A DNA stretch of 64,000 nucleotides from Oceanibaculum nanhaiense. GTDB lineage: Bacteria; Pseudomonadota; Alphaproteobacteria; Oceanibaculales; Oceanibaculaceae. The notes under the pieces were generated by a model. The model searched no databases. It had not been told where the DNA came from and was given only the letters and a program-made list of their open reading frames with translations. This document shows, in pieces, positions 1-64,000 of the stretch (within the stretch, counting starts at the first letter, position 1; each line of letters starts with the position of its first letter). The translations under genes and the position numbers were made by a program. Location of the stretch: NCBI RefSeq assembly GCF_002148795.1, contig NZ_MPOB01000001.1, positions 372,001 through 436,000 on the forward strand, written 5' to 3'.

Positions 1-1188
1 GGGGTCGAGGACGAGGCGGAGATCGCCCGCATCACCGCGGCGGTGACGGCGGAGGTCGAGGAAGGCCAGCGCATCGTAAAGGAGGCCGGCGGTCTCTATG
101 TGGTCGGCACCGAGCGGCATGAGAGCCGCCGCATCGACAACCAGCTGCGCGGCCGTTCCGGCCGTCAGGGCGATCCTGGCGCGTCCAAGTTCTTCCTGGC
201 GCTCGACGACGATCTGATGCGCATCTTCGGCTCCGAGCGGATGGAAGGCATGCTGCAGAAGCTGGGGCTGAAGGAAGGCGAGGCCATCGTCCATCCCTGG
301 ATCAACAAGGCGCTGGAGAAGGCGCAGCAGAAGGTCGAGGCGCGCAACTTCGAGATTCGCAAGCAGCTGCTGAAATACGACGATGTGATGAATGACCAGC
401 GCAAGGTCATCTACGAGCAGCGCAAGGAGATCATGCGCGCCAAGGAGGTGCAGCAGATCATCCTCGATATGCGCCACGAGGTGGTGGAGGATCTGGTCGC
501 TTCCTGCATTCCCGCCAACGCCTATGCCGAGCAGTGGGAAGTGGATCGGCTGCATCAGGAGGTCGCCCGCCTGTTCAACCTCGACCTGCCGGTCCAGGAC
601 TGGGCGAAGGAAGAGGGCATCGCCGACCAGGAGATCCGCGAGCGCATCATCAGCGCCGTGGACCGCAAGATGGCGGAGAAGGTGGCGAATTACGGCGCCG
701 ACATCATGCGCATGGCGGAAAAGAGCCTGCTGCTGCAGATCCTCGACCAGTGCTGGAAGGATCATCTGCTGCAGCTCGATCATCTGCGCCAGGGCGTATC
801 TCTGCGCGCCTATGCCCAGAAGGACCCGCTGAACGAGTACAAGCGCGAGGCCTTCCTGCTGTTCGACGGGCTGTTGAGCCGCCTGCGCGAGACCGTGGTG
901 TCGGTGCTGGCCCATGTCGAGATGCGGGTGAACCGGCCGGAGGATATGCAGCCCCAGCCGCAGGAAATGCACGAGACGCGCCACGATCCGGCGATGGACG
1001 AGCTGGTTGGCGCCGATGGCGAGCCTGCCCCCGCTGGATTCTCGGGCGGTGCCGATCTGCCGGCCCGGCGTATGGCGGCGGCCATCGATCCGAACGATCC
1101 GTCCAGCTGGGGCAAGGTGCAGCGCAATGCGCTCTGCCCCTGCGGTTCAGGCAAGAAGTTCAAGCATTGTCATGGGCAGATCGCGTAG
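1..1188 (+). CDS. secA: Preprotein translocase ATPase SecA, C-terminal part (5' end outside the window)
   Basis: The frame is open from the first base of the window, so the gene begins upstream; about 395 C-terminal residues are present. SecA is the ATP-driven motor that pushes preproteins through SecYEG. The visible part starts in the second nucleotide-binding fold ([24 protein letters not shown] region, the arginine-finger motif VI), continues through the helical scaffold and wing domains ([17 protein letters not shown], then [18 protein letters not shown]), and ends in a linker plus a SEC-C zinc motif [13 protein letters not shown], which binds Zn and SecB or phospholipid. The stop is TAG at 1186-1188. 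Nothing looks damaged. The identification is certain; only the N-terminus is missing because of the window edge. Confidence 0.98.
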
Positions 1189-1286
1189 GCGGGGTATTCT
1201 GATACAGTACAATTTGCGCAGAATCAGAATCGCGTGAGTCCGTCAAGTTTTTTCTTGATTATGTTTAAGGGAAAATTAATACTGAT

Positions 1287-1790
1287 TTGTCGATAGGCAA
1301 CCCAGAATGGGGACGCAACGTGTTGGTACCGTCAGTAGCGACGTTGGAAAACATCTCTCCGGCCGGATTTTCCGGGCGGGGCGATAGCGATTCCAGCCCC
1401 GCTACCTATCAGCCGGAACCTTTGCCGACACAGATCGCCTACAGTTCCACGCGGCTGTCCTACGATTCTGAAATCCGGCGTCTGTTCTTCCAGTATCGCG
1501 ATACCGAGACCGGCGAAATCCAGCGCGAGATTCCGTCGCGCGAAGCCATGAAGGTCTATGAGCAGCGCGAACAGCGCCGGGAAGAGGCACGCCAGGTCGA
1601 TACGACCGACGAAGCCGCCGCCACTGGTGCTGGCACTGGCAGCCGTCAGCTGGAGGTGCGGGTCATCAGTGGTGAACCGGCAAGTCAGCAGCGTGCCGCG
1701 ACGCCGGCGACCGGGGCTGAGTCCGAGGGCGAAGGCCCGTCTGCCGACACCGGATCTTCCCGCGGCATCACGACCGACCAGCTCGTCTAA
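1287..1790 (+). CDS. FlaG-like small protein, possibly flagellar
   Basis: A 167-residue protein starting at a TTG, with an AAGGGAAAA stretch about 12 bases upstream; a GTG at 1320 is an alternative start. The only recognisable segment is residues about 53-85: a hydrophobic strand (IRRLFFQYRD) followed by TGEIQREIPSREAM. This matches the pattern 'vqvvDkeTGEviRqIPpee' seen in FlaG-domain proteins, which are linked to flagellar filament length. The flanks are low in complexity: a Pro/Ser/Thr-rich N-terminus and a C-terminus rich in Ala, Thr, Glu and Gly, probably disordered. There are no flagellar neighbours here, so the function is inferred from this one motif. Confidence 0.55.
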   Translation: MSIGNPEWGRNVLVPSVATLENISPAGFSGRGDSDSSPATYQPEPLPTQIAYSSTRLSYDSEIRRLFFQYRDTETGEIQREIPSREAMKVYEQREQRREEARQVDTTDEAAATGAGTGSRQLEVRVISGEPASQQRAATPATGAESEGEGPSADTGSSRGITTDQLV

Positions 1791-1805
1791 CTTTTTTCCG
1801 CTCTT

Positions 1806-3035
1806 CTACTCCACCCGGAACGGCAGATTGCCGGCCGCTGCCGCGCCCTTGCCGTCGCGCACGGTGACATAGAGCCTGTAGGCGCCGGGGGCGAGGCCAC
1901 CCAGCGTGACCGCATTGTTGGCCGCTGCACGTATCGCTTGCGGGAAGCGTCGCAATTCCGGCTCGGCGTCCCCGGCTTTCAGCAGCGTTTGCTGCTCCTC
2001 CATGATTTCCCATTCCACGATCAGCGAATCCCCGTCCGGATCGCTGGCGTCCAGCCGCGCCACGATCTCCCGGCCCGGCGCGATGACATCGCTGTTGGCG
2101 AAGGCCAGCGCGGCGATGCGCGGCGCGCGGTTGCCGCCGGGCGTCCTGCCACCCCAGGCGGCGGCCATGATCTCCGCGCTCTGCTGCCACTCGCCGGTCG
2201 GCAGCAACAGGCTGTGCCAGGTGTGGGTTACCTCCTGCTTCCAGCCCCACAGGAACAGGATCTGCCCGGCGCTGTCCGGGCCGATGGCGGAAAGCTGCTT
2301 TTCCAGCAGCGTCGCCTTCTGCGTGCTGGTCGGTTCAATGGCGGCGCCCCAGCCGGTCTTCGGCGCCTGCCACTGGCCGATGGCGCCCAGCTCGGTCAGG
2401 ATCAGCGGGCCGGTCCAGCCCTGCGCCCGCACGCGCGCCGGCACGCTCGGTACGCTCTCGCCATAGGAATTGATGCCCAGCACGTCGATGCTGGGGGCCT
2501 GGGCTTTCAGCTTCGCCACCTTGTCCGTGCCGGTTTCCGCCAGCACCGCCAGGGTGGGGTGATCGGGATCGAGCGACTTCACCAGCCGCGCCGCCTCCTC
2601 AATGGCCGGCCAGACCTGGCTGTCGTCCGTCAGCTCCGACTCGACCTCATTGCCGATGCCCCACATCAGCAGGGCGGGATGGTCCTTGTGCGCCAGCACG
2701 AAGTCCCGCAGCCGGGCCATTTGCGGTTCGACATGGGCGGGATTGGCGTAATCGAAGCCGCGCCTTGGATGTTCCAGCCAGAACCCCAGGATGACCTTCA
2801 GCCCCAGCCGCTGTGCTGCGTCCAGCACATCCTCGCCATTATCGCCATAGGTGCGGATGGTGGTGACGCTGAGGCCGGGCAGCATGTCGAGATTGCCCCA
2901 GCCGGCCACGCCATGCGCCTGGAAGGGCTTGCCGTCCACCAGCAGGCGCGTGCCCTCGACACGGACATCCGCGCGGGCCGGAAGCGCGGCGACCAGAAGC
3001 AGAATCAGCAGCGGCAGGACAAGGCGGATCGGCAT
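1806..3035 (-). CDS. Exported clan-A (GH2-like TIM barrel) glycoside hydrolase
   Basis: I take the ATG at 3035 as the start, because it opens a clear signal peptide (MPIRLVLPLLILLLVAALPARA, written here only to show the hydrophobic core and the ARA cleavage site). The frame is open for another 88 codons upstream, but that part reads as low-quality sequence. The mature protein begins with the 'rVEGTRLLVDGKPFQAHGV' strand typical of GH2/GH5 clan-A barrels. A GNEVE motif provides the acid/base Glu and ILTELGAIG the likely nucleophile Glu. The last ~100 residues form a beta-rich, Ig/cadherin-like domain (DASDPDGDSLIVEWEI). It is 409 residues long. Substrate unknown; a beta-glucan or beta-glucuronide role is possible but unproven. 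Confidence 0.75.
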   Translation of the reverse strand: MPIRLVLPLLILLLVAALPARADVRVEGTRLLVDGKPFQAHGVAGWGNLDMLPGLSVTTIRTYGDNGEDVLDAAQRLGLKVILGFWLEHPRRGFDYANPAHVEPQMARLRDFVLAHKDHPALLMWGIGNEVESELTDDSQVWPAIEEAARLVKSLDPDHPTLAVLAETGTDKVAKLKAQAPSIDVLGINSYGESVPSVPARVRAQGWTGPLILTELGAIGQWQAPKTGWGAAIEPTSTQKATLLEKQLSAIGPDSAGQILFLWGWKQEVTHTWHSLLLPTGEWQQSAEIMAAAWGGRTPGGNRAPRIAALAFANSDVIAPGREIVARLDASDPDGDSLIVEWEIMEEQQTLLKAGDAEPELRRFPQAIRAAANNAVTLGGLAPGAYRLYVTVRDGKGAAAAGNLPFRVE

Positions 3036-3132
3036 GGGGGCTCCGGCTTTGATGGTCTTTTCGGGGCAGGCGTTGAACCTGGTACCGCCCTTCCTATCTG
3101 AACGGAGCAAATCAGCGAAGTGTGGAGAAATG

Positions 3133-3846
3133 ATGGACCCGACGAAATTCCTCGACCAGTTCCTTGGCGGTGACTCGAAAGCGAAACTGCAACAGGCTGG
3201 CGGCGCCGCGAAACAGCAGTTCGACCGCATGGGCGGCATGGGCGGTTTCGCTGGTGGAGCCGCGGCTGGCGGCCTGGCCGGGCTGCTGCTGGGCAACAAG
3301 AAGGTCCGTAAGATGGCCGGCGGCGTTGTCGGCTATGGTGGGGCCGCGGCGCTGGGTGCGCTGGCCTTCAAGGCCTATCAGAACTGGCAGGAGGGCAAGC
3401 AGGCGGCTTCCGCGCCGGCGGCAACCGAGGCCGATATGCCGAGGACCGAGGCGCGCTTCCTGCCGGACGCGGCACCCGCCGCCACCGGCGAGCCGTTCCA
3501 GCTGTCGCTGATCCGCGCCATGATCGGCGCGGCCAAGGCCGACGGCCATGTCGATGCGGCGGAGCAGAAGCTGCTGTTCGAGCAGGTGGATCGCATGGGT
3601 CTGGACGCCGAGGCCAAGGGCTTCGTCTTCGATACGCTGGCCAAGCCCACGGGCCTCTCGGAGATCGCCGCTGCCGCCCGCACGCAGGAACAGGCGGCAG
3701 AGCTCTATCTTGTCTCCCGCCTTGCCATCGATCCCGACCATCCGGCGGAGAAGGTCTATCTGGAGGCACTGGCCCACCGGCTGAGCCTGCCGGTGGAGCT
3801 CGTCGCCCATCTCGACCGCCAGGCGGAAACCGGCTTGTCGGCGTAG
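3133..3846 (+). CDS. DUF533 / TerB-like protein (YebE family)
   Basis: A 237-residue protein. Two ATGs follow each other at 3130 and 3133; the second has better spacing (5 nt) from the GGAG at 3124-3127. The N-terminus (DPTKFLDQFLGG) is followed by a Gly/Met/Ala-rich stretch and a glycine-zipper-like hydrophobic segment, residues about 35-75. After a Pro/Ala linker comes a helical TerB-like domain (residues about 115-230) with the acidic pattern MIGAAKADGHVDAAE, typical of DUF533/YebE proteins. Family members are inner-membrane associated and of unknown function; E. coli YebE is linked to envelope stress. It is convergent with the next gene, 13 bp away. Confidence 0.75.
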   Translation: MDPTKFLDQFLGGDSKAKLQQAGGAAKQQFDRMGGMGGFAGGAAAGGLAGLLLGNKKVRKMAGGVVGYGGAAALGALAFKAYQNWQEGKQAASAPAATEADMPRTEARFLPDAAPAATGEPFQLSLIRAMIGAAKADGHVDAAEQKLLFEQVDRMGLDAEAKGFVFDTLAKPTGLSEIAAAARTQEQAAELYLVSRLAIDPDHPAEKVYLEALAHRLSLPVELVAHLDRQAETGLSA

Positions 3847-3859
3847 CGGGGGAGGGCGC

Positions 3860-4903
3860 TTACCGCGCCCCGAACCCTTTCAGGAAGCTGGCGAGATTGT
3901 CGCCCAGGATATCGGACGGGTAGCCGCCTTCCTGCACCAGCACGCTGGGCAGGCCGAGCCCGGCGATGGTGCTGGCGATGCGTCCGAAGCCCGGCGTGGT
4001 GATGTGGAAGAAGCGCAAAGGATCGGCCTCCGATGCATCCAGCCCCAGAGCCACCACCAGCGCGCCCGGCTGGAACGCCCTGATGGCCGCAAGCGCCGGT
4101 TCCAGCGCTTCAAGGTAAGCATCGTCGCTGGTGCCCTGCGGCAGCGGGATGTTCAGATTGCAACCGGTGCCGATACCCTCGCCGCGTTCGTCGTCGAAGC
4201 CCGTGTACCAGGGGTAGAAGCTGGTCGGGTCGCCATGCAGCGAGACCGTCAGCACATCGTCGCGGCCGTAGAAGATGCCCTGCGTGCCGTTGCCGTGATG
4301 CACATCGACATCGAGGATCGCCACCCGGCCGAATTTTGCCAGCAACGCCTGGGCGGCAATCGCGCTGTTGTTCAGGAAGCAGAAGCCACCCGACAGATCG
4401 TGATAGGCGTGATGCCCCGGCGGTCGGCACAGCGCATAGGCCGCGCTGGCCCCCGCCTCGACATGGGATGCTGCCGCCAGCGCACTCTGCGCCGACCAGT
4501 ACACGCCTTCCCAGGTGCCGGCGCCGATCGGGCAGGCGGTGTCGGTTGTGTAATAGCCGACGCGCGACACGATGGAGGCCTTTGCGCTTATACCGCGCGT
4601 ATCCGCCATGTGCCGGCTGGGATGCACGTTCGGCGTGATCTCCGCCGAGGCATTGGGCAGGGCCGACCAGTCGGCATGCGCGGTCTTCAGGAAATCGACA
4701 TAGCCGTCATCGTGGATGGCGCGGATCGGCGCTTCCCCACGATCTTCCGGCGCGCGGACGTCATGGCCGGCGGCCTTCGCCGATTTCAGGAAGACGTGCG
4801 CGCGCTCGGCCTGTTCCGGGCTTTGCGTCACCTGGCCCCGGAAGATGAAAGTCCTTGGGTCGTGGCGTTCCTGCTGCGGGGCGTAGAAGACGGGAATGGA
4901 CAT
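3860..4903 (-). CDS. Acetylpolyamine amidohydrolase-like histone deacetylase family protein
   Basis: A 347-residue zinc amidohydrolase of the HDAC/AcuC/APAH superfamily. The zinc and charge-relay motifs are all visible: PPGHHAYH (catalytic His pair), DVDVHHGNGTQ (Asp and His zinc ligands), LGLDASEADPL (third zinc Asp) and QEGGYP (catalytic Tyr). The SRHMADTRG and GYYTTDTACPIGAGTWEGVYWSA segments resemble bacterial acetylpolyamine amidohydrolases more than AcuC, so deacetylation of acetylated polyamines is the best guess. The chosen ATG (4903) overlaps the stop of the upstream M20 gene by one base (TGATG), so the two are translationally coupled. Substrate preference is inferred from family resemblance. 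Confidence 0.85.
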   Translation of the reverse strand: MSIPVFYAPQQERHDPRTFIFRGQVTQSPEQAERAHVFLKSAKAAGHDVRAPEDRGEAPIRAIHDDGYVDFLKTAHADWSALPNASAEITPNVHPSRHMADTRGISAKASIVSRVGYYTTDTACPIGAGTWEGVYWSAQSALAAASHVEAGASAAYALCRPPGHHAYHDLSGGFCFLNNSAIAAQALLAKFGRVAILDVDVHHGNGTQGIFYGRDDVLTVSLHGDPTSFYPWYTGFDDERGEGIGTGCNLNIPLPQGTSDDAYLEALEPALAAIRAFQPGALVVALGLDASEADPLRFFHITTPGFGRIASTIAGLGLPSVLVQEGGYPSDILGDNLASFLKGFGAR

Positions 4904-6186
4904 CAGGCCGCCTTCTCCACACCGCACCAGTCGGCGATGAACAGCGCCACCGACTGCGTGACCTTACGGATGGAATCGATGCTCACGCGCTCGTCGAAGC
5001 CGTGGATTTCCGTCGATTTCGGGCCATAGACCATGGCCGGGATATTGGCGTAGAGGCCATAGAAGCGGGCATCGGTCGTGCCGGTGAAGATGCGCTTCTG
5101 CAATTCCTCGCCATAGACCGTCTTGTGGCAGCTCTTCAGCAGATCCTGGCCTTCCTCGCCGCCTTCCAGGATGTACCCTTCGGCCTGGAAGCCGTGATAG
5201 ACGATCTGCGGCGGGTTGTTGGCGAGGAAAGTGCTCTTGCGTGCAGCACCGGCCACCGTCTCCTCGACGGCGCGGCGGACATCGGCCAGATCCTGCCCCG
5301 GATAGCAGGAAATCCGCATGTCGAAGGTGCACCAGGCCGGCACCGAGCTGGTCCAGTCGCCGCCCTCGATCTTCGAGACCACGAAATTGATCGGGTGCTC
5401 CTCGTCATGGAACATCGGATGTCGGTCCTTGTTCCATTCCGCTTCCAGCCCGTGCAGCGCCTCGATGATCGGGAAGCAGGCCTCGATGGCGTTGGAGCCG
5501 CTGCCGGCATAGGCGACATGGGCTGGCCGGCCGCGCACCTTCACCTGGAACCACATGACGCCGACCTGGGCGGAACCCAGCCGGTCGCCCGAGGGTTCGG
5601 TGATGATCGCGGTGTCGGCGCGGTAGCCGCGCTGCAGGCAGGCCAGCGCGCCATTGCCGGTGCATTCCTCTTCCACCACCGACTGGAAATGGATGTCGCC
5701 GGCCGGGGCCAGGCCAATCCGCTTCAGCGCATCGAGGGCGTAAAGATTGATCGCCAGCCCGGCCTTCATATCGCCGGCACCACGGCCATACAGCCAGTCG
5801 CCATCGACATAGGAATCGAAGGGCGGGCGCGTCCACATATCCAGCGGGCCGGTCGGCACCACGTCGATATGGCCGTTCAGGATCAGCGACTTGCCCTTGG
5901 CGTTGCTGGGTCGGTGCGAGCCGACGACGTTCCAGGCATCGTCATAGGAGATATGGACCGGCGAGAAACCCGGCAGGTTCTGGATATCCTCGATATTGAT
6001 CTTCCAACGATCGACGGTCAGGCCGCGCTCGCGCATCGAGCGCGCCATGAAATCCTGCGCCGTCGCTTCCTGGCCGCGCAGCGAGGGCAGCCGCACCAGC
6101 TCCGCCGTATAGTCGATCTGCTCCTGAAGCCCGTCATCGACCGCTTTCATGATCTTTGTCGTCAGTTCGGTATCGGGCATCGCCAT
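4903..6186 (-). CDS. M20 family deacylase (ArgE/DapE-like metallopeptidase)
   Basis: A 427-residue zinc hydrolase of the M20 clan. The metal ligands appear in the expected order: NGHIDVVP (His), GRGAGDMKAG (Asp bridging the metals), VVEEECTGNG (catalytic Glu pair), TEPSG (Glu) and STEIHGFDE near the C-terminus (His). The dimerisation 'lid' domain lies between, around residues 205-310. Such enzymes remove acyl groups from amino acids or polyamines (acetylornithine deacetylase, succinyl-diaminopimelate desuccinylase and similar). It is cotranscribed with the APAH-like gene downstream and divergent from an N-carbamoyl hydrolase. The pairing suggests N-acyl amine or amino acid breakdown, not arginine synthesis, but the substrate is not readable from sequence. 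Confidence 0.88.
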   Translation of the reverse strand: MAMPDTELTTKIMKAVDDGLQEQIDYTAELVRLPSLRGQEATAQDFMARSMRERGLTVDRWKINIEDIQNLPGFSPVHISYDDAWNVVGSHRPSNAKGKSLILNGHIDVVPTGPLDMWTRPPFDSYVDGDWLYGRGAGDMKAGLAINLYALDALKRIGLAPAGDIHFQSVVEEECTGNGALACLQRGYRADTAIITEPSGDRLGSAQVGVMWFQVKVRGRPAHVAYAGSGSNAIEACFPIIEALHGLEAEWNKDRHPMFHDEEHPINFVVSKIEGGDWTSSVPAWCTFDMRISCYPGQDLADVRRAVEETVAGAARKSTFLANNPPQIVYHGFQAEGYILEGGEEGQDLLKSCHKTVYGEELQKRIFTGTTDARFYGLYANIPAMVYGPKSTEIHGFDERVSIDSIRKVTQSVALFIADWCGVEKAA

Positions 6187-6311
6187 CTCCTGTTCGCTTA
6201 TGCTTGGCTGCTGTGGATGTTGTGAGTATCAGTGACAAGTAGAACAGATGCAACGTGGCACAGCACAGGGTAGGCTGGCACGTGGCGCAGGACAAACAGG
6301 GAAGCGGTGCG
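6187..6311. promoter_or_regulatory. Divergent control region between two M20-clan hydrolase genes
   Basis: This 125-bp stretch must hold the promoters for the leftward M20/APAH pair and the rightward carbamoylase-like gene. It is less G+C rich than the genes around it. I could not find a convincing palindrome or a near-consensus -35/-10 pair. A GGGAAGCGG stretch just before 6312 can serve as the ribosome binding site for the rightward gene. Confidence 0.45.
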
Positions 6312-7541
6312 ATGAAGAATATCCAGATCAGGGGCGACCGGCTGTGGGACAGCCTGATGGAGATGGCGAAGATCGGCGCGACCGAGAAGGGCGGCAATTG
6401 CCGCCTGGCGGCCAGCGATCTGGATAAGGAAGGCCGCGACCTGTTCGTGCGCTGGTGCAAGGAAGCCGGCTGCACCGTCACGGTGGATGCCATCGGCAAT
6501 ATCTTCGCCCGCCGCCCCGGCAAGAATAACGATCTGCCGCCGGTGATGACCGGCAGCCATCTCGACACCCAGCCGACCGGCGGCCGCTTCGACGGCGTCT
6601 ATGGCGTGCTGGCGGGGCTGGAGGTCGTGCGCACGCTGAACGATGCCGGTATCGAGACCGAGGCACCGGTCGAGGTGGTGGTCTGGACCAATGAGGAAGG
6701 CTCGCGCTTCTCCCCGGCGATGATGGGCTCCGGCGTGTTTGCCGGGGTGTTCCCGCTGGAGGAGATCCAGGCAAAGCAGGATATTGATGGGCTGAAGCTG
6801 GGCGACGAGCTGCGCCGCATCGGCTATGAGGGCACCGCCCCGATGGGCAAGCCCGTGAAGGCCTATTTCGAGGCGCATATCGAGCAGGGGCCGATCCTCG
6901 AGGCGGAGAAGAAGCCGGTCGGCATCGTCACCGGCGCACAGGGCCAGCGCTGGTATGAGGTCACGGTGGTGGGGCAGGAGGCGCATGCCGGCCCGACGCC
7001 GATGGCGCGCCGCCGCGACGCGCTGGTCGGCGCCTCGCGCATGATCCAGGAGGTCAACCGCATCGGCCTCGCCAACCAGCCCTATGCCTGCGCCACGGTC
7101 GGCTTCATGCAGGTCAGCCCGAATTCGCGCAACGTGATCCCCGGCCGTGTGTTCTTTGCGGTCGATTTCCGCCATCCCGACGATGCCGTCCTGACCAAGA
7201 TGGACAGCGAGCTGCGCGCGGCGTGCACGAGGATCGCACAGGAAGCCGGGCTGGAGGTCGAGGTCAGCGAGTTCTGGTATTTCCCGCCGACGCCGTTCGA
7301 CGCGAAATGCGTCGCCGCCGTGCGCGAGGGCGCGAAGCTCTATGGCTACGAGCATATGGAGATCGTCTCCGGCGCGGGCCATGACGCGGTCTATATGGCG
7401 AAGGTGGCACCCACCGGCATGATCTTCGTGCCCTGCGAAGACGGCATCAGCCACAATGAGGTGGAGAACGCCGATCCGAAGGATCTGGAGGCCGGCGGCA
7501 ATGTGCTGCTGCACGCCATGCTGGAACGCGCGCAGGGTTGA
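6312..7541 (+). CDS. Zn-dependent M20 amidohydrolase: N-carbamoyl-L-amino acid hydrolase / allantoate amidohydrolase family
   Basis: A 409-residue hydrolase of the M20 beta-ureidopropionase/carbamoylase/allantoate amidohydrolase group. Signature segments: TGSHLDTQPTGGRFDGVYG (His and Asp ligands), WTNEEGSRFSPAMMGSG (catalytic Glu pair), EAHIEQGPILE (His ligand and substrate contact) and VPCEDGISHNE (last His ligand). These enzymes cleave N-carbamoyl groups from amino acids, beta-ureidopropionate or allantoate. The ATG at 6312 follows a GGGAAGCGG motif and gives the usual family length; an upstream in-frame ATG at 6255 adds 19 unconserved residues. The neighbouring gene overlaps by a few bases if its TTG start is used. 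No dihydropyrimidinase or allantoinase is in view, so the substrate stays open. Confidence 0.88.
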   Translation: MKNIQIRGDRLWDSLMEMAKIGATEKGGNCRLAASDLDKEGRDLFVRWCKEAGCTVTVDAIGNIFARRPGKNNDLPPVMTGSHLDTQPTGGRFDGVYGVLAGLEVVRTLNDAGIETEAPVEVVVWTNEEGSRFSPAMMGSGVFAGVFPLEEIQAKQDIDGLKLGDELRRIGYEGTAPMGKPVKAYFEAHIEQGPILEAEKKPVGIVTGAQGQRWYEVTVVGQEAHAGPTPMARRRDALVGASRMIQEVNRIGLANQPYACATVGFMQVSPNSRNVIPGRVFFAVDFRHPDDAVLTKMDSELRAACTRIAQEAGLEVEVSEFWYFPPTPFDAKCVAAVREGAKLYGYEHMEIVSGAGHDAVYMAKVAPTGMIFVPCEDGISHNEVENADPKDLEAGGNVLLHAMLERAQG

Positions 7542-7549
7542 TCCTGAGG

Positions 7550-8518
7550 ATGGTGTTGCGCCCCGCCAGGACCGAGGAGTGTGCGGCGCTCACCGATCTG
7601 GTGCTGCGCTCCAAGGCGCATTGGGGCTACAGCGACGCCTTCATGGAATCCTGCCGGGACGAGCTGGCGGTCACGCCGGAACGGCTGGCCGTCCAGCCCT
7701 GCTTCGTGCTGGAACGGGACGGGCGGCCCGCCGGCATCTGGGCGCTCGACCTGTCCGATAGCGTGCCGGAGGTGGCGCTGATGTTCGCCGACCCGGCGGT
7801 CATCGGCGGCGGCGTGGGGCGCCTGCTCTGGCAGCATATGGCGGCCGAACTGCGCCGCAGGGGCCATGACCGCGTACAGCTGGATGCCGACCCGAATGCG
7901 GAGCCGTTCTACGAACGCGTGGGCTGCCGGCAGATCGGCACGAACGCCTCGCCTTCGACGGGCCGCATCCTGAAACGCTACGAGGCCGATGCGTCGCTGG
8001 TGCTGACGACGAAGCGGCTCATTCTGCGCTGTTACGCGCCCGGCGAGGATGAGGCGCTCTATCCGATCATGAGCGATCCCGTCACCATGCGCTTCTGGCC
8101 GCAGCCCTATGACCGGGCTGGGGTTGCCGGCTGGGTCAATCGCTGGATCGAGTCCTATGCCGAGAACGGCTATGGCCGCTGGGCGATGCTCGACCGGGAA
8201 ACCGGGCAGCGGATCGGCGATGCCGGGCTGATCCGCACCGTGCTGATGGGGCAGGAGGTCATCGATCTCGGCTACATCATCCACAATCCCTATTGGCGGC
8301 AGGGCTATGCGGTGGAGGCCGCCGCCGCGATCCGCGACCACAGCTTCGATGTGCTGGGCCTGCCCCGGCTGGTCGCCAATATGGCGCATGATCATGCGGG
8401 TTCGGCACGCGTCGCGGAGAAGATCGGCATGGCGAAGGTGGCGGAATTCGACAATCCGCGGAACCGCAACATCCGCACCTTCTTTTATGCGCTGGATAAT
8501 CCTAACGCCGGTCCCTGA
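7550..8518 (+). CDS. Double GNAT-domain N-acetyltransferase
   Basis: Two acetyltransferase domains in one chain of about 322 residues. The N-terminal half (residues about 1-145) is a small GNAT domain with an acetyl-CoA loop-like VIGGGVGRLLW and an 'AEPFYERVGC' ending, as in YjhB/PhnO-like GNATs. The C-terminal half (about 150-320) is RimJ/RimL-like: LTTKRLILR, WAMLDRETGQRIGDAGL, NPYWRQGYAVEAAAAI and VAEKIGMAK. I prefer the ATG at 7550; a TTG at 7538 overlaps the upstream stop. The gene ends convergently inside tadA, a 17-bp tail-to-tail overlap. Such fusions are uncommon; possible substrates include amines or ribosomal protein N-termini. Confidence 0.85.
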   Translation: MVLRPARTEECAALTDLVLRSKAHWGYSDAFMESCRDELAVTPERLAVQPCFVLERDGRPAGIWALDLSDSVPEVALMFADPAVIGGGVGRLLWQHMAAELRRRGHDRVQLDADPNAEPFYERVGCRQIGTNASPSTGRILKRYEADASLVLTTKRLILRCYAPGEDEALYPIMSDPVTMRFWPQPYDRAGVAGWVNRWIESYAENGYGRWAMLDRETGQRIGDAGLIRTVLMGQEVIDLGYIIHNPYWRQGYAVEAAAAIRDHSFDVLGLPRLVANMAHDHAGSARVAEKIGMAKVAEFDNPRNRNIRTFFYALDNPNAGP

Positions 8519-8954
8519 AGAAGCCGCGCAGCAGGTCCGCCGCCTCGCGCTCGCCGATGCCGCCATAGGTTTCCGGCGCGTGATGGCAGGTCGGCTGGCC
8601 GAACAGGCGCGGCCCATGCTCGACCGCGCCGCCCTTCGGATCATAGGCCGCGAAATAGAGCCGCCTGATGCGCGCCATGCTGATTGCCTGGGCGCACATG
8701 GCGCAGGGTTCCAGCGTCACATAGAGGTCGCAGTCCGGCAGGCGCGGCTCGCCCGCAATCCGGCAGGCTTCGCGGATCGCCAGCAGCTCGGCATGGGCGG
8801 TGGGGTCGCGGTCGGTCTCCACGCGGTTATGCGCGCGGACGAGGATCTCGCCGCCGCGCACCAGCACGGCGCCGACCGGCACCTCGCCCTCGGCCGCCGC
8901 CTGTCGCGCCTCGTCCAGCGCTGCTGCCATGAACCCGTTGGTTTCCGCAATCAT
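8502..8954 (-). CDS. tadA: tRNA(adenine-34) deaminase TadA
   Basis: A 150-residue cytidine/deoxycytidylate deaminase-fold enzyme. It has the zinc and proton-shuttle motif TAHAELLAI (HAE) and the cysteine motif TLEPCAMCAQA. EVPVGAVLV near the N-terminus and DPKGGAVEHG are typical of TadA, which converts A34 to inosine in tRNA-Arg(ACG). The ATG at 8954 has an AGGG seven bases upstream and gives normal TadA length; a start 45 bases further upstream is less likely. Its 3' end overlaps the double-GNAT gene on the other strand by 17 bp, so antisense effects are possible. Confidence 0.9.
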   Translation of the reverse strand: MIAETNGFMAAALDEARQAAAEGEVPVGAVLVRGGEILVRAHNRVETDRDPTAHAELLAIREACRIAGEPRLPDCDLYVTLEPCAMCAQAISMARIRRLYFAAYDPKGGAVEHGPRLFGQPTCHHAPETYGGIGEREAADLLRGFFRDRR

Positions 8955-9057
8955 CGCCGGACCCTGCCGCGCGGTCCCGGTCCCGTCAAGCGCGCCCATT
9001 GCCCGTTCCGGGCTTTGCGCCTACTCTCCGGCCAAGAATGACACCCTGGATGCACGC

Positions 9058-9770
9058 ATGAAACAGCCCCTCATCGGCCTGACCCTCGATTCCGAGGAGC
9101 CGGGCGGATACTCCAAATTTCCCTGGTACGCGATCCGGCAGAATTACTGCGCCGCCGTGGTGCGGGCCGGCGGGCTGCCGCTGGCCCTGCCGCATGAGGT
9201 GGATCAGGTCGGGCGCTATCTCGATCTGCTCGACGGGCTCATCGTGACAGGCGGCGCGTTCGACGTCGATCCGGCCCTGTTTGGCGCCAAGGCACGGCAT
9301 GCCAGCGTCACCACCAAGGACCGCCGCACCGCGTTCGAGATGGGCATGGTAAAGGGCGCGCTGGAGCGCGACATGCCGATTCTCGGCATCTGCGGTGGCG
9401 AGCAGCTGCTGGCAGTGGCCCTGGGTGGTACGCTGATCCAGCACATCCCGGACGAGATCGAGGCTGCGCTGGCCCATGAACAGCCGAATCCGCGCGACGA
9501 GCCGGGCCATCATGTGACGGTCACGCCGGGCACCCTGCTGCATGGTATCTGCGGCGGCGAGACGCTGCTGCATGTGAACAGCGCGCATCACCAGGCGGTA
9601 AAGGATGTGCCGCCGGAGATCGTGGTGAACGCGCATGCGCCGGACGGCGTCATCGAGGGCATCGAGGATCCGAAGCGCCGCTTCTGTTTGGGCGTGCAGT
9701 GGCATCCGGAATTCTCCATCAGCAGCGGCGACGACAGGATATTCGACGCCTTCATCGCGGCGTGCCGCTG

Positions 9771-9771
<1 letters not shown>
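9058..9771 (+). CDS. Class I glutamine amidotransferase-like hydrolase (PuuD / gamma-glutamyl-GABA hydrolase family)
   Basis: A 237-residue protein of the peptidase C26 group. It opens with PLIGLTLDSE and has the nucleophile elbow LGICGGEQLLAV with Cys, and the catalytic His-Glu pair in VQWHPEF. IVTGGAFDVDP matches the oxyanion-hole strand of PuuD-like proteins (usually GGxxDVdP). The family cleaves gamma-glutamyl bonds, for example gamma-glutamyl-GABA in putrescine breakdown, which would fit the acetylpolyamine amidohydrolase 4 kb away. Its stop overlaps the next start by one base (TGATG), so it is translationally coupled to the pseudouridine synthase. The polyamine link is inference. Confidence 0.82.
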
Positions 9772-10658
<887 letters not shown>

Positions 10659-11186
10659 GCTGGAGGCGCCGCCGGGCGAGGCGACGCGGCCGACCTCGGA
10701 CCGCGCCCGGCAGGCGCTGTTCGATACGCTGACCGGCGGTCGTTTCGACATCGATCTGGATGATGCCATCGTGCTCGACCTGTTTGCCGGCACCGGTGCG
10801 CTGGGGCTGGAGGCGCTCTCCCGTGGTGCTGCGCGGGCCATCTTCGTCGAGAAGGATCGGGCGGCGCTGGCGGTGCTGAACCGCAACATCGCGCATCTGA
10901 AGGCGGATGACCGTTCGCTGGTGCTGGCGCTGGATGCGACGCGGCTGGGCCGTGCCCGTGAGGCCGCTAGCCTGGTGTTGATGGATCCGCCCTACCGGCA
11001 GGGTCTGGCCGGCCCGGCCCTGCAGGCGCTGCTTGCCGGCGGCTGGCTGGCGCCGGGCGCGCTGATCGTGGTTGAGCAGGCGAAGGACGAGGCGCTGGAA
11101 TTGCCGCCGGGATTCGATTTGCTGGAGGACCGCCGCTACGGCGCCGCGCGCTTCCTGTTCCTGCGGCAGGCTGTGCCTGAATGAAC

Positions 11187-11212
11187 AAAGCCCCGGCGGA
11201 TGCCGGGGCTTT
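11187..11212. terminator. Bidirectional terminator between rsmD and trxA
   Basis: An 11-bp perfect stem, AAAGCCCCGGC (11187-11197) with GCCGGGGCTTT (11202-11212), and a GGAT loop. The A/T flanks let it act on both strands, between the convergent rsmD and trxA. Confidence 0.85.
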
Positions 11213-11235
11213 GCGGTTTCAGCGGTTAGGCTGGG

Positions 11236-11556
11236 TCAGATATTCGATTCGACCCACTGGAACAGGGCGCTTTTTGGCATGGCGCCGATCTTGGTGGCGG
11301 CGACCTGGCCGTTCTTGAACAGCATCAGGGTCGGGATGCCGCGCACACCGTATTTCTGCGGGGTTGAGGGATTCTCGTCGATGTTCAGCTTGGCGATGGT
11401 GACCTTGCCGCCCATCTCGCCGGCCAGTTCGTCGAGGATCGGCGCGATCATCTTGCACGGGCCGCACCATTCGGCCCAGAAATCCACCACCACCGGCTTG
11501 TCGGCGTTCAGGACGTCGGTCTCGAAGGAGTTGTCGGTAACCTTCGTCGTACTCAT
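11236..11556 (-). CDS. trxA: Thioredoxin TrxA
   Basis: A 106-residue thioredoxin with the canonical active site [16 protein letters not shown] and the cis-Pro loop RGIPTLMLF. It is the general cytoplasmic disulfide reductase, recycled by thioredoxin reductase. Full length, no signal peptide. It lies at the end of the minus-strand run tsaE-amgK-murU-addB-addA; in related alphaproteobacteria trxA commonly follows addA, whereas here a beta-lactamase gene lies between them. A 155-bp gap before trxA leaves room for its own promoter. Confidence 0.97.
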
Positions 11557-11711
11557 GCGTTTAGCCCTTTATCTATTTCAGGTGCCGAAGTGGCATCCTT
11601 TTGGCCGGGAAAGAGAGCGCGCCCGGACGGAAAAACGAATTCGACCTCGAATCTAGGAAGGCGCGGGGCAACGGTCAAGCGACGCCGTTCCTCCAGTGCC
11701 GAATCCGCCCA

Positions 11712-12548
11712 TCACTTCATCGTTTCCGAGGCGAGAAGAATGGGCAGATCGGCCAGCATTGTATCACGTGCCGCAAAGCTGGCCGGCCCTTCGCGCGGCC
11801 CGTCATCCTCCAGCAGCCGGGCGAAAATTATCCGGCGGCCCTGCTTTTCCGCCCAGCCGACGAACCAGCCGATCTGGCGCGCCTCGTCCAGGCTGCCATC
11901 GGCCCGGCGCTGCAGGCCGTTGCCGGTCTTGCCCCGCACGACCCAGTCATCGGCGACCGTGAAGACAGGCTGCACGGCCACCGCGAGCGCCTGCGCTTCG
12001 GCACTGACCGGTAATTCGCCCCGCCCGAGCCGGCCGAGAAAGCCGATCTGCGCCATCGGCGAAATCTTCAGGGAGGAGGACAGCCAGGCCCGGCTCAACC
12101 CATTATCCTTGCCGGGATCGCCGCTAACGTCGCGATTGCCATAGGTCAGCGCATCGACAGAACTGCTGAATCGTTCCATGCCCAGCTTGCGGGTCAGATC
12201 CTGCGAATACCAGACGACGGAATACTGCATCCAGCGTGTCGGGTCGGTGGTGTGGCGCCAGGGTTCAAGCGAGACATTCAGCGCCGGATCATAGGGGATG
12301 GCCGGGGCATGGGCATCCTTCAGCAGGCCCGAATCGAAGCCGATCACGGCCAGCGCAATCTTGAAGGTGGAAAACGGGCTGACCGGCTTGTCGCAGGACG
12401 GGCCGTCACGGAAAAGGACGGCATCCGTTGCCGCATCGGCGATCACGGTGCAGGTCGGACTGTTCGAGGCAGGCGCGGCAAAGGCGGGCGTGGCAAAGGC
12501 AGGCAGGGCCAGCAGCAGGCCGACCGCCGATAAAAGAAAACGACGCAT
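11712..12548 (-). CDS. Class D (OXA-type) beta-lactamase
   Basis: A 278-residue exported serine beta-lactamase. Residues 1-25 form a signal peptide ending AFA-A. All class D motifs are present when numbered from this ATG: S60-T-F-K63 (nucleophile Ser and carbamylatable Lys), S110-V-V, Y136-G-N and K207-T-G, followed by a W-F-V-G-W segment. Two Cys (33 and 52) just before the active site could form a disulfide. Hydrolysis of penicillins in the periplasm is expected. A GTG at 12560 is an alternative start; neither has a clear Shine-Dalgarno. The gene starts only 15 bp after the addA stop, suggesting cotranscription. Related penicillin-sensor domains also carry these motifs, but no transmembrane sensor part is present. 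Confidence 0.9.
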   Translation of the reverse strand: MRRFLLSAVGLLLALPAFATPAFAAPASNSPTCTVIADAATDAVLFRDGPSCDKPVSPFSTFKIALAVIGFDSGLLKDAHAPAIPYDPALNVSLEPWRHTTDPTRWMQYSVVWYSQDLTRKLGMERFSSSVDALTYGNRDVSGDPGKDNGLSRAWLSSSLKISPMAQIGFLGRLGRGELPVSAEAQALAVAVQPVFTVADDWVVRGKTGNGLQRRADGSLDEARQIGWFVGWAEKQGRRIIFARLLEDDGPREGPASFAARDTMLADLPILLASETMK

Positions 12549-12563
12549 GGAAAGGCTCACGGA

Positions 12564-15500
12564 TCAGGGTTGGTGTCTCGCCAGAAGATCATCCGGCAAT
12601 TCCATGAGACGCGGACCGTCTGTCCAAAGTAAGGCGCAGCGCACCGGCCGTCCGGGATAGATCGCCGCCAGCGCCGCCTGATAGCAGGCCATCTGCCGCA
12701 GATAGACCGGGGACACATCGGCCACGGCAAGCGGCGGCGGCCGGTTGGTCTTGTAGTCGATCACCAGCACTTCCGATTCCGTTACCAGCAGCCGGTCGAT
12801 CTGGCCGGAAATCACCACCGCATCCGTGCCCGTGCCGATGCGACCGACCACCGGCACCTCGGCGACGGAGCCGGGGCCGAAAATGGCACCGAAGGCGGGA
12901 TCGTCGAGCACGGCAAGCGCCTCGGCGGCATAGGCTTCGGCATCGCCCGGCCGCAGCCCATGCACCGGGCGCTCCAGGAAGTGCCGCGCCGCCTCCGCCC
13001 GGCGTCCGGCCGGCAGTTCCGGCAATATCTGCAGCAGCCGGTGGATCAGCGTGCCGCGCTTGAAGCGCGCGGCCTCGGCCATCGCCTCTTCGCCGAGCGG
13101 GGAGCGTACGGACGGCTCCTCGCCGCTCGGCCGCGACGGCGCCAGCGGCCGCGAGGGGGTCGGTTCCGGCGCCGGCGGCATGGTCGCCCAGGCTTCCGGT
13201 GCTATCGGCTGCAGCGGCGGGCGGTGCGGCTTTTCCGCGATCGTCACTCTGGCGCTCTGCGGGTTGGTGCGTAGCCGGCCTTTGGCATCCGGGGCGATGA
13301 AGCCGCAATCGAGCTCCTCGCCCTCGGCCAGCATCGCCTGCTCGACCAGCCGGTACCAGCATTCGTCCGCAGTCGCGTTGCGGGTCTCCCAGCCGCAGAC
13401 CACCAGACGATCTTCGGCGCGGGTCAGGGCGACATAGAGCAGCCGGCGATATTCCTCCATCTGCCGTCGGCGGGCATCGTCCCGCGCCGCCCCGGCCACC
13501 TCGTCGTCGCTACCCCGGTTCGGCGACCACAGCATCAATCCACCCTGCGGGTCGTCGCGGGTCCACAGCAGCGGCGGGATGTCCTGCGAACGCGGCATCG
13601 CCACACTGTCGGGCAGGATGACGATGGGCGCCTGCAGGCCCTTGGCGCCATGTACGGTCATTACGCGCACCTCGTCGCGCCCGGCCTCTAGGTCGCGCTT
13701 GATGTCGCCGCTGGCGGCACGCAGCCAGGCGAGGAAACCCTGCAGGCTCGGCACATGCTCGCGCTCGTAGAGCAGGGCGGCGGACAGGAATTCGTCGATC
13801 GGGTCGTCGGCCTCATAGCCCAGCCGGCCGATCAGCTTTTCCCGTCCCTTGCCCTGGCCCAGAATCTCGGCATAGAGCTCATAGGGCCGCACGAAATCGA
13901 CCCGCGCCAGCAGCGCCGCCAGGATCGTCGCGGCCTGCTGTGCCCAGCCCTGCGGTGCGGCCTGCAGCGCTGCCCACAGGCTGCCGCTGCGGTTCCAGGC
14001 GATCTCGAACAGCTGGTCCTCGGTCAGCCCGACCAGCGGCCCTTTCAGCACCGTGGCCAGCGTCAGATTGTCCTCCGGCAGCAGCAGGAAATCGCCCAGC
14101 GCCATCAGATCCATGACCGCCATCTGTTCGGTCAGCACCATGCGGTCGATGCCGGCAACCGGCACTTCCAGCGCCTTCAGCTGGCGCACCAGCTCCTCGA
14201 CGAAGCCGCCGCGCCGGCGCACCAGCACCAGAATGTCGCCAGCGCGCACCGTGCGGCCCTTGGCCGGCAGATCCTCCGTGCCGATCCAGCCGGCGATGCG
14301 TTCCGCGATGATCCGCGCCAGCCTGCCGGACGGCGAATCGCCGGGGCGGACGACGACCGGCAGAGGCCAGGGTTCCAGCGTCTGGCGCGGCTCCGGCGCG
14401 ATCAGAGGCCACAGCTCGACGCGTCCGGCCTGGCCCGTGCGATAGACCAGATGTTCCAGCGCCTCGCCTGGCTCGATGACGCCGTGACGGGCGGGGTCGG
14501 CGTTGAACACGCTATCGACCAGCCCCAGCACCGCCTGGGTCGAGCGGAAGGAAGTGGTGAGCCCGACCTCGGCCCAGTCTTTGCCGGCCAGGCTGGCGCG
14601 CTCCCGGAAGCTGGCGCGCATGCGGATGAATTCCGCCCGTTCGGCGCGCTGGAAACTGTAGATCGACTGCTTCACATCGCCGACCGCGAAGATGGTGCGC
14701 ACCTGTTCCCGCGCGCCCAGCCCGGCGAAGAATTCGTCGGTCAGCGCCTCGATCAGCTCCCACTGTTCCGGGTTGGTGTCCTGCGCTTCGTCGATCAGCA
14801 CATGGTCGATGCCGCCATCCAGCTTGTAGAGCACCCAGGCGGCCACGCCCTCGCCGCCATGCAGCAGGTCGCGGGTGGCGAGAATCAGATCGTCATAGTC
14901 CAGCAGCGCGCGCGATTCCTTCACCCGCGCATAGAGGGCCAGCATCTCGGCGCCCAGCCGCAGCAGCGCCGCAGTCGATGCCGCGACCCGCAGCGCGCGC
15001 AGCTTGCCGTCCAGCCGCAGTAGCCGTTCGATCTCCTGCTCGAAGATGCCCAGAATAGCGGGGAAGCTGTCGGTGACGGCCTTGGTTGCCAGCCGGCTGC
15101 GTACCTCGCCCTCCTTGGTGAAAAAGGCGAGGCGATAGGCGGCGTACCGTGCTGTCCGTTCGGCGGGATGGGCAAGGAATTCGTCGATCAGCGCCGCCCG
15201 GTCCTTGTCGGTCTTGCTGCCCTGCGCCAGCGCCTCCATGGCGCGCTTCAGCCCGGCGCCGTCGAAGGCAGCGTCACGGCAGGCGGCGGCGATGGCCTGG
15301 TCCTCGGTCTCGCCGGCCGTGACACCGATGCGGGCATTGATCGCCGCCACCAGCCCGTCCAGCCCGCCATGCTTCGCCAGCAGTCGCGTAAGCCGGCCGC
15401 GCTCCCCGGTCAGCGCGTCCATCAGCGCGCCGAACGTCTCCTCGCCGGCACGCCTTGTGACCGCATCCAGCGCCTCCGCGAGGGCGGCGTCCCTGCCGTC

Positions 15501-16019
15501 GCGGGCCTTTGTCAGCATGCGGTCGCGTGCCGCCAGCAGCAATTCGCGGGCAGTCTGCTCGTCCATTACCTCGAAATGCGGGGCGATGCCGGCCTCCAGC
15601 GGGAAGCGCCGCAGCAGCGCCTGGCAGAAGGCGTGGATGGTTTGGATCTTCAGCCCGCCCGGTGTGTCCAGCACCTGTGCGAACAGCCGGCGCGCCCGGG
15701 TCATGCGCTCCGCGTCCGGCAGGTCGCCGGTCAGTGCCGCCAGCCTGTCGGCAAGGGCGTCATCCGGCATGACCGCCCAGCCGGCCAGCACGGTGTTCAG
15801 CCGGTTCGCCATCTCCGCCGCCGCCGCCTTGGTAAAGGTGAGGCAGAGCAGCCGTTCCGGCTTCGTGTCGCCCAGCAGCAGGCGCAGCACCCGGTCGGTC
15901 AGCACCTTGGTCTTGCCGGTGCCGGCTGAGGCACCGACCCAGACCGAGGTTTCGGGGTGCGAGGCGCTGCGCTGTGCGTCAGCGGGATTGGGGGCGGGGG
16001 TGGGAAGGACGGTGGTCAT
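12564..16019 (-). CDS. addA: Double-strand break repair helicase-nuclease AddA
   Basis: An 1151-residue UvrD-like superfamily 1 helicase with a C-terminal nuclease. Walker A is GASAGTGKTKVLTDR; other helicase motifs are LTFTKAAAAEM, VLIDEAQDTNPEQW (motif II), FAVGDVKQSIYSFQRA and VMTVHGAKGLQAPIVILPD, with YVALTRAEDRLVVCG (motif VI). The RecB-family nuclease motif is at the C-terminus: VLVIDYKTNRPPP (Asp and Lys of the active site). With AddB it resects double-strand ends for RecA. The start ATG (16019) shares an ATGA junction with the addB stop. Length and motifs are normal for alphaproteobacterial AddA. Confidence 0.96.
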   Translation of the reverse strand: MTTVLPTPAPNPADAQRSASHPETSVWVGASAGTGKTKVLTDRVLRLLLGDTKPERLLCLTFTKAAAAEMANRLNTVLAGWAVMPDDALADRLAALTGDLPDAERMTRARRLFAQVLDTPGGLKIQTIHAFCQALLRRFPLEAGIAPHFEVMDEQTARELLLAARDRMLTKARDGRDAALAEALDAVTRRAGEETFGALMDALTGERGRLTRLLAKHGGLDGLVAAINARIGVTAGETEDQAIAAACRDAAFDGAGLKRAMEALAQGSKTDKDRAALIDEFLAHPAERTARYAAYRLAFFTKEGEVRSRLATKAVTDSFPAILGIFEQEIERLLRLDGKLRALRVAASTAALLRLGAEMLALYARVKESRALLDYDDLILATRDLLHGGEGVAAWVLYKLDGGIDHVLIDEAQDTNPEQWELIEALTDEFFAGLGAREQVRTIFAVGDVKQSIYSFQRAERAEFIRMRASFRERASLAGKDWAEVGLTTSFRSTQAVLGLVDSVFNADPARHGVIEPGEALEHLVYRTGQAGRVELWPLIAPEPRQTLEPWPLPVVVRPGDSPSGRLARIIAERIAGWIGTEDLPAKGRTVRAGDILVLVRRRGGFVEELVRQLKALEVPVAGIDRMVLTEQMAVMDLMALGDFLLLPEDNLTLATVLKGPLVGLTEDQLFEIAWNRSGSLWAALQAAPQGWAQQAATILAALLARVDFVRPYELYAEILGQGKGREKLIGRLGYEADDPIDEFLSAALLYEREHVPSLQGFLAWLRAASGDIKRDLEAGRDEVRVMTVHGAKGLQAPIVILPDSVAMPRSQDIPPLLWTRDDPQGGLMLWSPNRGSDDEVAGAARDDARRRQMEEYRRLLYVALTRAEDRLVVCGWETRNATADECWYRLVEQAMLAEGEELDCGFIAPDAKGRLRTNPQSARVTIAEKPHRPPLQPIAPEAWATMPPAPEPTPSRPLAPSRPSGEEPSVRSPLGEEAMAEAARFKRGTLIHRLLQILPELPAGRRAEAARHFLERPVHGLRPGDAEAYAAEALAVLDDPAFGAIFGPGSVAEVPVVGRIGTGTDAVVISGQIDRLLVTESEVLVIDYKTNRPPPLAVADVSPVYLRQMACYQAALAAIYPGRPVRCALLWTDGPRLMELPDDLLARHQP

Positions 16020-19000
16020 GCGCCATCCTCCCCACCATTGCCGGACCATTCCTTCACCCGCGCCAGATGCAGATAATCGCTGTAGCGCGGTGCGGAGTCC
16101 GGGTCGGGCCGGGAGATATAGGGCGTGGCCGGGTCGTCATAGGCCTGGATCAGCCGTTCCAGCCCGTCGCGCGCGGCCTCGGTCACCGCCGCGATGTCTT
16201 TGGCCGGCCGGGCGATCTCGCCGGGCGGCTCGCCGCCCGACAGCCGCCAATAGGCCAGCTCCGATACCGGTGCGGCGGCAATGCCGGGGAAGCCGCCGCG
16301 CCCGGCGATCAGCGCCTCCAGTGGTAATTGCGGCGCGTGACCGCTCTCCACCTCGGCGGGTTTCGGCGGCTGGCCGGTCTTGTAGTCGATCAGCGCCAGC
16401 GTGCCGTCGTTCAGACGGTCGATGCGGTCGGCCTTGGCCGACAGGGTGACATCGCCGCCGGCAAAGCCGGCCAGCGTGATTTCGCCGCGCAGCTCGGTCT
16501 CGGTGCCGGCGAGGATCGCACGGCGCGCACTCTCCTCGGTGACGAACCAGCGCGCCAGCCGCCCGAATCGCGGCCACCAGAACGCCCAGACGCCGGGCCG
16601 GTCGAGCGCCTCGGCGAACACCTCCCGGCCAATGGCGAGCAGCCTTTCCAGCGCGTCTGGCGGCAGCGTGCTCGGATGCTCCTTCAGGAAGCGTTCCAGC
16701 GCCTTATGGATGATGGTGCCGCGCTCGGCCGCGCCCGGATCGTCGTCAATCGGGTCGAGCGCGCGCAGCTTCAGTATCTTCGACGCATAGATGCCATAGG
16801 GGTCGCGCATCAGCGTCTCGACCTCGGTGACCGAGAATTTGCGGGGCCGTGCCGCCAGCGGCGGGGCCGGCGCCGGCCGGACAGCCGGGGCGATGGCGCC
16901 TGGCCGGTCGATGGCTGCCCACCAGCCACGCCACCGTGCCTCCTCCTGGCGCAGGGTCGGGGCCGCCTCGCCCAGCACCGTGTCCAGCCGCAGCAGCCAG
17001 CGCGACGGCACGGTCGGCGCGCCCTCCTGCTTTTCGGCGCGGGTCAGCACGATCTCCGGCGCACCGAAGGCTTGCGCGAAATCATGCGCCGACAGGCCGA
17101 TGCGGTGTTCCGGCAGCGGCAGGCCGAAGCTGGCGCGCATCGGGCGGCTCATCCAGGGGTCGGAGCCGGCCTCGGGCGGCCACACACCTTCGTTCAGTCC
17201 GCCCAGCACCAGCAGATCGGCCTGCTGCAGGCGGGCCTCCAGCGGTCCCCAGATCGACAGGCGCGGATGGCTGGACTGGCGCGGCCGTACCACCCGGCCA
17301 GCAAGCAGGCTGTCCAGCAAGGCCGGATAGAGCGCCGGCTCGACGGTGCCAAGCACGTCCCCGGCATCGCGCAGATCGGCCAGGAAGTTCGCCGCATTCT
17401 CGCCGGCCTCGCCGCGCCAGAGGCGCACCGGCCCCGGTTCCTCGTCGCTTTCCGCCAGCGCTTCGGCGAAGCGGCCATGGGTTTCCAGCAGCTCGGCCAG
17501 CGGGACGGCGGGCTGGTCGATCAGCGCCGCGAAGGGTGCCAGCATGGCTTCCAGCCGGTCGAGCCAGGGCAGCAGCTGGGCGCGCACCCGGTCCAGATCG
17601 CGGCCGGTACGGTCCTGCAGTTCGGCCAGGCTGTGCAGCAGCGCTTGGCGCGTGCCGCCGATGCCTTCGGCCGGGCGTGGGCCGCGCAGCGCGTACATTT
17701 CCAGCTGGCGCAGGCAGCGCCGGAAGTCGCCGGTTCCCATGCCGCCAGAGGCCAGCGGATGTTTCAGCGCCGCCAGCAGCGGCAGCGGCGCCGCGCGCTC
17801 GACCGCCAGTGCGGCGGTCAGGCGCAGGAACTCGCCGGGCGGGGTCTGCGCCAGCGGTACGCCGGCGGAATCGTCGACCGCGATGTCCCAGCGCGCCAGC
17901 TCGGCGGCGACACGGCGGGCCAGCGCCCGGTCCGGCGTGACCAGTGCCGCCGTGCGTTCCGGTGTCTCAAGCGCCTGGCGCAGCAGCAGCGCGATCACGC
18001 CCGCCTCCTCCTGCGCGGTGGCGCAGTCGATGCGGCGGATGCCGGCAAGGCCGGGCGCATCGAAGGGGGCGACCTGCCGCCAGGCCTCGGTCGTTGCTGC
18101 CGGGCGCAGCGCCTCGGCGACCAGCCGGTCGCGCGAGGTCGGGAATGTGGCGGTCCAGTCGGCGACCTGCCCGCGGGGGACGCCGAGATGGCGCAGCAGC
18201 CGGGCCAGGCTGAATTGCGGATGGCTTTCGTCGGTCTCGATCTGCTGCCAGGTGGCATCGTCGCTCAGGCCGTCGAGGCCGGGCAGCACCACCATGCCCT
18301 GCGGCAGGCCGGCGACCACTTCCAGCAGGTCGCGGGTCGCCGGGATACTGCCGGTGGTGCCGGCGGCGATCACCGGGAAGCCGGGCGGGCTGGCGCGCCA
18401 GAGCGCACCTTGCGCGTCCAGCAGCCGGTTGCGCCGCTCCGCCGGGTCCAGCGCGCCATATTCTTCCAGCAGCTTGGGCCAGGCCTCAGTGACGATGCGC
18501 AGGAAATCCAGCGTGATCTGCCAGTGTTGCGCATATTCCGCCGGCACCAGCCCGGCCAGCTTGTCGAAGGACAGCCGCTCGGTCTGCACCTGATCGAGCA
18601 GCCGCGCCAGTTCGGCTGCCAGCCTTATCGCCTGGTCCGGGCGGCGCGGCCCATCCTCCAGCCGCTCGCCCAGCTTCAGGATCAGGCGGGAGAGCAGCAA
18701 TTGCCGCTGAAGCGACGGGATTGCCGGCGGGATGTCGGCTGCGGGGCCGCCCGGTGCCTCCGCCTCGCCCTGCATCTCGATCTCGTCGGCATCCAGGTCG
18801 CCCAGCGGCATCATGCGCGGCAGCAGCAGCGGCCTGCCGTCGGACAGCCGCAGGAAGGCCTCGCGCAGGGCGCGGCCGCCGCGCCGGGTCGGCACCAGGA
18901 TCAGCATGCGCGACAGGGCCAGCGGATCGCCGCCGGCCCGCGCCATCAGCCCGGCGGCCAGCGCGTCGGCGAAACCGGCGCCGGCGGGGATGGAGAAGAC

Positions 19001-19021
19001 GGAAGGCGGGGTCGCCGCCAT
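16016..19021 (-). CDS. addB: Double-strand break repair protein AddB
   Basis: A 1001-residue partner of AddA. It has an inactivated helicase-like N-terminus (SRMLILVPTRRGGRALREAFL) typical of alphaproteobacterial AddB and a C-terminal RecB-type nuclease domain: VTEVETLMRDPYGIYA, ERGTIIHKALERFL and TLALIDYKTGQPPKPAEV, which contains the catalytic Asp and Lys. Its start overlaps the murU stop by one base and its stop overlaps the addA start by 4 bp, so translation runs straight through. The chosen ATG (19021) removes 27 unconserved upstream residues. Confidence 0.95.
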   Translation of the reverse strand: MAATPPSVFSIPAGAGFADALAAGLMARAGGDPLALSRMLILVPTRRGGRALREAFLRLSDGRPLLLPRMMPLGDLDADEIEMQGEAEAPGGPAADIPPAIPSLQRQLLLSRLILKLGERLEDGPRRPDQAIRLAAELARLLDQVQTERLSFDKLAGLVPAEYAQHWQITLDFLRIVTEAWPKLLEEYGALDPAERRNRLLDAQGALWRASPPGFPVIAAGTTGSIPATRDLLEVVAGLPQGMVVLPGLDGLSDDATWQQIETDESHPQFSLARLLRHLGVPRGQVADWTATFPTSRDRLVAEALRPAATTEAWRQVAPFDAPGLAGIRRIDCATAQEEAGVIALLLRQALETPERTAALVTPDRALARRVAAELARWDIAVDDSAGVPLAQTPPGEFLRLTAALAVERAAPLPLLAALKHPLASGGMGTGDFRRCLRQLEMYALRGPRPAEGIGGTRQALLHSLAELQDRTGRDLDRVRAQLLPWLDRLEAMLAPFAALIDQPAVPLAELLETHGRFAEALAESDEEPGPVRLWRGEAGENAANFLADLRDAGDVLGTVEPALYPALLDSLLAGRVVRPRQSSHPRLSIWGPLEARLQQADLLVLGGLNEGVWPPEAGSDPWMSRPMRASFGLPLPEHRIGLSAHDFAQAFGAPEIVLTRAEKQEGAPTVPSRWLLRLDTVLGEAAPTLRQEEARWRGWWAAIDRPGAIAPAVRPAPAPPLAARPRKFSVTEVETLMRDPYGIYASKILKLRALDPIDDDPGAAERGTIIHKALERFLKEHPSTLPPDALERLLAIGREVFAEALDRPGVWAFWWPRFGRLARWFVTEESARRAILAGTETELRGEITLAGFAGGDVTLSAKADRIDRLNDGTLALIDYKTGQPPKPAEVESGHAPQLPLEALIAGRGGFPGIAAAPVSELAYWRLSGGEPPGEIARPAKDIAAVTEAARDGLERLIQAYDDPATPYISRPDPDSAPRYSDYLHLARVKEWSGNGGEDGA

Positions 19022-19761
19022 CACACCATTTTCAGCGTATGGCCGGCGAGGAAGGCGTCCTCGGTGGCCGGAATGTCTTCCGGGGTGCTGACGTGATACC
19101 ACATGCCGTCATGCACCATGCCGTGCAGCCGCCCGGCCTCCGCCGCCTTGTCATAGAGCAGGTTCAGCGAGAACGGGCCGTCCGGCGCGCCTTCGAACAG
19201 GCGCGGATGCAGCATCTGCACACCCATATAGGCGAAGGGCACGACTTCCTGCTCCTTTCGGCGGCGGATGCTGGTGCCGGGCTGCGCGAAGAAATCGCCG
19301 GTGCCGCGATAGCCCAGCGCGCCATGGGTCGGGAACAGCATCAGCAGGGCGTCCATCGCCGCATCGTCCCAGAGATTGGCCAGCCTTTCCAGTGCCGGGG
19401 ACAGGCTGTTCAGCCACAGGCTGTCGCCATTGGCGACGATGAAAGGGGTGTCGCCGAAATGCGGCAAGGCGCGTTTCACGCCGCCGCCGGTATCCAGCAG
19501 CTCTTCCTCGCGGGAAATCTCGATCAGGGGTGTCTTGCGCTGTGCCAGATGCGCTTCCAGCGCCTCGGCCTTCCACCAGCTGTTCACCACCACGGTCTCA
19601 ATGCCGGCCTCCTCCATCCGGTCCAGCGCGTAGTCGATCAGCGGTCGTCCGGCAATCGCTGTCATCGGCTTCGGGATGGTTTCGGTGATCGGGCGCATCC
19701 GTCTTCCCTCGCCGGCAGCCAGGATCATCCCAGCCTTTGGAACGGATTGGGGCGTCTTCAT
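19021..19761 (-). CDS. murU: N-acetylmuramate-1-phosphate uridylyltransferase MurU
   Basis: A 246-residue nucleotidyltransferase. The N-terminal signature is MILAAGEGRRMRPIT with the conserved KPM a few residues on (TIPKPMTAI). LLDTGGGVKRALP and IVANGDSLW (metal-binding Asp) follow. MurU makes UDP-MurNAc from MurNAc-1-phosphate, completing the peptidoglycan recycling shortcut that bypasses fosfomycin-sensitive MurA. It overlaps the upstream kinase gene by 4 bp (ATGA), matching the AmgK-MurU pair known from Pseudomonas and Caulobacter. The neighbouring kinase makes the assignment firm. Confidence 0.9.
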   Translation of the reverse strand: MKTPQSVPKAGMILAAGEGRRMRPITETIPKPMTAIAGRPLIDYALDRMEEAGIETVVVNSWWKAEALEAHLAQRKTPLIEISREEELLDTGGGVKRALPHFGDTPFIVANGDSLWLNSLSPALERLANLWDDAAMDALLMLFPTHGALGYRGTGDFFAQPGTSIRRRKEQEVVPFAYMGVQMLHPRLFEGAPDGPFSLNLLYDKAAEAGRLHGMVHDGMWYHVSTPEDIPATEDAFLAGHTLKMV

Positions 19762-20783
19762 GCCGGTGTCTCCGGTGTCGTGCGGATGGCGGGCGGAATC
19801 GCGGCATCGAGCCAGGTGCTGAGCGGTGCCAGGTCGGGATGGTCGAGATCGCGGGCGATCAGCCGCCACAGCCGCGGAATATGGGTGAGATAGCGGTGCT
19901 TGCCGTCGCGCCGCGACAGCCGGGTGAAGATGCCGACGATCTTCATGCTGCGCTGCGCGCCCATGATCCGGCAGGAGAGGTCCAGCGCCGCCGGGTCGAT
20001 CTCCGGGAAGGCGGCGGCGTAGCGTGCGAGCATCGCGGCGGCGAGGGCGGGCGGCACGTCGCGCCTTGCATCTTCCAGCAGCGAAACCAGATCGTAGGTC
20101 ACCGGCCCGATCACCGCATCCTGGAAATCCAGCAGCCCCAGCCCTCGCGGCCCGTCGCCGGGCTGTATGCCCGGCAGCAGCATCAGATTATCGACATGAT
20201 AGTCGCGCAGCACCAGCGTCTGTGGCACCTGCCGGGCCAGCGCCAGCAGCGGCGTCAGCGCCCCGGTCAGGCCGGCGCGGGCGGCCTCGATATCCGCCTC
20301 GGGCGCCACCGCCGGCAGATACCAGTCGGTCAGCAGATGGGCTTCGCGCAGCAACAGCGCATCATCATAGGGCGGCAGGGCGATGGAGGCGGCGTCGGCA
20401 TGCCGGTGTAGCCCGATCAGCAGGTCCAGCGCATCGCGATAGAGCGGCTCTTCCGGCGCGCCGTCCGCCAGCGCGCGGGTGAAGGTGGTGTCGCCGAAAT
20501 CCTCCAGCAGCAGCAGGCCGGCCTGCTCGTCGCGGGCCAGGATGCGCGGTGCGCGCTGGCCAAGCCGCAGCAGATGCTCGGCCACGGCGAGGAAGGGGCG
20601 GACATCCTCCAGCGGCGGCGGTGCATCCATCAGCATCGCGGTTTCCGAACCGCGCGTAAGCCTTGCATAGCGCCGGAACGAGGCATCGCCTGGCAGCCAG
20701 AAAAGGGCGGAATCCTGCCAGCCGGCGCCGGCGAGAAAGCCGGATATCAGGCCGGTCCGGGAGGCGTCCTGAACAGCCGTCAT
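19758..20783 (-). CDS. amgK: N-acetylmuramate/N-acetylglucosamine kinase AmgK (aminoglycoside phosphotransferase fold)
   Basis: A 341-residue kinase of the APH/choline kinase fold. LPGDASFRRYARL is the N-terminal nucleotide-binding region. The catalytic loop is LVLRDYHVDNLMLLP (Asp and Asn of the Brenner motif) and the Mg-binding segment LGLLDFQDAVIGPVTYDL. AmgK phosphorylates MurNAc (and GlcNAc) at C1, giving the MurU substrate. The start ATG at 20783 forms an ATGA overlap with tsaE. The reading frame stays open for 2.7 kb upstream of this start, but that extension lies antisense to or inside other genes and is not coding. Confidence 0.9.
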   Translation of the reverse strand: MTAVQDASRTGLISGFLAGAGWQDSALFWLPGDASFRRYARLTRGSETAMLMDAPPPLEDVRPFLAVAEHLLRLGQRAPRILARDEQAGLLLLEDFGDTTFTRALADGAPEEPLYRDALDLLIGLHRHADAASIALPPYDDALLLREAHLLTDWYLPAVAPEADIEAARAGLTGALTPLLALARQVPQTLVLRDYHVDNLMLLPGIQPGDGPRGLGLLDFQDAVIGPVTYDLVSLLEDARRDVPPALAAAMLARYAAAFPEIDPAALDLSCRIMGAQRSMKIVGIFTRLSRRDGKHRYLTHIPRLWRLIARDLDHPDLAPLSTWLDAAIPPAIRTTPETPA

Positions 20784-21259
20784 AGGGCCAGCCCCTTCAG
20801 CCGGTCCGGCCAGTCGCCGCCACCCGAGAGCGTGGCGCGGCGGCCATCGCCGGCGTGCGACAATGCGATTTCCAGCCGGCGCGCCGGCATATAGGGGCCC
20901 AGCCGTTCCGGCCATTCGATCAGCGAGACCGCTTCGGCGAAGGCATCCTCGATGCCCAGCTCGAAGGCCTCTTCCGGGTCTTCCAGCCGGTACAGGTCGA
21001 AGTGCCACAGCGACAGCGGCACGGAGTCGGCCTCGTAGGTCTGCACCAGGGTGAAGGTCGGGCTCGGCACCTCGGTGTCCGCGCCGAAAAGGGCGCGGAT
21101 CAGGCCGCGCGCCAGCTCCGTCTTGCCGGCGCCCAGATCGCCGTGCAGCGCCACCACGTCGCCGGTCTTCAGCCGGGGCGCCAGACCCGCACCCAGCGCC
21201 TGCGTCGCTGCCGCGTCGGGCAGCGCGTATTCGGCGATGAGGGGAGATGAATCGGACAC
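20780..21259 (-). CDS. tsaE: tRNA threonylcarbamoyladenosine biosynthesis ATPase TsaE
   Basis: A 159-residue P-loop protein. Walker A is LHGDLGAGKTELARGL; VPSPTFTLVQTYE and LWHFDLYRLEDPEEAFELG are TsaE signatures. It is the ATPase that supports TsaB/TsaD in making t6A37 of ANN-decoding tRNAs. No ATG lies near the conserved start; a GTG at 21259 with AGGAAG about 10 bases upstream gives the usual length. An open extension to 21430 would run into the divergent reductase gene and is not conserved. It heads the run tsaE-amgK-murU-addB-addA. Confidence 0.92.
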   Translation of the reverse strand: MSDSSPLIAEYALPDAAATQALGAGLAPRLKTGDVVALHGDLGAGKTELARGLIRALFGADTEVPSPTFTLVQTYEADSVPLSLWHFDLYRLEDPEEAFELGIEDAFAEAVSLIEWPERLGPYMPARRLEIALSHAGDGRRATLSGGGDWPDRLKGLAL

Positions 21260-21422
21260 GCGGGCGATGCTTCCTGCGACACGGATCGTCGGTTCCGGTT
21301 GTAGCGGTGCAGGCTTCGATAGGCAACGGCGCGATAAGCCCCTTATCCGCCCGGGGTTGATATGCCGGGCGGCCCCGGCCATCTTTAGCGCCGCATTTCC
21401 AGGGAACAACGGTTCGAACGCC

Positions 21423-22445
21423 ATGAGCACCCTTCACAAGACCGATGTCGCCATCATCGGCGCCGGGCCGGTCGGCCTGTTTGCCGTTTTCCAATGCGGC
21501 ATGCTGGGGTTCCGCTGCCATGTGGTGGACTCGCTGGACGCGGTCGGCGGGCAATGCGTGGCGCTCTATCCGGAAAAGCCGATCTACGACATTCCCGGGT
21601 ATCCCACCATCGACGCGGCGGACCTGATCGTGAAGCTGGAACAGCAGGCCGCGCCCTTCGCGCCGGTGTTCCATCTGGGCCAGCAGGCGACCGGGATGGA
21701 AAGGCTGCCAGACGGCGGCTGGCGGCTGACCACCTCCACCGGGACGGTGATCGAGGCGGGGGCGGTGATTGTCGCCGCCGGTGCCGGCGCCTTCGGTCCG
21801 AACCGGCCGCCGATCCCCGGCATCGAGGCCTATGAGGGCCGTTCGGTGCATTACATGGTAAAGCGGCGGGAGGATTTCCGGGGCAAGCGCGTGGTGATTG
21901 CCGGCGGTGGCGATTCCGCGGTGGACTGGGCGTTGTCGCTGTCCGAGATCGCCAGGGTCATGGTGGTGCATCGCCGGCCGAAATTCCGCGCCGCCTTCGA
22001 GAATGTCTGCCGGCTGGAGCAGCTGCATGCCGAGGGCGTGCTGGAACTGGTCGTGCCCTATCAGCTGCACGGGCTGGAGGGGGCGGACGGGCGGATCGAG
22101 GCGGTCACTGTCGCCACGCTGGAAGGCACGGTACGGCGGCTGGAGGCGGATGCGCTGCTGGCCTTCTTTGGCCTGTCCACCGATCTGGGGCCGATTGCGG
22201 GGTGGGGGCTGGATCTGGAGCGGCACCACATCGCCGTCGATCCCGCCAGCATGGTGACCAGCCAGCCTGGCATCTTCGCCATCGGCGACGTGAACGCCTA
22301 TCCCGGCAAGCTGAAGCTGATCCTGACCGGATTCGCCGAGGCGGCCCTGGCGGCGCATGCGATCCATCCGATCCTGCGGCCCGATACCGCCCTGCATTTC
22401 GAATATTCGACGACTCGGGGCGTGCCTGGCGGGGTTCCCGCTTAA
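21423..22445 (+). CDS. Ferredoxin-NADP+ reductase, type 2 (thioredoxin-reductase-like)
   Basis: A 340-residue flavoprotein. The FAD-binding motif is VAIIGAGPVGLFAVFQCG; the NADPH-binding motif is VVIAGGGDSAVDWALSL; the second FAD contact is FAIGDVNAYPGKLKLILTGFAEAA. It lacks the CxxC redox pair of true thioredoxin reductases, and DIPGYPTI plus the C-terminal extension match YumC-type ferredoxin/flavodoxin reductases. It transfers electrons between NADPH and ferredoxin. It ends tail-to-tail with the DivL-like gene, overlapping by 4 bp. Confidence 0.88.
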   Translation: MSTLHKTDVAIIGAGPVGLFAVFQCGMLGFRCHVVDSLDAVGGQCVALYPEKPIYDIPGYPTIDAADLIVKLEQQAAPFAPVFHLGQQATGMERLPDGGWRLTTSTGTVIEAGAVIVAAGAGAFGPNRPPIPGIEAYEGRSVHYMVKRREDFRGKRVVIAGGGDSAVDWALSLSEIARVMVVHRRPKFRAAFENVCRLEQLHAEGVLELVVPYQLHGLEGADGRIEAVTVATLEGTVRRLEADALLAFFGLSTDLGPIAGWGLDLERHHIAVDPASMVTSQPGIFAIGDVNAYPGKLKLILTGFAEAALAAHAIHPILRPDTALHFEYSTTRGVPGGVPA

Positions 22446-24391
22446 CCGGCGGCCTCGTCCTGCAGCGGGGGTTTTTCGTCGCCGGGCAGGCGGATGGTGA
22501 CGATTGTGCCCCGGTCGATTTCGGAGGCCAGCTCGATCTGGCCGCCATGCATCTCGATCAGGCTTTTCACCAGCGACAGGCCGAGGCCCGCGCCGGTATC
22601 GCGCTGATTGCGGCCGCGCTCGAACTTGCCGAACACGCGTTCCTGGTCGCGGGCGGCAATGCCGACGCCCGAATCGGTGACGGAAATCACAAGCGCATCG
22701 CCGTCGCGCCGGGCGTCCAGCTGCACCGTTCCGCCAGCGGGGGTAAATTTCTGCGCGTTGCTGATGATGTTGAACAGCGCCTGTTTCAGCCGCCGCCCGT
22801 CCGCCCGGATGGTGCCGATCCCGTCCGGGCATTCCAGACTCATCTGCAGATTGCGCGTGCGCGCGGCCTCGGTGCTCAATGTCATCAGCGAGTCCACCAT
22901 CTCGCGCACATCGACCTCTTCCAGCTCCAGCGTCATGTAGCCGGCCTCGATGCTGGCGAGGTCGAGAATATCGTTCACCAGCGAGATCAGCCGCTGCGAG
23001 GAGGACAGGATGGCCTGGCTGTATTCGCGCTGGCGCTCGTTCAGCGGGCCAAAATAGCCCTGGTCGAGGATTTCCGAGAAGCCGACGATGGCGTTGAGCG
23101 GCGTGCGCAGCTCGTAGGAGACATTGGCGACGAATTCGTTCTTCAGCCGGTCGGCCTCCTCCAGCGCCTCGTTGCGCTCCAGCAGGGCGCGTTCGACGCG
23201 ATAGGAATCGGTGACGTCGAGATAGGAGAACAGGGTCGCGCCGTCGGGCAGCGGTACATGGGCATAATCGATGGCCGTGCCATCGACGCGGATCAGGCGC
23301 TCGGTCCAGCTCCGCCGTTCGCCCAGCCGTTCGATCTCCTTGCTCCTGTGGGCCTCCCAGGAGTCGAAGCTGTGCAGCGGCCGGGTCATTTCCAGGAAAT
23401 CGGCATAATGCGGCTGCTGGTCGAGCTGATCGGCCGGCAATTGCCAGATCCGGGCATAGGCCGGGTTCCACAGCTTCAGCCGGGCGTCGCCGCCATACAC
23501 GGCGATGCCTTCGTAAAGATTGTCCAGCGTCTCGCGCTGCACCGCATTCAGCGTGTTGAAGTTGCGTTCCAGCGCCAGCCGGTCGGTCACATCCTCGTCG
23601 GCGAACACCAGCCCGCCGAACGGATGCGGGGCGGTCACCCGGCGGATCGTGCGCTCGTCAGGCAGATGCAGCAGTTCTTCCTCGGGATCGAGCAACGAGG
23701 TGATACGGCGCTCGATGGCGCGCACCATCACCTTGAAATCGGTTACCTCCGGCAGCCAGCGACGTTCGCGCAGCGCATCCATCACCTCGGCGATGGACGG
23801 TTCGCTGGACAGGAAACGCTCGTCGAGGCCCCACAGGCTGGCATAGGCGGCATTAAAGAATTTCAGCCGCTTGTCGGGCCCGAAGATGCTGATCGCGACC
23901 TGCAGATTTTCCAGCACGGCGTCATGGGCGGCGATGTGCCGCTCAAGCTCCGCCTGGGCATTGTCCAGCGCGCTCGCATCGGTCAGATAGCCGATGGTCC
24001 CGGCGCCATCCTCGCGCGGCAATTCGGTAAATTCCAGCAGTGCGCGCTGCTCGCCGGTCGCGACATAGCGGCTGGCCGATTGCCGGTGCTCGCTGCGCCG
24101 TGCCCGGCGCACGAGGTCGGTGCCGGTATCGGTCGCGGACGGGCCGCCGATTTCCAGATCGCCGCCGCCGCCCGAGGCTTCCTGCAGCGCGCGGTAGGCC
24201 GGATTGGCCCAGGCGATGCGGCCCTCGCCATCGCGCCGCCACATCGGCACCGGCACGGCCTCGGCCACGGCCGCCACCTCGGCGGCGTCGCGCAGGGCGG
24301 CCAGCATCCGCTGCAGCCGAAGCTGCCGCCAGCCCAACAGCAGCAGGGCCAATAAAAGAATGCCGGCAATGGACCATGGAAACAGGTTCAT
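22442..24391 (-). CDS. divL: DivL-like PAS-domain kinase with tyrosine in place of the phospho-histidine
   Basis: A 649-residue membrane-anchored sensor kinase. Residues 1-20 form one membrane segment; PAS-like domains follow (about 35-130, 150-260 and 280-400). The dimerisation box reads EFVANVSYELRTPLNAIVGF: residue 426 is Tyr (codon TAC at 23114-23116) where nearly all kinases have His. The ATPase domain looks intact (IISNAQKFTPAGG, TDSGVGIAARDQERVF, GAGLGLSLVKSL). This combination is the hallmark of DivL, the Caulobacter cell-fate protein that modulates CckA and carries Tyr at this site. It lies 53 bp downstream of pckA on the same strand. Orthology to DivL is inferred from the Tyr and architecture; other alphaproteobacterial PAS kinases share it. 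Confidence 0.8.
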   Translation of the reverse strand: MNLFPWSIAGILLLALLLLGWRQLRLQRMLAALRDAAEVAAVAEAVPVPMWRRDGEGRIAWANPAYRALQEASGGGGDLEIGGPSATDTGTDLVRRARRSEHRQSASRYVATGEQRALLEFTELPREDGAGTIGYLTDASALDNAQAELERHIAAHDAVLENLQVAISIFGPDKRLKFFNAAYASLWGLDERFLSSEPSIAEVMDALRERRWLPEVTDFKVMVRAIERRITSLLDPEEELLHLPDERTIRRVTAPHPFGGLVFADEDVTDRLALERNFNTLNAVQRETLDNLYEGIAVYGGDARLKLWNPAYARIWQLPADQLDQQPHYADFLEMTRPLHSFDSWEAHRSKEIERLGERRSWTERLIRVDGTAIDYAHVPLPDGATLFSYLDVTDSYRVERALLERNEALEEADRLKNEFVANVSYELRTPLNAIVGFSEILDQGYFGPLNERQREYSQAILSSSQRLISLVNDILDLASIEAGYMTLELEEVDVREMVDSLMTLSTEAARTRNLQMSLECPDGIGTIRADGRRLKQALFNIISNAQKFTPAGGTVQLDARRDGDALVISVTDSGVGIAARDQERVFGKFERGRNQRDTGAGLGLSLVKSLIEMHGGQIELASEIDRGTIVTIRLPGDEKPPLQDEAAG

Positions 24392-24444
24392 GCCGGCACT
24401 CTAGAGTCTTTCTCGCTGTCGTGGAATCGCTGCGTTGCTGCCAC

Positions 24445-26109
24445 TTACGCCGCGGCACGGACCCCGGCGGCGCGGACCTTCTCCGGCACATGGCTTTCGA
24501 ACTGCTTGAAATTGGCCTCGAAGCGGCCGCGCAGATCGTGCGCGGTGCTGTCATAGGCGCCCTTGTCCGCCCAGGTCTGGCGCGGGTCGAGCACGTCCGT
24601 CGGTACGTCCGGGCAGTTCTCCGGCACCAGCAGGCCGAAATTCGGGTCCTGCCGCACGCCGGCCTGGGCCAGGGTGCCGTTCAGCGCGGCGGCCACCATG
24701 GCGCGGGTATAGGCGATCTTCATGCGCTCGCCGACGCCGGCCTTGCCGCCGCTCCAGCCGGTGTTCACCAGCCAGCATTTGGCGCCATGCTTGGCGATGC
24801 GGTCGCGCAGCATCTCGGCATAGACGATCGGGTGGCGCGGCATAAACGGGGCGCCGAAGCAGGTGGAGAAAGTGGCCTGTGGTTCGCTGCCCAGCCCCTT
24901 CTCGGTGCCGGCGACGCGCGCGGTGTAGCCGGACAGGAAGTGGTACATCGCCTGTTCCGGCGTCAGCTGGCTGATCGGCGGCAGCACGCCGAAGGCATCG
25001 GCGGTCAGCATCACGACATTGTCGGGATGGCCGCCGGTACCATCCAGGCTCATGTTCGGAATGAACTCGATGGGGTAGGAGGCGCGGGTGTTCTCGGTCA
25101 GGCTGGCATCGTCGAGATCGAGCTGCCGGGTTTCCGGATTGAACACCACATTCTCCAGGATGGTGCCGAAACGCTCGGTGGTGGCGTAGATCTCCGGCTC
25201 CGCCGCGCGCGACAGGCGGATTACCTTGGCGTAGCAGCCGCCCTCGAAATTGAACACGCCATTATCCGACCAGCCATGCTCGTCATCGCCGATCAGCGTG
25301 CGGGTGGAATCCGCCGACAGCGTGGTCTTGCCGGTGCCCGACAGGCCGAAGAAGATCGCCACATCGCCGCGCTGGCCGATATTGGCCGAACAATGCATCG
25401 GCAGCACGCCGCGCCCCGGCAGCAGGTAGTTCAGCAGGGTAAAGACCGATTTCTTGATCTCGCCGGCATAGGAGGTGCCGCCGATCAGCACGATCCGCTT
25501 CGCCATATCGACCAGGATGAAGGTTTCCGAGGCCAGGCCGTCGGCGGCGCCGCGGGCCATCAGGTTCGGCACGTTCAGGATGGTGAATTGCGGTTCGAAA
25601 TGGGCCAGTTCCTCGCGCTTCGGCTGGATGAACATGTTGCGCGCGAACAGATTGTGCCAGGCGGTCTCGGTGACGACGCGCACCGGCAGCCGGTAGTCGG
25701 GATCGGCGCCAGCGAAGCAATCCTGCACGAAGACCTCGCGGTTCTGCAGGTAGGCGAGCGCCCGGTCCAGCATGATGTCGAACCGTGCCTGGTCGATCGG
25801 CTTGTTCACCTCGCCCCAGTTGATGTTGCCGCGCGAACCCGGCTCATCGACGAAGAACTTGTCCTTCGGCGCGCGCCCGGTGTGCTTGCCGGTATTGGTG
25901 ATCAGAGCGCCGCCGGCGCCCAGCACGGCTTCGCCGCGCCGGATCGCCGCTTCGTACAGGGCTGCCGTGGCGAGGTTCCAGTGGGCGGCCTTGAGATTGA
26001 CGAGGCCATGGGTGTCGAGGCCATGCTTGCTGGCCGGTGCACCGATGATCTGCACGGGTGGGGTCTCCTCCGATGGCTTTTTTTGTATGGCAACCGTAAC
26101 GGCCACCAT
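24445..26109 (-). CDS. pckA: Phosphoenolpyruvate carboxykinase (ATP)
   Basis: A 554-residue enzyme that converts oxaloacetate plus ATP to phosphoenolpyruvate, the first step of gluconeogenesis. The kinase P-loop is [34 protein letters not shown] holds the metal-binding Asp; [13 protein letters not shown] is the oxaloacetate/ATP contact region. It is on the strand opposite chvI, as in many alphaproteobacteria where ChvG/ChvI and PTS proteins control it, but here two extra genes (HugZ-like and a copper chaperone) lie between them. Full length and intact. Confidence 0.97.
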
Positions 26110-26165
26110 GAATTAGCGTTCCATAGACAGATAGCGGGCCGACGCGGCGGCGCGCAATCTTCTTG

Positions 26166-26936
26166 TCAGGAATGTTCGCTGTCGTCGGTGAGGAGGGTTG
26201 CTCGCGGTGTGGCACGGGCCCGCTGGACCAGCCGCACCAGCGCGGCGCGGGCGCTCCCGGCGTCGCCGACCGGGGCTTCGTCCCAATCCATGAAAGCCAG
26301 CCGGGCGACGGTGCCGGTGCGCCGCAGATCAACGCCTTCCGGGTCGATGCCGGTCATCCGCCAGCCCGTGCCATCGAGGCCCAGCAGCCGCGCGGCATAG
26401 AGCTCGAGCGCATCGGCATGGTCTGCGTTCATATGGGCGACGATCTCCGCCTCGGCGGCGGCCAGCGCAGCATGCGGTGTGGCATCGAACAGCAGCGCGC
26501 TGGAGTCGATCCAGTGAATCCGGCCGAAGCCGGCGACCAGATGGGCGCGTGTCACGTCCATGCGGTAGAGGCGGAAATCCGTGAAGCCGGCATAGAAGGA
26601 TGCCGGGGGATGGCGGGCGATATAGCGCGCCAGCAGGGCATCGTCCTCGACGGGCGCGATGCGGCCCTGCAGGCTGACCCGCGCGCCGGTCAGCGGCTCA
26701 TCGAGGCCGGCCGTGCCGTCGATCAGCAGCGAGGCGCGCGGGTCAGCCTGCAGGTTCTTCGTGTGGTCGGCAAGGTCGGACAGTAGCAGCAGGGGCTGTG
26801 CCGCGTGATCCAGCGCGATCATCACCAGCGAGGCGTAGGGCCAGCCCTCCGCGCCGTTCAAGGCTGTGGCCAGGACGGCGCGGTCGGCGGTGCGGATCAA
26901 GCGCCGGGCGGCGTCGCCCGGCGGCTCTTGCGACAT
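26166..26936 (-). CDS. HugZ-like FMN-binding split-barrel protein (heme utilisation / pyridoxamine-phosphate-oxidase family)
   Basis: A 256-residue protein with an N-terminal pyridoxamine-5'-phosphate-oxidase-like split barrel (LATALNGAEGWPYASLVMIALDH, NLQADPRASLLIDG, RVSLQGRIAPVE) and a C-terminal DUF2470-type helical domain (AEIVAHMNADHADALELYA, GIDPEGVDLR). This two-domain form is that of HugZ/HutZ proteins, which bind heme and may help release its iron. The ATG at 26936 is one base from the upstream stop, so it is cotranscribed with the copper chaperone gene. No heme receptor is in view; the role is inferred from the family. Confidence 0.82.
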   Translation of the reverse strand: MSQEPPGDAARRLIRTADRAVLATALNGAEGWPYASLVMIALDHAAQPLLLLSDLADHTKNLQADPRASLLIDGTAGLDEPLTGARVSLQGRIAPVEDDALLARYIARHPPASFYAGFTDFRLYRMDVTRAHLVAGFGRIHWIDSSALLFDATPHAALAAAEAEIVAHMNADHADALELYAARLLGLDGTGWRMTGIDPEGVDLRRTGTVARLAFMDWDEAPVGDAGSARAALVRLVQRARATPRATLLTDDSEHS

Positions 26937-26937
26937 G

Positions 26938-27423
26938 TCAGTGGGTGCGGACCTTGCCATGGTCCATCTTGCTGCCATCGGCGCCGATCGGCAGCACCTC
27001 GGCGGTGATTTTCACCGGCCCGGCATCGCGATAGATCAGCACCAGCTCGAAGCTGTCGCCGGGGACCAGCTGTTTCTTGAGGCCCATCAGCATGATGTGC
27101 AGCCCGCCCGGCTGGAACACGACCGGCGTGCCCGGCTCGACATCCACACCACCCTCGACGCGACGCATGCGCATCACGTTGTTTTCCATCAGATGGGTAT
27201 GGATCTCGACGCGCTCGGCGACATCGGAGGCGACATCGAGCAGGCGGTCGGCCTTCGCCGTGTCGTTGGTCAGAATCATGTAGGCGGCGCCATTCTTGGC
27301 GCCGGGCGGGGTCGCGCGGGCCCAGACATTGGTGGCCTCCACATGATTGTGGTGGGCGACCGCCAGTGGCGGCACTGCCATCAGCGCAAGAACGAAAACC
27401 AGAAACCGGGGAACGAAACGCAT
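26938..27423 (-). CDS. Periplasmic copper chaperone PCu(A)C
   Basis: A 161-residue exported protein. Residues 1-23 form a signal peptide ending AVA-H. The copper site is visible as HTHLMENNVMRMRRV followed about 20 residues later by GGLHIMLMGL, the HxnMx21-HxM pattern of PCu(A)C (DUF461). An extra His-rich start (HHNHVEA) and C-terminal MDHGKVRTH may also bind metal. The family delivers Cu(I) to the CuA site of cytochrome oxidase. It forms a pair with the HugZ-like gene, so this small operon may serve metal or heme supply for respiration. Confidence 0.9.
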   Translation of the reverse strand: MRFVPRFLVFVLALMAVPPLAVAHHNHVEATNVWARATPPGAKNGAAYMILTNDTAKADRLLDVASDVAERVEIHTHLMENNVMRMRRVEGGVDVEPGTPVVFQPGGLHIMLMGLKKQLVPGDSFELVLIYRDAGPVKITAEVLPIGADGSKMDHGKVRTH

Positions 27424-27606
27424 GAATCACCATTAGTCTTGTCGTGGACAGCTATTTCGCAGAATTGCCGGAAATTTCGTGCCCGGCAATCGGTCAAAGC
27501 GCCGCATCGCGATCGGTTTATTTGGCGGGCTTTCTGGTAATTTTATGCGGGAATGCCTAAATCCGGTCATTATTATTGCGCAAAAGGCGGGACGCCGGAC
27601 CGCTAT

Positions 27607-27636
27607 CCCAGTATGGTCCGGCCCGGTATGGTCCGG
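27607..27636. repeat. Two tandem 15-bp repeats upstream of chvI
   Basis: CCCAGTATGGTCCGG (27607-27621) is followed at once by CCCGGTATGGTCCGG (27622-27636), with one mismatch. The pair lies 41 bp before the chvI start, in the intergenic region between divergent genes. Tandem identical sites at this distance fit a response-regulator binding site, for example autoregulation by ChvI, but they could also be chance duplication. Confidence 0.6.
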
Positions 27637-27676
27637 TGCGCGCGTGCATGGCGGCGTGCATATCGAATAGGGGAGC

Positions 27677-28381
27677 ATGACAGTGGCTCAAACGATCGCC
27701 TTGGTCGATGACGACCAGAATATCCTGACGTCGGTGCAGATGGCCCTGGAGGCCGAGGGCTTCGATGTGCGTGCCTATGCGGATGGCGAGGAGGCGCTGC
27801 TCGGGATCAGCCAGCGCCCGGTCGATCTGGCCGTGCTGGACATCAAGATGCCGCGCATGGATGGCATGGAGCTGCTGTCCAAGCTGCGCAAGAAGACGGC
27901 GATGCCGGTGATCTTCCTCACCTCGAAGGATGATGAGGTGGACGAGGTGCTGGGCCTGCGCATGGGGGCGGACGACTACATCACCAAGCCGTTCTCGCAG
28001 CGCCTGCTGATCGAGCGTATCCGCGCGCTGCTGCGCCGCCAGGAACTGGCGCAGGATACCGGCGACCAGAGCAAGGAGAATGTGGTCGTCCGCGGCGAGC
28101 TGGTGCTCGACCCGCGCCGCCACATGTGTACCTGGAAGGGCGGGCCGGTCAATCTGACGGTAACGGAATTCCTGATCCTGAAGGCGCTGTCGCAGCGCCC
28201 CGGCCATGTGAAGAGCCGCGACCAGCTGATGGATGCGGCCTATGGCGAATCGATCTATGTCGACGACCGTACCATCGACAGCCACATCAAGCGGCTGCGC
28301 AAGAAATTCAAGGTGGTGGACGACGATTTCCAGGAAATCGAGACGCTGTATGGTGTCGGCTACCGGTATCGCGAAAGCTGA
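27677..28381 (+). CDS. chvI: Two-component response regulator ChvI (OmpR/PhoB type)
   Basis: A 234-residue regulator. The receiver domain has [12 protein letters not shown], the phosphoacceptor Asp in [13 protein letters not shown], the Thr in IFLTSKDD and the Lys in DYITKPFSQ. The C-terminal winged helix ends [19 protein letters not shown] and GVGYRYRES, typical of ChvI. With ChvG it controls acid, envelope and host-related responses in alphaproteobacteria. A GGGGAG ribosome site precedes the ATG. It leads the run chvI-chvG-hprK-rapZ-EIIA-HPr. Confidence 0.95.
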
Positions 28382-28425
28382 ACGCCGTTTCGGTGCGGCG
28401 GCATGGCGCGGCGGACCGGTAGGCT

Positions 28426-30210
28426 ATGGGCAGACAAGACAGGCCGATGACGACGCAAGCGACGACGCCAGAAATGCCAGAAATAACGGATGCGATGGCG
28501 GATAAGGCATCAGGGGCAGCCTCCGGGAGCGCACCCGGGAGCGCGTCCGCTGAGGGCGCGTCGCGTCCGGAGCGGGACGAACTGTCGGCCGCCGAGGTCG
28601 AAACCAGGCTGCGCCGCCGCCGGAAATGGCTGATCTCGCCGCTGACCCTGCGCATCATGGCGATCAATTTGCTGGCGCTGGCGATGCTGGTGGGCGGGGT
28701 CTTCTATGTTGATGAATACCGCCGCAGCCTGATTGTTGCCGAGTTGCAGAACATGCGCCTGCAGGCCGAATTGCTGGCCGGCGCGCTGGGCGCCACCGTC
28801 GTGCAGAATGTCGGCGACGATTCCGTGGTCATGTCGCCCGATCTGGCGCGCCAGCTGGTGCGCCGGTTCGAGCCACCGCCCGGCGTGCGCATCCGCGTCT
28901 TTCTGCCGACGGGCGAGCTTGCCGCGGACAGCCGGATGCTGCGCGGTCCTTACGGCGTGGTGCAGATCGAGCCGCTGCCGCCGATCGGCGCGACCGCCAG
29001 CCTTGGCGAGCGGGCACTGAACGCGGTTTATGACTGGATCGTCGGCTGGCTGCCGGCTGACGAGCATCTGCCGCCCTACAGGGAAGCGCCGCTGCAGACC
29101 GCCCTGGATTATCCCGAGGTGCTGGAGGCGCTGCAGGGCGAGGCGGCCTATGCGCGCCGGCGCCTGCCGGAAGGCCGCATGCATCTGTCGGTGGGGGTGC
29201 CGGTGCAGAGTTATCGCCAGGTGCTCGGCGCCCTGGTGATCAGCGGCACCGACAAGAGTATCGAGGAGAATATCCGCGCGGTCCGGCTGGACATCATGAA
29301 GGTGTTTGCCCTGGTCTTTGCGGTGACGGCCCTGTTGTCCTTCTATCTGGCGCGCACCATCACCCGGCCCATCGAGAGGCTGGCGGCGGCGGCCGAACGG
29401 CTGCGCCTCGGCATGAACCGGCAGCACAAGATTCCCGATTTCCGGAAACGCCGTGACGAGATCGGCGAATTGTCCGGCACGCTGATCGCCATGACCGATG
29501 CGCTGTGGCAGCGCCTCGACGCTATCGAGCGGTTCGCCGCCGATGTGGCGCATGAGATCAAGAATCCGCTGACCAGCCTGCGCAGTGCGGTGGAAACCGC
29601 ATCGCGGGTGAAGGATGCCGGACAGCAGCAGAAGCTGATGGCCGTCATTCTTGACGACGTGAAGCGGCTGGACCGGCTGATCTCCGATATCTCGGACGCT
29701 TCACGCCTCGATTCCGAACTGTCCCGCGCCGACATGGAGACGGTGGATGTCGGCATCATGCTGACCACGCTGGTCGGCATTTATACCGCCGTGCCGAAGG
29801 AAGGTGGCCCGCGCTTCCGGGTGGCGCTGCCGCCGGGCGACAAGCTTCTGGTCACTGGCCTGGAAACCCGCCTGGGGCAGGTGGTGCGCAATCTCGTCAC
29901 CAACGCGATCAGCTTCTCGCCGCCCGATGGCACCATCACCGTGACCGGCGGCCGGGAGGGCAGCTTCGTGGTGTTCACGGTGGAGGATGAGGGGCCGGGC
30001 ATCCCGGAGAACAAGCTGGCGGACATTTTCAATCGCTTCTACACCGAACGGCCGAAAGGCGAGCGTTTCGGTACCCATTCCGGGCTGGGCCTCAGCATCT
30101 CCAAGCAGATCGTGGACGCCCATGGCGGTACCATCATCGCCGAGAATCGGATGGATTCGGCCGGGCAGGTCGTTGGCGCCCGCTTCACCGTGCGCCTGCC
30201 AAAGCAATAA
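28426..30210 (+). CDS. chvG: Sensor histidine kinase ChvG
   Basis: A 594-residue inner-membrane kinase. After a Ser/Ala-rich cytoplasmic start there is a membrane segment at about residues 78-95, a periplasmic sensor domain (about 96-285) and a second membrane segment (about 287-307). A HAMP domain (RTITRPIERLAAAAERL) precedes the phospho-His box FAADVAHEIKNPLTSLRSAVE. The ATPase motifs are NLVTNAISFSPPDG, VEDEGPGIPENKLADIF and SGLGLSISKQIVDAHGG. All catalytic residues are present. The ATG at 28426 is chosen; an ATG at 28447 is also possible. It is the partner of ChvI. Confidence 0.94.
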   Translation: MGRQDRPMTTQATTPEMPEITDAMADKASGAASGSAPGSASAEGASRPERDELSAAEVETRLRRRRKWLISPLTLRIMAINLLALAMLVGGVFYVDEYRRSLIVAELQNMRLQAELLAGALGATVVQNVGDDSVVMSPDLARQLVRRFEPPPGVRIRVFLPTGELAADSRMLRGPYGVVQIEPLPPIGATASLGERALNAVYDWIVGWLPADEHLPPYREAPLQTALDYPEVLEALQGEAAYARRRLPEGRMHLSVGVPVQSYRQVLGALVISGTDKSIEENIRAVRLDIMKVFALVFAVTALLSFYLARTITRPIERLAAAAERLRLGMNRQHKIPDFRKRRDEIGELSGTLIAMTDALWQRLDAIERFAADVAHEIKNPLTSLRSAVETASRVKDAGQQQKLMAVILDDVKRLDRLISDISDASRLDSELSRADMETVDVGIMLTTLVGIYTAVPKEGGPRFRVALPPGDKLLVTGLETRLGQVVRNLVTNAISFSPPDGTITVTGGREGSFVVFTVEDEGPGIPENKLADIFNRFYTERPKGERFGTHSGLGLSISKQIVDAHGGTIIAENRMDSAGQVVGARFTVRLPKQ

Positions 30211-30213
30211 CCC

Positions 30214-30630
30214 ATGCTGCTCCACGCCACGACCATCGCCCTGGACGGCCGCGCGGTGCTGCTGTGCGGTCCGCCGGGCAGCGGCAAGTCCGATCTCGCG
30301 CTGCGCGCTATCGATGCCGGCGCGGTGCTGGTGGCCGATGACCAGACCGCCCTGTCCGCCGAGCAGGACCAGCTCATTGCCCGCTGCCCGGAGACGATCC
30401 GCGGCCGGCTGGAGGTGCGCGGCCTGGGGATTGTGGACCTGCCCTGGCGCGACGCGGTTCCGGTCAGCCTCGTGGTCGATCTGGTGCCGCCGGACTCTCT
30501 CGAACGGCTGCCGGGACCGGCGGAACGCGCCTATCTGGGCATCCCCATACCGCTGTTGCGGCTGGCTGCCTTCGAGGCGTCCGCGGTCGTGAAGCTTCGG
30601 CTTGCGGTGGCGCGCCTGACGGGCGAATAA
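30214..30630 (+). CDS. hprK: HPr kinase/phosphorylase, short alphaproteobacterial form
   Basis: A 138-residue protein corresponding to the C-terminal catalytic half of HprK. The P-loop is LLCGPPGSGKSDLALRAID; VADDQTAL and LEVRGLGIVDLPW match conserved catalytic segments. The N-terminal domain of Firmicute HprK is missing, as is normal in alphaproteobacteria. It phosphorylates HPr on a seryl residue; the HPr encoded 1.8 kb downstream keeps that Ser. It begins 3 bp after the chvG stop, so the sensor and PTS kinase are one transcription unit. Confidence 0.93.
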   Translation: MLLHATTIALDGRAVLLCGPPGSGKSDLALRAIDAGAVLVADDQTALSAEQDQLIARCPETIRGRLEVRGLGIVDLPWRDAVPVSLVVDLVPPDSLERLPGPAERAYLGIPIPLLRLAAFEASAVVKLRLAVARLTGE

Positions 30631-30639
30631 TGCCGGCTC

Positions 30640-31632
30640 ATGAGCGATTTGGCTAAAATCCCCGCTACGGCGGACGCGACCACTGACCGGGTTGTCCTCG
30701 TGACAGGCCTGTCGGGCGCCGGTCGTACGGCGTGCCTGAAGGCGCTGGAGGATATTGGCTACGAGGCCATCGACAATCTGCCCATCGGTCTTTTGCAGCT
30801 GCTGCTGGAAGGCGGCGGCGAGCTGGGCGGTATCCGGCGGCCGCTGGCCATCGGCGTCGATATCCGCACCCGCGACTTCGAGGTCGGCCGGCTGGTCGCG
30901 CTGATTGACGCCGCTCATGGCGCCACTTATGGCGCCCCTAACGGCGATTGCGCGCGCGACATCAGGCTGTTGTTCCTCGACTGCGACACGGAAGTGCTGG
31001 CGCGGCGTTTCACTGAGACCCGCCGCCGCCATCCGCTGGCTGCCGACCGGCCGGTGATGGATGGCATCCGGCTGGAACGCCAGCGCATCGCCCCCTTGAA
31101 GGAGCGCGCCGACCAGGTGATCGACACCAGCGCGCTGGCGCCGGGCGATCTGCGCCGGCGGCTCTGGACGGAATATGCGCTCGACCCGCGCCATGGCGTG
31201 ACGCTGACCGTGCTGTCCTTTTCCTACCGGGAGGGGCTGCCGCGCGAGGCGGATCTGGTGTTCGACGTGCGCTTTCTGAAGAACCCGCATTACGATGCAG
31301 CACTCAGGCCGCTCGACGGTCGTGATCCGGCGGTGGCGCGGCATGTCGAATCGGACGCCGGCTTCCCTCCTTTCTTCGAACAGCTGACGGCGATGCTGGA
31401 ACCGCTCTTGCCGCGCTACTACGAAGAGGGCAAAAGCTATCTGACCATCGCGCTGGGCTGCACTGGCGGACGGCACCGCTCGGTCTATGTCGCCGAAAGG
31501 CTGGCGGCATGGTTGCGCGAGGCCGGGCAGCAGGTGATCCTGGTGCACCGCGACATGGAACAGTGGGAGAGCCGCCAGAAGATCGGCCTTCCGTCGGGTG
31601 AGGCACAAACAAGCGAAAAGGAAGGCCCATGA
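30640..31632 (+). CDS. rapZ: RNase adapter / nucleotide-binding protein RapZ
   Basis: A 330-residue YvcJ/RapZ family protein. The P-loop region reads VLVTGLSGAGRTACLKAL, with Arg where many members have Lys; the next motif, YEAIDNLPIGLL, is conserved. The C-terminal half has SFSYREGLPREADLVFDVRFLKNPHY and the ligand pocket IALGCTGGRHRSVYVAERLA. In E. coli RapZ guides the small RNA GlmZ to RNase E and senses GlcN6P; in alphaproteobacteria the gene sits with PTS genes, as here. Its end overlaps the EIIA gene by 4 bp. Confidence 0.94.
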   Translation: MSDLAKIPATADATTDRVVLVTGLSGAGRTACLKALEDIGYEAIDNLPIGLLQLLLEGGGELGGIRRPLAIGVDIRTRDFEVGRLVALIDAAHGATYGAPNGDCARDIRLLFLDCDTEVLARRFTETRRRHPLAADRPVMDGIRLERQRIAPLKERADQVIDTSALAPGDLRRRLWTEYALDPRHGVTLTVLSFSYREGLPREADLVFDVRFLKNPHYDAALRPLDGRDPAVARHVESDAGFPPFFEQLTAMLEPLLPRYYEEGKSYLTIALGCTGGRHRSVYVAERLAAWLREAGQQVILVHRDMEQWESRQKIGLPSGEAQTSEKEGP

Positions 31633-32036
31633 TTGGCATGGTGCTCGTAACCCACGGCCGTCTGGCCGTTGAATTCATCGCCGCGCTGGAGCATGTGGTC
31701 GGCAAGCAGCAACAGGTGGCTGCCGTCTGCATCGGGCCGGACGACGATATGGAACAACGCCGGCAGGAGATTCTCGACAAGGTCGGCGAGGTCGATGGCG
31801 GTTCCGGTGTGGTGGTGCTGACCGACATGTTCGGCGGCACGCCGTCGAACCTTGCCATCTCGATCATCGACAAGGCGCGCATCGAGGTTATCGCTGGCGT
31901 GAACCTGCCGATGCTGATCAAGCTGGCCAGCGTGCGTGGCACGGAAAGCCTGGCCAAGGCGGTTGAAAGCGCGCAGGAGGCGGGCTGCAAATACATCAAT
32001 GTCGCCTCCAAGCTGCTGGCCGGGGAAACTTCGTGA
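31629..32036 (+). CDS. PTS EIIA component, mannose type (regulatory PTS)
   Basis: A 135-residue IIA(Man) domain protein. The phosphorylatable His9 is in MVLVTHGRLAVEF; LTDMFGGTPSNLAI is the conserved active-site loop. No EIIB or EIIC permease is encoded nearby, so it probably works in a regulatory phosphorylation chain with HPr, as proposed for alphaproteobacteria such as Brucella and Agrobacterium. It overlaps rapZ upstream and the HPr gene downstream by 4 bp each. Confidence 0.93.
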   Translation: MIGMVLVTHGRLAVEFIAALEHVVGKQQQVAAVCIGPDDDMEQRRQEILDKVGEVDGGSGVVVLTDMFGGTPSNLAISIIDKARIEVIAGVNLPMLIKLASVRGTESLAKAVESAQEAGCKYINVASKLLAGETS

Positions 32037-32314
32037 GCGCAACCGAGGCGCTGCGCCGCAGCGTGACCATCGTGAACAAGCGCGGCCTGCACGCCCGCGC
32101 GGCTGCCAAATTCGTGAAGCTGAGCGAGAGTTTCGACGCCGACATCACTGTCTCGAAGGGCGGTGTGGAGGTGTCGGGCCTGTCGATCATGGGGCTGATG
32201 ATGCTGGCCGCGGCACCGGGCTGCAGCATTGAGGTCACCACCCGCGGACCCGAGGCCGCCGCCGCGATGGCGGCGCTCGAAGAACTCGTCGCCGGCAAGT
32301 TCGGCGAGGAGTAA
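32033..32314 (+). CDS. ptsH: Phosphocarrier protein HPr (NPr type)
   Basis: A 93-residue HPr. The phospho-His is H20 in NKRGLHARAAAKFV; the regulatory seryl site is S51 in SGLSIMGLMMLAA, which HprK can modify. The start is GTG at 32033, inside the EIIA gene end (GTGA overlap). A protein of this kind passes phosphate from EI(Ntr) (not in this window) to EIIA components. It is the last gene of the chvI run; the next gene, ahcY, has its own upstream region. Confidence 0.95.
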   Translation: MSATEALRRSVTIVNKRGLHARAAAKFVKLSESFDADITVSKGGVEVSGLSIMGLMMLAAAPGCSIEVTTRGPEAAAAMAALEELVAGKFGEE

Positions 32315-32329
32315 GGTTTTCATAACCAT

Positions 32330-32345
32330 ATAAAGATATCTTTAT
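32330..32345. promoter_or_regulatory. Perfect 16-bp palindrome upstream of ahcY, candidate operator
   Basis: ATAAAGATATCTTTAT is a perfect inverted repeat in the 113-bp region between HPr and ahcY, 83 bp before the ahcY start. It is A+T rich in a G+C-rich surrounding. Proteobacterial SahR, an ArsR-family regulator that senses S-adenosylhomocysteine, is known to act upstream of ahcY through A/T-rich palindromes, so a SahR-type operator is a reasonable guess. No regulator gene is adjacent. Confidence 0.6.
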
Positions 32346-32355
32346 CCTTGCTGCC

Positions 32356-32383
32356 GCGCCGGGGCTCTGCTATAGCCCGGCGC
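32356..32383 (+). terminator. G+C-rich hairpin between ptsH and ahcY
   Basis: GCGCCGGG (32356-32363) pairs with CCCGGCGC (32376-32383); inside it, CT/AG adds two more pairs around a short loop. It is 45 bp before the ahcY start and could end the ptsH transcript or fold in the ahcY leader. It lacks an immediate T-run, so the terminator call is tentative. Confidence 0.4.
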
Positions 32384-32427
32384 AACAGCATATTTTCGTC
32401 TATAGCGTTCTTCAGGAGACAGCCGCG

Positions 32428-33723
32428 ATGGGTTCTTTCACCGACTATAAGGTCGCCGATATCAAGCTGGCCGATTGGGGCCGCCGCGAGATCCGCATTG
32501 CCGAAACCGAGATGCCGGGCCTGATGGCGCTGCGCGAGGAATATGGCAACACGAAGCCGCTGGCCGGTGCGCGCATCGTCGGCTGCCTGCACATGACGAT
32601 CCAGACCGCCGTGCTGATTGAGACGCTGACCCATCTGGGCGCCACCATCCGCTGGTCGTCCTGCAACATCTATTCGACCCAGGATCAGGCCGCCGCGGCC
32701 ATTGCCGCCGCCGGCATCCCGGTCTTCGCCTGGAAGGGCGAGACCGAGGAGGAGTTCTGGTGGTGCATCGAGCAGACCGTGAAGGGCCCGGATGGCTGGA
32801 CCCCGAACATGATCCTCGACGATGGCGGCGATCTGACCGTGCTGATGCACGACAAGTACCCCGAAATGCTGAACGATGTGCGCGGCGTCTCCGAGGAGAC
32901 CACGACCGGCGTTCATCGCCTGTATGAGATGGCGAAGAAGGGCACGCTGAAGGTTCCGGCCATCAACGTGAATGACAGCGTCACCAAGTCGAAATTCGAC
33001 AATCTCTATGGTTGCCGCGAAAGCCTGGTCGATGGCATCCGCCGCGCCACCGACGTGATGATGTCGGGCAAGGTCGCCGTGGTCTGCGGTTATGGCGATG
33101 TCGGCAAGGGCTCGGCCGCCTCGCTGCGCAATGCCGGTGCCCGCGTCATGGTCACCGAGATCGACCCGATCTGCGCCCTGCAGGCGGCGATGGAAGGCTT
33201 CCAGGTCGTGACCATGGAAGACGCCGCCCCGGTGGCCGACATCTTCGTCACCGCGACCGGCAACAAGGACATCATCACGCTGGACCATATGCGGGCCATG
33301 AAGGACCGCGCCATCGTCTGCAATATCGGCCATTTCGACACCGAGATTCAGATCGGCGCGCTGTCCAACTACAAGTGGGAAGAGGTCAAGCCGCAGGTTG
33401 ACGAGGTTGTGTTCCCGGACAACAAGCGCCTGATCGTGCTGTCCAAGGGCCGCCTGGTGAATCTGGGCAATGCCACCGGCCACCCCAGCTTCGTGATGAG
33501 CGCTTCCTTCACCAACCAGGTCCTGGCGCAGCTGGAGCTGTGGAAGAACCACGCGAATTACGAGCGCAAGGTCTATGTGCTGCCGAAGCATCTGGACGAG
33601 AAGGTGGCGGCGCTGCATCTCGCCAAGGTCGGTGCCAAGCTGACCAAGCTGACCCCCGACCAGGCCAGCTATATCGGCGTTGACGAGCAGGGGCCGTACA
33701 AGGCGGACCAGTATCGCTACTGA
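32428..33723 (+). CDS. ahcY: Adenosylhomocysteinase
   Basis: A 431-residue enzyme that splits S-adenosylhomocysteine to adenosine and homocysteine, clearing the product of SAM-dependent methylation. NAD binds at [22 protein letters not shown]; substrate residues lie in [20 protein letters not shown] and [20 protein letters not shown]; the C-terminus ends KADQYRY as in all family members. A good ribosome site (CAGGAGA) precedes the ATG. It ends in a strong terminator. Confidence 0.97.
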
Positions 33724-33744
33724 TCCTTCCCCCATCGGCTTTCC

Positions 33745-33778
33745 AAAAGGGCTGGCGCCTTGGCGCCGGCCCTTTTCT
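33745..33778 (+). terminator. Rho-independent terminator after ahcY
   Basis: A long stem: AAAAGGGCTGGCGCC (33745-33759) pairs with GGCGCCGGCCCTTTT (33762-33776), with one T-G pair, followed by CTTTT. The symmetric A and T ends also allow it to work for the usg gene arriving from the other strand. Confidence 0.88.
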
Positions 33779-33802
33779 TTTCCAGGCCTTCGTTTTTCCG
33801 GA

Positions 33803-34066
33803 TCAGTGCAGGCTGAGGCTCACATCGGCGTGCCGCAGCGACCCCGGGGTGATGAGCGGCGCCGAGCCGACCGTCACCGAATGCAGCTTGCCCTCCAGAT
33901 TGCCCTGCCAGAAATCCAGAAATCTGTGCAGCACCGGGTAGGAGGGGGCCATGTCATATTCCTGCCAGATGAAGCTTTGCAGCAGCGTCGGATGGTCGGG
34001 CAGGTGATAGAGAATCTCGGCGGTGGTCAGACGGTAGCCGTCCAATTGTCGGATCAATCCACTCAT
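33803..34066 (-). CDS. usg: Usg family protein
   Basis: An 87-residue protein matching the alphaproteobacterial Usg family, named from a gene upstream of trpF in Caulobacter. Conserved segments: YRLTTAEILYHLPDHPTLLQSFIWQEYD, shown here only in part as LTTAEILYHLPDHP, and PVLHRFLDFWQGNLEGKLHSV. No signal peptide or membrane segment; function unknown. The ATG at 34066 has GGAG 10 bases upstream; a TTG at 34072 is an alternative. It reads away from groESL. Confidence 0.85.
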   Translation of the reverse strand: MSGLIRQLDGYRLTTAEILYHLPDHPTLLQSFIWQEYDMAPSYPVLHRFLDFWQGNLEGKLHSVTVGSAPLITPGSLRHADVSLSLH

Positions 34067-34174
34067 CGGCAAAAGTCTCCCGGCTTCGGTGGAAAAATTT
34101 GCGTCCCTGTCTCTTTTCTGTAACTGTGCCGCCTCGTTTTTGACGCGGCAAGAAAATTGTTGTAGATCAAGGTG

Positions 34175-34204
34175 TTGTTAGCAGCTGGCCGGGAGTGCTA
34201 ACAA
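34175..34204. promoter_or_regulatory. CIRCE-like palindrome, upstream copy
   Basis: TTGTTAGCA (34175-34183) and TGCTAACAA (34196-34204) form a perfect 9-bp inverted repeat. The right half contains an exact CIRCE half-site, GAGTGCTAA (34193-34201), but the spacer is 12 bp between TTAGCA and TGCTAA, where the CIRCE consensus has 15. HrcA binding here is uncertain. It lies about 120 bp upstream of the standard CIRCE. Confidence 0.55.
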
Positions 34205-34266
34205 TTTGCGCAGCACGCCGCGCCGAGCCGGCGCAAAATCCCCGCCGACTCATTGCCTCGCATGTC

Positions 34267-34295
34267 TTGACAGGGAAAATCCGCTTTCCTATGTG
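34267..34295 (+). promoter_or_regulatory. Housekeeping-type promoter of groESL
   Basis: A consensus -35 TTGACA (34267-34272), a 17-bp spacer and TATGTG (34290-34295) as -10. The start point would fall at about 34302, inside the CIRCE element, the standard layout of HrcA-repressed chaperonin operons. Confidence 0.75.
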
Positions 34296-34296
34296 T

Positions 34297-34323
34297 CTGG
34301 CACTCATCGGGGGAGAGTGCTAA
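34297..34323. promoter_or_regulatory. CIRCE operator of groESL (HrcA binding site)
   Basis: CTGGCACTC-N9-GAGTGCTAA. The right half matches the CIRCE consensus perfectly; the left half (consensus TTAGCACTC) differs at two positions. Spacing is exactly 9. It overlaps the predicted transcription start, so HrcA would block initiation and release on heat shock. Confidence 0.92.
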
Positions 34324-34420
34324 CGGGTCCACGCGCCCGGCCCCCTTCCCTTGAGAGTTGCAAATTCAGGCATATCCGCGCGGCAGCATTGACCGCGCGA
34401 CATTGAGGAGGGTTACCCAT

Positions 34421-34735
34421 ATGAAGTTTCGGCCTCTGCACGATCGCGTGCTGGTCCGTCGGCTGGAATCCGAGGATAAGACCGCTGGCGGCATCATCAT
34501 TCCGGACACCGCCAAGGAAAAGCCGATGGAAGGCGAAATCGTCGCCGTCGGTCCGGGCGCCAAGAATGAGCAGGGCGTGCTCAGCCCGCTGGATGTGAAG
34601 CCGGGCGACCGGGTTCTGTTCGGCAAGTGGTCCGGCACCGAGGTGAAGGTTGACGGCCAGGAGCTGTTGATCATGAAGGAAAGCGACATCATGGGCGTCA
34701 TCGAAGGCGCCGCGAAGGGCAAGAAGGCCGCCTGA
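34421..34735 (+). CDS. groES: Co-chaperonin GroES
   Basis: A 104-residue GroES that caps the GroEL ring. [13 protein letters not shown] at the start, the mobile loop [18 protein letters not shown] and [15 protein letters not shown] are all present. The C-terminus is a few residues longer than usual (AAKGKKAA). A full AGGAGG site is 9 bases before the ATG. It is the first gene of the CIRCE-controlled groESL operon. Confidence 0.98.
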
Positions 34736-34772
34736 GGCGCCTCTCCCCCCGTCGCTTAATCAATCTATTTGA

Positions 34773-36440
<1,668 letters not shown>

Positions 36441-36468
36441 GTCCGGCCCATCCGAACAGAAGCAAAAG

Positions 36469-36499
36469 AACCCCGGCAGCCTTGGCTGCCGGGGTTTTT
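36469..36499 (+). terminator. Rho-independent terminator after groEL
   Basis: AACCCCGGCAGC (36469-36480) pairs perfectly with GCTGCCGGGGTT (36485-36496), loop CTTG, followed by TTT. A textbook terminator for groESL. Confidence 0.93.
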
Positions 36500-36729
36500 C
36501 TTTGCGCCCCGCCCCTGCAACCCGGCCACCCTCGCGTGTACTGTTCAGTCTGACGGCTCTGTGCTTTAGTATATTTTCGATTGCACACGTAATGAACAAA
36601 GGGGCTGAAAACACGACATCCCTGCCGGCAGCGGCAGGACCGAACAGCGCCAGGCAATGAAAAGACGCACGCGGCATCCGGAGAACCGGAGCTGACGATG
36701 CGATAATCGCGACAGGGAGGGCGCCACCG

Positions 36730-37236
36730 ATGAAAGCAAGACAGATCCCGGATTCGCCGGGACAACCAGATGAATCGCCAGGGTTTCTGCTATGGCAGCT
36801 GGCCAATGCCTGGCAGCGGCAGATGCGCATCGTGCTCTCGCCGCTGGGCCTGACCTATGTCCAGGCAATGCTGCTGACCGCACTTTTGCGCCTCGAAGAG
36901 CGCGAGGCCATCACCGGCACGCCGATCACTCAGGGTGATCTGGCCCGGTTCTGCCAGGCCGATGCCACCATGACCTCTCAGGTGCTGCGCACGCTGGAGG
37001 CGAAAGGTCTGCTGGAACGCAGCCGCGGGGCGGATGCCCGCGCCCGGTTGCCGCGCCTGACGGCGGCCGGACGGGCGCTTGCCGAACGCGCCTTGCCGCT
37101 GGCTGAGGCGGTTGACCGCGAGTTCTTCGACCTGCCGAGGCAGAGCCGCAAGCCGATCTCGAACGACAGCGAACTCATGGTCGATCTGCGGATGCTCTGG
37201 GCCCGGCAGCGCGATAACGGCGAGCTGGCTTCCTGA
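36730..37236 (+). CDS. MarR family transcriptional regulator
   Basis: A 168-residue regulator. LSPLGLTYVQAMLLTALL leads into the winged helix: ITQGDLARFCQADATMTSQVLRTLEAKGLLERSR, seen as ATMTSQVLRTLEAKGL, with the wing DARARLPRLTAAGRALAERAL. The family binds short palindromes as a dimer and often responds to aromatic or toxic compounds. An AGGGAGG site precedes the ATG. The gene stands alone between groEL and a convergent dehydrogenase gene; its target is not evident. Confidence 0.85.
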   Translation: MKARQIPDSPGQPDESPGFLLWQLANAWQRQMRIVLSPLGLTYVQAMLLTALLRLEEREAITGTPITQGDLARFCQADATMTSQVLRTLEAKGLLERSRGADARARLPRLTAAGRALAERALPLAEAVDREFFDLPRQSRKPISNDSELMVDLRMLWARQRDNGELAS

Positions 37237-37263
37237 TGGCTGTACCGGGCCCCGGCTGCGTTT

Positions 37264-38274
37264 TCAGCCTGCGCCAGCGGCGCGCCGCGTCAGCTCCTCG
37301 TACAGGGCATCCGGCAGCATGACACCGTCGCGCGCCGCCGCTTCTTTCAGCACCTGCCGCCGTTCGCCGGGCAGCCGGGCGCCGGGCTGGCCCATGATCC
37401 GCGCGAACATCTCCTCGCCGCGACCGGCCACATCGCCGCCGCCGAAGCGCGCCGGGTCGAACAGCAGGATCATGTGGCCGACACGCGGCGGCGCGCCGGT
37501 CGGTTCGAAGAAGGAGGTGCCCTGATAGCCGAAGTTTGAGCCGGTCAGCGCGCCGCACAGCAGCTCCACCATCAGCGCCAGCGCCGATCCCTTGGCGCCG
37601 CCGATGGGCAGCACCGTGCCGGCCAGCGCAGCCGCTGAGTCGGTGGTGGGATTGCCATCCGCGTCGATGGCCCAGCCTTCCGGTATGTTCCGCCCTTCCT
37701 TCGCCGCCAGCACGATCTTGCCGCGCGCCGCGATGCTGAGCGACAGGTCGATGACCAGCGGCGGCCGGTCCTGGCGCGGAAAAGCGAAGGCGATGGGGTT
37801 GGTGCCGAACAGCCCCTGATTGCCGCCCCAGGGCGCCATGGCCTGCGGCGTGTTGGAGAAGGCCAGCGCGATATAGCCCTGCCGCGCCGCATCCTCGACC
37901 GGATGGCCGGCAACGCCGAAATGATGCGAATTGGCGATGCCGATGGCGGCGATGCCGCTCTCCGGCAGGATCGCATAGGCGGCCTCCAGCCCGGCATCAA
38001 TGGCCGGGAAGGCGAAGCCGGTGCCGGCATCGACCCGGATCGTGGCGGCGGCGGTGCGTTCGACCGTCGGTTCGGCCAGACCGTCCGCCTTGCCGTTCAG
38101 CGCCTGCCCGGCATAGACCGGCGCGCGGGCGGCGCCGTGCGAGCTGATGCCCTCTGCCTCCGCCCGTGTCAGGGCGCGGGCCACGCTGTCGGCGGTGGCG
38201 GGCGCAACGCGGCTGTTCAGCATCACGTCACGGATCAACGCTTCCAGCTCAGGTAGGGAAAGACGGTGCGGCAT
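37264..38274 (-). CDS. Ldh family NAD(P)-dependent dehydrogenase (malate / L-sulfolactate / ureidoglycolate type)
   Basis: A 336-residue enzyme of the second malate/L-lactate dehydrogenase family (YlbC/ComC/AllD), not related to classical Rossmann LDH. The catalytic His is in EGISSHGAARAP; GIANSHHFGVAGHPVE and GLFGTNPIAFAFPR match the NAD and substrate pockets; LPIGGAKGSALALMVELL is the conserved C-terminal motif. It reduces or oxidises a 2-hydroxyacid. It is divergent from an amidase gene, 93 bp apart. Substrate cannot be read from sequence. Confidence 0.85.
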   Translation of the reverse strand: MPHRLSLPELEALIRDVMLNSRVAPATADSVARALTRAEAEGISSHGAARAPVYAGQALNGKADGLAEPTVERTAAATIRVDAGTGFAFPAIDAGLEAAYAILPESGIAAIGIANSHHFGVAGHPVEDAARQGYIALAFSNTPQAMAPWGGNQGLFGTNPIAFAFPRQDRPPLVIDLSLSIAARGKIVLAAKEGRNIPEGWAIDADGNPTTDSAAALAGTVLPIGGAKGSALALMVELLCGALTGSNFGYQGTSFFEPTGAPPRVGHMILLFDPARFGGGDVAGRGEEMFARIMGQPGARLPGERRQVLKEAAARDGVMLPDALYEELTRRAAGAG

Positions 38275-38367
38275 GTGTCTCGATCTGTGGCGGGCAGGGT
38301 CGAAAGGATGTATGTCAGATGGTCACGCCACTGACAACTTGCCGAACGAAAACCGAGGGGGAAATCC
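38275..38367. promoter_or_regulatory. Divergent promoter region between Ldh-family and amidase genes
   Basis: It contains an inverted repeat TGTCAG (38313-38318) and CTGACA (38331-38336) separated by 12 bp, which could bind a dimeric regulator. Arms are only 6 bp, so support is weak. A GAGGGGGAA ribosome site precedes the GTG start of the amidase. Confidence 0.35.
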
Positions 38368-39798
38368 GTGAGCCACGCCGATCTCGTGAAGCTGACCGCC
38401 GTCGAGGCTGTCGATCTGCTGAAAAAGCGCAAGGTCTCGCCGCTGGAGATGATCGATGCCGCCGCCGCCCGCATCGCCGAGGTGGACAAGACCGTGAACG
38501 CGCTGCCGACCCTGTGCCTGGACCGGGCGCGCGCGCAGGCGAAGCGGCTGGAATCCGAACCGGGCGACAAGAACTATGCCGGCTATCTCGCCGGGCTGCC
38601 GATCGCGGTGAAGGATCTGAACCCGGTGAAGGGTGTGCGCACCACCTATGGCTCGCCGATCTACAAGGATTATGTGCCGGATCATTCCGACCATATGGTG
38701 GAGATGCTGGACCGGCGCGGCGCCGTCACCATCGCCAAGTCGAACACACCGGAATTCGGCGCCGGCGCCAACACCTTCAACGAGGTGCTGGGCACCACGG
38801 TGAATCCGTGGGACACGCGGAAAAGCTGCGCCGGGTCTTCCGGCGGTGCGGCGGTGGCGCTGGCGACCGGCCAGGTCTGGCTGGCCACCGGCTCCGACCT
38901 TGGCGGCTCCTTGCGTAGCCCGGCCAGCTTCTGCGGCATCGTCGGCATGCGCCCCAGCCCGGGCCGGGTGGCGCACGGCCCGTCGCTGATGCCCTTCGCC
39001 AACCTGTCGGTCGATGGGCCGATGGCACGCACCGTTGCCGACACGGCACTGTTCCTGGACGCGATGGCCGGCCAGCATCCGGGTGATCCGATCTCGCTGG
39101 CGGAGCCGGCCACCTCCTTCTCGGCGGCGGTCGCCAATCCGGGCAAGCTGTCGCGCGTCGCCTTTTCGGCGGACCTGAATGGCATCACGCCGGTCGATCC
39201 CGAGGTGCGGGAGATCGTCGCCAAGGCGGCGAGGCTGTTCGAGGCGATGGGCGCCACGGTCGAGGAGGCCGCGCCCGACCTGAAGGAGGCGCAGGAGACC
39301 TTCCATATCCTGCGCGCCGCGCAGTTCGCCGCCTCCAAGGCGCCGTTGCTGGAAAAGCACCGCGACCTGCTGAAGCCGGAAGTGATCTGGAACATCGAGA
39401 AGGGCCAGAAGCTGACCGCCGAGGAAATCGGCAAGGCCGAGCGCTGGCGCGGCGAGCTGTTTTACCGCACGGCCAAATTCTTCGAGACCTACGACGTGCT
39501 GGTCTGCCCGACCACCATCGTGCCGCCCTATCCGGTGGAGCAGCGCTATGTGGCGGAGGTCGATGGCCATACCTTCGAGAACTACATCGAATGGGTGCTG
39601 GTCTGCTCGGCGATCACGCTGACCTCCTGCCCGGCAATTTCGGTGCCTTGCGGCTTCACGAAGGACGGGCTGCCGGTCGGGCTGCAGATCGTCGGCAAGC
39701 CGCGCGGCGAGGCGGCCATGCTGCAGGCGGCGAAACTGTTCGAGGAGGCCGCCGGTCTTTCCACCCGCCTGCCTATCGATCCCATCGTGAAGGCGTAA
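38368..39798 (+). CDS. Amidase (amidase signature family)
   Basis: A 476-residue Ser hydrolase. The Ser-cisSer-Lys triad is visible: Lys in LPIAVKDLNP, cis-Ser in KSCAGSSGGAAVALA and nucleophile Ser in TGSDLGGSLRSPASFCG. The start is GTG with a strong GAGGGGGAA site seven bases upstream. Members hydrolyse amides from acetamide to aryl amides, or act as GatA; this one lacks a GatB/C context, so it is a catabolic amidase. Followed by a terminator. Confidence 0.9.
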   Translation: MSHADLVKLTAVEAVDLLKKRKVSPLEMIDAAAARIAEVDKTVNALPTLCLDRARAQAKRLESEPGDKNYAGYLAGLPIAVKDLNPVKGVRTTYGSPIYKDYVPDHSDHMVEMLDRRGAVTIAKSNTPEFGAGANTFNEVLGTTVNPWDTRKSCAGSSGGAAVALATGQVWLATGSDLGGSLRSPASFCGIVGMRPSPGRVAHGPSLMPFANLSVDGPMARTVADTALFLDAMAGQHPGDPISLAEPATSFSAAVANPGKLSRVAFSADLNGITPVDPEVREIVAKAARLFEAMGATVEEAAPDLKEAQETFHILRAAQFAASKAPLLEKHRDLLKPEVIWNIEKGQKLTAEEIGKAERWRGELFYRTAKFFETYDVLVCPTTIVPPYPVEQRYVAEVDGHTFENYIEWVLVCSAITLTSCPAISVPCGFTKDGLPVGLQIVGKPRGEAAMLQAAKLFEEAAGLSTRLPIDPIVKA

Positions 39799-39802
39799 AG
39801 AA

Positions 39803-39832
39803 AACGCCCCCGGCTTTCCGGCCGGGGGCGTT
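39803..39832. terminator. Bidirectional terminator after the amidase gene
   Basis: AACGCCCCCGGC (39803-39814) pairs with GCCGGGGGCGTT (39821-39832), loop TTTCCG. Strong stem between the convergent amidase and redoxin genes. Confidence 0.9.
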
Positions 39833-39855
39833 GTTCTTCAGGCTGGCGTGCGGTT

Positions 39856-40479
39856 TTAAGAAGAATAATGCACCGAGCAGCCATAGGCACGGGTGACCGG
39901 GTTCGGCACCGCAGCACCCTTGTCCATCGCCTGCAGCGCCTCGTGGACATAGTTCACCGCCTGTGGGATGTCGTCGGCGCGGGCCGAGGGGATCGAATCG
40001 ATCGCGCCTTTATAGACCAGCGTGCCCCTGGCATCGATGATGTACATGTGCGGCGTGGTCTGCGCGCCATAGGCCTTGCCGATGGTGCCCTCGGGGTCGA
40101 GCAGGGTGTTGGCCGGCACGGCGCTGCGCTGGTCGTTCAGCTTGATCGCGGTCGGACCATCGACATGGCCCTGCTTGCCGGGGCCGGACGAGATCACCTG
40201 CAGCCATACGATGTCGCGGGCCTTCGCCTCCTTCTGCAGGGCCTGCATGTTCTCCGCGCCGTAATGCTTCTTCACGAAGGGGCAGTCATGGTTGGTCCAT
40301 TCCAGCACGACAGTCTTGCCGCGCAGGGACTCGAGGGCGACGGTGCTGCCGTCGGCGGCCTTGCCGGTGAAGGCGGGGGCGGGCTGGTTCACCTCCGGGC
40401 TGGCCGAGGCCACAGCCGGTACGGCCAGCGAAAGGGAAAGGCCCATCAGGGCCGGCAGGAACATCTTGCGCATCAGCAT
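39856..40479 (-). CDS. Exported redoxin / thioredoxin-fold protein with a single-Cys active site
   Basis: A 207-residue protein with a signal peptide (cleavage after about AVASA). The fold is AhpC/TSA-like: PAPAFTGKAADGSTVALESLRGKTVVLEW, shown partly as GKTVVLEWTNHDCPFVKKHY. The active-site region has one Cys (NHDCPF) where thioredoxins have CxxC, and a second Cys near the C-terminus (YGCSVHY) could be the resolving one, as in a two-Cys peroxiredoxin. AQTTPHMYIID gives the cis-Pro loop. It lies 53 bp downstream of dsbD on the same strand, so DsbD may keep it reduced. Substrate unknown. Confidence 0.8.
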   Translation of the reverse strand: MLMRKMFLPALMGLSLSLAVPAVASASPEVNQPAPAFTGKAADGSTVALESLRGKTVVLEWTNHDCPFVKKHYGAENMQALQKEAKARDIVWLQVISSGPGKQGHVDGPTAIKLNDQRSAVPANTLLDPEGTIGKAYGAQTTPHMYIIDARGTLVYKGAIDSIPSARADDIPQAVNYVHEALQAMDKGAAVPNPVTRAYGCSVHYSS

Positions 40480-40532
40480 GGCATCTCTCCTGGGTCAGGA
40501 ATGGTGTCAAAGGGTACGCATGGTCTTGTGTA

Positions 40533-42671
40533 TCAGCCGGCCCCGATCCCGCCGAGCACGATATCGACGGTCAGCAGCTGCGGCAGCACGACCGGCTGCG
40601 AGTCGCGGCCGGCCGGATAGAAGACGTAGAGCGGCACGCCGGAACGGCCGAATTCCTCCAGCTTGGCGGTGATCTCCGCATCCTGATTGGTCCAGTCGCC
40701 TTTCAGATAGGTCACGTCGCCGGTTCGGAAAGCCGTGGCCACGTCGGGCCGGTTCAGCGCCACCCGCTCATTCACCAGGCAGGTGATGCACCAGGCGGCG
40801 GTGAAGTTCAGGAAGACCGGCCGGCCCTCGGCGCGCAGCGCCTCGAATTTCTGCAGGCTGTAGGATTCCCACGGCGTGGTTTCGGCGGCGCCTGCCTCCG
40901 CCGTCGCCGGCGCGGCGCGCGGCGCGGCCTGGTTGCCGGCGGCAATACCCCAGCCGATGGCGGCGATCAGGGCGAGCGCGGCGAGGCCGCTGCCGGCATG
41001 ACGTGCCGCCCGGTCCGAGGCGCGGGTGACATCATACAGCCAGGCGGCAAAGCCGATCAGCAGCATGCCGCCCAGCGCGGTCAGCACGCCCTCGGCGCCG
41101 GCCTGCAGCGACAAGACCCAGACCAGCCAGATCGCCGCGCCATACATCGGGAAGGCGAGGAACTGCTTGAAGCGCTCCATCCACAATCCCGGCTTCGGCA
41201 GCAGGCGCAGCAGCGGCGGCCAGACGGACAGAGCGACATAGGGCAATGCCAGCCCCAACCCGAGCGCCAGGAACACGGCGAACAGCACCGGCAGGGAGGC
41301 CGCCAGCGCGAAGCCGATGGCCACCCCCATGAAGGGCGCGGTGCAGGGCGTGGCGACGATGGCGGCCAGCACGCCGGTGAAGAAGCTGCCGGCATAGCCG
41401 CCGCGTGCCGCGAGGTTTGCCCCTACGCCCGCGACCGAGCCGCCGATGGTGAACACGCCGGACAGGCTGAGGCCGACCGCGAAGAGCAGATAGGCGAGCA
41501 GCAGCACGAAGATCGGCGACTGGAACTGGAAGCCCCAGCCGACGGCAGTGCCGCCGGCCTTTAGCGCGGCCAGCAGGCCGGCCAGTGCGGCGAAGCTGAC
41601 AAGGATTCCGCCGGTATAGGCAAGCGCGTGCAGCCGCACCTGTGCGGGCTGCTTGCCGGCCTGCTCGACCAGCGCCAGCGCCTTCATCGACAGCACCGGG
41701 AAGACGCAGGGCATCAGGTTGAGGATCAGCCCGCCGAGCAAAGCGAACAGCAGCGCGGTGCCGACGCCGATGGACAGGCCGGCGACGGATCCACTGGCGC
41801 CGGCCACGGTCCCGGCGGTGGCGCTCACCGTCAGCGCCTGGGTCAGCAGCTGGCCGCCAGCACGCTCCTTCACCACCAGCACGCCATCGAGGCTGGCGAG
41901 CGTCGGCTGGAAGGCATCGCCGGGCGTCATCCTCAGCACGATCCGGTCCGCCTCGACACTCAGCTGCTGTGACGCGGCATGGGCGATCACGCCCCATTCA
42001 TTGGGGTAGAACCAGATATCCTCGATGGAATCGCGGCGCAGGCCGGAGGCGTCGAAGGCCAGCCGCAGCGTATCGCCGCCAGCCTCGAAACGCGCGGTCC
42101 ACGGGCTGTCCACCGGCAGCCGCGCCTCGGCAGCGGCAATGGCGGGGTGCGCCGGTCCGGTATTGGGCCCGGCATCGGCCCCGGCCGCTACGACCGGCAG
42201 GTCAAGGCTCAGCGCCACCTGCTCGGGGATGCAGATCTCCTCGCAGACCAGCCAGTCCACCGTGGCGCGGATCGGGAAGCTGCCGCCGACCGGCGCATCG
42301 GCCGGCACGGCGATATCGGTCAGCAGCGTGACCTCGCCCTCATAGCCATAATTCATCAGCGGGCCGACGGCGATGCGCTCCGGCGCCGGCCAGATTATAT
42401 CGCTGGCCGTGGCGCCTTCCGGCAGAGTCCAGTCGGCGGTCGTGGCGAGGCCGGAATCGCCGGGATTCAGCCAATAGGTGTGCCAGTGCGGGATGATCTG
42501 CTTATGGATGCCGATGCGGATGGTCTCGCCGGGGCGGACCGCTTCGGCGCCGGCCACTAGTTCGGCGCGGACATGGTCGGTCGAGACCGGACCGGTGGCA
42601 TGGGCGGGCGACGCGACGCCGGCCAGCAGGGCCATCACAGCGCCGAAAATCGTCAGAGCGATAGGGGGCAT
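40533..42671 (-). CDS. dsbD: Thiol:disulfide interchange protein DsbD (ScsB-like)
   Basis: A 712-residue inner-membrane protein. After a signal peptide comes a periplasmic alpha domain with a Cys pair in WLVCEEICIPEQ. The transmembrane core (eight or more helices) has the redox Cys in LMPCVFPVLSMKAL and VATPCTAPFMG. The C-terminal thioredoxin domain has AAWCITCLVNE (CxxC). It moves electrons from cytoplasmic thioredoxin to periplasmic proteins. The long N-terminal part resembles ScsB rather than E. coli DsbD. The start at 42671 is chosen from the signal peptide; a TTG at 42707 is also in frame. Confidence 0.92.
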   Translation of the reverse strand: MPPIALTIFGAVMALLAGVASPAHATGPVSTDHVRAELVAGAEAVRPGETIRIGIHKQIIPHWHTYWLNPGDSGLATTADWTLPEGATASDIIWPAPERIAVGPLMNYGYEGEVTLLTDIAVPADAPVGGSFPIRATVDWLVCEEICIPEQVALSLDLPVVAAGADAGPNTGPAHPAIAAAEARLPVDSPWTARFEAGGDTLRLAFDASGLRRDSIEDIWFYPNEWGVIAHAASQQLSVEADRIVLRMTPGDAFQPTLASLDGVLVVKERAGGQLLTQALTVSATAGTVAGASGSVAGLSIGVGTALLFALLGGLILNLMPCVFPVLSMKALALVEQAGKQPAQVRLHALAYTGGILVSFAALAGLLAALKAGGTAVGWGFQFQSPIFVLLLAYLLFAVGLSLSGVFTIGGSVAGVGANLAARGGYAGSFFTGVLAAIVATPCTAPFMGVAIGFALAASLPVLFAVFLALGLGLALPYVALSVWPPLLRLLPKPGLWMERFKQFLAFPMYGAAIWLVWVLSLQAGAEGVLTALGGMLLIGFAAWLYDVTRASDRAARHAGSGLAALALIAAIGWGIAAGNQAAPRAAPATAEAGAAETTPWESYSLQKFEALRAEGRPVFLNFTAAWCITCLVNERVALNRPDVATAFRTGDVTYLKGDWTNQDAEITAKLEEFGRSGVPLYVFYPAGRDSQPVVLPQLLTVDIVLGGIGAG

Positions 42672-42752
42672 CCGCCGAATCCGTCCGTGAAAAAGCGATA
42701 TCCGCAAGGAAGCTAGCCTCGAATCGGGGTCAAAGCACGTCGCGTTTCGCCG

Positions 42753-42776
42753 CAGTCCCGTTCACAGTCCCGTTCA
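42753..42776. repeat. Perfect tandem 12-bp repeat
   Basis: CAGTCCCGTTCA occurs twice in direct succession (42753-42764 and 42765-42776) in the divergent gap between dsbD and the 2-hydroxyacid dehydrogenase. It may be a regulator site or slippage product. The rest of the gap (42672-42924) has no gene I can support. Confidence 0.6.
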
Positions 42777-42924
42777 GGGCCTGACGGACCTATCCAGAAA
42801 TGGGGATTGCACGCGCGCTGACAAGTCCGTACGGCCTGCCGCTCACGGACACTTGATCTTCCTGCCGCCGCCCACCATCGTTGCCGCAATTCTTCAATCA
42901 ACGAAATCCGCTGGAGGAAACCCC

Positions 42925-43881
42925 ATGACCTATCGCTGCGCCGTGCTGGATGATTACCAGCAGGTCGCCCTGCAGATGGCCGACTGGTCGGCGCTCAAGG
43001 GCCGCGTCGAGGTGACCGTGTTCGACCGCTATATGGCGGAGGACCCGAATCTCGCCGCGACGCTGGCGCCGTTCGAGATCATCTGCATCATGCGCGAGCG
43101 CACGCCGTTTCCCCGCGAGCTTTTCGCCCGCCTGCCGAACCTGAAGCTGCTGGTCACCACCGGTGCGCGCAACGCCGCCATCGATCTGGCGGCGGCGAAG
43201 GAGCATGGCGTCACCGTCTGCGGCACCGAGGGGCATGGCCATCCGACCGCCGAGCTGGCGCTGGGGCTGATGCTGGCGCTGGCCCGCCACATCCCGGCCG
43301 AAAGCCGTCGGCTGGCCGAACAGGGGCTGTGGCAGAGCAGTATCGGCATCGATCTGAAGGACCGCACGCTGGGCGTCCTCGGTCTGGGGCGGCTGGGCAG
43401 CCGGCTGGCCCGCGCGGCGCAGGCGCTGGACATGAAGGTGATCGCCTGGAGCCAGAATCTGACGCCGGAGAAATGCGCCGAGCAGGGCGTGGGGTATGTC
43501 AGCAAGGAGGCGCTGTTCCGGCAGTCCGACTTCCTGTCGGTGCATGTGGTGCTGAGCGCGCGCAGCCGCGGGCTGGTTGGCGCCGATGAACTGGCGCTGA
43601 TGAAGCCGTCTTCTTTCCTGATCAACACCTCGCGCGGGGAGATTGTCGATCAGGACGCGCTGGTCGCGGCGTTGACGAATGGCAAGATCGCCGGCGCTGC
43701 AGTCGATGTTTATGACAAGGAGCCGCTACCCAAGGGGCATGTGCTGTATGGCGCGCCGAACCTGCTGATGACCCCGCATCTGGGCTATGTGACGGAGGAT
43801 AATTACCGCACTTTCTTCAGCCAGACCGTCGAGGACATCGCCGCCTGGCTCGACGGCAAGCCCGTCCGCGCGCTGGGATGA
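42925..43881 (+). CDS. D-2-hydroxyacid dehydrogenase family protein
   Basis: A 318-residue enzyme. The NAD fold is TLGVLGLGRLGSRLARAAQAL; the catalytic Arg is in NTSRGEIVDQDAL, Glu in VDVYDKEPLP and His in TPHLGYVTEDN. GHPTAELALGLMLALAR is the conserved family segment. It has a GGAGG site before the ATG. The family includes glyoxylate reductase and phosphoglycerate dehydrogenase-like enzymes; the exact substrate is open. Next gene starts 7 bp downstream. Confidence 0.88.
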   Translation: MTYRCAVLDDYQQVALQMADWSALKGRVEVTVFDRYMAEDPNLAATLAPFEIICIMRERTPFPRELFARLPNLKLLVTTGARNAAIDLAAAKEHGVTVCGTEGHGHPTAELALGLMLALARHIPAESRRLAEQGLWQSSIGIDLKDRTLGVLGLGRLGSRLARAAQALDMKVIAWSQNLTPEKCAEQGVGYVSKEALFRQSDFLSVHVVLSARSRGLVGADELALMKPSSFLINTSRGEIVDQDALVAALTNGKIAGAAVDVYDKEPLPKGHVLYGAPNLLMTPHLGYVTEDNYRTFFSQTVEDIAAWLDGKPVRALG

Positions 43882-43888
43882 TACGGGA

Positions 43889-44734
43889 TTGAACTACCGT
43901 CACGCCTATCACGCCGGTAATTTCGCCGATGTGCTGAAGCATCTGGTGCTGGTCCAGGTGCTGCGGCATCTGCACCGCAAGGACAAGCCGTTCTATGCGC
44001 TCGACACCCATGCCGGGCGCGGACTCTACGAGTTGCACGGCGAGCAGGCGGAGAAGACCGGCGAATACCGCGAGGGCATCGGCCGGCTGCTCTCGCTGCC
44101 GGAGCCGCTGCCGCCCGCCCTTGCCGATTATCTGGCGGCGGTGCGGCCTTATCTCGCGGAGGGCCGCTATCCCGGCTCGCCGGTTCTGGTGCAGGCGATG
44201 CTGCGCGAGGGCGACCGAGCGCTGTTCGCGGAGTTGCACCCGGAGGAGAACGCCGCCCTGCTCGACGCACTGGGCCGAGACCGGCAGGTGAAGGTGGAGT
44301 GCCGCGACGGCTACGAAGCGCTGCGCGCCACCCTGCCGCCGAAGGAGCGGCGCGGGCTGGTGCTGGTCGATCCGCCGTTCGAGGAAAAGGGCGAGATGGA
44401 GCGGCTGGGCAAGGCGCTGCGCGAGGGGTTGCGGCGTTTCGCCACCGGACAGTATCTGCTGTGGTATCCGATCAAGGCGCGCGCCGATGTGCGGCTGCTG
44501 CACGATCTGGTGCGCTCGCTGGAGCCGAAGGAGGCGCTGGTCGCCGAGCTGACGATTTGGCCGGAACGCACGGAACTGCGGCTGAACGGCACCGGCATGG
44601 TGATCGTGAACCCGCCTTACGGGCTGCGCGAGGCGCTGGCCGATTGCCTGCCGCTGCTGGCCCGGACGCTGGCGCGCGAGGGCACTGGCGGCTGGCGTCT
44701 GGAGCCGCTATCCGTCCGGCCTGAAGAGGCATAA
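43889..44734 (+). CDS. rlmJ: 23S rRNA (adenine(2030)-N(6))-methyltransferase RlmJ
   Basis: A 281-residue methyltransferase. It opens with NYRHAYHAGNFADVLKHLVL, the RlmJ hallmark, and has FYALDTHAGRGLYEL (SAM loop) and LVLVDPPFEEKGEMERL (motif IV, DPPF). It methylates A2030 of 23S rRNA. The start is TTG at 43889; homologues begin at exactly this residue, which supports it. Downstream, GCGAAGCG/CGCTTCGC (44758-44765 with 44782-44789) could form a hairpin. Confidence 0.9.
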   Translation: MNYRHAYHAGNFADVLKHLVLVQVLRHLHRKDKPFYALDTHAGRGLYELHGEQAEKTGEYREGIGRLLSLPEPLPPALADYLAAVRPYLAEGRYPGSPVLVQAMLREGDRALFAELHPEENAALLDALGRDRQVKVECRDGYEALRATLPPKERRGLVLVDPPFEEKGEMERLGKALREGLRRFATGQYLLWYPIKARADVRLLHDLVRSLEPKEALVAELTIWPERTELRLNGTGMVIVNPPYGLREALADCLPLLARTLAREGTGGWRLEPLSVRPEEA

Positions 44735-44921
44735 TGCCTGCTTGCCGAAAAAATGCCGCGAAGCGGGTGCAACTTGCCGCGCGCTTCGCTAGGATTTACT
44801 GCATGGACTTGCGGGAAACCGTTCTGGCAGGGTTAGACCTGATCTCTTCTTGGTCTTGGCGTGATCGTCAGGACTGCCTTTAGAAACCGTTGCCGGAAGG
44901 CACGCAAGGTTACGGAAAAAG

Positions 44922-45647
44922 ATGAATAAACTGGTTGATGCGGCGCATGTGAAATTGGCCTATCGCCGTTATGCCGCCGTCTATGATCGGCTGTTCGGCG
45001 CGGTGTTCGAGCCCGGCCGCAAGGAAGTGGTGGCGGAGGTCAATACCAAGCCGGCCCAGCGCATTCTGGAGGTTGGTGTCGGTACCGGCCTGTCGCTTGG
45101 CCATTACCGGCCCGATGCGCATGTGCATGGCATCGACATTTCCGGCGACATGCTGGATCGCGCCCGCCAGCGCGTCGCGCGGCTGGGCCTGTCGCATGTC
45201 GAGGCGCTGCTGGAGATGGACGCGCAGTCGATGTCCTACGCCGATGACAGTTTCGATGCGGTGGTTGGCATGTATGTCGCCTCGGTGGTGCCGGACCCGG
45301 CGCAGATGCTGGCCGAGATGCGCCGCGTCTGCGTGCCGGGCGGCGACATCCTGATCGTGAATCACTTCTCGTCCGAAAATCCGGCCCTGCGCGCGCTGGA
45401 GAAGGCCATGTCGCCCTTCGCCTCGCAGATCGGCTTTCATCCGGATTTCGATCTGAACGAGCTGCTGGGTCTTGCCGCCATTGAGGTGGTCGAGATCAAG
45501 CCGGTCAATCTGTTCGGCTACTGGAAGCTGGTCCGGCTGCGCAATGTCCCGGTGATGGTGACGGCCAGCGAGCGCAGCGAGGTTGGTGCCGGCTATGCCG
45601 AGCCGCCCCCCTACAAGCTGCGTGAAGGCTCCTCCGCGGCGCGTTAG
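44922..45647 (+). CDS. pmtA: Phosphatidylethanolamine N-methyltransferase PmtA-type methyltransferase
   Basis: A 241-residue class I SAM methyltransferase. AYRRYAAVYDRLFGAVFEPGRK at the N-terminus and ILEVGVGTGLSLGHYRPD (SAM loop) match Rhodobacter-type PmtA, which methylates phosphatidylethanolamine to phosphatidylcholine. LRNVPVMVTASERS lies near the end. No membrane segment. It is preceded by GGAAAAAG. The call is by pattern; a ubiquinone or other small-molecule methyltransferase is the main alternative. Confidence 0.78.
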   Translation: MNKLVDAAHVKLAYRRYAAVYDRLFGAVFEPGRKEVVAEVNTKPAQRILEVGVGTGLSLGHYRPDAHVHGIDISGDMLDRARQRVARLGLSHVEALLEMDAQSMSYADDSFDAVVGMYVASVVPDPAQMLAEMRRVCVPGGDILIVNHFSSENPALRALEKAMSPFASQIGFHPDFDLNELLGLAAIEVVEIKPVNLFGYWKLVRLRNVPVMVTASERSEVGAGYAEPPPYKLREGSSAAR

Positions 45648-45657
45648 CGGCGGATTT

Positions 45658-45685
45658 CCGCATACCGCGCTAGCGCGGTATGCGG
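45658..45685. terminator. Perfect 28-bp palindrome between pmtA and the MFS gene
   Basis: CCGCATACCGCGCT followed by its exact reverse complement AGCGCGGTATGCGG. As RNA it gives a 12-bp stem with a CTAG loop, on both strands, between convergent genes; it overlaps the 3' end of the MFS gene. There is no T-run, so it may be a bidirectional terminator of the factor-assisted type or a 3' stabiliser. Confidence 0.6.
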
Positions 45686-46866
45686 CGCAGCGCCAGCAGG
45701 CAGACCAGGCAAAGCTGCACCGATGCCAGCAGGAAGGCGACGGCATAGCTGTCCGTCGCCTGTACCAGCAGGGCGAACAGGATCGGCCCGCTGACCGAGC
45801 CGACGAAGCCGAACAGATTGACGGCCGAGGTCACCTCGCCGACGCGGCCGGGCGGTGACAGCCGCGCCGATTCCGCCATATGCAGGCCGTTCCAGCTGGT
45901 CCCGGTGAAGCCGGCCAGCGCCACCAGCGCATAGGTGACCGGATCGCCGGAAACCGGTTGGTGCAGCGCCAATGCCGCGAGTGATGCCGCGGCCAGGAAG
46001 CCCTGCACGGCGAGTTGCAGCTGCGCGTTTCCAATCCGGTCGGCAAGCCAGCCAAGGGTGATCCGGGCGACCAGATTGGCGCCCTGCATGGTGGCCGCGA
46101 TCAGCCCGCCCTCGGCCAGGCTGAAACCGTGCCGCGTCACCAGGTAGGTGACCAGGAAGGCGGTCAGGCAGGCCTGCAGGATGGCGAGGGACAGGCCCAG
46201 TGCGGTGAACATCGGCAGGCTCGGATGCAGCTTCAGGGCGGCGACCGAGTTGCGCATCACCCGCCAGGAGAACAGTGCCGGGAACCAGGCCGTGGGCAGC
46301 CGCTCGCCGGGCGGATCCAGCTTCGCGCGCGCCGGCTGTACCAGCAGCAGGGCGATGGTGCCGAGGGCCAGCATCAGCAGGGTGACGCCGAACAGCCCGT
46401 GCAGGCCGACCAGGGGAGCCACGATCAGCCCGGTCAGCATCGCGCCCAGCGGCACGCCGGCCTGTTTCAGGGAGAACACCAGCACGCGGTTCCGCGCCGG
46501 GGCGGTGCGCACCAGAATCTCGCTGCTGGCCGGGTTGTTGGTGGCGTAGCCGAAGCCCATCACCACCGCCCCCAGCACGGCCAGCGGCCACCAGGCGGTG
46601 CAGATCGCGGCAAAACCCAGCACGCCAAGGGCGAGGCCGATCTGCAGCATGCGGACCGGGCCGTACTGCGCCAGCATCGGCACGCCGTTGGACAGCAGCC
46701 AGCACACGCCCAGCGCCGACAGCGAGGACAGATAGCCGATGCTCTCTCCCGGCAGGCCGGCGGCCTCGGTCAGCACCGGCCCGATCACCGGCACGGCGAA
46801 CAGGATGAAGGCGCCGACGGTCTGCACCAGCATCGTCGCCGCCAGGGCATTGGCCCAGAGGGGCAC
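45670..46866 (-). CDS. Major facilitator superfamily (MFS) transporter
   Basis: A 398-residue membrane protein with about 12 hydrophobic helices and a longer loop in the middle (about residues 180-205). GLPGESIGYLSSLSALGVCWLL and ATNNPASSEILVRTAPARNRVLVFSLKQAGVPLGAM, seen as FSLKQAGVPLGAM, fit the MFS pattern of 'CP/nitrate or YcaD-like' porters. GWLADRIGN is the repeat of the MFS A-motif in the second half. Substrate is unknown. The start ATG (46866) has no strong ribosome site. Confidence 0.83.
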   Translation of the reverse strand: MPLWANALAATMLVQTVGAFILFAVPVIGPVLTEAAGLPGESIGYLSSLSALGVCWLLSNGVPMLAQYGPVRMLQIGLALGVLGFAAICTAWWPLAVLGAVVMGFGYATNNPASSEILVRTAPARNRVLVFSLKQAGVPLGAMLTGLIVAPLVGLHGLFGVTLLMLALGTIALLLVQPARAKLDPPGERLPTAWFPALFSWRVMRNSVAALKLHPSLPMFTALGLSLAILQACLTAFLVTYLVTRHGFSLAEGGLIAATMQGANLVARITLGWLADRIGNAQLQLAVQGFLAAASLAALALHQPVSGDPVTYALVALAGFTGTSWNGLHMAESARLSPPGRVGEVTSAVNLFGFVGSVSGPILFALLVQATDSYAVAFLLASVQLCLVCLLALRRIPR

Positions 46867-47080
46867 CTTTTATCCTCCCGCGTTCGTTTCCGGCCGGTTT
46901 GTTTTTTCGCATCGCCGGCGGTTTGTTGCCGGGCATCGACCCGCCTCCAGCAAAGCCCACCAGCACGGCTTGCGCAACCCGTGTGCCAGTCATGCCGGGG
47001 CCATGCCTGAGCCGATGTCCGAAGCGGCGTTTCTAGGCTTGCAGAAGCGGCATCATGCCGCTAATGTCCGCCGCCTTGGC

Positions 47081-47155
47081 GCCGGTGTAGCTCAGCGGTA
47101 GAGCATCCGCTTCGTAAGCGGGTGGCCGGGGGTTCAAATCCCTCCACCGGCACCA
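47081..47155 (+). tRNA. tRNA-Thr (anticodon CGU)
   Basis: A 75-nt cloverleaf. The acceptor stem is GCCGGTG with CACCGGC, followed by discriminator A and encoded CCA. D arm GCTCAGCGGTAGAGC; anticodon stem TCCGC with GCGGG and loop TTCGTAA, giving anticodon CGT (Thr, codon ACG); T arm with GGTTCAAATCC. No intron. Confidence 0.95.
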
Positions 47156-47222
47156 TTCCTTCCCCTATCACACGTCTGAAAACCGCCTCGGGCTTCCCGG
47201 GCGCGGTGTCATGCTACGTTAA

Positions 47223-47237
47223 GATTCTGTCAGAATC
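47223..47237. promoter_or_regulatory. 15-bp inverted repeat in an A+T-rich region after the tRNA
   Basis: GATTCTG-T-CAGAATC, perfect arms of 7. It lies in the 243-bp region between tRNA-Thr and the next gene, whose part 47220-47350 is notably A+T rich. It could be an operator for the gene at 47399. Confidence 0.4.
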
Positions 47238-47398
47238 GGTTTGATTTTGCTCGATTTGTTTTATCTTCAGGACGTTAACTAATTTTTCCGCTTGTGAATC
47301 GGCGGAAATGAATAAGAATAAAGGCTGAATTTTAGAAAATTCTATTATTTCGCCGTGCTCCAGAGCTGTCGCGGCGGTCTTGTGGGGTTGGTACCGAA

Positions 47399-48439
47399 AT
47401 GCCGAACGACATATCGGGACTGCGAAGCGCGGAGGAGGCAGTACCGGCCGCCGGTGACCGCGCGACCCATTTCATCTTCGCGCACAAGATATTCGCATCG
47501 CTGGACGGTTATTTCGGCCTGTCGCATGAGCATCGCGAGCCGGTCTTTTTCGTTTCCTTCGGCGAGATGAACGCGGCGCTGCCCTTCGCGACGCTGCGCC
47601 GGGAATTCGGGATCGATCCGGAGTCGGACGATGGAAGGCTGCTGGATGTGGTGGCGCAAGGCCTGCGCTATGTGAAGGAAATCCGCCCCGGCGATTCGAT
47701 TCCGCGCGAGCTGCTGGATGGCAGCGCTTCCTGGACTGTAGAGGAGGTGCATCGCCGGCGCTCGACACAGCGCATCCGGATTCAGGTCGCCAGCTATGGC
47801 GATGGCGAGGAGATGCTGATCTTCGACATGGCGGAGATGGCGCGGCTGACGAGCACGGCGGACTTCGAGGGCCGCTATCTCAATGGCTGCCGCAAGCTGG
47901 CGGGGAAACTGGGGCTGAAGCGCGACAGCGACGGCAAGACGGTGCAAAGGCGGATCGATGCCCTGGCGCGGGAGATCATCTATATCGAGGCGCTGCGCGA
48001 CCGCTTCAACAAGATCCGCGCCGTGCAGCGCGGGCTGGCGGAGCTGCGGCGCGCCTACAGCCGCGACCCGGTGATCAGGCCGGACATCGATCGCGCGCTG
48101 GCCCTGATCCGCGCGCCGATGGACGATTTCGAAGGGGTCTTCACCAACCTCTATGCGCAGGTGAGCGAGATCCTGCTGGTGCTGATGGCCCATGGCCCCT
48201 ACATCGCCTTCATCCGCGATTCCCGCGACGAACTGCACAACGGCATGATGCGCTGGGACGGGCTGGTGACGGAGTGGGAGAATCTGATCCCGCAGGCCAG
48301 CCAGACAAATGAGAATCTGGTGAAGTCGGTCTATCGCTTCCTCGCCACCAACTATCCGCAGGCCGGCGACTGGACGCTGGTCGGCAAGCTGGAGGCACAG
48401 AAGGAATTGCGCTTCGGCAACGCCGCGCTGGCGGGGTAG
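47399..48439 (+). CDS. Conserved-looking hypothetical protein
   Basis: A 346-residue soluble protein that I do not recognise. It has no signal peptide or membrane segment. The N-terminal half is mixed alpha/beta (FIFAHKIFASLDGYFGLS, VFFVSFGEMNAALPF), the C-terminal half largely helical (RRIDALAREIIYIEALRDRFNKI, partly shown, and LVKSVYRFLATNYPQ). Codon use matches the neighbours. It is downstream of an A+T-rich region after tRNA-Thr and convergent with the TRAP genes, 7 bp away. No function is claimed. Confidence 0.75.
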   Translation: MPNDISGLRSAEEAVPAAGDRATHFIFAHKIFASLDGYFGLSHEHREPVFFVSFGEMNAALPFATLRREFGIDPESDDGRLLDVVAQGLRYVKEIRPGDSIPRELLDGSASWTVEEVHRRRSTQRIRIQVASYGDGEEMLIFDMAEMARLTSTADFEGRYLNGCRKLAGKLGLKRDSDGKTVQRRIDALAREIIYIEALRDRFNKIRAVQRGLAELRRAYSRDPVIRPDIDRALALIRAPMDDFEGVFTNLYAQVSEILLVLMAHGPYIAFIRDSRDELHNGMMRWDGLVTEWENLIPQASQTNENLVKSVYRFLATNYPQAGDWTLVGKLEAQKELRFGNAALAG

Positions 48440-48446
48440 GGCCGCC

Positions 48447-50222
48447 TCAGACCCCGAAGAAGAACAGCAGTGCAACGCCGCCCACCAGCGCGCCGAGGCT
48501 GTGCAGCGGGCGGCGGCCGAGATCGATGGAGACGTAGCTCAGCAGCCAGATGCCCAGCCCCACCTTCGCCATCGCCAGGAAGGCCAGCGCCGGGCTTTCC
48601 AGCACCAGCAGCAGCGACGGGTTGGCGATGAAGCCCAGCGGCACCAGGAACAGGCCGACGCCGATACGCAGCGCATTGCCGGCGACGGGCAGCCAGGGCG
48701 TGTTCGCAATGCCGGCGGCGATGAACACATTGCCGCAGACCGGCGGCGTGATGGTGCACAAGAGCGCGTACCAGAATACGAACATGTGCGCCTGGAGTTC
48801 CGGCAGGCCCAGCGCCACCAGCGCCGGCCCGGCGACCGCGATGCAGATGACATAGGCCGCGGTGGTCGGCAGCTCCATGCCCAGCACCAGGCTGGCCAGT
48901 GCGGTCAGCAGCAGCGCCGGCCACAGCTCGCCGCCCGACAGCGACAGGATGACCGAGGTGATCTTCACCCCGAGGCCGGTCATGTGGAACACGCCGACGA
49001 TCAGGCTGGCGCAGATCAGGATGGCGGCGATGCTGGCGATCTGCTCGGCGGCACCCTTGGTGCCCTCGGCGACGCGGGCAACCCAGCGGCTTGCCGAGGC
49101 GCGGCCTTCCGAATCGATCAGCAGCAGCGCCACGGTCAGGGCGGTCGCCATCGCCGCCGCATAGGGCGCGGTATAGCGGGTGAACAGCAGCATCACCACC
49201 AGCAGGCCGAACGGCAGCAGGAAGAACGGCACGGTGCGCGCAACCTTGCCCCAGCCCGGCAGATCCTCGCCGCGCATGCCGGTCAGACCGTGCCGGACGG
49301 CATAGAAATGCACGCCGGCCCAGGCCGCCAGGAAGAACAGGAAGGCCGGCAGGCTGGCCAGGATCATCAGGTCGGTGTAGGGCGTGCGCAGCAGCTCCGC
49401 CATCACGAACACGCCGGCCCCCATCAGCGGCGGCATGATCTGGCCGCCGGTGGAGGCGACGGCCTCGACCGAGGCGGCGAAGCTGGGCGGATAGCCAAGC
49501 CGCTTCATCGCCGGGATGGTGACCGTGCCGGTGGAGGCGGTGTTGGCCGAGGCCGAGCCGGAGATCGTGCCATACAGCGCCGAGGCGACGATGGAGACCT
49601 TGGCCGCACCGGCGCGCATGCGCCCGGCGAACTGGGTGGCAAAGGACATGAAGCCGGTGCCGGCCTCGCCCGCCGAGATGAAGCAGCCGAGGATGATGAA
49701 GGGCGCGATGATCTCCGCAGAGATGCCGGTCAGGTCGCCCCACAGCCCGCCCTCGGCGATCACCAGCGTGCCGAGGAAATAGTCGAGCGGGATGCCGCTA
49801 TGGCCGAAGGCGCCGGGGATATGGCTGCCCAGCAGCCCATAGGCCAGCACCAGCACGGCGATGGCCGGCAGCACGGCCTTGATGGTGCGGCGCGCCATTT
49901 CCAGCGCCAGCAGGATCAGCACGATGGCGACGCCATGCTGCAGCCAGCCGGACAGCGCGCCATACTGGTCGGCGAGATCCTCGCGGTTCACGACGATGTA
50001 GAGGCCGGCGGCAAGGCCGATGGCGCCGGTCGCATAGGCGACGCTCCTTCCGGCCGGCCCACCCTGCACGCCGAAGAAGAAGATGAACGGAATCGCCAGC
50101 ATCAGATGCAGCGGCCGCGTCACCAGATTGGGCAGCAGGCCGGAGAAAATGAGGTAGAGGTGAAAGCCGACGGACAGGGCCGCCACGGCCAGCACCATGC
50201 TGTCCTTCCAGGAAATACGCAT
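48447..50222 (-). CDS. TRAP transporter permease, fused 4TM-12TM, TAXI type
   Basis: A 591-residue membrane protein that joins the small (DctQ) and large (DctM) TRAP subunits. GLWGDLTGISAEIIAPFIILGCFISAGEAGTGF, visible as PFIILGCFISAGEAGTGF, and GTISGSASANTASTGTVTIPAMKRLGY contain the DctM signature, with MPPLMGAGVF and GMELPTTAAYVI further on. Energy comes from the sodium or proton gradient. The upstream binding protein (TAXI) has a hairpin between it and this gene. The ATG at 50222 is chosen; a GTG at 50228 is equally possible. Ligand unknown; many TAXI systems carry glutamate or C4-dicarboxylates. Confidence 0.9.
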   Translation of the reverse strand: MRISWKDSMVLAVAALSVGFHLYLIFSGLLPNLVTRPLHLMLAIPFIFFFGVQGGPAGRSVAYATGAIGLAAGLYIVVNREDLADQYGALSGWLQHGVAIVLILLALEMARRTIKAVLPAIAVLVLAYGLLGSHIPGAFGHSGIPLDYFLGTLVIAEGGLWGDLTGISAEIIAPFIILGCFISAGEAGTGFMSFATQFAGRMRAGAAKVSIVASALYGTISGSASANTASTGTVTIPAMKRLGYPPSFAASVEAVASTGGQIMPPLMGAGVFVMAELLRTPYTDLMILASLPAFLFFLAAWAGVHFYAVRHGLTGMRGEDLPGWGKVARTVPFFLLPFGLLVVMLLFTRYTAPYAAAMATALTVALLLIDSEGRASASRWVARVAEGTKGAAEQIASIAAILICASLIVGVFHMTGLGVKITSVILSLSGGELWPALLLTALASLVLGMELPTTAAYVICIAVAGPALVALGLPELQAHMFVFWYALLCTITPPVCGNVFIAAGIANTPWLPVAGNALRIGVGLFLVPLGFIANPSLLLVLESPALAFLAMAKVGLGIWLLSYVSIDLGRRPLHSLGALVGGVALLFFFGV

Positions 50223-50256
50223 CGTCACAGGCGGTCTCGGGCTTCGATCAAGAAAA

Positions 50257-50293
50257 CACCCCGCCCGGCAGGCTGAATCCGCCGGGCGGGGTG
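50257..50293 (-). terminator. Intercistronic hairpin between TAXI binding protein and permease genes
   Basis: CACCCCGCCCGGC (50257-50269) pairs perfectly over 13 bp with GCCGGGCGGGGTG (50281-50293), loop of 11 nt. On the minus strand it follows the binding-protein gene by 15 bp and precedes the permease. It probably protects or partly terminates the message, so the binding protein is made in excess. Confidence 0.8.
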
Positions 50294-50307
50294 CGGGACA
50301 GGGGTGA

Positions 50308-51291
50308 TTACATCAGGCTGGCGTCAAGTTTCACGCCGGCTTCCTTGTAATATTTCAAGGCGCCGGGATGCAGCTTGGTGCCCAGCTGGTTCACCATCTC
50401 CGGGCTGACGCCCGCCCACCAGGGGTTTTCCTTGGCCAGCGCATTGCGCTGCTGCCAGAAATTTCTGGTGATGAAATAGGCGGTCTCGTCATCCATGTCG
50501 GTGGTGGTGAAGGCACCGACCGGCACGCCCACCGTGTTCACCGGCGCATCCTGGCCCTTGTAGGTGCCGGCCGCGATGGTCAGCGGGCCGGACATCGGGT
50601 CGGCCTTCAGGATCGCCTCACGCTGTGCGTCGGTGAAGGACAGCACGGTCAGCGGATTGGTGGTCGCCAGCTCAACCAGCTGCGGCGTCGGATGCGAGGA
50701 GCAGGTGGCGAAGCCGGCCACCTTGTCGTTGCGCATCGCGTTGGAGGCGGCGCTCAGCTCGACATCCACCGCCTCGACCTTGCCCTCCAGGCCCAGCAGT
50801 TCGAACACGCGACGGGTGCGGCCCTCGCAGAAGGTGCCCTTGCCGCCGGCGATGAATTTCTGGCCGGCAAGCTGCATCACATCGGTGATGCCGCTGTCCT
50901 TCTGCACGGCGAAATGGATGGTCACGAACGGCATGACGAACAGGGTGCGCACCCGGTCATAGCCGGTTTCGCCCTCGAACGGCTTCTTGCCGGCGCGGGC
51001 GCTGGTCAGCAGGCTGGGCGGGGTGGTGAACAGGAAATTGCCCGGACGGCGGGCCGATTCCTTCACATTCTGCACCGATCCCTGGCTTTCCTCGACGGTC
51101 GCCTGGATCTTGCCGCCGCTCTGCGCCTTCATCATCTCGCCGAGCTGCACCATCATCACATAGTAGGACGTGCCCGCCTTGGCGGATTTCAGCGTCACGC
51201 GGGTCTGCGCGGCGGCATCCGGCGCGAGCGCGCCAGCACCCATGACCAATCCCAGCGAAAGGGCCAGCGCCGCAGCACTTTTCTTGAACAT
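50308..51291 (-). CDS. TAXI family TRAP transporter solute-binding protein
   Basis: A 327-residue periplasmic protein. The signal peptide ends at about AAAQ; then RVTLKSAKAGTSYYVMMVQLGEMMK begins the TAXI fold (GTSYYVMMVQLG resembles the 'G..GgtYyplg' of the family). ESQGSVQNVKESARR and KGTFCEGRTRRVFELLGL follow. It delivers a ligand to the fused permease downstream. A GGAGG lies before the ATG. Two Cys (TFCEGR, FATCSSH) may be a disulfide. Ligand unknown. Confidence 0.9.
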   Translation of the reverse strand: MFKKSAAALALSLGLVMGAGALAPDAAAQTRVTLKSAKAGTSYYVMMVQLGEMMKAQSGGKIQATVEESQGSVQNVKESARRPGNFLFTTPPSLLTSARAGKKPFEGETGYDRVRTLFVMPFVTIHFAVQKDSGITDVMQLAGQKFIAGGKGTFCEGRTRRVFELLGLEGKVEAVDVELSAASNAMRNDKVAGFATCSSHPTPQLVELATTNPLTVLSFTDAQREAILKADPMSGPLTIAAGTYKGQDAPVNTVGVPVGAFTTTDMDDETAYFITRNFWQQRNALAKENPWWAGVSPEMVNQLGTKLHPGALKYYKEAGVKLDASLM

Positions 51292-51469
51292 GCGTTTTCC
51301 TCCATTCCTGCACCCGCCCAGTTTTTGCAGGCGGGAAAGCGCCTTTATGCCTCATCGCCCGGTTGGCCGCCATATCCATCGTGGCGGGCTGTCGGCCCCG
51401 GCTCAGCATTGCCAAGCCGGTGTACTGCGGTCATCAATGATGCCGGTCTGAATGCTAAGGGAGTAGGCG

Positions 51470-52021
51470 ATGCGCTTCATTGGGCGGTGGCTCGGGCAAT
51501 CGCTGACGCTGGCCGCCGGAATTCTGGCATTGGCGCTAGCGGCACAGGCGCCGGGATTCGCCGAGCATTACATGACGGCACTGGACCAGCGCGCGCAGGA
51601 ACAGCGCGTCGATATCGCCGGACGGATCGATGTCGCGCGGCGCTTCTACAGCCTGCCGGATACCGCCGATGCGCGTGCCGTGCTGCTGCACCTGACCGAG
51701 CGCGAACCCGCCAATGCCGAGGGAATCCGCCGCAGCGCCCAGCGTCTGTCGGCGCTGGAGGCAGCGCACCGCCGGCTGGTCGAGGCATCGCCGCTGCTGC
51801 GCCCGCTGCTGGTCCTGCCGGCGGTGGCCGGCGGCAATGCGGTCATTGCCGAAGTCGCGGACAGTGCACTTGCCGGTTACACGCCGCGTTTGCCGTTGTC
51901 CCTGACGGCGCTGTTCTACGGCGTTGCCGGGCTGTTCCTCGGGGTATTGCTGGCGGAGGCGGCACTCAGCCTCGCGCGGATGCCGTTCCGGCGCGCCACG
52001 CCACCTGCCCGTCCCTGGTAG
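51470..52021 (+). CDS. DUF2937-like membrane protein
   Basis: A 183-residue protein with an N-terminal hydrophobic segment (about residues 9-28), a helical region rich in Glu/Ala/Arg (about 35-110), and a C-terminal membrane segment (LFYGVAGLFLGVLLAEAAL). AAQAPGFAEHYMTALDQRAQEQ matches the 'P.f..qY.qrl....' opening of DUF2937. This places it in the membrane with a cytoplasmic or periplasmic coil; function unknown. A strong AAGGGAG site precedes the ATG. It is divergent from the TAXI gene. Confidence 0.6.
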   Translation: MRFIGRWLGQSLTLAAGILALALAAQAPGFAEHYMTALDQRAQEQRVDIAGRIDVARRFYSLPDTADARAVLLHLTEREPANAEGIRRSAQRLSALEAAHRRLVEASPLLRPLLVLPAVAGGNAVIAEVADSALAGYTPRLPLSLTALFYGVAGLFLGVLLAEAALSLARMPFRRATPPARPW

Positions 52022-52102
52022 CCTAATCCGGCGCTAGGCAGCCTCCGGCCGGTTCGATAAAGTGACCGAAATAAAGGTCAAGAATGGGGAAAGGTGGGGC
52101 AA

Positions 52103-52453
52103 ATGCGGTATACACCCGGACCGTGGCGCATGAAGTCTAACGGCGAACTCTGGTCCTATCCGCGCGGCGGTGCGCCGGCGCAGGTCGGCCAGATGTACTG
52201 GAGCGGCAAGCACGAGGATCGCGCCGGCAATGCGCGGCTGGTTTCCTTTGCCGCCGATCTGTCCGAGGATTTGCAGGAGATGTATCGCCTGGTCTCGCAG
52301 CCTTCGGTGGTGGCGGCGATCAAGGCGGACCAGCGGATATACGGCAAGGCGCGGCTGATCATCGAAAATGCCCGGCAGACGCTGGAGCAGGCCACCGGCG
52401 AGAAGCTGCCCGAATGGCCACATATCGACCCCACGAAAAGCCTGGCCTCCTGA
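52103..52453 (+). CDS. Small hypothetical protein
   Basis: A 116-residue soluble protein. YTPGPWRMKSNGELWSYPRGG and EDRAGNARLVSFAADLSEDLQEMYRLV suggest a small alpha/beta domain with a helical end; IIENARQTLEQATGEKLPEWPHI follows. No known family recognised. The ATG at 52103 has GGTGGGG upstream; a GTG at 52094 is in frame too. It is followed by the next gene, which could be translationally linked. Confidence 0.7.
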   Translation: MRYTPGPWRMKSNGELWSYPRGGAPAQVGQMYWSGKHEDRAGNARLVSFAADLSEDLQEMYRLVSQPSVVAAIKADQRIYGKARLIIENARQTLEQATGEKLPEWPHIDPTKSLAS

Positions 52454-52476
52454 CGCGCGCGCCGTCGGAAGATTTG

Positions 52477-52989
52477 ATGGCGGAGCAGGAAATGCGCCTC
52501 GAACGCTATATGGAGATCGCCGCCGCCAGCCAGCCGGAAGACTGGCTGATGATCGCGCGCCCGACATTACGCCACCGTTTCACGCCGATGCTGGACGACA
52601 AGGACCAGTTGATCCGGCAGGTGCTCGACGAGCCGATGGTCGGTTTCAGCTATCGGCCGGACATCCGGCTGACCCTGCTGTTCGGGCTGGTCGAAATGGC
52701 GCATTACCCGCTGCCGCCGGGCATGCCCTATGCCGAGGAAAATGCCCGGACGGTCCTGCTGCACTGCCTGTATGAAGGGCAGCTCATCCATACCGAGACA
52801 TTGCTGAAGGTTGACCGGCAGCGCTGCATCCTGCCGATGCCCGTGGCGTGGGGCGAACCACCCCAGGCCATCCCGCGCCGGCAGCACGATCTGGCCCGGC
52901 TGGTGCACCAGCTTGCCGGCCCGTTCACCGATTTCGAGCAGTATTTCAAGAGTGCCGGAATGGCTGTGGTGGAGCAGCCCTGGCCGTAG
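52477..52989 (+). CDS. Hypothetical protein
   Basis: A 170-residue protein without signal or membrane segment. PEDWLMIARPTLRHRFTPMLDDKDQLIRQ, partly shown, LFGLVEMAHYPLPPGMPYAEENA and LARLVHQLAGPFTDFEQYFKSAG are the striking parts; I recognise no family. I chose the ATG at 52477 because of GGAAG upstream; an ATG at 52414 would overlap the previous gene by 40 bp. It ends 4 bp before the convergent nitrilase-family gene. Confidence 0.7.
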   Translation: MAEQEMRLERYMEIAAASQPEDWLMIARPTLRHRFTPMLDDKDQLIRQVLDEPMVGFSYRPDIRLTLLFGLVEMAHYPLPPGMPYAEENARTVLLHCLYEGQLIHTETLLKVDRQRCILPMPVAWGEPPQAIPRRQHDLARLVHQLAGPFTDFEQYFKSAGMAVVEQPWP

Positions 52990-52993
52990 GGAT

Positions 52994-53848
52994 TTATTCC
53001 CCGGCGGCGCGCAGCGGTTCCGGTGCGTCCACCGCGAAGTCGCGGTCATGGGTCAGCGACGGCACCATGCGCCGCGCCTCGGCGATCAGCGCCGTGTCGA
53101 TCTCGGCGGTGACGAAGCCCGGTTCGGTCCCGGCATCGGCCAGCACCTCGCCCCAGGGGGCGATCACCAGCGAATGGCCAAAAGTCTTGCGGCCCTCGGC
53201 ATGTTCGCCGGTCTGGGCGGGGGCGAACACGAAGCAGCCGGTTTCGATGGCGCGGGCGCGCTGCAGCACATGCCAGTGCGCCTCGCCGGTCACCTTGGTG
53301 AAGGCGGCGGGGATGGTGATGAAATCCGCCCCGGCCTTGGCCAGCGCGCGGTACAGATAGGCAAAGCGCAGATCGTAGCAGATCGTCATGCCCAGCCGGC
53401 CCCAGGGCAGGTCGGTCAGCACCGCCTTTTCGCCCGGCCGGTAGGTTGCCGATTCGCGGTAGGTCTGGCCGTCCTTCACATTCACGTCGAACATGTGGAT
53501 CTTGTCGTAGCGCGCCTGGATGCCGCCCTTCGGGTCGATCAGAATCGAGCGGTTGGCGAGCATGGTGTCGCTGAGCTTCACCGACAGCGAGCCGGCCAGG
53601 AACCACACGCCGAGTTCCCGCGCCAGGTCGCGCCAGGCAGCCAGCGCCGGATGGGTTTCCTCAGGGCACGCCTTCGCCAGCGACTGCTCGCGCTTCGGCT
53701 CGAACATGGCGGCGATTTCCGGGGTCAGGATGAATTCCGCACCATCCTTTTTCGCCGCGCGGGCCTGCGCGTTCACGAAGTCGATGTTCGGCTGGAATTC
53801 CCGCTCGGAATTGGTCTGGATCAGCGCGACCTTGAACTTGGCGGTCAT
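52994..53848 (-). CDS. Nitrilase-family carbon-nitrogen hydrolase (Nit2-like)
   Basis: A 284-residue hydrolase. The catalytic triad is visible: Glu44 in LTPEIAAMF, Lys in YDKIHMFDVNVKDG and Cys in MTICYDLRFAYLYRAL. WHVLQRARAIETGCFVFAPAQTG completes the family pattern. Bacterial Nit2-type enzymes are omega-amidases or deaminated-glutathione amidases. It is in one minus-strand run with glutaredoxin GrxC and ComF, a gene order common in alphaproteobacteria, and a role in clearing deaminated glutathione fits that neighbour. Confidence 0.92.
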   Translation of the reverse strand: MTAKFKVALIQTNSEREFQPNIDFVNAQARAAKKDGAEFILTPEIAAMFEPKREQSLAKACPEETHPALAAWRDLARELGVWFLAGSLSVKLSDTMLANRSILIDPKGGIQARYDKIHMFDVNVKDGQTYRESATYRPGEKAVLTDLPWGRLGMTICYDLRFAYLYRALAKAGADFITIPAAFTKVTGEAHWHVLQRARAIETGCFVFAPAQTGEHAEGRKTFGHSLVIAPWGEVLADAGTEPGFVTAEIDTALIAEARRMVPSLTHDRDFAVDAPEPLRAAGE

Positions 53849-53868
53849 GACAGGCTCCTAATAGGGGG

Positions 53869-54132
53869 TCAGGCGGCGCCCTGCAGCATCGGGTCGAGTT
53901 TGCCGGCGCGGTCGAGATCGTGCAGATCGTCGCAGCCGCCGATATGGGTGCCGTCGATGAAGATCTGCGGCACGCTGGTGCGGCCGCCGGCCTTCTCGCG
54001 CATCTCCGAGCGCTTGTCGCTGTTGAAGGTGACGTCGATTTCCTCGAAATCGGCCCCCTTCTGCTTAAGCAGCTGCTTGGCAGCGTGGCAGTAGGGGCAC
54101 ATCAGTGTGCTGTAAATGATAATCTTGGCCAT
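53869..54132 (-). CDS. grxC: Glutaredoxin 3
   Basis: An 87-residue glutaredoxin with active site MCPYCHAAKQLL (CPYC), the TSVPQIFIDG cis-Pro loop and IGGCDDLHDLDRAG glutathione-binding site. The ATG at 54132 gives the standard length. It reduces disulfides with glutathione in the cytoplasm. It lies 20 bp upstream of the Nit2-like gene, same strand. Confidence 0.96.
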   Translation of the reverse strand: MAKIIIYSTLMCPYCHAAKQLLKQKGADFEEIDVTFNSDKRSEMREKAGGRTSVPQIFIDGTHIGGCDDLHDLDRAGKLDPMLQGAA

Positions 54133-54209
54133 GGAATCCTCGTTGCGGCAGAAAGGCAGCATAACGCCGGGCGGCGGCGCAGCGCAGCCTATTCTTCTAT
54201 AGATGGTCG

Positions 54210-54986
54210 CTAATTCTCAGCCGTGAAGACCCGGGCCAGTGCCAGCACCCCGACCTGCGCCGCGCCGGCCTTCAGCAGCGCCCGGCTGCAGGCCTCCACC
54301 GTCGCCCCCGTTGTCACCACATCGTCGATCAGCAGCACGCGCCGCCCGGCCACCAGGGCACGCCGTGCCTCCGGCACAATGATCGCACCGGCCAGATTGG
54401 TCAGGCGCTGACGGCGGCGCAAGCCGCCCTGGCTGCGGGTGCGCCGGGTGCGCAGCAGCGCATCGGTGGCGACCGCCAGGCCCCGCCTCTGGCCAAGCGC
54501 CAGTGCCAGCAAGGCCGCCTGGTTGTAGCGCCGGCCGAGCAGCCGCCAGCGGTGCAGCGGCACCGGCACGATCAGATCGGCATCATCCAGCAGTTCCGCG
54601 CCGGCGCGGTCCAGCCAGCCGGCCAGCGCCGGGGTCATGTGCAGCTGGTCGCCATGCTTGTAGCCCAGGATCAGGCGCCGGCTGATGTCGCTGTAGCGTG
54701 TCGCGGCGCGCAGCCGCCTGTAGGGCGGCGGGCTGGCGACGCAGGAGGCGCACAGGCTGGCTTCCGGCATCTCGAAGCTGAAGGGCAGGCCGCAGCAGGC
54801 GCAGTGCGGCGGGCCCAGGAAATCCACCTGCTTCCAGCATTCGGCGCACAGCGTGCCTTGCCGGTCCACCGGCACGCGGCAGGACAGGCAGAGCGGCGGC
54901 AGCAGCGCATCCACAAGGCCGGAGGCCAGCCGCGCGATTCGCCCCGTCTGGTGGTCCCATACACGGAGGAGAATTCCTGCTCGCAT
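54210..54986 (-). CDS. comF: ComF family protein (phosphoribosyltransferase-like)
   Basis: A 258-residue protein. The N-terminal double zinc ribbon has four CxxC-like pairs (CLSCRVP, CAECW, CACCG, CASC). The C-terminal type I PRTase has the PRPP loop RVLLIDDVVTTGATVEACS. ComF is needed for DNA uptake in naturally competent bacteria, and homologues (GntX) exist in non-competent ones. It leads the comF-grxC-nit run. Confidence 0.92.
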   Translation of the reverse strand: MRAGILLRVWDHQTGRIARLASGLVDALLPPLCLSCRVPVDRQGTLCAECWKQVDFLGPPHCACCGLPFSFEMPEASLCASCVASPPPYRRLRAATRYSDISRRLILGYKHGDQLHMTPALAGWLDRAGAELLDDADLIVPVPLHRWRLLGRRYNQAALLALALGQRRGLAVATDALLRTRRTRSQGGLRRRQRLTNLAGAIIVPEARRALVAGRRVLLIDDVVTTGATVEACSRALLKAGAAQVGVLALARVFTAEN

Positions 54987-55083
54987 GTCTGCCTCTCGCC
55001 GCCGCGCTGCCTAGCTTGCGCCACGATCCCATGTTACACCCTAGAACCGTTGGCACAGCATGCTTGAAGCAAAAAGGACGGAT

Positions 55084-55488
55084 ATGATTTCTCCCCAGGT
55101 CGCGCTGATCTACGTCATGGTTCTGGTGTCCGCCAGTGACAGCGACATGACCGACGCCGAATTCAAGACCATCGGCGACATCGTCACCCATCTGCCGGTG
55201 TTCACGGAGTTCGAGGTGGATAATCTGCCGTCCGTCGCCAGCAGCTGCGCCGACATGCTGCAGGAGGACAATGGCCTCGATGCCGCGCTGGACCTCGTGC
55301 ACAAATCGCTGCCGGAAAAGCTGCGCGAGACCGCCTATGCGGTTGCCTGCGACGTTGCCGCCAGCGATGGCAAGGCAAGCCAGGAAGAGTTGCGGCTGCT
55401 GGAGATGCTCCGCCACAAGCTGCATGTGGACCGGTTGGTCGCCGCCGCCATCGAGCGCGGCGCCCGCGCCCGCTATATGCCGGTCTAG
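55084..55488 (+). CDS. TerB family (tellurite resistance-like) protein
   Basis: A 134-residue helical protein. MISPQVALIYVMVLVSASDSDMTDAEFKTI and YAVACDVAASDGKASQEELRLLEML show two acidic Asp-rich turns (SDSDMTDAE and ASDGKASQEE), the typical TerB metal-binding fold. The ATG at 55084 has AAGGA at 7-nt spacing; an ATG at 55060 is possible. TerB-like domains sense stress or act at the membrane; function here unknown. A hairpin (55551-55586) follows. Confidence 0.85.
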   Translation: MISPQVALIYVMVLVSASDSDMTDAEFKTIGDIVTHLPVFTEFEVDNLPSVASSCADMLQEDNGLDAALDLVHKSLPEKLRETAYAVACDVAASDGKASQEELRLLEMLRHKLHVDRLVAAAIERGARARYMPV

Positions 55489-55550
55489 CGCCTTTTAACC
55501 CAGCCTTCCGCATCCGCCGGAACACCGGAATCATCAATTCCATCCGGGCT

Positions 55551-55586
55551 GATTCCCCTCCAGGGCGATTCCTGGCCGGGGAAATC
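55551..55586 (+). terminator. Long hairpin between the TerB-like gene and the next
   Basis: GATTCCCC (55551-55558) pairs with GGGGAAATC (55578-55586, one bulge), and an inner CCAGG (5560-64 of this stretch, i.e. 55560-55564) pairs with CCTGG (55571-55575), loop GCGATT. It lies 63 bp after the TerB-like gene. No strong T-run follows, so terminator versus other RNA structure is open. Confidence 0.55.
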
Positions 55587-55644
55587 ATGCTATTGTTAAA
55601 GCGCAGTGTTTGACGACGCGTGGATGCGAGGGGGCGGAACGGGC

Positions 55645-56034
55645 ATGAGTCGGGAGCATCTGAAGAAAAAGGCGCAGGAAGCGCTGAAGGAAGCCGACGG
55701 CAATGCCAGCCTGGCGGCCAGGCTGTTGCATGGCTGGGCCCTGGAAGATCAGGAATTGCTGCAGGCGCTGGTAAAGCCGATGCTGCCCAGCCTGTCGCTT
55801 CTGGCGGTGCAGCGCGCGGCCGGCAAGGATGATGGCTATCGCGCCAGCCGCCGTCGCCGGTCTCCGCCGGTTACCGAGAAGGCGGCGCTGGAGGCTGTTG
55901 CCGAGGCGCTGAGCGGCAAGCGGGCACCGGCCATGACTTCCACGCGCAATCCGCTGACAGCGCCCTCGGAAGCCAGCACGCGCCATCGCAGCGCCGTGCA
56001 GTTCCTCGCGTCAGCCTACAAGCCGAAAAGCTGA
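55645..56034 (+). CDS. Small basic hypothetical protein
   Basis: A 129-residue protein. REHLKKKAQEALKEADGNASLAARLLHGWALEDQELLQALVKPML (partly shown here as AARLLHGWALEDQELLQAL) is a helical start, followed by a basic run (YRASRRRRSPP) and a disordered Ser/Thr/Ala-rich tail. It is probably nucleic-acid or protein binding, but I recognise no family. The ATG at 55645 has a GGGGGCGG stretch upstream; a GTG at 55606 is an alternative. Confidence 0.65.
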   Translation: MSREHLKKKAQEALKEADGNASLAARLLHGWALEDQELLQALVKPMLPSLSLLAVQRAAGKDDGYRASRRRRSPPVTEKAALEAVAEALSGKRAPAMTSTRNPLTAPSEASTRHRSAVQFLASAYKPKS

Positions 56035-56086
56035 GGGATTTGCGATTACCTGGCCGGGATGTGCCGGTCAGGTTTTAAGGCAATGA

Positions 56087-56743
56087 TTACTTAGCGCGCG
56101 GCCGGCAGTCGTCGGGCCGTGCATTCACGACATTGTGATAGAGCTTCTTTACATATTCCGGGTCGGCGCCGATCGTCCGGTTGCTGCCGCTGGTGCGCTC
56201 GGCAGTCTCGGCGACACCTGCCGACACCATGAAGGGCGTGGCCTCGTCCGGCATGATATGATAGCCGGTCCGCTCCAGGTCGGTGATGATTTCGATCGCC
56301 GTCTTGGCGAAGCGCCGGTAGGAGGAATCGACCATGTCCTTGCGCCCGGTGGGGGCGGAGGCGCGGGCCAGCGCCATCGAGATGATGTTCACCAGCAGAT
56401 CCGTGTCGCGGCTCTGAATCCAGGCATTGGCCATCGCGCCCAGGACGGCATTGATGTACAGGGCGGCGCCGCGCTGCCCCATCAGCTTGTTCGCGCCGGG
56501 CTGCTGGTCGGCCTGGGCGATCATCTGGTCAGTCAGCTCGCGCGGGGTCACCATGAAGCCGGCAATCTCCAGCGACTTCACCAGATCGTTCGCATCCTCG
56601 GCGTAGCGGTCCCACTCCTGCTCCACGAGGAAAGAGCCCAGCATATCGTTGCCGGCGCCGTGGACGCGATTCAGGAACCGCGCGAACTCCTTCGCGAAGT
56701 ACTGAACGATCTTGGGGTCGGACGGCTGGCTCTGGATGCGCAT
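56087..56743 (-). CDS. Helical hypothetical protein
   Basis: A 218-residue soluble, mostly helical protein. KIVQYFAKEFARFLNRVHGAGNDML, ALYINAVLGAMANAWIQSRDTD and KTAIEIITDLERTGYHIMPDEATPF stand out (each abridged). No signal peptide. I recognise no family. The ATG at 56743 follows AAGGGA with 8-nt spacing. It lies near a Hpt/REC pair on the same strand, but a 483-bp gap separates it from that group. Confidence 0.7.
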   Translation of the reverse strand: MRIQSQPSDPKIVQYFAKEFARFLNRVHGAGNDMLGSFLVEQEWDRYAEDANDLVKSLEIAGFMVTPRELTDQMIAQADQQPGANKLMGQRGAALYINAVLGAMANAWIQSRDTDLLVNIISMALARASAPTGRKDMVDSSYRRFAKTAIEIITDLERTGYHIMPDEATPFMVSAGVAETAERTSGSNRTIGADPEYVKKLYHNVVNARPDDCRPRAK

Positions 56744-57226
56744 ACTCTGATTCCCTTCTTCGGCACCCCTCATGCAACAAAGATGATGCCGAATCAACCA
56801 AATATAAAGCCTATTATGACGAATCTGACGACGGGTCTACGCGCCTGCCCTGCAACGGAAGCTTCGGATCGGCCTGCACATGCACCGATCGCCCACAAGG
56901 GCGAGGCCATTTTAGCCAACCCACTCTGCAGGTTAATGTACTGTCAGAATAAGCACTTAAAAACAAAAAGTCACTGGGAAAGCTTCAAAAGGTCAGTGCC
57001 GCTGTACTAAGTGAAATTCCCCTGGGCGCGGATATCGGCAACAAAAGACAGCCCCGGAGAATACGGACTGTTGATACGAGGCGGATAATTTCCACGCCAC
57101 CGGCTGAATTATTAAAGCGATATGTGCGCGTGTTATTAACCGGCCAGCGAGGCGCCGTTCAGCAGCCGAGTTCAGTTTCGATTCATGGCCGAGTTAAGGC
57201 TGATCCGGTTTCAGCTTGGCCCGGTT
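56744..57226. other. 483-bp gene-free stretch
   Basis: No credible reading frame on either strand. It is A+T richer than its neighbours, especially 56790-57130. At its end GTTTCAGCT repeats: CCGGTTTCAGCT at 57205-57216 and again at 57221-57232 (the second covers the stop codon of the next gene). The leftward gene at 56743 must draw its promoter from here. I see no recognisable RNA gene. Confidence 0.55.
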
Positions 57227-57784
57227 TCAGCTAGGTCGGCGGGGCGGCAGGCCTGGGACGGGATTTTTCGGCGCGGGTTTCAGCGGCGTCTGCGGCCCGA
57301 CCGACTTGAAGGAGGTGGGTTGGCTGCTGCCGTACTGGCCATTTCCCTGCGTCCCGCTTCCCTGGGGCGCTGCCGGGTTGGCGGCGCGGGGCGCGGCCGG
57401 GCGGCTGGTTGCCGTGGCGGCGGCATCCCTGGGCCGGATGCCGTTCGGCAGGCGCGGGAAGATAATGGTCTTCTCGCGGTCGGCGAGGTCGCGCCAGTCG
57501 CGCTGGCTGGCGCGGGCAATGCGCACGAACTGCCAGGCGCGTTCTTCGACGGCGTCGCCGATCTGCTGGCGCTGCCAGCCGGGCAGCGCGTTGAAGGCGG
57601 CCTTGGCGGTGAACAGATCGACGGTGCGGCCGCTCTCATAGGCGCGGCGCACCTCGCGGGTGACGATATTGGACATGCCCAGCGTCACGCTGACCGTCTC
57701 GGCCAGTATGCCCAGGGCCTGGCGGTCCTGGCTGTTTTTGGCCTGGCTGTTGCCGCTGTTGGCCTGGCTGTTCTCGGGTGTCAT
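57227..57784 (-). CDS. Unknown protein with helical core and Pro/Ala-rich tail
   Basis: A 185-residue protein. The N-terminus is Asn/Gln/Ser rich with a repeat-like NSQANSGNSQAKNSQ. The core (about residues 20-110) has ILAETVSVTLGMSNIVTREVRRAYESGRTVDLFTAK, shown partly as GMSNIVTREVRRAYESG, and AFNALPGWQRQQIGDAVEERAW. The tail is Pro/Ala/Gly rich (KPAPKNPVPGLPPRRPS). No family recognised. AGGAG precedes the ATG, and a hairpin lies just upstream. It is the third gene of the REC-Hpt run. Confidence 0.75.
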   Translation of the reverse strand: MTPENSQANSGNSQAKNSQDRQALGILAETVSVTLGMSNIVTREVRRAYESGRTVDLFTAKAAFNALPGWQRQQIGDAVEERAWQFVRIARASQRDWRDLADREKTIIFPRLPNGIRPRDAAATATSRPAAPRAANPAAPQGSGTQGNGQYGSSQPTSFKSVGPQTPLKPAPKNPVPGLPPRRPS

Positions 57785-57804
57785 CCTATCTCCTGCGCTG
57801 CCGC

Positions 57805-57838
57805 CGAAGGATGTGTCCCGCAAGGGACATGTCCTTCG
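57805..57838 (-). repeat. Imperfect inverted repeat just upstream of the unknown gene
   Basis: CGAAGGATGTGTCCC (57805-57819) and GGGACATGTCCTTCG (57824-57838) form a 15-bp stem with two mismatches, loop GCAA. On the minus strand it lies 21 bp before the ATG of the gene ending at 57227, close to the ribosome site. It could be a translational or transcriptional control hairpin. Confidence 0.6.
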
Positions 57839-57971
57839 GGGACATGCCGTAAAAGGCGTGCCACAAGGCAAGTAATCCCGGCCACGCCTGCCGTGCCATT
57901 TTCTTCGGCCATTCTCGATTTGAATCGCTGCCCGCGCAAGCGCTTCCTCCAATGACCCGGATTCCCGTCGG

Positions 57972-58457
57972 TTACCAGTTTTTCGCGATGGCCAGGCGGA
58001 ACGCCTCCAGCAACTCCTGCTCGATCTTGCCGCCGCTGCCTTGGATACGTTGGGCCAGCACGACATAGAGCGCGTCGATATGGCAGCGGATGATCGCCAT
58101 CTGCTTCGGGTTGGCGTCGCCGATCCGTCCGGCGACGGCGTGCAGCGAGCGGGCGATTTCGGTCAGCAGCGGATAATCGAAGGTGCCGCCGAGCCCCTTG
58201 ATGTCAAAGGCATGCCGGCGGATATCGACCATCAGGGGGTCCCAGCGCGCCGGGTCCTTTTCGGCGTCGGCGAGTGCCGACCGCAGCGACCGCAGCGCGG
58301 CGGCGACACTGGCGATGAATTTGTCGCCCGACTGATGGACGGCCTTCTCGATCTTCTTCAGCTCTTCGGGCTGTGGATTGATCGAAAAGCCCTTCTTGCT
58401 GTTCACCGCGCGGCGGCGGAGATCCATCGAGGGCGGAATGATCTGGGCCTTCGCCAT
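57972..58457 (-). CDS. Hpt-like protein lacking the canonical phospho-histidine
   Basis: A 161-residue helical protein of the Hpt fold. The motif region is IRRHAFDIKGLGGTFDYPLLTEIARSL (abridged: HAFDIKGLGGTFDYPLL). In canonical Hpt proteins the pattern is AHxxKG (for example AHKIKG); here the His position is Phe84 (codon TTT at 58206-58208), with a His two residues earlier (H82). Everything else of the motif, including Lys87-Gly88, is kept. It probably cannot take part in a normal phosphorelay unless H82 substitutes. It lies 45 bp downstream of a REC gene. Confidence 0.82.
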   Translation of the reverse strand: MAKAQIIPPSMDLRRRAVNSKKGFSINPQPEELKKIEKAVHQSGDKFIASVAAALRSLRSALADAEKDPARWDPLMVDIRRHAFDIKGLGGTFDYPLLTEIARSLHAVAGRIGDANPKQMAIIRCHIDALYVVLAQRIQGSGGKIEQELLEAFRLAIAKNW

Positions 58458-58502
58458 GTTCGTTCGACCTTAGTCTGCTGATTGGGTCTGCAAGTCTGTG
58501 TG

Positions 58503-58991
58503 CTAGTCGGCGCGCCGGTTGCGGCCGCCATGCGGCACTTGTCGGCGGCGCCGGTCCGGCCCGAAATATTGCTCCGCATTCACGAAGGGGCGTGGCCGCG
58601 CGATCACCGACACCAGCCGGCGGTAGAGCGAATCCACGGTGAAAGGCTTGGCCAGGAATTCGGTGACGCCACGGTCGCGCGCCTCCACCACATATTCCGG
58701 CTCGGAATTCGCCGTCAGCATGATGATCGGCAGCATCCGGTTCGGCGAATGCATGGTGTTGCGCACCGTGTCGATCAGCTCAATGCCGGACAGCGGCTCG
58801 ACGATCCATTCGGTGATCATCACATCCACCTCGCCGGCCTTGATGACCGCCAGCGCCTTGTTGCTGTCGGCGACCTTGCGGATGGCGATGGCACCCAGCA
58901 TCCGCAAGATGTCGTATAGCAGTTCCGTGGAGAGCGGATTCGGGTCCACGATCAGAAACCGAATCTGGCTGAAATCAATCTTCTCCGACAA
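58503..58991 (-). CDS. Single-domain response regulator with Glu in place of the phosphoacceptor Asp
   Basis: A 162-residue CheY-like receiver plus a basic tail (FGPDRRRRQVPHGGRNRRAD). RFLIVDPNPLSTELL has one acidic residue where two are usual; the phosphoacceptor motif reads VMITEWIVEPLSGIEL, so residue 61 is Glu (codon GAA, 58809-58811) instead of Asp. The Thr (IIMLTANSE) and Lys (EFLAKPF) are kept. A Glu at this site often mimics the phosphorylated state. The start is TTG at 58991 (the next in-frame Met is residue 31). Cotranscribed with the degenerate Hpt gene. Confidence 0.85.
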   Translation of the reverse strand: MSEKIDFSQIRFLIVDPNPLSTELLYDILRMLGAIAIRKVADSNKALAVIKAGEVDVMITEWIVEPLSGIELIDTVRNTMHSPNRMLPIIMLTANSEPEYVVEARDRGVTEFLAKPFTVDSLYRRLVSVIARPRPFVNAEQYFGPDRRRRQVPHGGRNRRAD

Positions 58992-59072
58992 ACCGACACC
59001 ACATTCTGTAACAGATTTCGAAAGCCACGCTTCGATGGCAGGGGAGGCAGCTAAACAAAGAATGATAAATTT

Positions 59073-59702
59073 TTAATTAAAAGTGCAAGCAGGTTGTTTC
59101 GCCAGCACCAGATGAAAAATGTGCCAGCGCTTGGGTTTGCCCAGGGCCGTGACGCCGTCCTCGATGGTCTCGTCCAGCTTTTCGACGCTGAATCCGGCAC
59201 ATAGGCTGTCGATGGCAGCCCGGTCATGGATGGTGATGCCGCGCCCGGCCCAGTCATCCTGCGGGCCATAAAGCTGGCCGGCGAAACGGCCGCCGGGTCG
59301 AATTGCCGCAGTCAGCCGCGCCCAAAGGGCGGGGAAATCCGCAGGAACGCACAGCGGCAGGGAGAAGCTGGCATTGACGAGGTCGCAGGCCGGCGGCAGA
59401 AAATCCTCGAACCGTTCGATGCGGGTTTCCAGCAACCGCTTGTCGGGCAGATCGGGCCGGGCCAGCAGCCGCTCGATGGCCTCCGCCGTCGCGTCGAGCG
59501 CCAGCACCCGCCAGCCGCGGCGCAGCAGTTCCAGCGTGTCGCGCCCGTCGCCGCAGCCGAGATCGAGCGCGAAGGGCGGCGGCCCGCCTTTTGCCGGTAT
59601 GCCCTCCAACGCGAACCGGTCGAGAGCATGCAGCAATGTCGGGCGGGGCGGCCGGTCCGTAACCGCATCATAGTAACGGCCCCAGCGCGCCTCGTCCGAC
59701 AT
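59073..59702 (-). CDS. Class I SAM-dependent methyltransferase, TehB-like
   Basis: A 209-residue methyltransferase. ALDLGCGDGRDTLELLRRGWRVLALDATAEAI is the SAM-binding site (abridged: LDLGCGDGRDTLELL). The pattern LGCGxGRDxxxL and the acidic end of strand two resemble TehB/thiopurine methyltransferases. QLYGPQDDWAGRG and FHLVLAKQ lie in the second half. Substrate unknown. It starts 12 bp after the M20 gene stop, so it may be cotranscribed. Confidence 0.83.
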   Translation of the reverse strand: MSDEARWGRYYDAVTDRPPRPTLLHALDRFALEGIPAKGGPPPFALDLGCGDGRDTLELLRRGWRVLALDATAEAIERLLARPDLPDKRLLETRIERFEDFLPPACDLVNASFSLPLCVPADFPALWARLTAAIRPGGRFAGQLYGPQDDWAGRGITIHDRAAIDSLCAGFSVEKLDETIEDGVTALGKPKRWHIFHLVLAKQPACTFN

Positions 59703-59714
59703 CGTCTGTTCCCG

Positions 59715-60863
59715 TTACTCCAGGGTTTCGAACAGCCGCAGCATCAGCTTGGCGCGCGGCTCGAAGGAGGAGTAATAGGCCTGCTCGTAATCGGTGTGCG
59801 CGCCGCGCCCATCGACACCCAGACCGTCCAGCGTCGGCACGCCGACGGCGGCGGTGAAATTGCCGTCGCTGCCGCCGCCGGTGATCTTCACATCCTCCAG
59901 CTCGAAGCCGATCTCGGCGGCCAGCGCCTTGGCGTGGTCGAACAGCTTGGTGATGCCTGCATCCTTCACATAGGGCGGGCGGTTGATGCCGCCGGTGATG
60001 GTCACCTTCACATCGGCATCGAAGGCGGTGAAGCCGAGAATCTTCTTTGTCATCTCCTCGGCCAGTTCCGGTGTGGGCACGCGCATGTCCACCTCGGCGG
60101 TGCAGAATTGCGGCACCACATTCACGCCGCTGCCGCCGCTGACCAGCCCGACATTGCAGGTCACGCCCGTCTCGTAATTGGTCAGCTCCTCGAAGCGGAT
60201 GATCTGCTTCGCCATCTCGCGGATGGCGCTGCGGCCGTCCTGGTGCTGCGCGCCGGCATGGGCGGGGCGGCCCTCGCACTTCACGTCGAAATGCAGCACG
60301 CCCTTGCGCGAGGTGACGATCTTGCCGCCATCGCGTGCCGGCTCGGTGACCAGCACATATTTGTTCTTCAGTGCCATCTGCTCGATGATCTTCTGCGAGG
60401 TCGGGCTGCCGACCTCTTCCTCCGGCACGAACATGAAGGTGATCGGCAGGGGCGTCTGCTTGCCGCTGCGCACCAGATGGCGATAGGCGTAGTAGGCGAG
60501 GTAGGCGCCGCCCTTCATGTCGTAGATGCCGGGGCCGAACACCTTGTCGTCCTCCTGCTTGAACGGCAGCACATCCTTGATGAAGCCCATCGGGTGCACG
60601 GTGTCGATATGGCTCAGCACCAGGATACCGGGACCATCGCCGCCCCAGGGGGTGCGTGCCGTCAGAATGTCGCCCCAGCCCTCGCGGCCCGGCGTGCGCT
60701 CGATAGTGGCGCCAATGGCGCGCATGTCGGCCTCGACCAGATCGGCCATGCGGTTGACCGCGGCGGCGTCATGCGAGGGGCTTTCGACTTCCACCCAGCG
60801 GCGGATGCCGTGCAGGATCTCCTCGGCGTCGATCCGGGGCTGGTTGGAGGCGATATCGTTCAT
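59715..60863 (-). CDS. M20 family metallopeptidase, glutamate carboxypeptidase-like
   Basis: A 382-residue zinc peptidase of the M20A group (carboxypeptidase G2-like). Metal and catalytic residues: LVLSHIDTVHP (His), PGIYDMKGGAYLA (Asp), VPEEEVGSPTS (Glu pair), TEPARDGG (Glu) and GRGAHTDYEQAYYSS (His). CPG2-type enzymes release C-terminal Glu from folates and peptides. The ATG at 60863 has AAGGGA upstream. It is divergent from an ICL/PEP-mutase family gene and a TRAP transporter, suggesting a shared substrate pathway. Confidence 0.88.
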   Translation of the reverse strand: MNDIASNQPRIDAEEILHGIRRWVEVESPSHDAAAVNRMADLVEADMRAIGATIERTPGREGWGDILTARTPWGGDGPGILVLSHIDTVHPMGFIKDVLPFKQEDDKVFGPGIYDMKGGAYLAYYAYRHLVRSGKQTPLPITFMFVPEEEVGSPTSQKIIEQMALKNKYVLVTEPARDGGKIVTSRKGVLHFDVKCEGRPAHAGAQHQDGRSAIREMAKQIIRFEELTNYETGVTCNVGLVSGGSGVNVVPQFCTAEVDMRVPTPELAEEMTKKILGFTAFDADVKVTITGGINRPPYVKDAGITKLFDHAKALAAEIGFELEDVKITGGGSDGNFTAAVGVPTLDGLGVDGRGAHTDYEQAYYSSFEPRAKLMLRLFETLE

Positions 60864-60925
60864 GGTGGTTTCCCTTGGACTCGGATGGGGGCTTCGGATG
60901 ATTGCCAAAAGAATAAGCGCGGCAA

Positions 60926-60946
60926 TTTGTCATCGCCAATGACAAA
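60926..60946. promoter_or_regulatory. Palindromic operator candidate in the M20 / lyase-TRAP divergon
   Basis: TTTGTCAT-CGCCA-ATGACAAA, perfect 8-bp arms with a 5-bp spacer. It sits in the 172-bp region between the divergent M20 gene and the lyase-TRAP operon, 63 bp from the former start and 90 bp from the latter. GntR-family (FadR/VanR) sites often have this TGTCAT-like form. No regulator gene is adjacent in the window. Confidence 0.6.
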
Positions 60947-61035
60947 ACGCCCTGCCGGCGCCGTGTATGCCCTATTGCGCTCCCGCCGGCTTCGGCGCTA
61001 CCTAGGTTTTTTTGCTCGACATCCTGGAGGAGGCC

Positions 61036-61968
61036 ATGCGCCGCACCACCCGGTTTCGCCGCCTGATCGAGGCGCCGGAATTGCTGCTTTTGCCCGGCGT
61101 GCATGATGCGCTGGGCGCGCGCATCGCGGAGAAGCTGGGCTTCGAGGCGATCACCAGCGGCGGTTACAGCGCCACTGCGACGCTGCTCGGCCGGCCCGAC
61201 ACCTCGCAGCTGACCGCGACCGAGATGGCGGATTACTACGCCCGGCTGTGCGATTCGACTGACCTGCCGGTCTTCGCCGATGCCGATACCGGCTATGGCA
61301 ATGTGACCAACACCGGCCGCACGGTGAAGGCCTATGAGCGCGCCGGTGTTGCCGGCCTGTTCATCGAGGATCAGGTGTTCCCGAAGCGCTGCGGCCACAT
61401 GGCCGGCAAGGATGTGGTGCCGCTGGAGGAATTTCTGGCCAAGCTGAAGGCGGCGCTGGATGCCCGCACCGACCCCGACCTCGTCATCATGGCGCGCACC
61501 GACGCGCTGGCTGTTCACGGCATCGACGAGGCCATTGAGCGCGCCCAGGCGGCGCGCGAGGCCGGCGCCGATCTGCTGTTCGTCGAGGCACCGGAGAATC
61601 AGGACCAGATGCGCCGCATCTGCGCGGAGATCGACGGGCCGTGCCTCGCCAACAATCTGGATGGCGGGCTGTCGCCGGTGCTGAAGGCCGAACTGCTGCA
61701 GGAGATCGGCTACGCCACGGTCGCCTTCCCGACGGCGGCGACCTATGCGGTAGCCCACGCGCTGGAGGCGGTGCTGGGTGAAATCCGCACCACCAGCGTG
61801 GCGACGGCGCTGTATGACCGGATGTACAGCTTCGAGACTTTCAACGAACTGGTTGGCCTCGGCGATCTCCGTCGCAAAGAAGCCGGCTATCAGGACTCCG
61901 CCCGCGATCTGCTGGCCCGGCGCAAGAATGCCGGTAAGGCTGGCGGCAAGAACCGGGCGGCGGAATAA
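61036..61968 (+). CDS. Isocitrate lyase / PEP mutase superfamily protein
   Basis: A 310-residue TIM-barrel lyase. LLLPGVHDALGARIAEKLGFEAI, VFADADTGYGN (Mg-binding Asp), GLFIEDQVFPKRCGHMAGK (the KRCGH loop with the catalytic Cys) and VIMARTDALAVHG are the superfamily motifs. Candidates are 2-methylisocitrate lyase-like and carboxy-PEP mutase or oxaloacetate-type lyases. The ATG at 61036 follows GGAGGAGG; an upstream TTG at 61012 is less likely. It leads a run with dctPQM, so it likely processes the transported compound. Confidence 0.86.
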   Translation: MRRTTRFRRLIEAPELLLLPGVHDALGARIAEKLGFEAITSGGYSATATLLGRPDTSQLTATEMADYYARLCDSTDLPVFADADTGYGNVTNTGRTVKAYERAGVAGLFIEDQVFPKRCGHMAGKDVVPLEEFLAKLKAALDARTDPDLVIMARTDALAVHGIDEAIERAQAAREAGADLLFVEAPENQDQMRRICAEIDGPCLANNLDGGLSPVLKAELLQEIGYATVAFPTAATYAVAHALEAVLGEIRTTSVATALYDRMYSFETFNELVGLGDLRRKEAGYQDSARDLLARRKNAGKAGGKNRAAE

Positions 61969-62000
61969 GCGTCACGACAACAAAAGGAGGGACCCCCATC

Positions 62001-63002
62001 ATGAAGATCACCCGTTACGCGGCGCTGGCCCTGCTGGCCGGCAGCATCGCCCTGGCCGGCCCCCTGGTCGGCTCGGCCATGGCGCAGGAGAAGATGCGCA
62101 TCAGCCACCAGCTGCCGCCGGCCCACCATATCGGCAAGCTGGTTGAAAGCTGGGCGGCCGATATCGAGAAGCGCTCGGGCGGCAAGATCGATGTCGAGGT
62201 GCTGGGCTCGGCCCAGGCCTTCAAGCCCAACCAGAACCATCCGGCGGTCGCGCGCGGCCAGGTCGAGGCGGCGATGGCGGTGAATTTCCAGTGGGGCAAC
62301 ACGATCCCGGAAATGAACGTCGTCACCATTCCCTATTTCATGACCGACCTGGCGCGCATCAAGAAGTTCCCCGGCTCCGAGGCGGCGAAGCTGCTGGAAG
62401 CCAAGCTGCTGGAAAAGGGCGTGCGCAACGTCGCCTGGCTCTACACCACGCGGCAGTCGATCTTCACCTCGTCGGGCAAGCCGCTGGTGAAGCTGGACGA
62501 TTTCCAGGGCGTAAAGATCCGCGGCCTGAACAAGCTGGTCGATGCCGGTCTGGTGGCGGCGGGTGCCGCGCCGGCCTCGATGCCGGGCTCCGAGGTCTAT
62601 CAGGCGCTGCAGACCAAGGTGATCGATGCCGGCCTCACCGACGTGTCGGCGGCCTATAGCCGGAAATATTTCGAGGTGCAGGAATTCGGCACGGTGGCGC
62701 CGTTCTTCACCGTCTATTTCCACATCTATGTGAACCCGGACTGGTTTGGCAAGCTGGCGCCCGACCTGCAGAAGGCGGTGCTGGAAGCGTCAGCCCAGGC
62801 GGAGCAGGATTCCATCGGCATCACCGAGAAGACTGCCGAGGAGTCCATCGCCAAGCTGAAGGAAAAGGGCATGAAGCTGCATATCCAGTCAGCTGAAGAG
62901 GTGAAGATTTTCACCGCCACCATGCAGCCGCCGGTCATGGAGGCCTTCAAGGCCTCATCCCCTGACGCCGGCAAGCTGATCGACCTCGTCAACAAGCTCT
63001 GA
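62001..63002 (+). CDS. TRAP transporter substrate-binding protein (DctP family)
   Basis: A 333-residue periplasmic binding protein with a signal peptide ending SAMAQ. KMRISHQLPPAHHIGKLVESWAADIEKRSGGKI (abridged) starts the DctP fold; VKIRGLNKLVDAGLVAAGAAPASMPGSEVYQALQTKVIDAG, seen as IRGLNKLVDAG and GSEVYQALQTKVIDAG, contains the conserved Arg that binds the ligand carboxylate. AAGGAGG precedes the ATG. It is 32 bp downstream of the lyase gene and before dctQ and dctM. Ligand unknown, probably a small carboxylate. Confidence 0.92.
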   Translation: MKITRYAALALLAGSIALAGPLVGSAMAQEKMRISHQLPPAHHIGKLVESWAADIEKRSGGKIDVEVLGSAQAFKPNQNHPAVARGQVEAAMAVNFQWGNTIPEMNVVTIPYFMTDLARIKKFPGSEAAKLLEAKLLEKGVRNVAWLYTTRQSIFTSSGKPLVKLDDFQGVKIRGLNKLVDAGLVAAGAAPASMPGSEVYQALQTKVIDAGLTDVSAAYSRKYFEVQEFGTVAPFFTVYFHIYVNPDWFGKLAPDLQKAVLEASAQAEQDSIGITEKTAEESIAKLKEKGMKLHIQSAEEVKIFTATMQPPVMEAFKASSPDAGKLIDLVNKL

Positions 63003-63022
63003 GCGGCACCGGACGGCTCCGC

Positions 63023-63045
63023 CTGACGTCAGTGTCTGGCGTCAG
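63023..63045 (+). terminator. Short hairpin between the binding protein and DctQ genes
   Basis: CTGACG (63023-63028) pairs with CGTCAG (63040-63045), loop of 11 nt. Only 6 bp; it sits at the binding protein/permease junction, the same place as the strong hairpin in the TAXI operon, and may tune relative expression. Confidence 0.35.
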
Positions 63046-63082
63046 CGCGGGGCCGTACCCGGAATGCGAGGCTTTTCCTTTG

Positions 63083-63610
63083 ATGAAATCTTTCCTGGTC
63101 CTGCTGGAGCGTGCGGTCGGCGCGCTGTCGGCGCTGGCGACGGCGCTGGCGGCACTGCTGATGCTGGTGATCACCGGGATCATCGGCTACGCCGTCGCAC
63201 TGCGTTACCTGTTCAACCAGCCGCAGGTCTGGGCTGACGAACTGGCGAGCTACCTCATCGTGCTGGTGGTCATGCTGGCGATTGCCGAGGTGCTGCGCCG
63301 GGGCGAGCATATCTCCATCGACCTGCTGGTCGGGCGGCTGGGGCCGCGCGCCGGTTACTGGGTCGATGTCGCCGGCTTGGTGGCGGTGATCGTGGTGGCC
63401 GGCGTGCTGGTCGTCTCGGGCTGGGACATGGCGGCGTTCTCGGCCGATATGGGGATCAAGTCGGAAGGCTATCTGGCGATGCCGATGTGGCTGCCGCAGG
63501 CCACATTGCCGCTGGGTTTCGCGCTGCTCGGCCTCGCCGCGCTGAACCGGCTGCTGCGCCTGCTGACCGGGCTTGAGGTAACACAGGGCAAAGGGGCGCA
63601 TCGGCCATGA
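63083..63610 (+). CDS. TRAP transporter small permease (DctQ family)
   Basis: A 175-residue membrane protein with four hydrophobic helices. GYAVALRYLFNQPQVWADELASYLIVLVVML (abridged: RYLFNQPQVWADELASY) has the DctQ signature in which an acidic residue follows 'W.dE'. The ATG at 63083 has GAGG upstream. It couples the binding protein to DctM. The stop overlaps the dctM start by a few bases (ATGATG). Confidence 0.92.
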   Translation: MKSFLVLLERAVGALSALATALAALLMLVITGIIGYAVALRYLFNQPQVWADELASYLIVLVVMLAIAEVLRRGEHISIDLLVGRLGPRAGYWVDVAGLVAVIVVAGVLVVSGWDMAAFSADMGIKSEGYLAMPMWLPQATLPLGFALLGLAALNRLLRLLTGLEVTQGKGAHRP

Positions 63611-64000
63611 TGCTCGCCTGGATCCTGATCGGCCTGCTGGCGATCCTGCTGACCGGCATACCCCTGTTCGCCGGCATGTCGCTGGCCTCCATCGGCCTGT
63701 TGCTGGTGGTCGAGGGGCGCGTGGCCGGGCTGGCGGACGAGGTGTTCGCCAAGCTGTCGAATTATCTGCTGGTGGCGATCCCGCTGTTCGCCTTCATGGC
63801 GCATGTGATGATCAAGGCCCGTGTGGTGGACGATCTCTACGCGCTGGCGCACACGCTGGTGCGGCACTGGCCGGGCGGGCTTGGCGTCGCCACGGTGATG
63901 GCCTGCACCATATTCGCCGCGATCAGCGGCTCTTCCGTTGCCACCGCGCTGACCATCGGAACGGCGGCGATCCCGCAGATGCTGCGCTATGGCTACAAGC
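63607..64000 (+). CDS. TRAP transporter large permease (DctM family), 5' part
   Basis: The first 131 residues of the large subunit; the gene runs off the window. It begins MMLAWILIGLLAILLTGIPLFAGM and contains AIPLFAFMAHVMIKA and MACTIFAAISGSSVATALTIGTAAIPQMLRYGY (abridged: AISGSSVATALTIG), the DctM 'SGSSVATA' hallmark. Start overlaps the dctQ stop. Truncation is only due to the window edge. Confidence 0.93.
   Translation, partial: MMLAWILIGLLAILLTGIPLFAGMSLASIGLLLVVEGRVAGLADEVFAKLSNYLLVAIPLFAFMAHVMIKARVVDDLYALAHTLVRHWPGGLGVATVMACTIFAAISGSSVATALTIGTAAIPQMLRYGYK

Follow-up and report, generated by a model that had tools for sequence, protein, structure and literature searches.

A receiver (REC) and an Hpt protein encoded side by side in the window, the whole stretch of 64,000 nucleotides analysed here, have both lost the residue on which phosphotransfer depends. 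The reading we lean towards is that this pseudo-receiver and pseudo-Hpt form a cognate, phosphorylation-independent binding module, converted stepwise from a REC-Hpt pair that is widespread in α-proteobacteria. With no phospho-His, no phospho-Asp and a broken Mg site, the residues show that canonical phosphotransfer within the pair is excluded, and they suggest that the pair now signals through binding alone. The preliminary description had already placed both proteins outside canonical phosphotransfer, and in this it holds: the state is old and selected, as the 52 distinct pairs and the low dN/dS described below attest.

The REC and Hpt ORFs were confirmed at the coordinates given earlier. 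The genes concerned are listed in Table 1; those on the minus strand run in the order methyltransferase-like gene, receiver, Hpt, P0003 and P0004. Among the neighbourhoods compared, the methyltransferase-like gene is retained in the genus of the window and in genome G099 only, and the TerB-like gene is shared solely with the nearest congener.

Table 1. Genes of the REC-Hpt locus and its flanks, with positions in the window
Feature	Position	Strand	Remarks
TerB-like gene	55060-55488	plus	adjoins comF
Small ORF	55606-56034	plus	convergent; ends the conserved block on the comF side
P0004	56087-56743	minus	218 aa; conserved protein, no known family
P0003	57227-57784	minus	small protein, no known family; next gene after Hpt in part of the clade
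Hpt protein (P0001)	57972-58457	minus	161 aa
Receiver (REC)	58503-58991	minus	162 aa, TTG start, single domain
Class I methyltransferase-like gene	59073-59702	minus	upstream of receiver

By sequence and by fold, the first protein belongs among the receiver domains: it matches Pfam Response_reg (PF00072) at E=3.5e-18, and its modelled (beta-alpha)5 fold matches CheY with a Z of 19.9 and an rmsd of 1.8 over 128 residues. It lacks the phospho-Asp and the acidic pair for Mg. Alignment to relatives sets its motif ITEWIVEPLSG against ITDWNMEPMDG and places E61 in the phospho-Asp column, as the preliminary description had claimed. At the Mg site the first acid, D16, is kept, and P17 replaces the second (VDPN), a position at which 76 of 77 canonical pairs have Asp. 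Thr and Lys are indeed retained (T93 and K115, together with D16 and F112); the loss of the Mg-site acid had been overlooked. Among known aspartate-less receivers, Glu is the commonest substitute (26%), acid-1 and the Lys are usually kept, and acid-2 is usually lost (PMC4395418), which is the very pattern found here. Judged by these residues, the protein is a pseudo-receiver or aspartate-less receiver (ALR), that is, a receiver homologue without the phospho-Asp.

The second protein matches the Hpt family PF01627 weakly (E=0.00096, under the Pfam gathering score), yet the assignment is firm because its orthologues and paralogues support it: six of nine orthologues match PF01627 at E<=0.1, and it can be aligned with paralogues whose HDMKGQGGTFGYPL-type motifs are clear. 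In the PDB, its profile also hits CheA P1 domains (E 0.0035), and the helical bundle of the family is reflected in six predicted helices, with F84 close to the end of the third. Where relatives have HDMKGQGGTFGYPL, it reads AFDIKGLGGTFDYPL, with F84 in the phospho-His column of HxxKG; K87, G90 and G91 are kept. The alignment thereby bears out both the Phe84 and the retained Lys-Gly reported earlier, and on this motif the protein is a pseudo-Hpt.

To survey relatives, we gathered REC genes of the family from GTDB contigs and from the class itself (up to about 190 genomes), pairing each with its downstream Hpt; a genome contig search with the receiver alignment yielded 80 loci, and a scan of genome contigs with the single sequence P0001 gave no match. 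The resulting 160 distinct pairs comprise 77 Asp/His, 52 Glu/non-His, 20 Asp/non-His, 10 Asn/His, one Gly/Asp and no Glu/His, in proportions that are not those of nature, as the sample was gathered by similarity to the Glu form. Thus, among the 52 distinct α-proteobacterial pairs with a Glu-receiver, the Hpt His is kept in none, which rules out recent decay with relatives still holding the normal residues; no close orthologue with normal His and Asp, the finding that would have spoken against the preliminary description, was encountered. Both losses are common to three congeners (receivers 97, 77 and 75% identical) and to members of several other families. Because they are conserved in 52 distinct pairs, a sequencing artefact or chance is ruled out; the published base rates, 0.9% of Hpt domains without His and 2.0% of receivers without Asp (PMC12632262), give an expected frequency of about 1.8e-4 for an adjacent double loss if the two were independent. 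Two Glu-receivers have no detected Hpt: in L041 the sequence ends 138 bases on, and in L129 there is none within 6 kb, an exception that is either real or at the level of detection.

Most Glu/non-His pairs (49) fall in one main clade spanning Thalassospira, Thalassobaculum, Ferrovibrio, Nisaea, BAL199 and the genus of the window, in which the phospho-His column of the Hpt is Arg in one pair and either Leu, Tyr, Phe or Ile in the other 48. Phosphorylation via another residue, whether H82, H126 or another acid, is very improbable in these proteins. H126 speaks for it most, being His in 43 of the 49, but it is equally common in canonical Hpts with their normal His and looks structural. H82, proposed earlier as a possible route of transfer, is His in just 3/49. 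No column of the 49 Hpts is invariantly His, H126 coming closest, and hence no substitute phospho-His is evident; moreover, the receiver Mg site is broken across the whole main clade.

Other states of the family were seen in the same sample. Ten pairs form a separate clade of the opposite half-dead type, with Asn for the receiver phospho-Asp (S/A-NWQM) and the Hpt His kept (L018, L020, L022, L026, L159, L192, L216, L219, L239, L240). An Asp-intact receiver stands beside a His-less Hpt (carrying Leu, Met, Phe or Trp) in L017, L045, L053, L057, L059, L133, L198, L199, L208, L210 and L222. In addition, Ferrovibrio has a second, diverged Glu/Leu pair (L123-L126, L128) beside the pair in L090, L091, L094 and L095.

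Selection on the pair is apparent at several levels. Against the nearest congener, the receiver has a dN/dS of 0.056 and the Hpt one of 0.085 (0.039 to 0.261 for other genes of the neighbourhood), and both genes are under purifying selection. Within the main clade, E61, K115 and D27 of the receiver and K87, G90, R59 and N19 of the Hpt occur in 49/49, with T93 of the receiver and Y131 and E146 of the Hpt in 48/49. Both partners have newly fixed residues: on the receiver side D27 and A94, on the Hpt side A17, V18, N19, R59, Y131 and E146. Of these, D27, R59, N19, Y131 and E146 are known to be rare among canonical pairs from the alignment. Since Glu61 is invariant while the Hpt column varies, the Glu itself looks selected; in the Hpt, what matters looks to be the absence of His together with a mostly hydrophobic side chain. 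The loss of several active-site residues might be taken to mean that the pair consists of functionless relics decaying slowly, but this is scarcely credible, being contradicted by the low dN/dS, a Glu invariant over many families, the newly fixed residues and the retained gene pair.

The order of the two losses was read from a tree of both proteins with the two phosphosite columns removed. Glu arose about three times on this tree: in the 49-row main clade (SH-aLRT 99); in a two-row group whose sister combines an Asp receiver with an Hpt carrying Phe; and in one of two tandem fused REC-Hpt copies (L235, G047:C148:300-3500) with Arg at the phospho-His, the sister copy having an Asp receiver and the same Arg in its Hpt. 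A receiver-only tree likewise has three Glu origins, and a single clade for all Glu rows was rejected (AU p=0.0035). The Hpt His, by comparison, was lost in about 15 changes on the tree, a recurrence that well exceeds the published rate (0.9% of Hpt domains), and in 20 pairs the receiver Asp is still intact. Outside the main clade, about one quarter of the tree lacks the Hpt His; that all three Glu origins should fall on such a background has a probability of about 0.015 by branch length, a statistic that rests on three origins, which is few, and on a background in which some long-branch His-less Hpts outside the main clade are poorly aligned. Because in two of the three origins the sister pair joins a His-less Hpt to a receiver that still has Asp, the Hpt His was probably lost first and the receiver Asp changed to Glu second; in the window's own clade both changes fall on one branch, and the order is readable in the other two origins only. 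The preliminary description had the two residues lost, and the proteins freed, together. This does not agree with a His loss that is frequent and precedes Asp-to-Glu in both origins with a readable order, and the wording should be replaced by one in which the losses would be sequential, the second coming only after the first.

Can the two proteins still dock? The genes lie in frame in the window, and read-through of the two stop codons gives a single chain (P0007) with a 16-residue linker. AlphaFold2 was run on this single chain rather than on two chains, with 70 alignment rows, 20 of them paired and seven of these canonical pairs, and returned a pLDDT of 89.4 and a pTM of 0.85; confidence was low at 150-154 and 161-179 but nowhere else. 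If two equally large domains had not been placed relative to each other, a pTM of about 0.5 would be expected, and hence the relative placement of receiver and Hpt appears confidently predicted, pointing to a docked pair; the modelling of the complex proposed earlier thus gave a confident docking, in single-chain form. The model shows that the pseudo pair would have kept dockable surfaces. It does not prove a new docking mode: docking must also have been a property of the canonical ancestors, whose mode AlphaFold2 may simply be repeating. Mutual information between the proteins revealed no interpretable interface at the available alignment depth. Two conserved tails may also contribute. The receiver ends in YFGPDRRRR, of which YFGPDRRR is near invariant across canonical and pseudo pairs, and no paper on the YFGPDRR tail came up in the literature searched; the Hpt has at its N-terminus a hydrophobic-Pro-Leu segment (QIIPxxxxL / QIIPPxxxL), whose strict pattern occurs in 38/49 pseudo-Hpts, 15/65 canonical Hpts and 4/142 remaining proteins. 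Each is predicted to contain short strands, and together they may serve the whole family as a tether that needs no phosphate; this would account for the survival of the pair after its chemistry was lost.

The receiver had also been described as locked in an active-like state. The invariant Glu and Lys hint at this, but in comparisons of the receiver half with CheY the activated forms rank first in what amounts to a tie with apo forms (Z 19.9 vs 19.0). The same tie weighs on the idea that the effector is the receiver by itself, constitutively on via Glu61, with the Hpt in an accessory role as a tether or chaperone, holding the receiver or positioning it close to P0003/P0004. Among aspartate-less receivers Glu is the commonest replacement and can make them constitutively active, and the retention of acid-1, Thr, aromatic and Lys with loss of acid-2 is their usual pattern (PMC4395418); the YFGPDRRR tail, too, is fixed. 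However, Asp-to-Glu by itself is often non-activating (PMC4395418) and the Hpt is retained in almost every genome, and we consider this quite unlikely.

Less easily dismissed, though still unlikely, is a role as decoys, in which the His-less Hpt would bind receivers, including those of hybrid kinases, while the Hpts of the cell's canonical pairs would be bound by the Glu-receiver, damping phosphate flow. Canonical relatives are indeed encoded in the same genome (on C4 a fused Asp/His REC-Hpt; on C5 an Asp/His pair and another Hpt), and the Hpt docking residues are retained. There is also a precedent in plant AHP6, likewise an Hpt without the phospho-His (it has Asn), which signals by binding and competes with functional HPts (PMC7402358). 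AHP6, however, is a competitor of living phosphorelays from an unrelated lineage, and no account presents it as one member of a pseudo pair. In the present case new residues are fixed in both partners, pointing to each other as partner, and the two genes are adjacent in nearly every genome, whereas a decoy requires just one.

If the pair is instead a binding module, P0003 and P0004 are plausibly its partners in the subset of genomes where synteny links them. Neither has a family in Pfam, NCBIfam or PHROG. P0003 is conserved over its first ~110 residues, with a variable, Pro/Ala-rich tail, and P0004 follows it in every locus of sufficient length. Two helix-strand-helix repeats are predicted in P0004, at 36-78 and 135-183, an internal duplication with SLEIAGFMVTPRELTDQM and DLERTGYHIMPDEATPFM; a PDB fold search with P0004 gave nothing significant, RyR Repeat12 domains coming top at E 0.5. 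P0003, P0004 and the convergent small ORF follow the pair in the genus of the window, G099, Nisaea, BAL199 and Thalassobaculum, so that the three-gene run of the preliminary description exists in a subset of the clade, but Thalassospira, Ferrovibrio and several others retain just the pair. In four loci judged by the start of the sequence, no kinase or output gene was recognised near the pair, the neighbours resembling housekeeping and transport genes.

We therefore picture the favoured binding module as follows. After loss of the Hpt His, the receiver would have fixed Glu; the Hpt would still present its docking motif (Lys87, Gly90, Gly91), with a hydrophobic residue replacing His, and would pack, in a docking predicted with confidence, on what we infer to be the active-site side of the receiver. 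Glu61, facing Lys115, might fix the receiver constitutively in a single conformation, probably an active-like one, and switching would come from amount, partner binding or ligand rather than from phosphorylation, plausibly with the P0003 and P0004 products as partners in part of the clade. A broader proposal, to which we give somewhat less than even chances, is that dedicated phosphate-free REC-Hpt complexes arose at least three times by the two-step route, the docking interface becoming a permanent or ligand-controlled switch, partly with P0003/P0004.

Pseudo-receivers and pseudo-Hpts are each already known. In the aspartate-less or pseudo-receivers (ALR, PsR), a class that includes RitR, ChxR and FrzS, Glu is likewise the commonest substitute for the phospho-Asp, with acid-1 and Lys kept and acid-2 lost (PMC4395418), but the characterised response regulators RitR and ChxR have fused DNA-binding outputs, in contrast to the stand-alone domain beside a His-less Hpt seen here. 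Caulobacter HmrB (of the putative Hpts HmrB/HmrX) is by description likewise without HxxKG; unlike the window Hpt, it depends on His residues of its own, and the model proposed for it is a dimeric hairpin (PMC11481889). The evident ancestors are the canonical α-proteobacterial REC-Hpt pairs with the FGPDRRR tail, which have the same gene order and tails at ~30-45% identity and keep Asp and His; their function is undescribed in the literature searched. For a conserved cognate pseudo-receiver/pseudo-Hpt pair in bacteria, no description was found in the open-access literature searched. A 2025 review (PMC12632262) calls the switching of bacterial pseudo-receivers a mystery. Here, a pseudo-receiver comes with a conserved, equally dead partner and with many living relatives as controls, including some in the same genome, and what receiver and Hpt do for each other without phosphate is directly testable with two small proteins.
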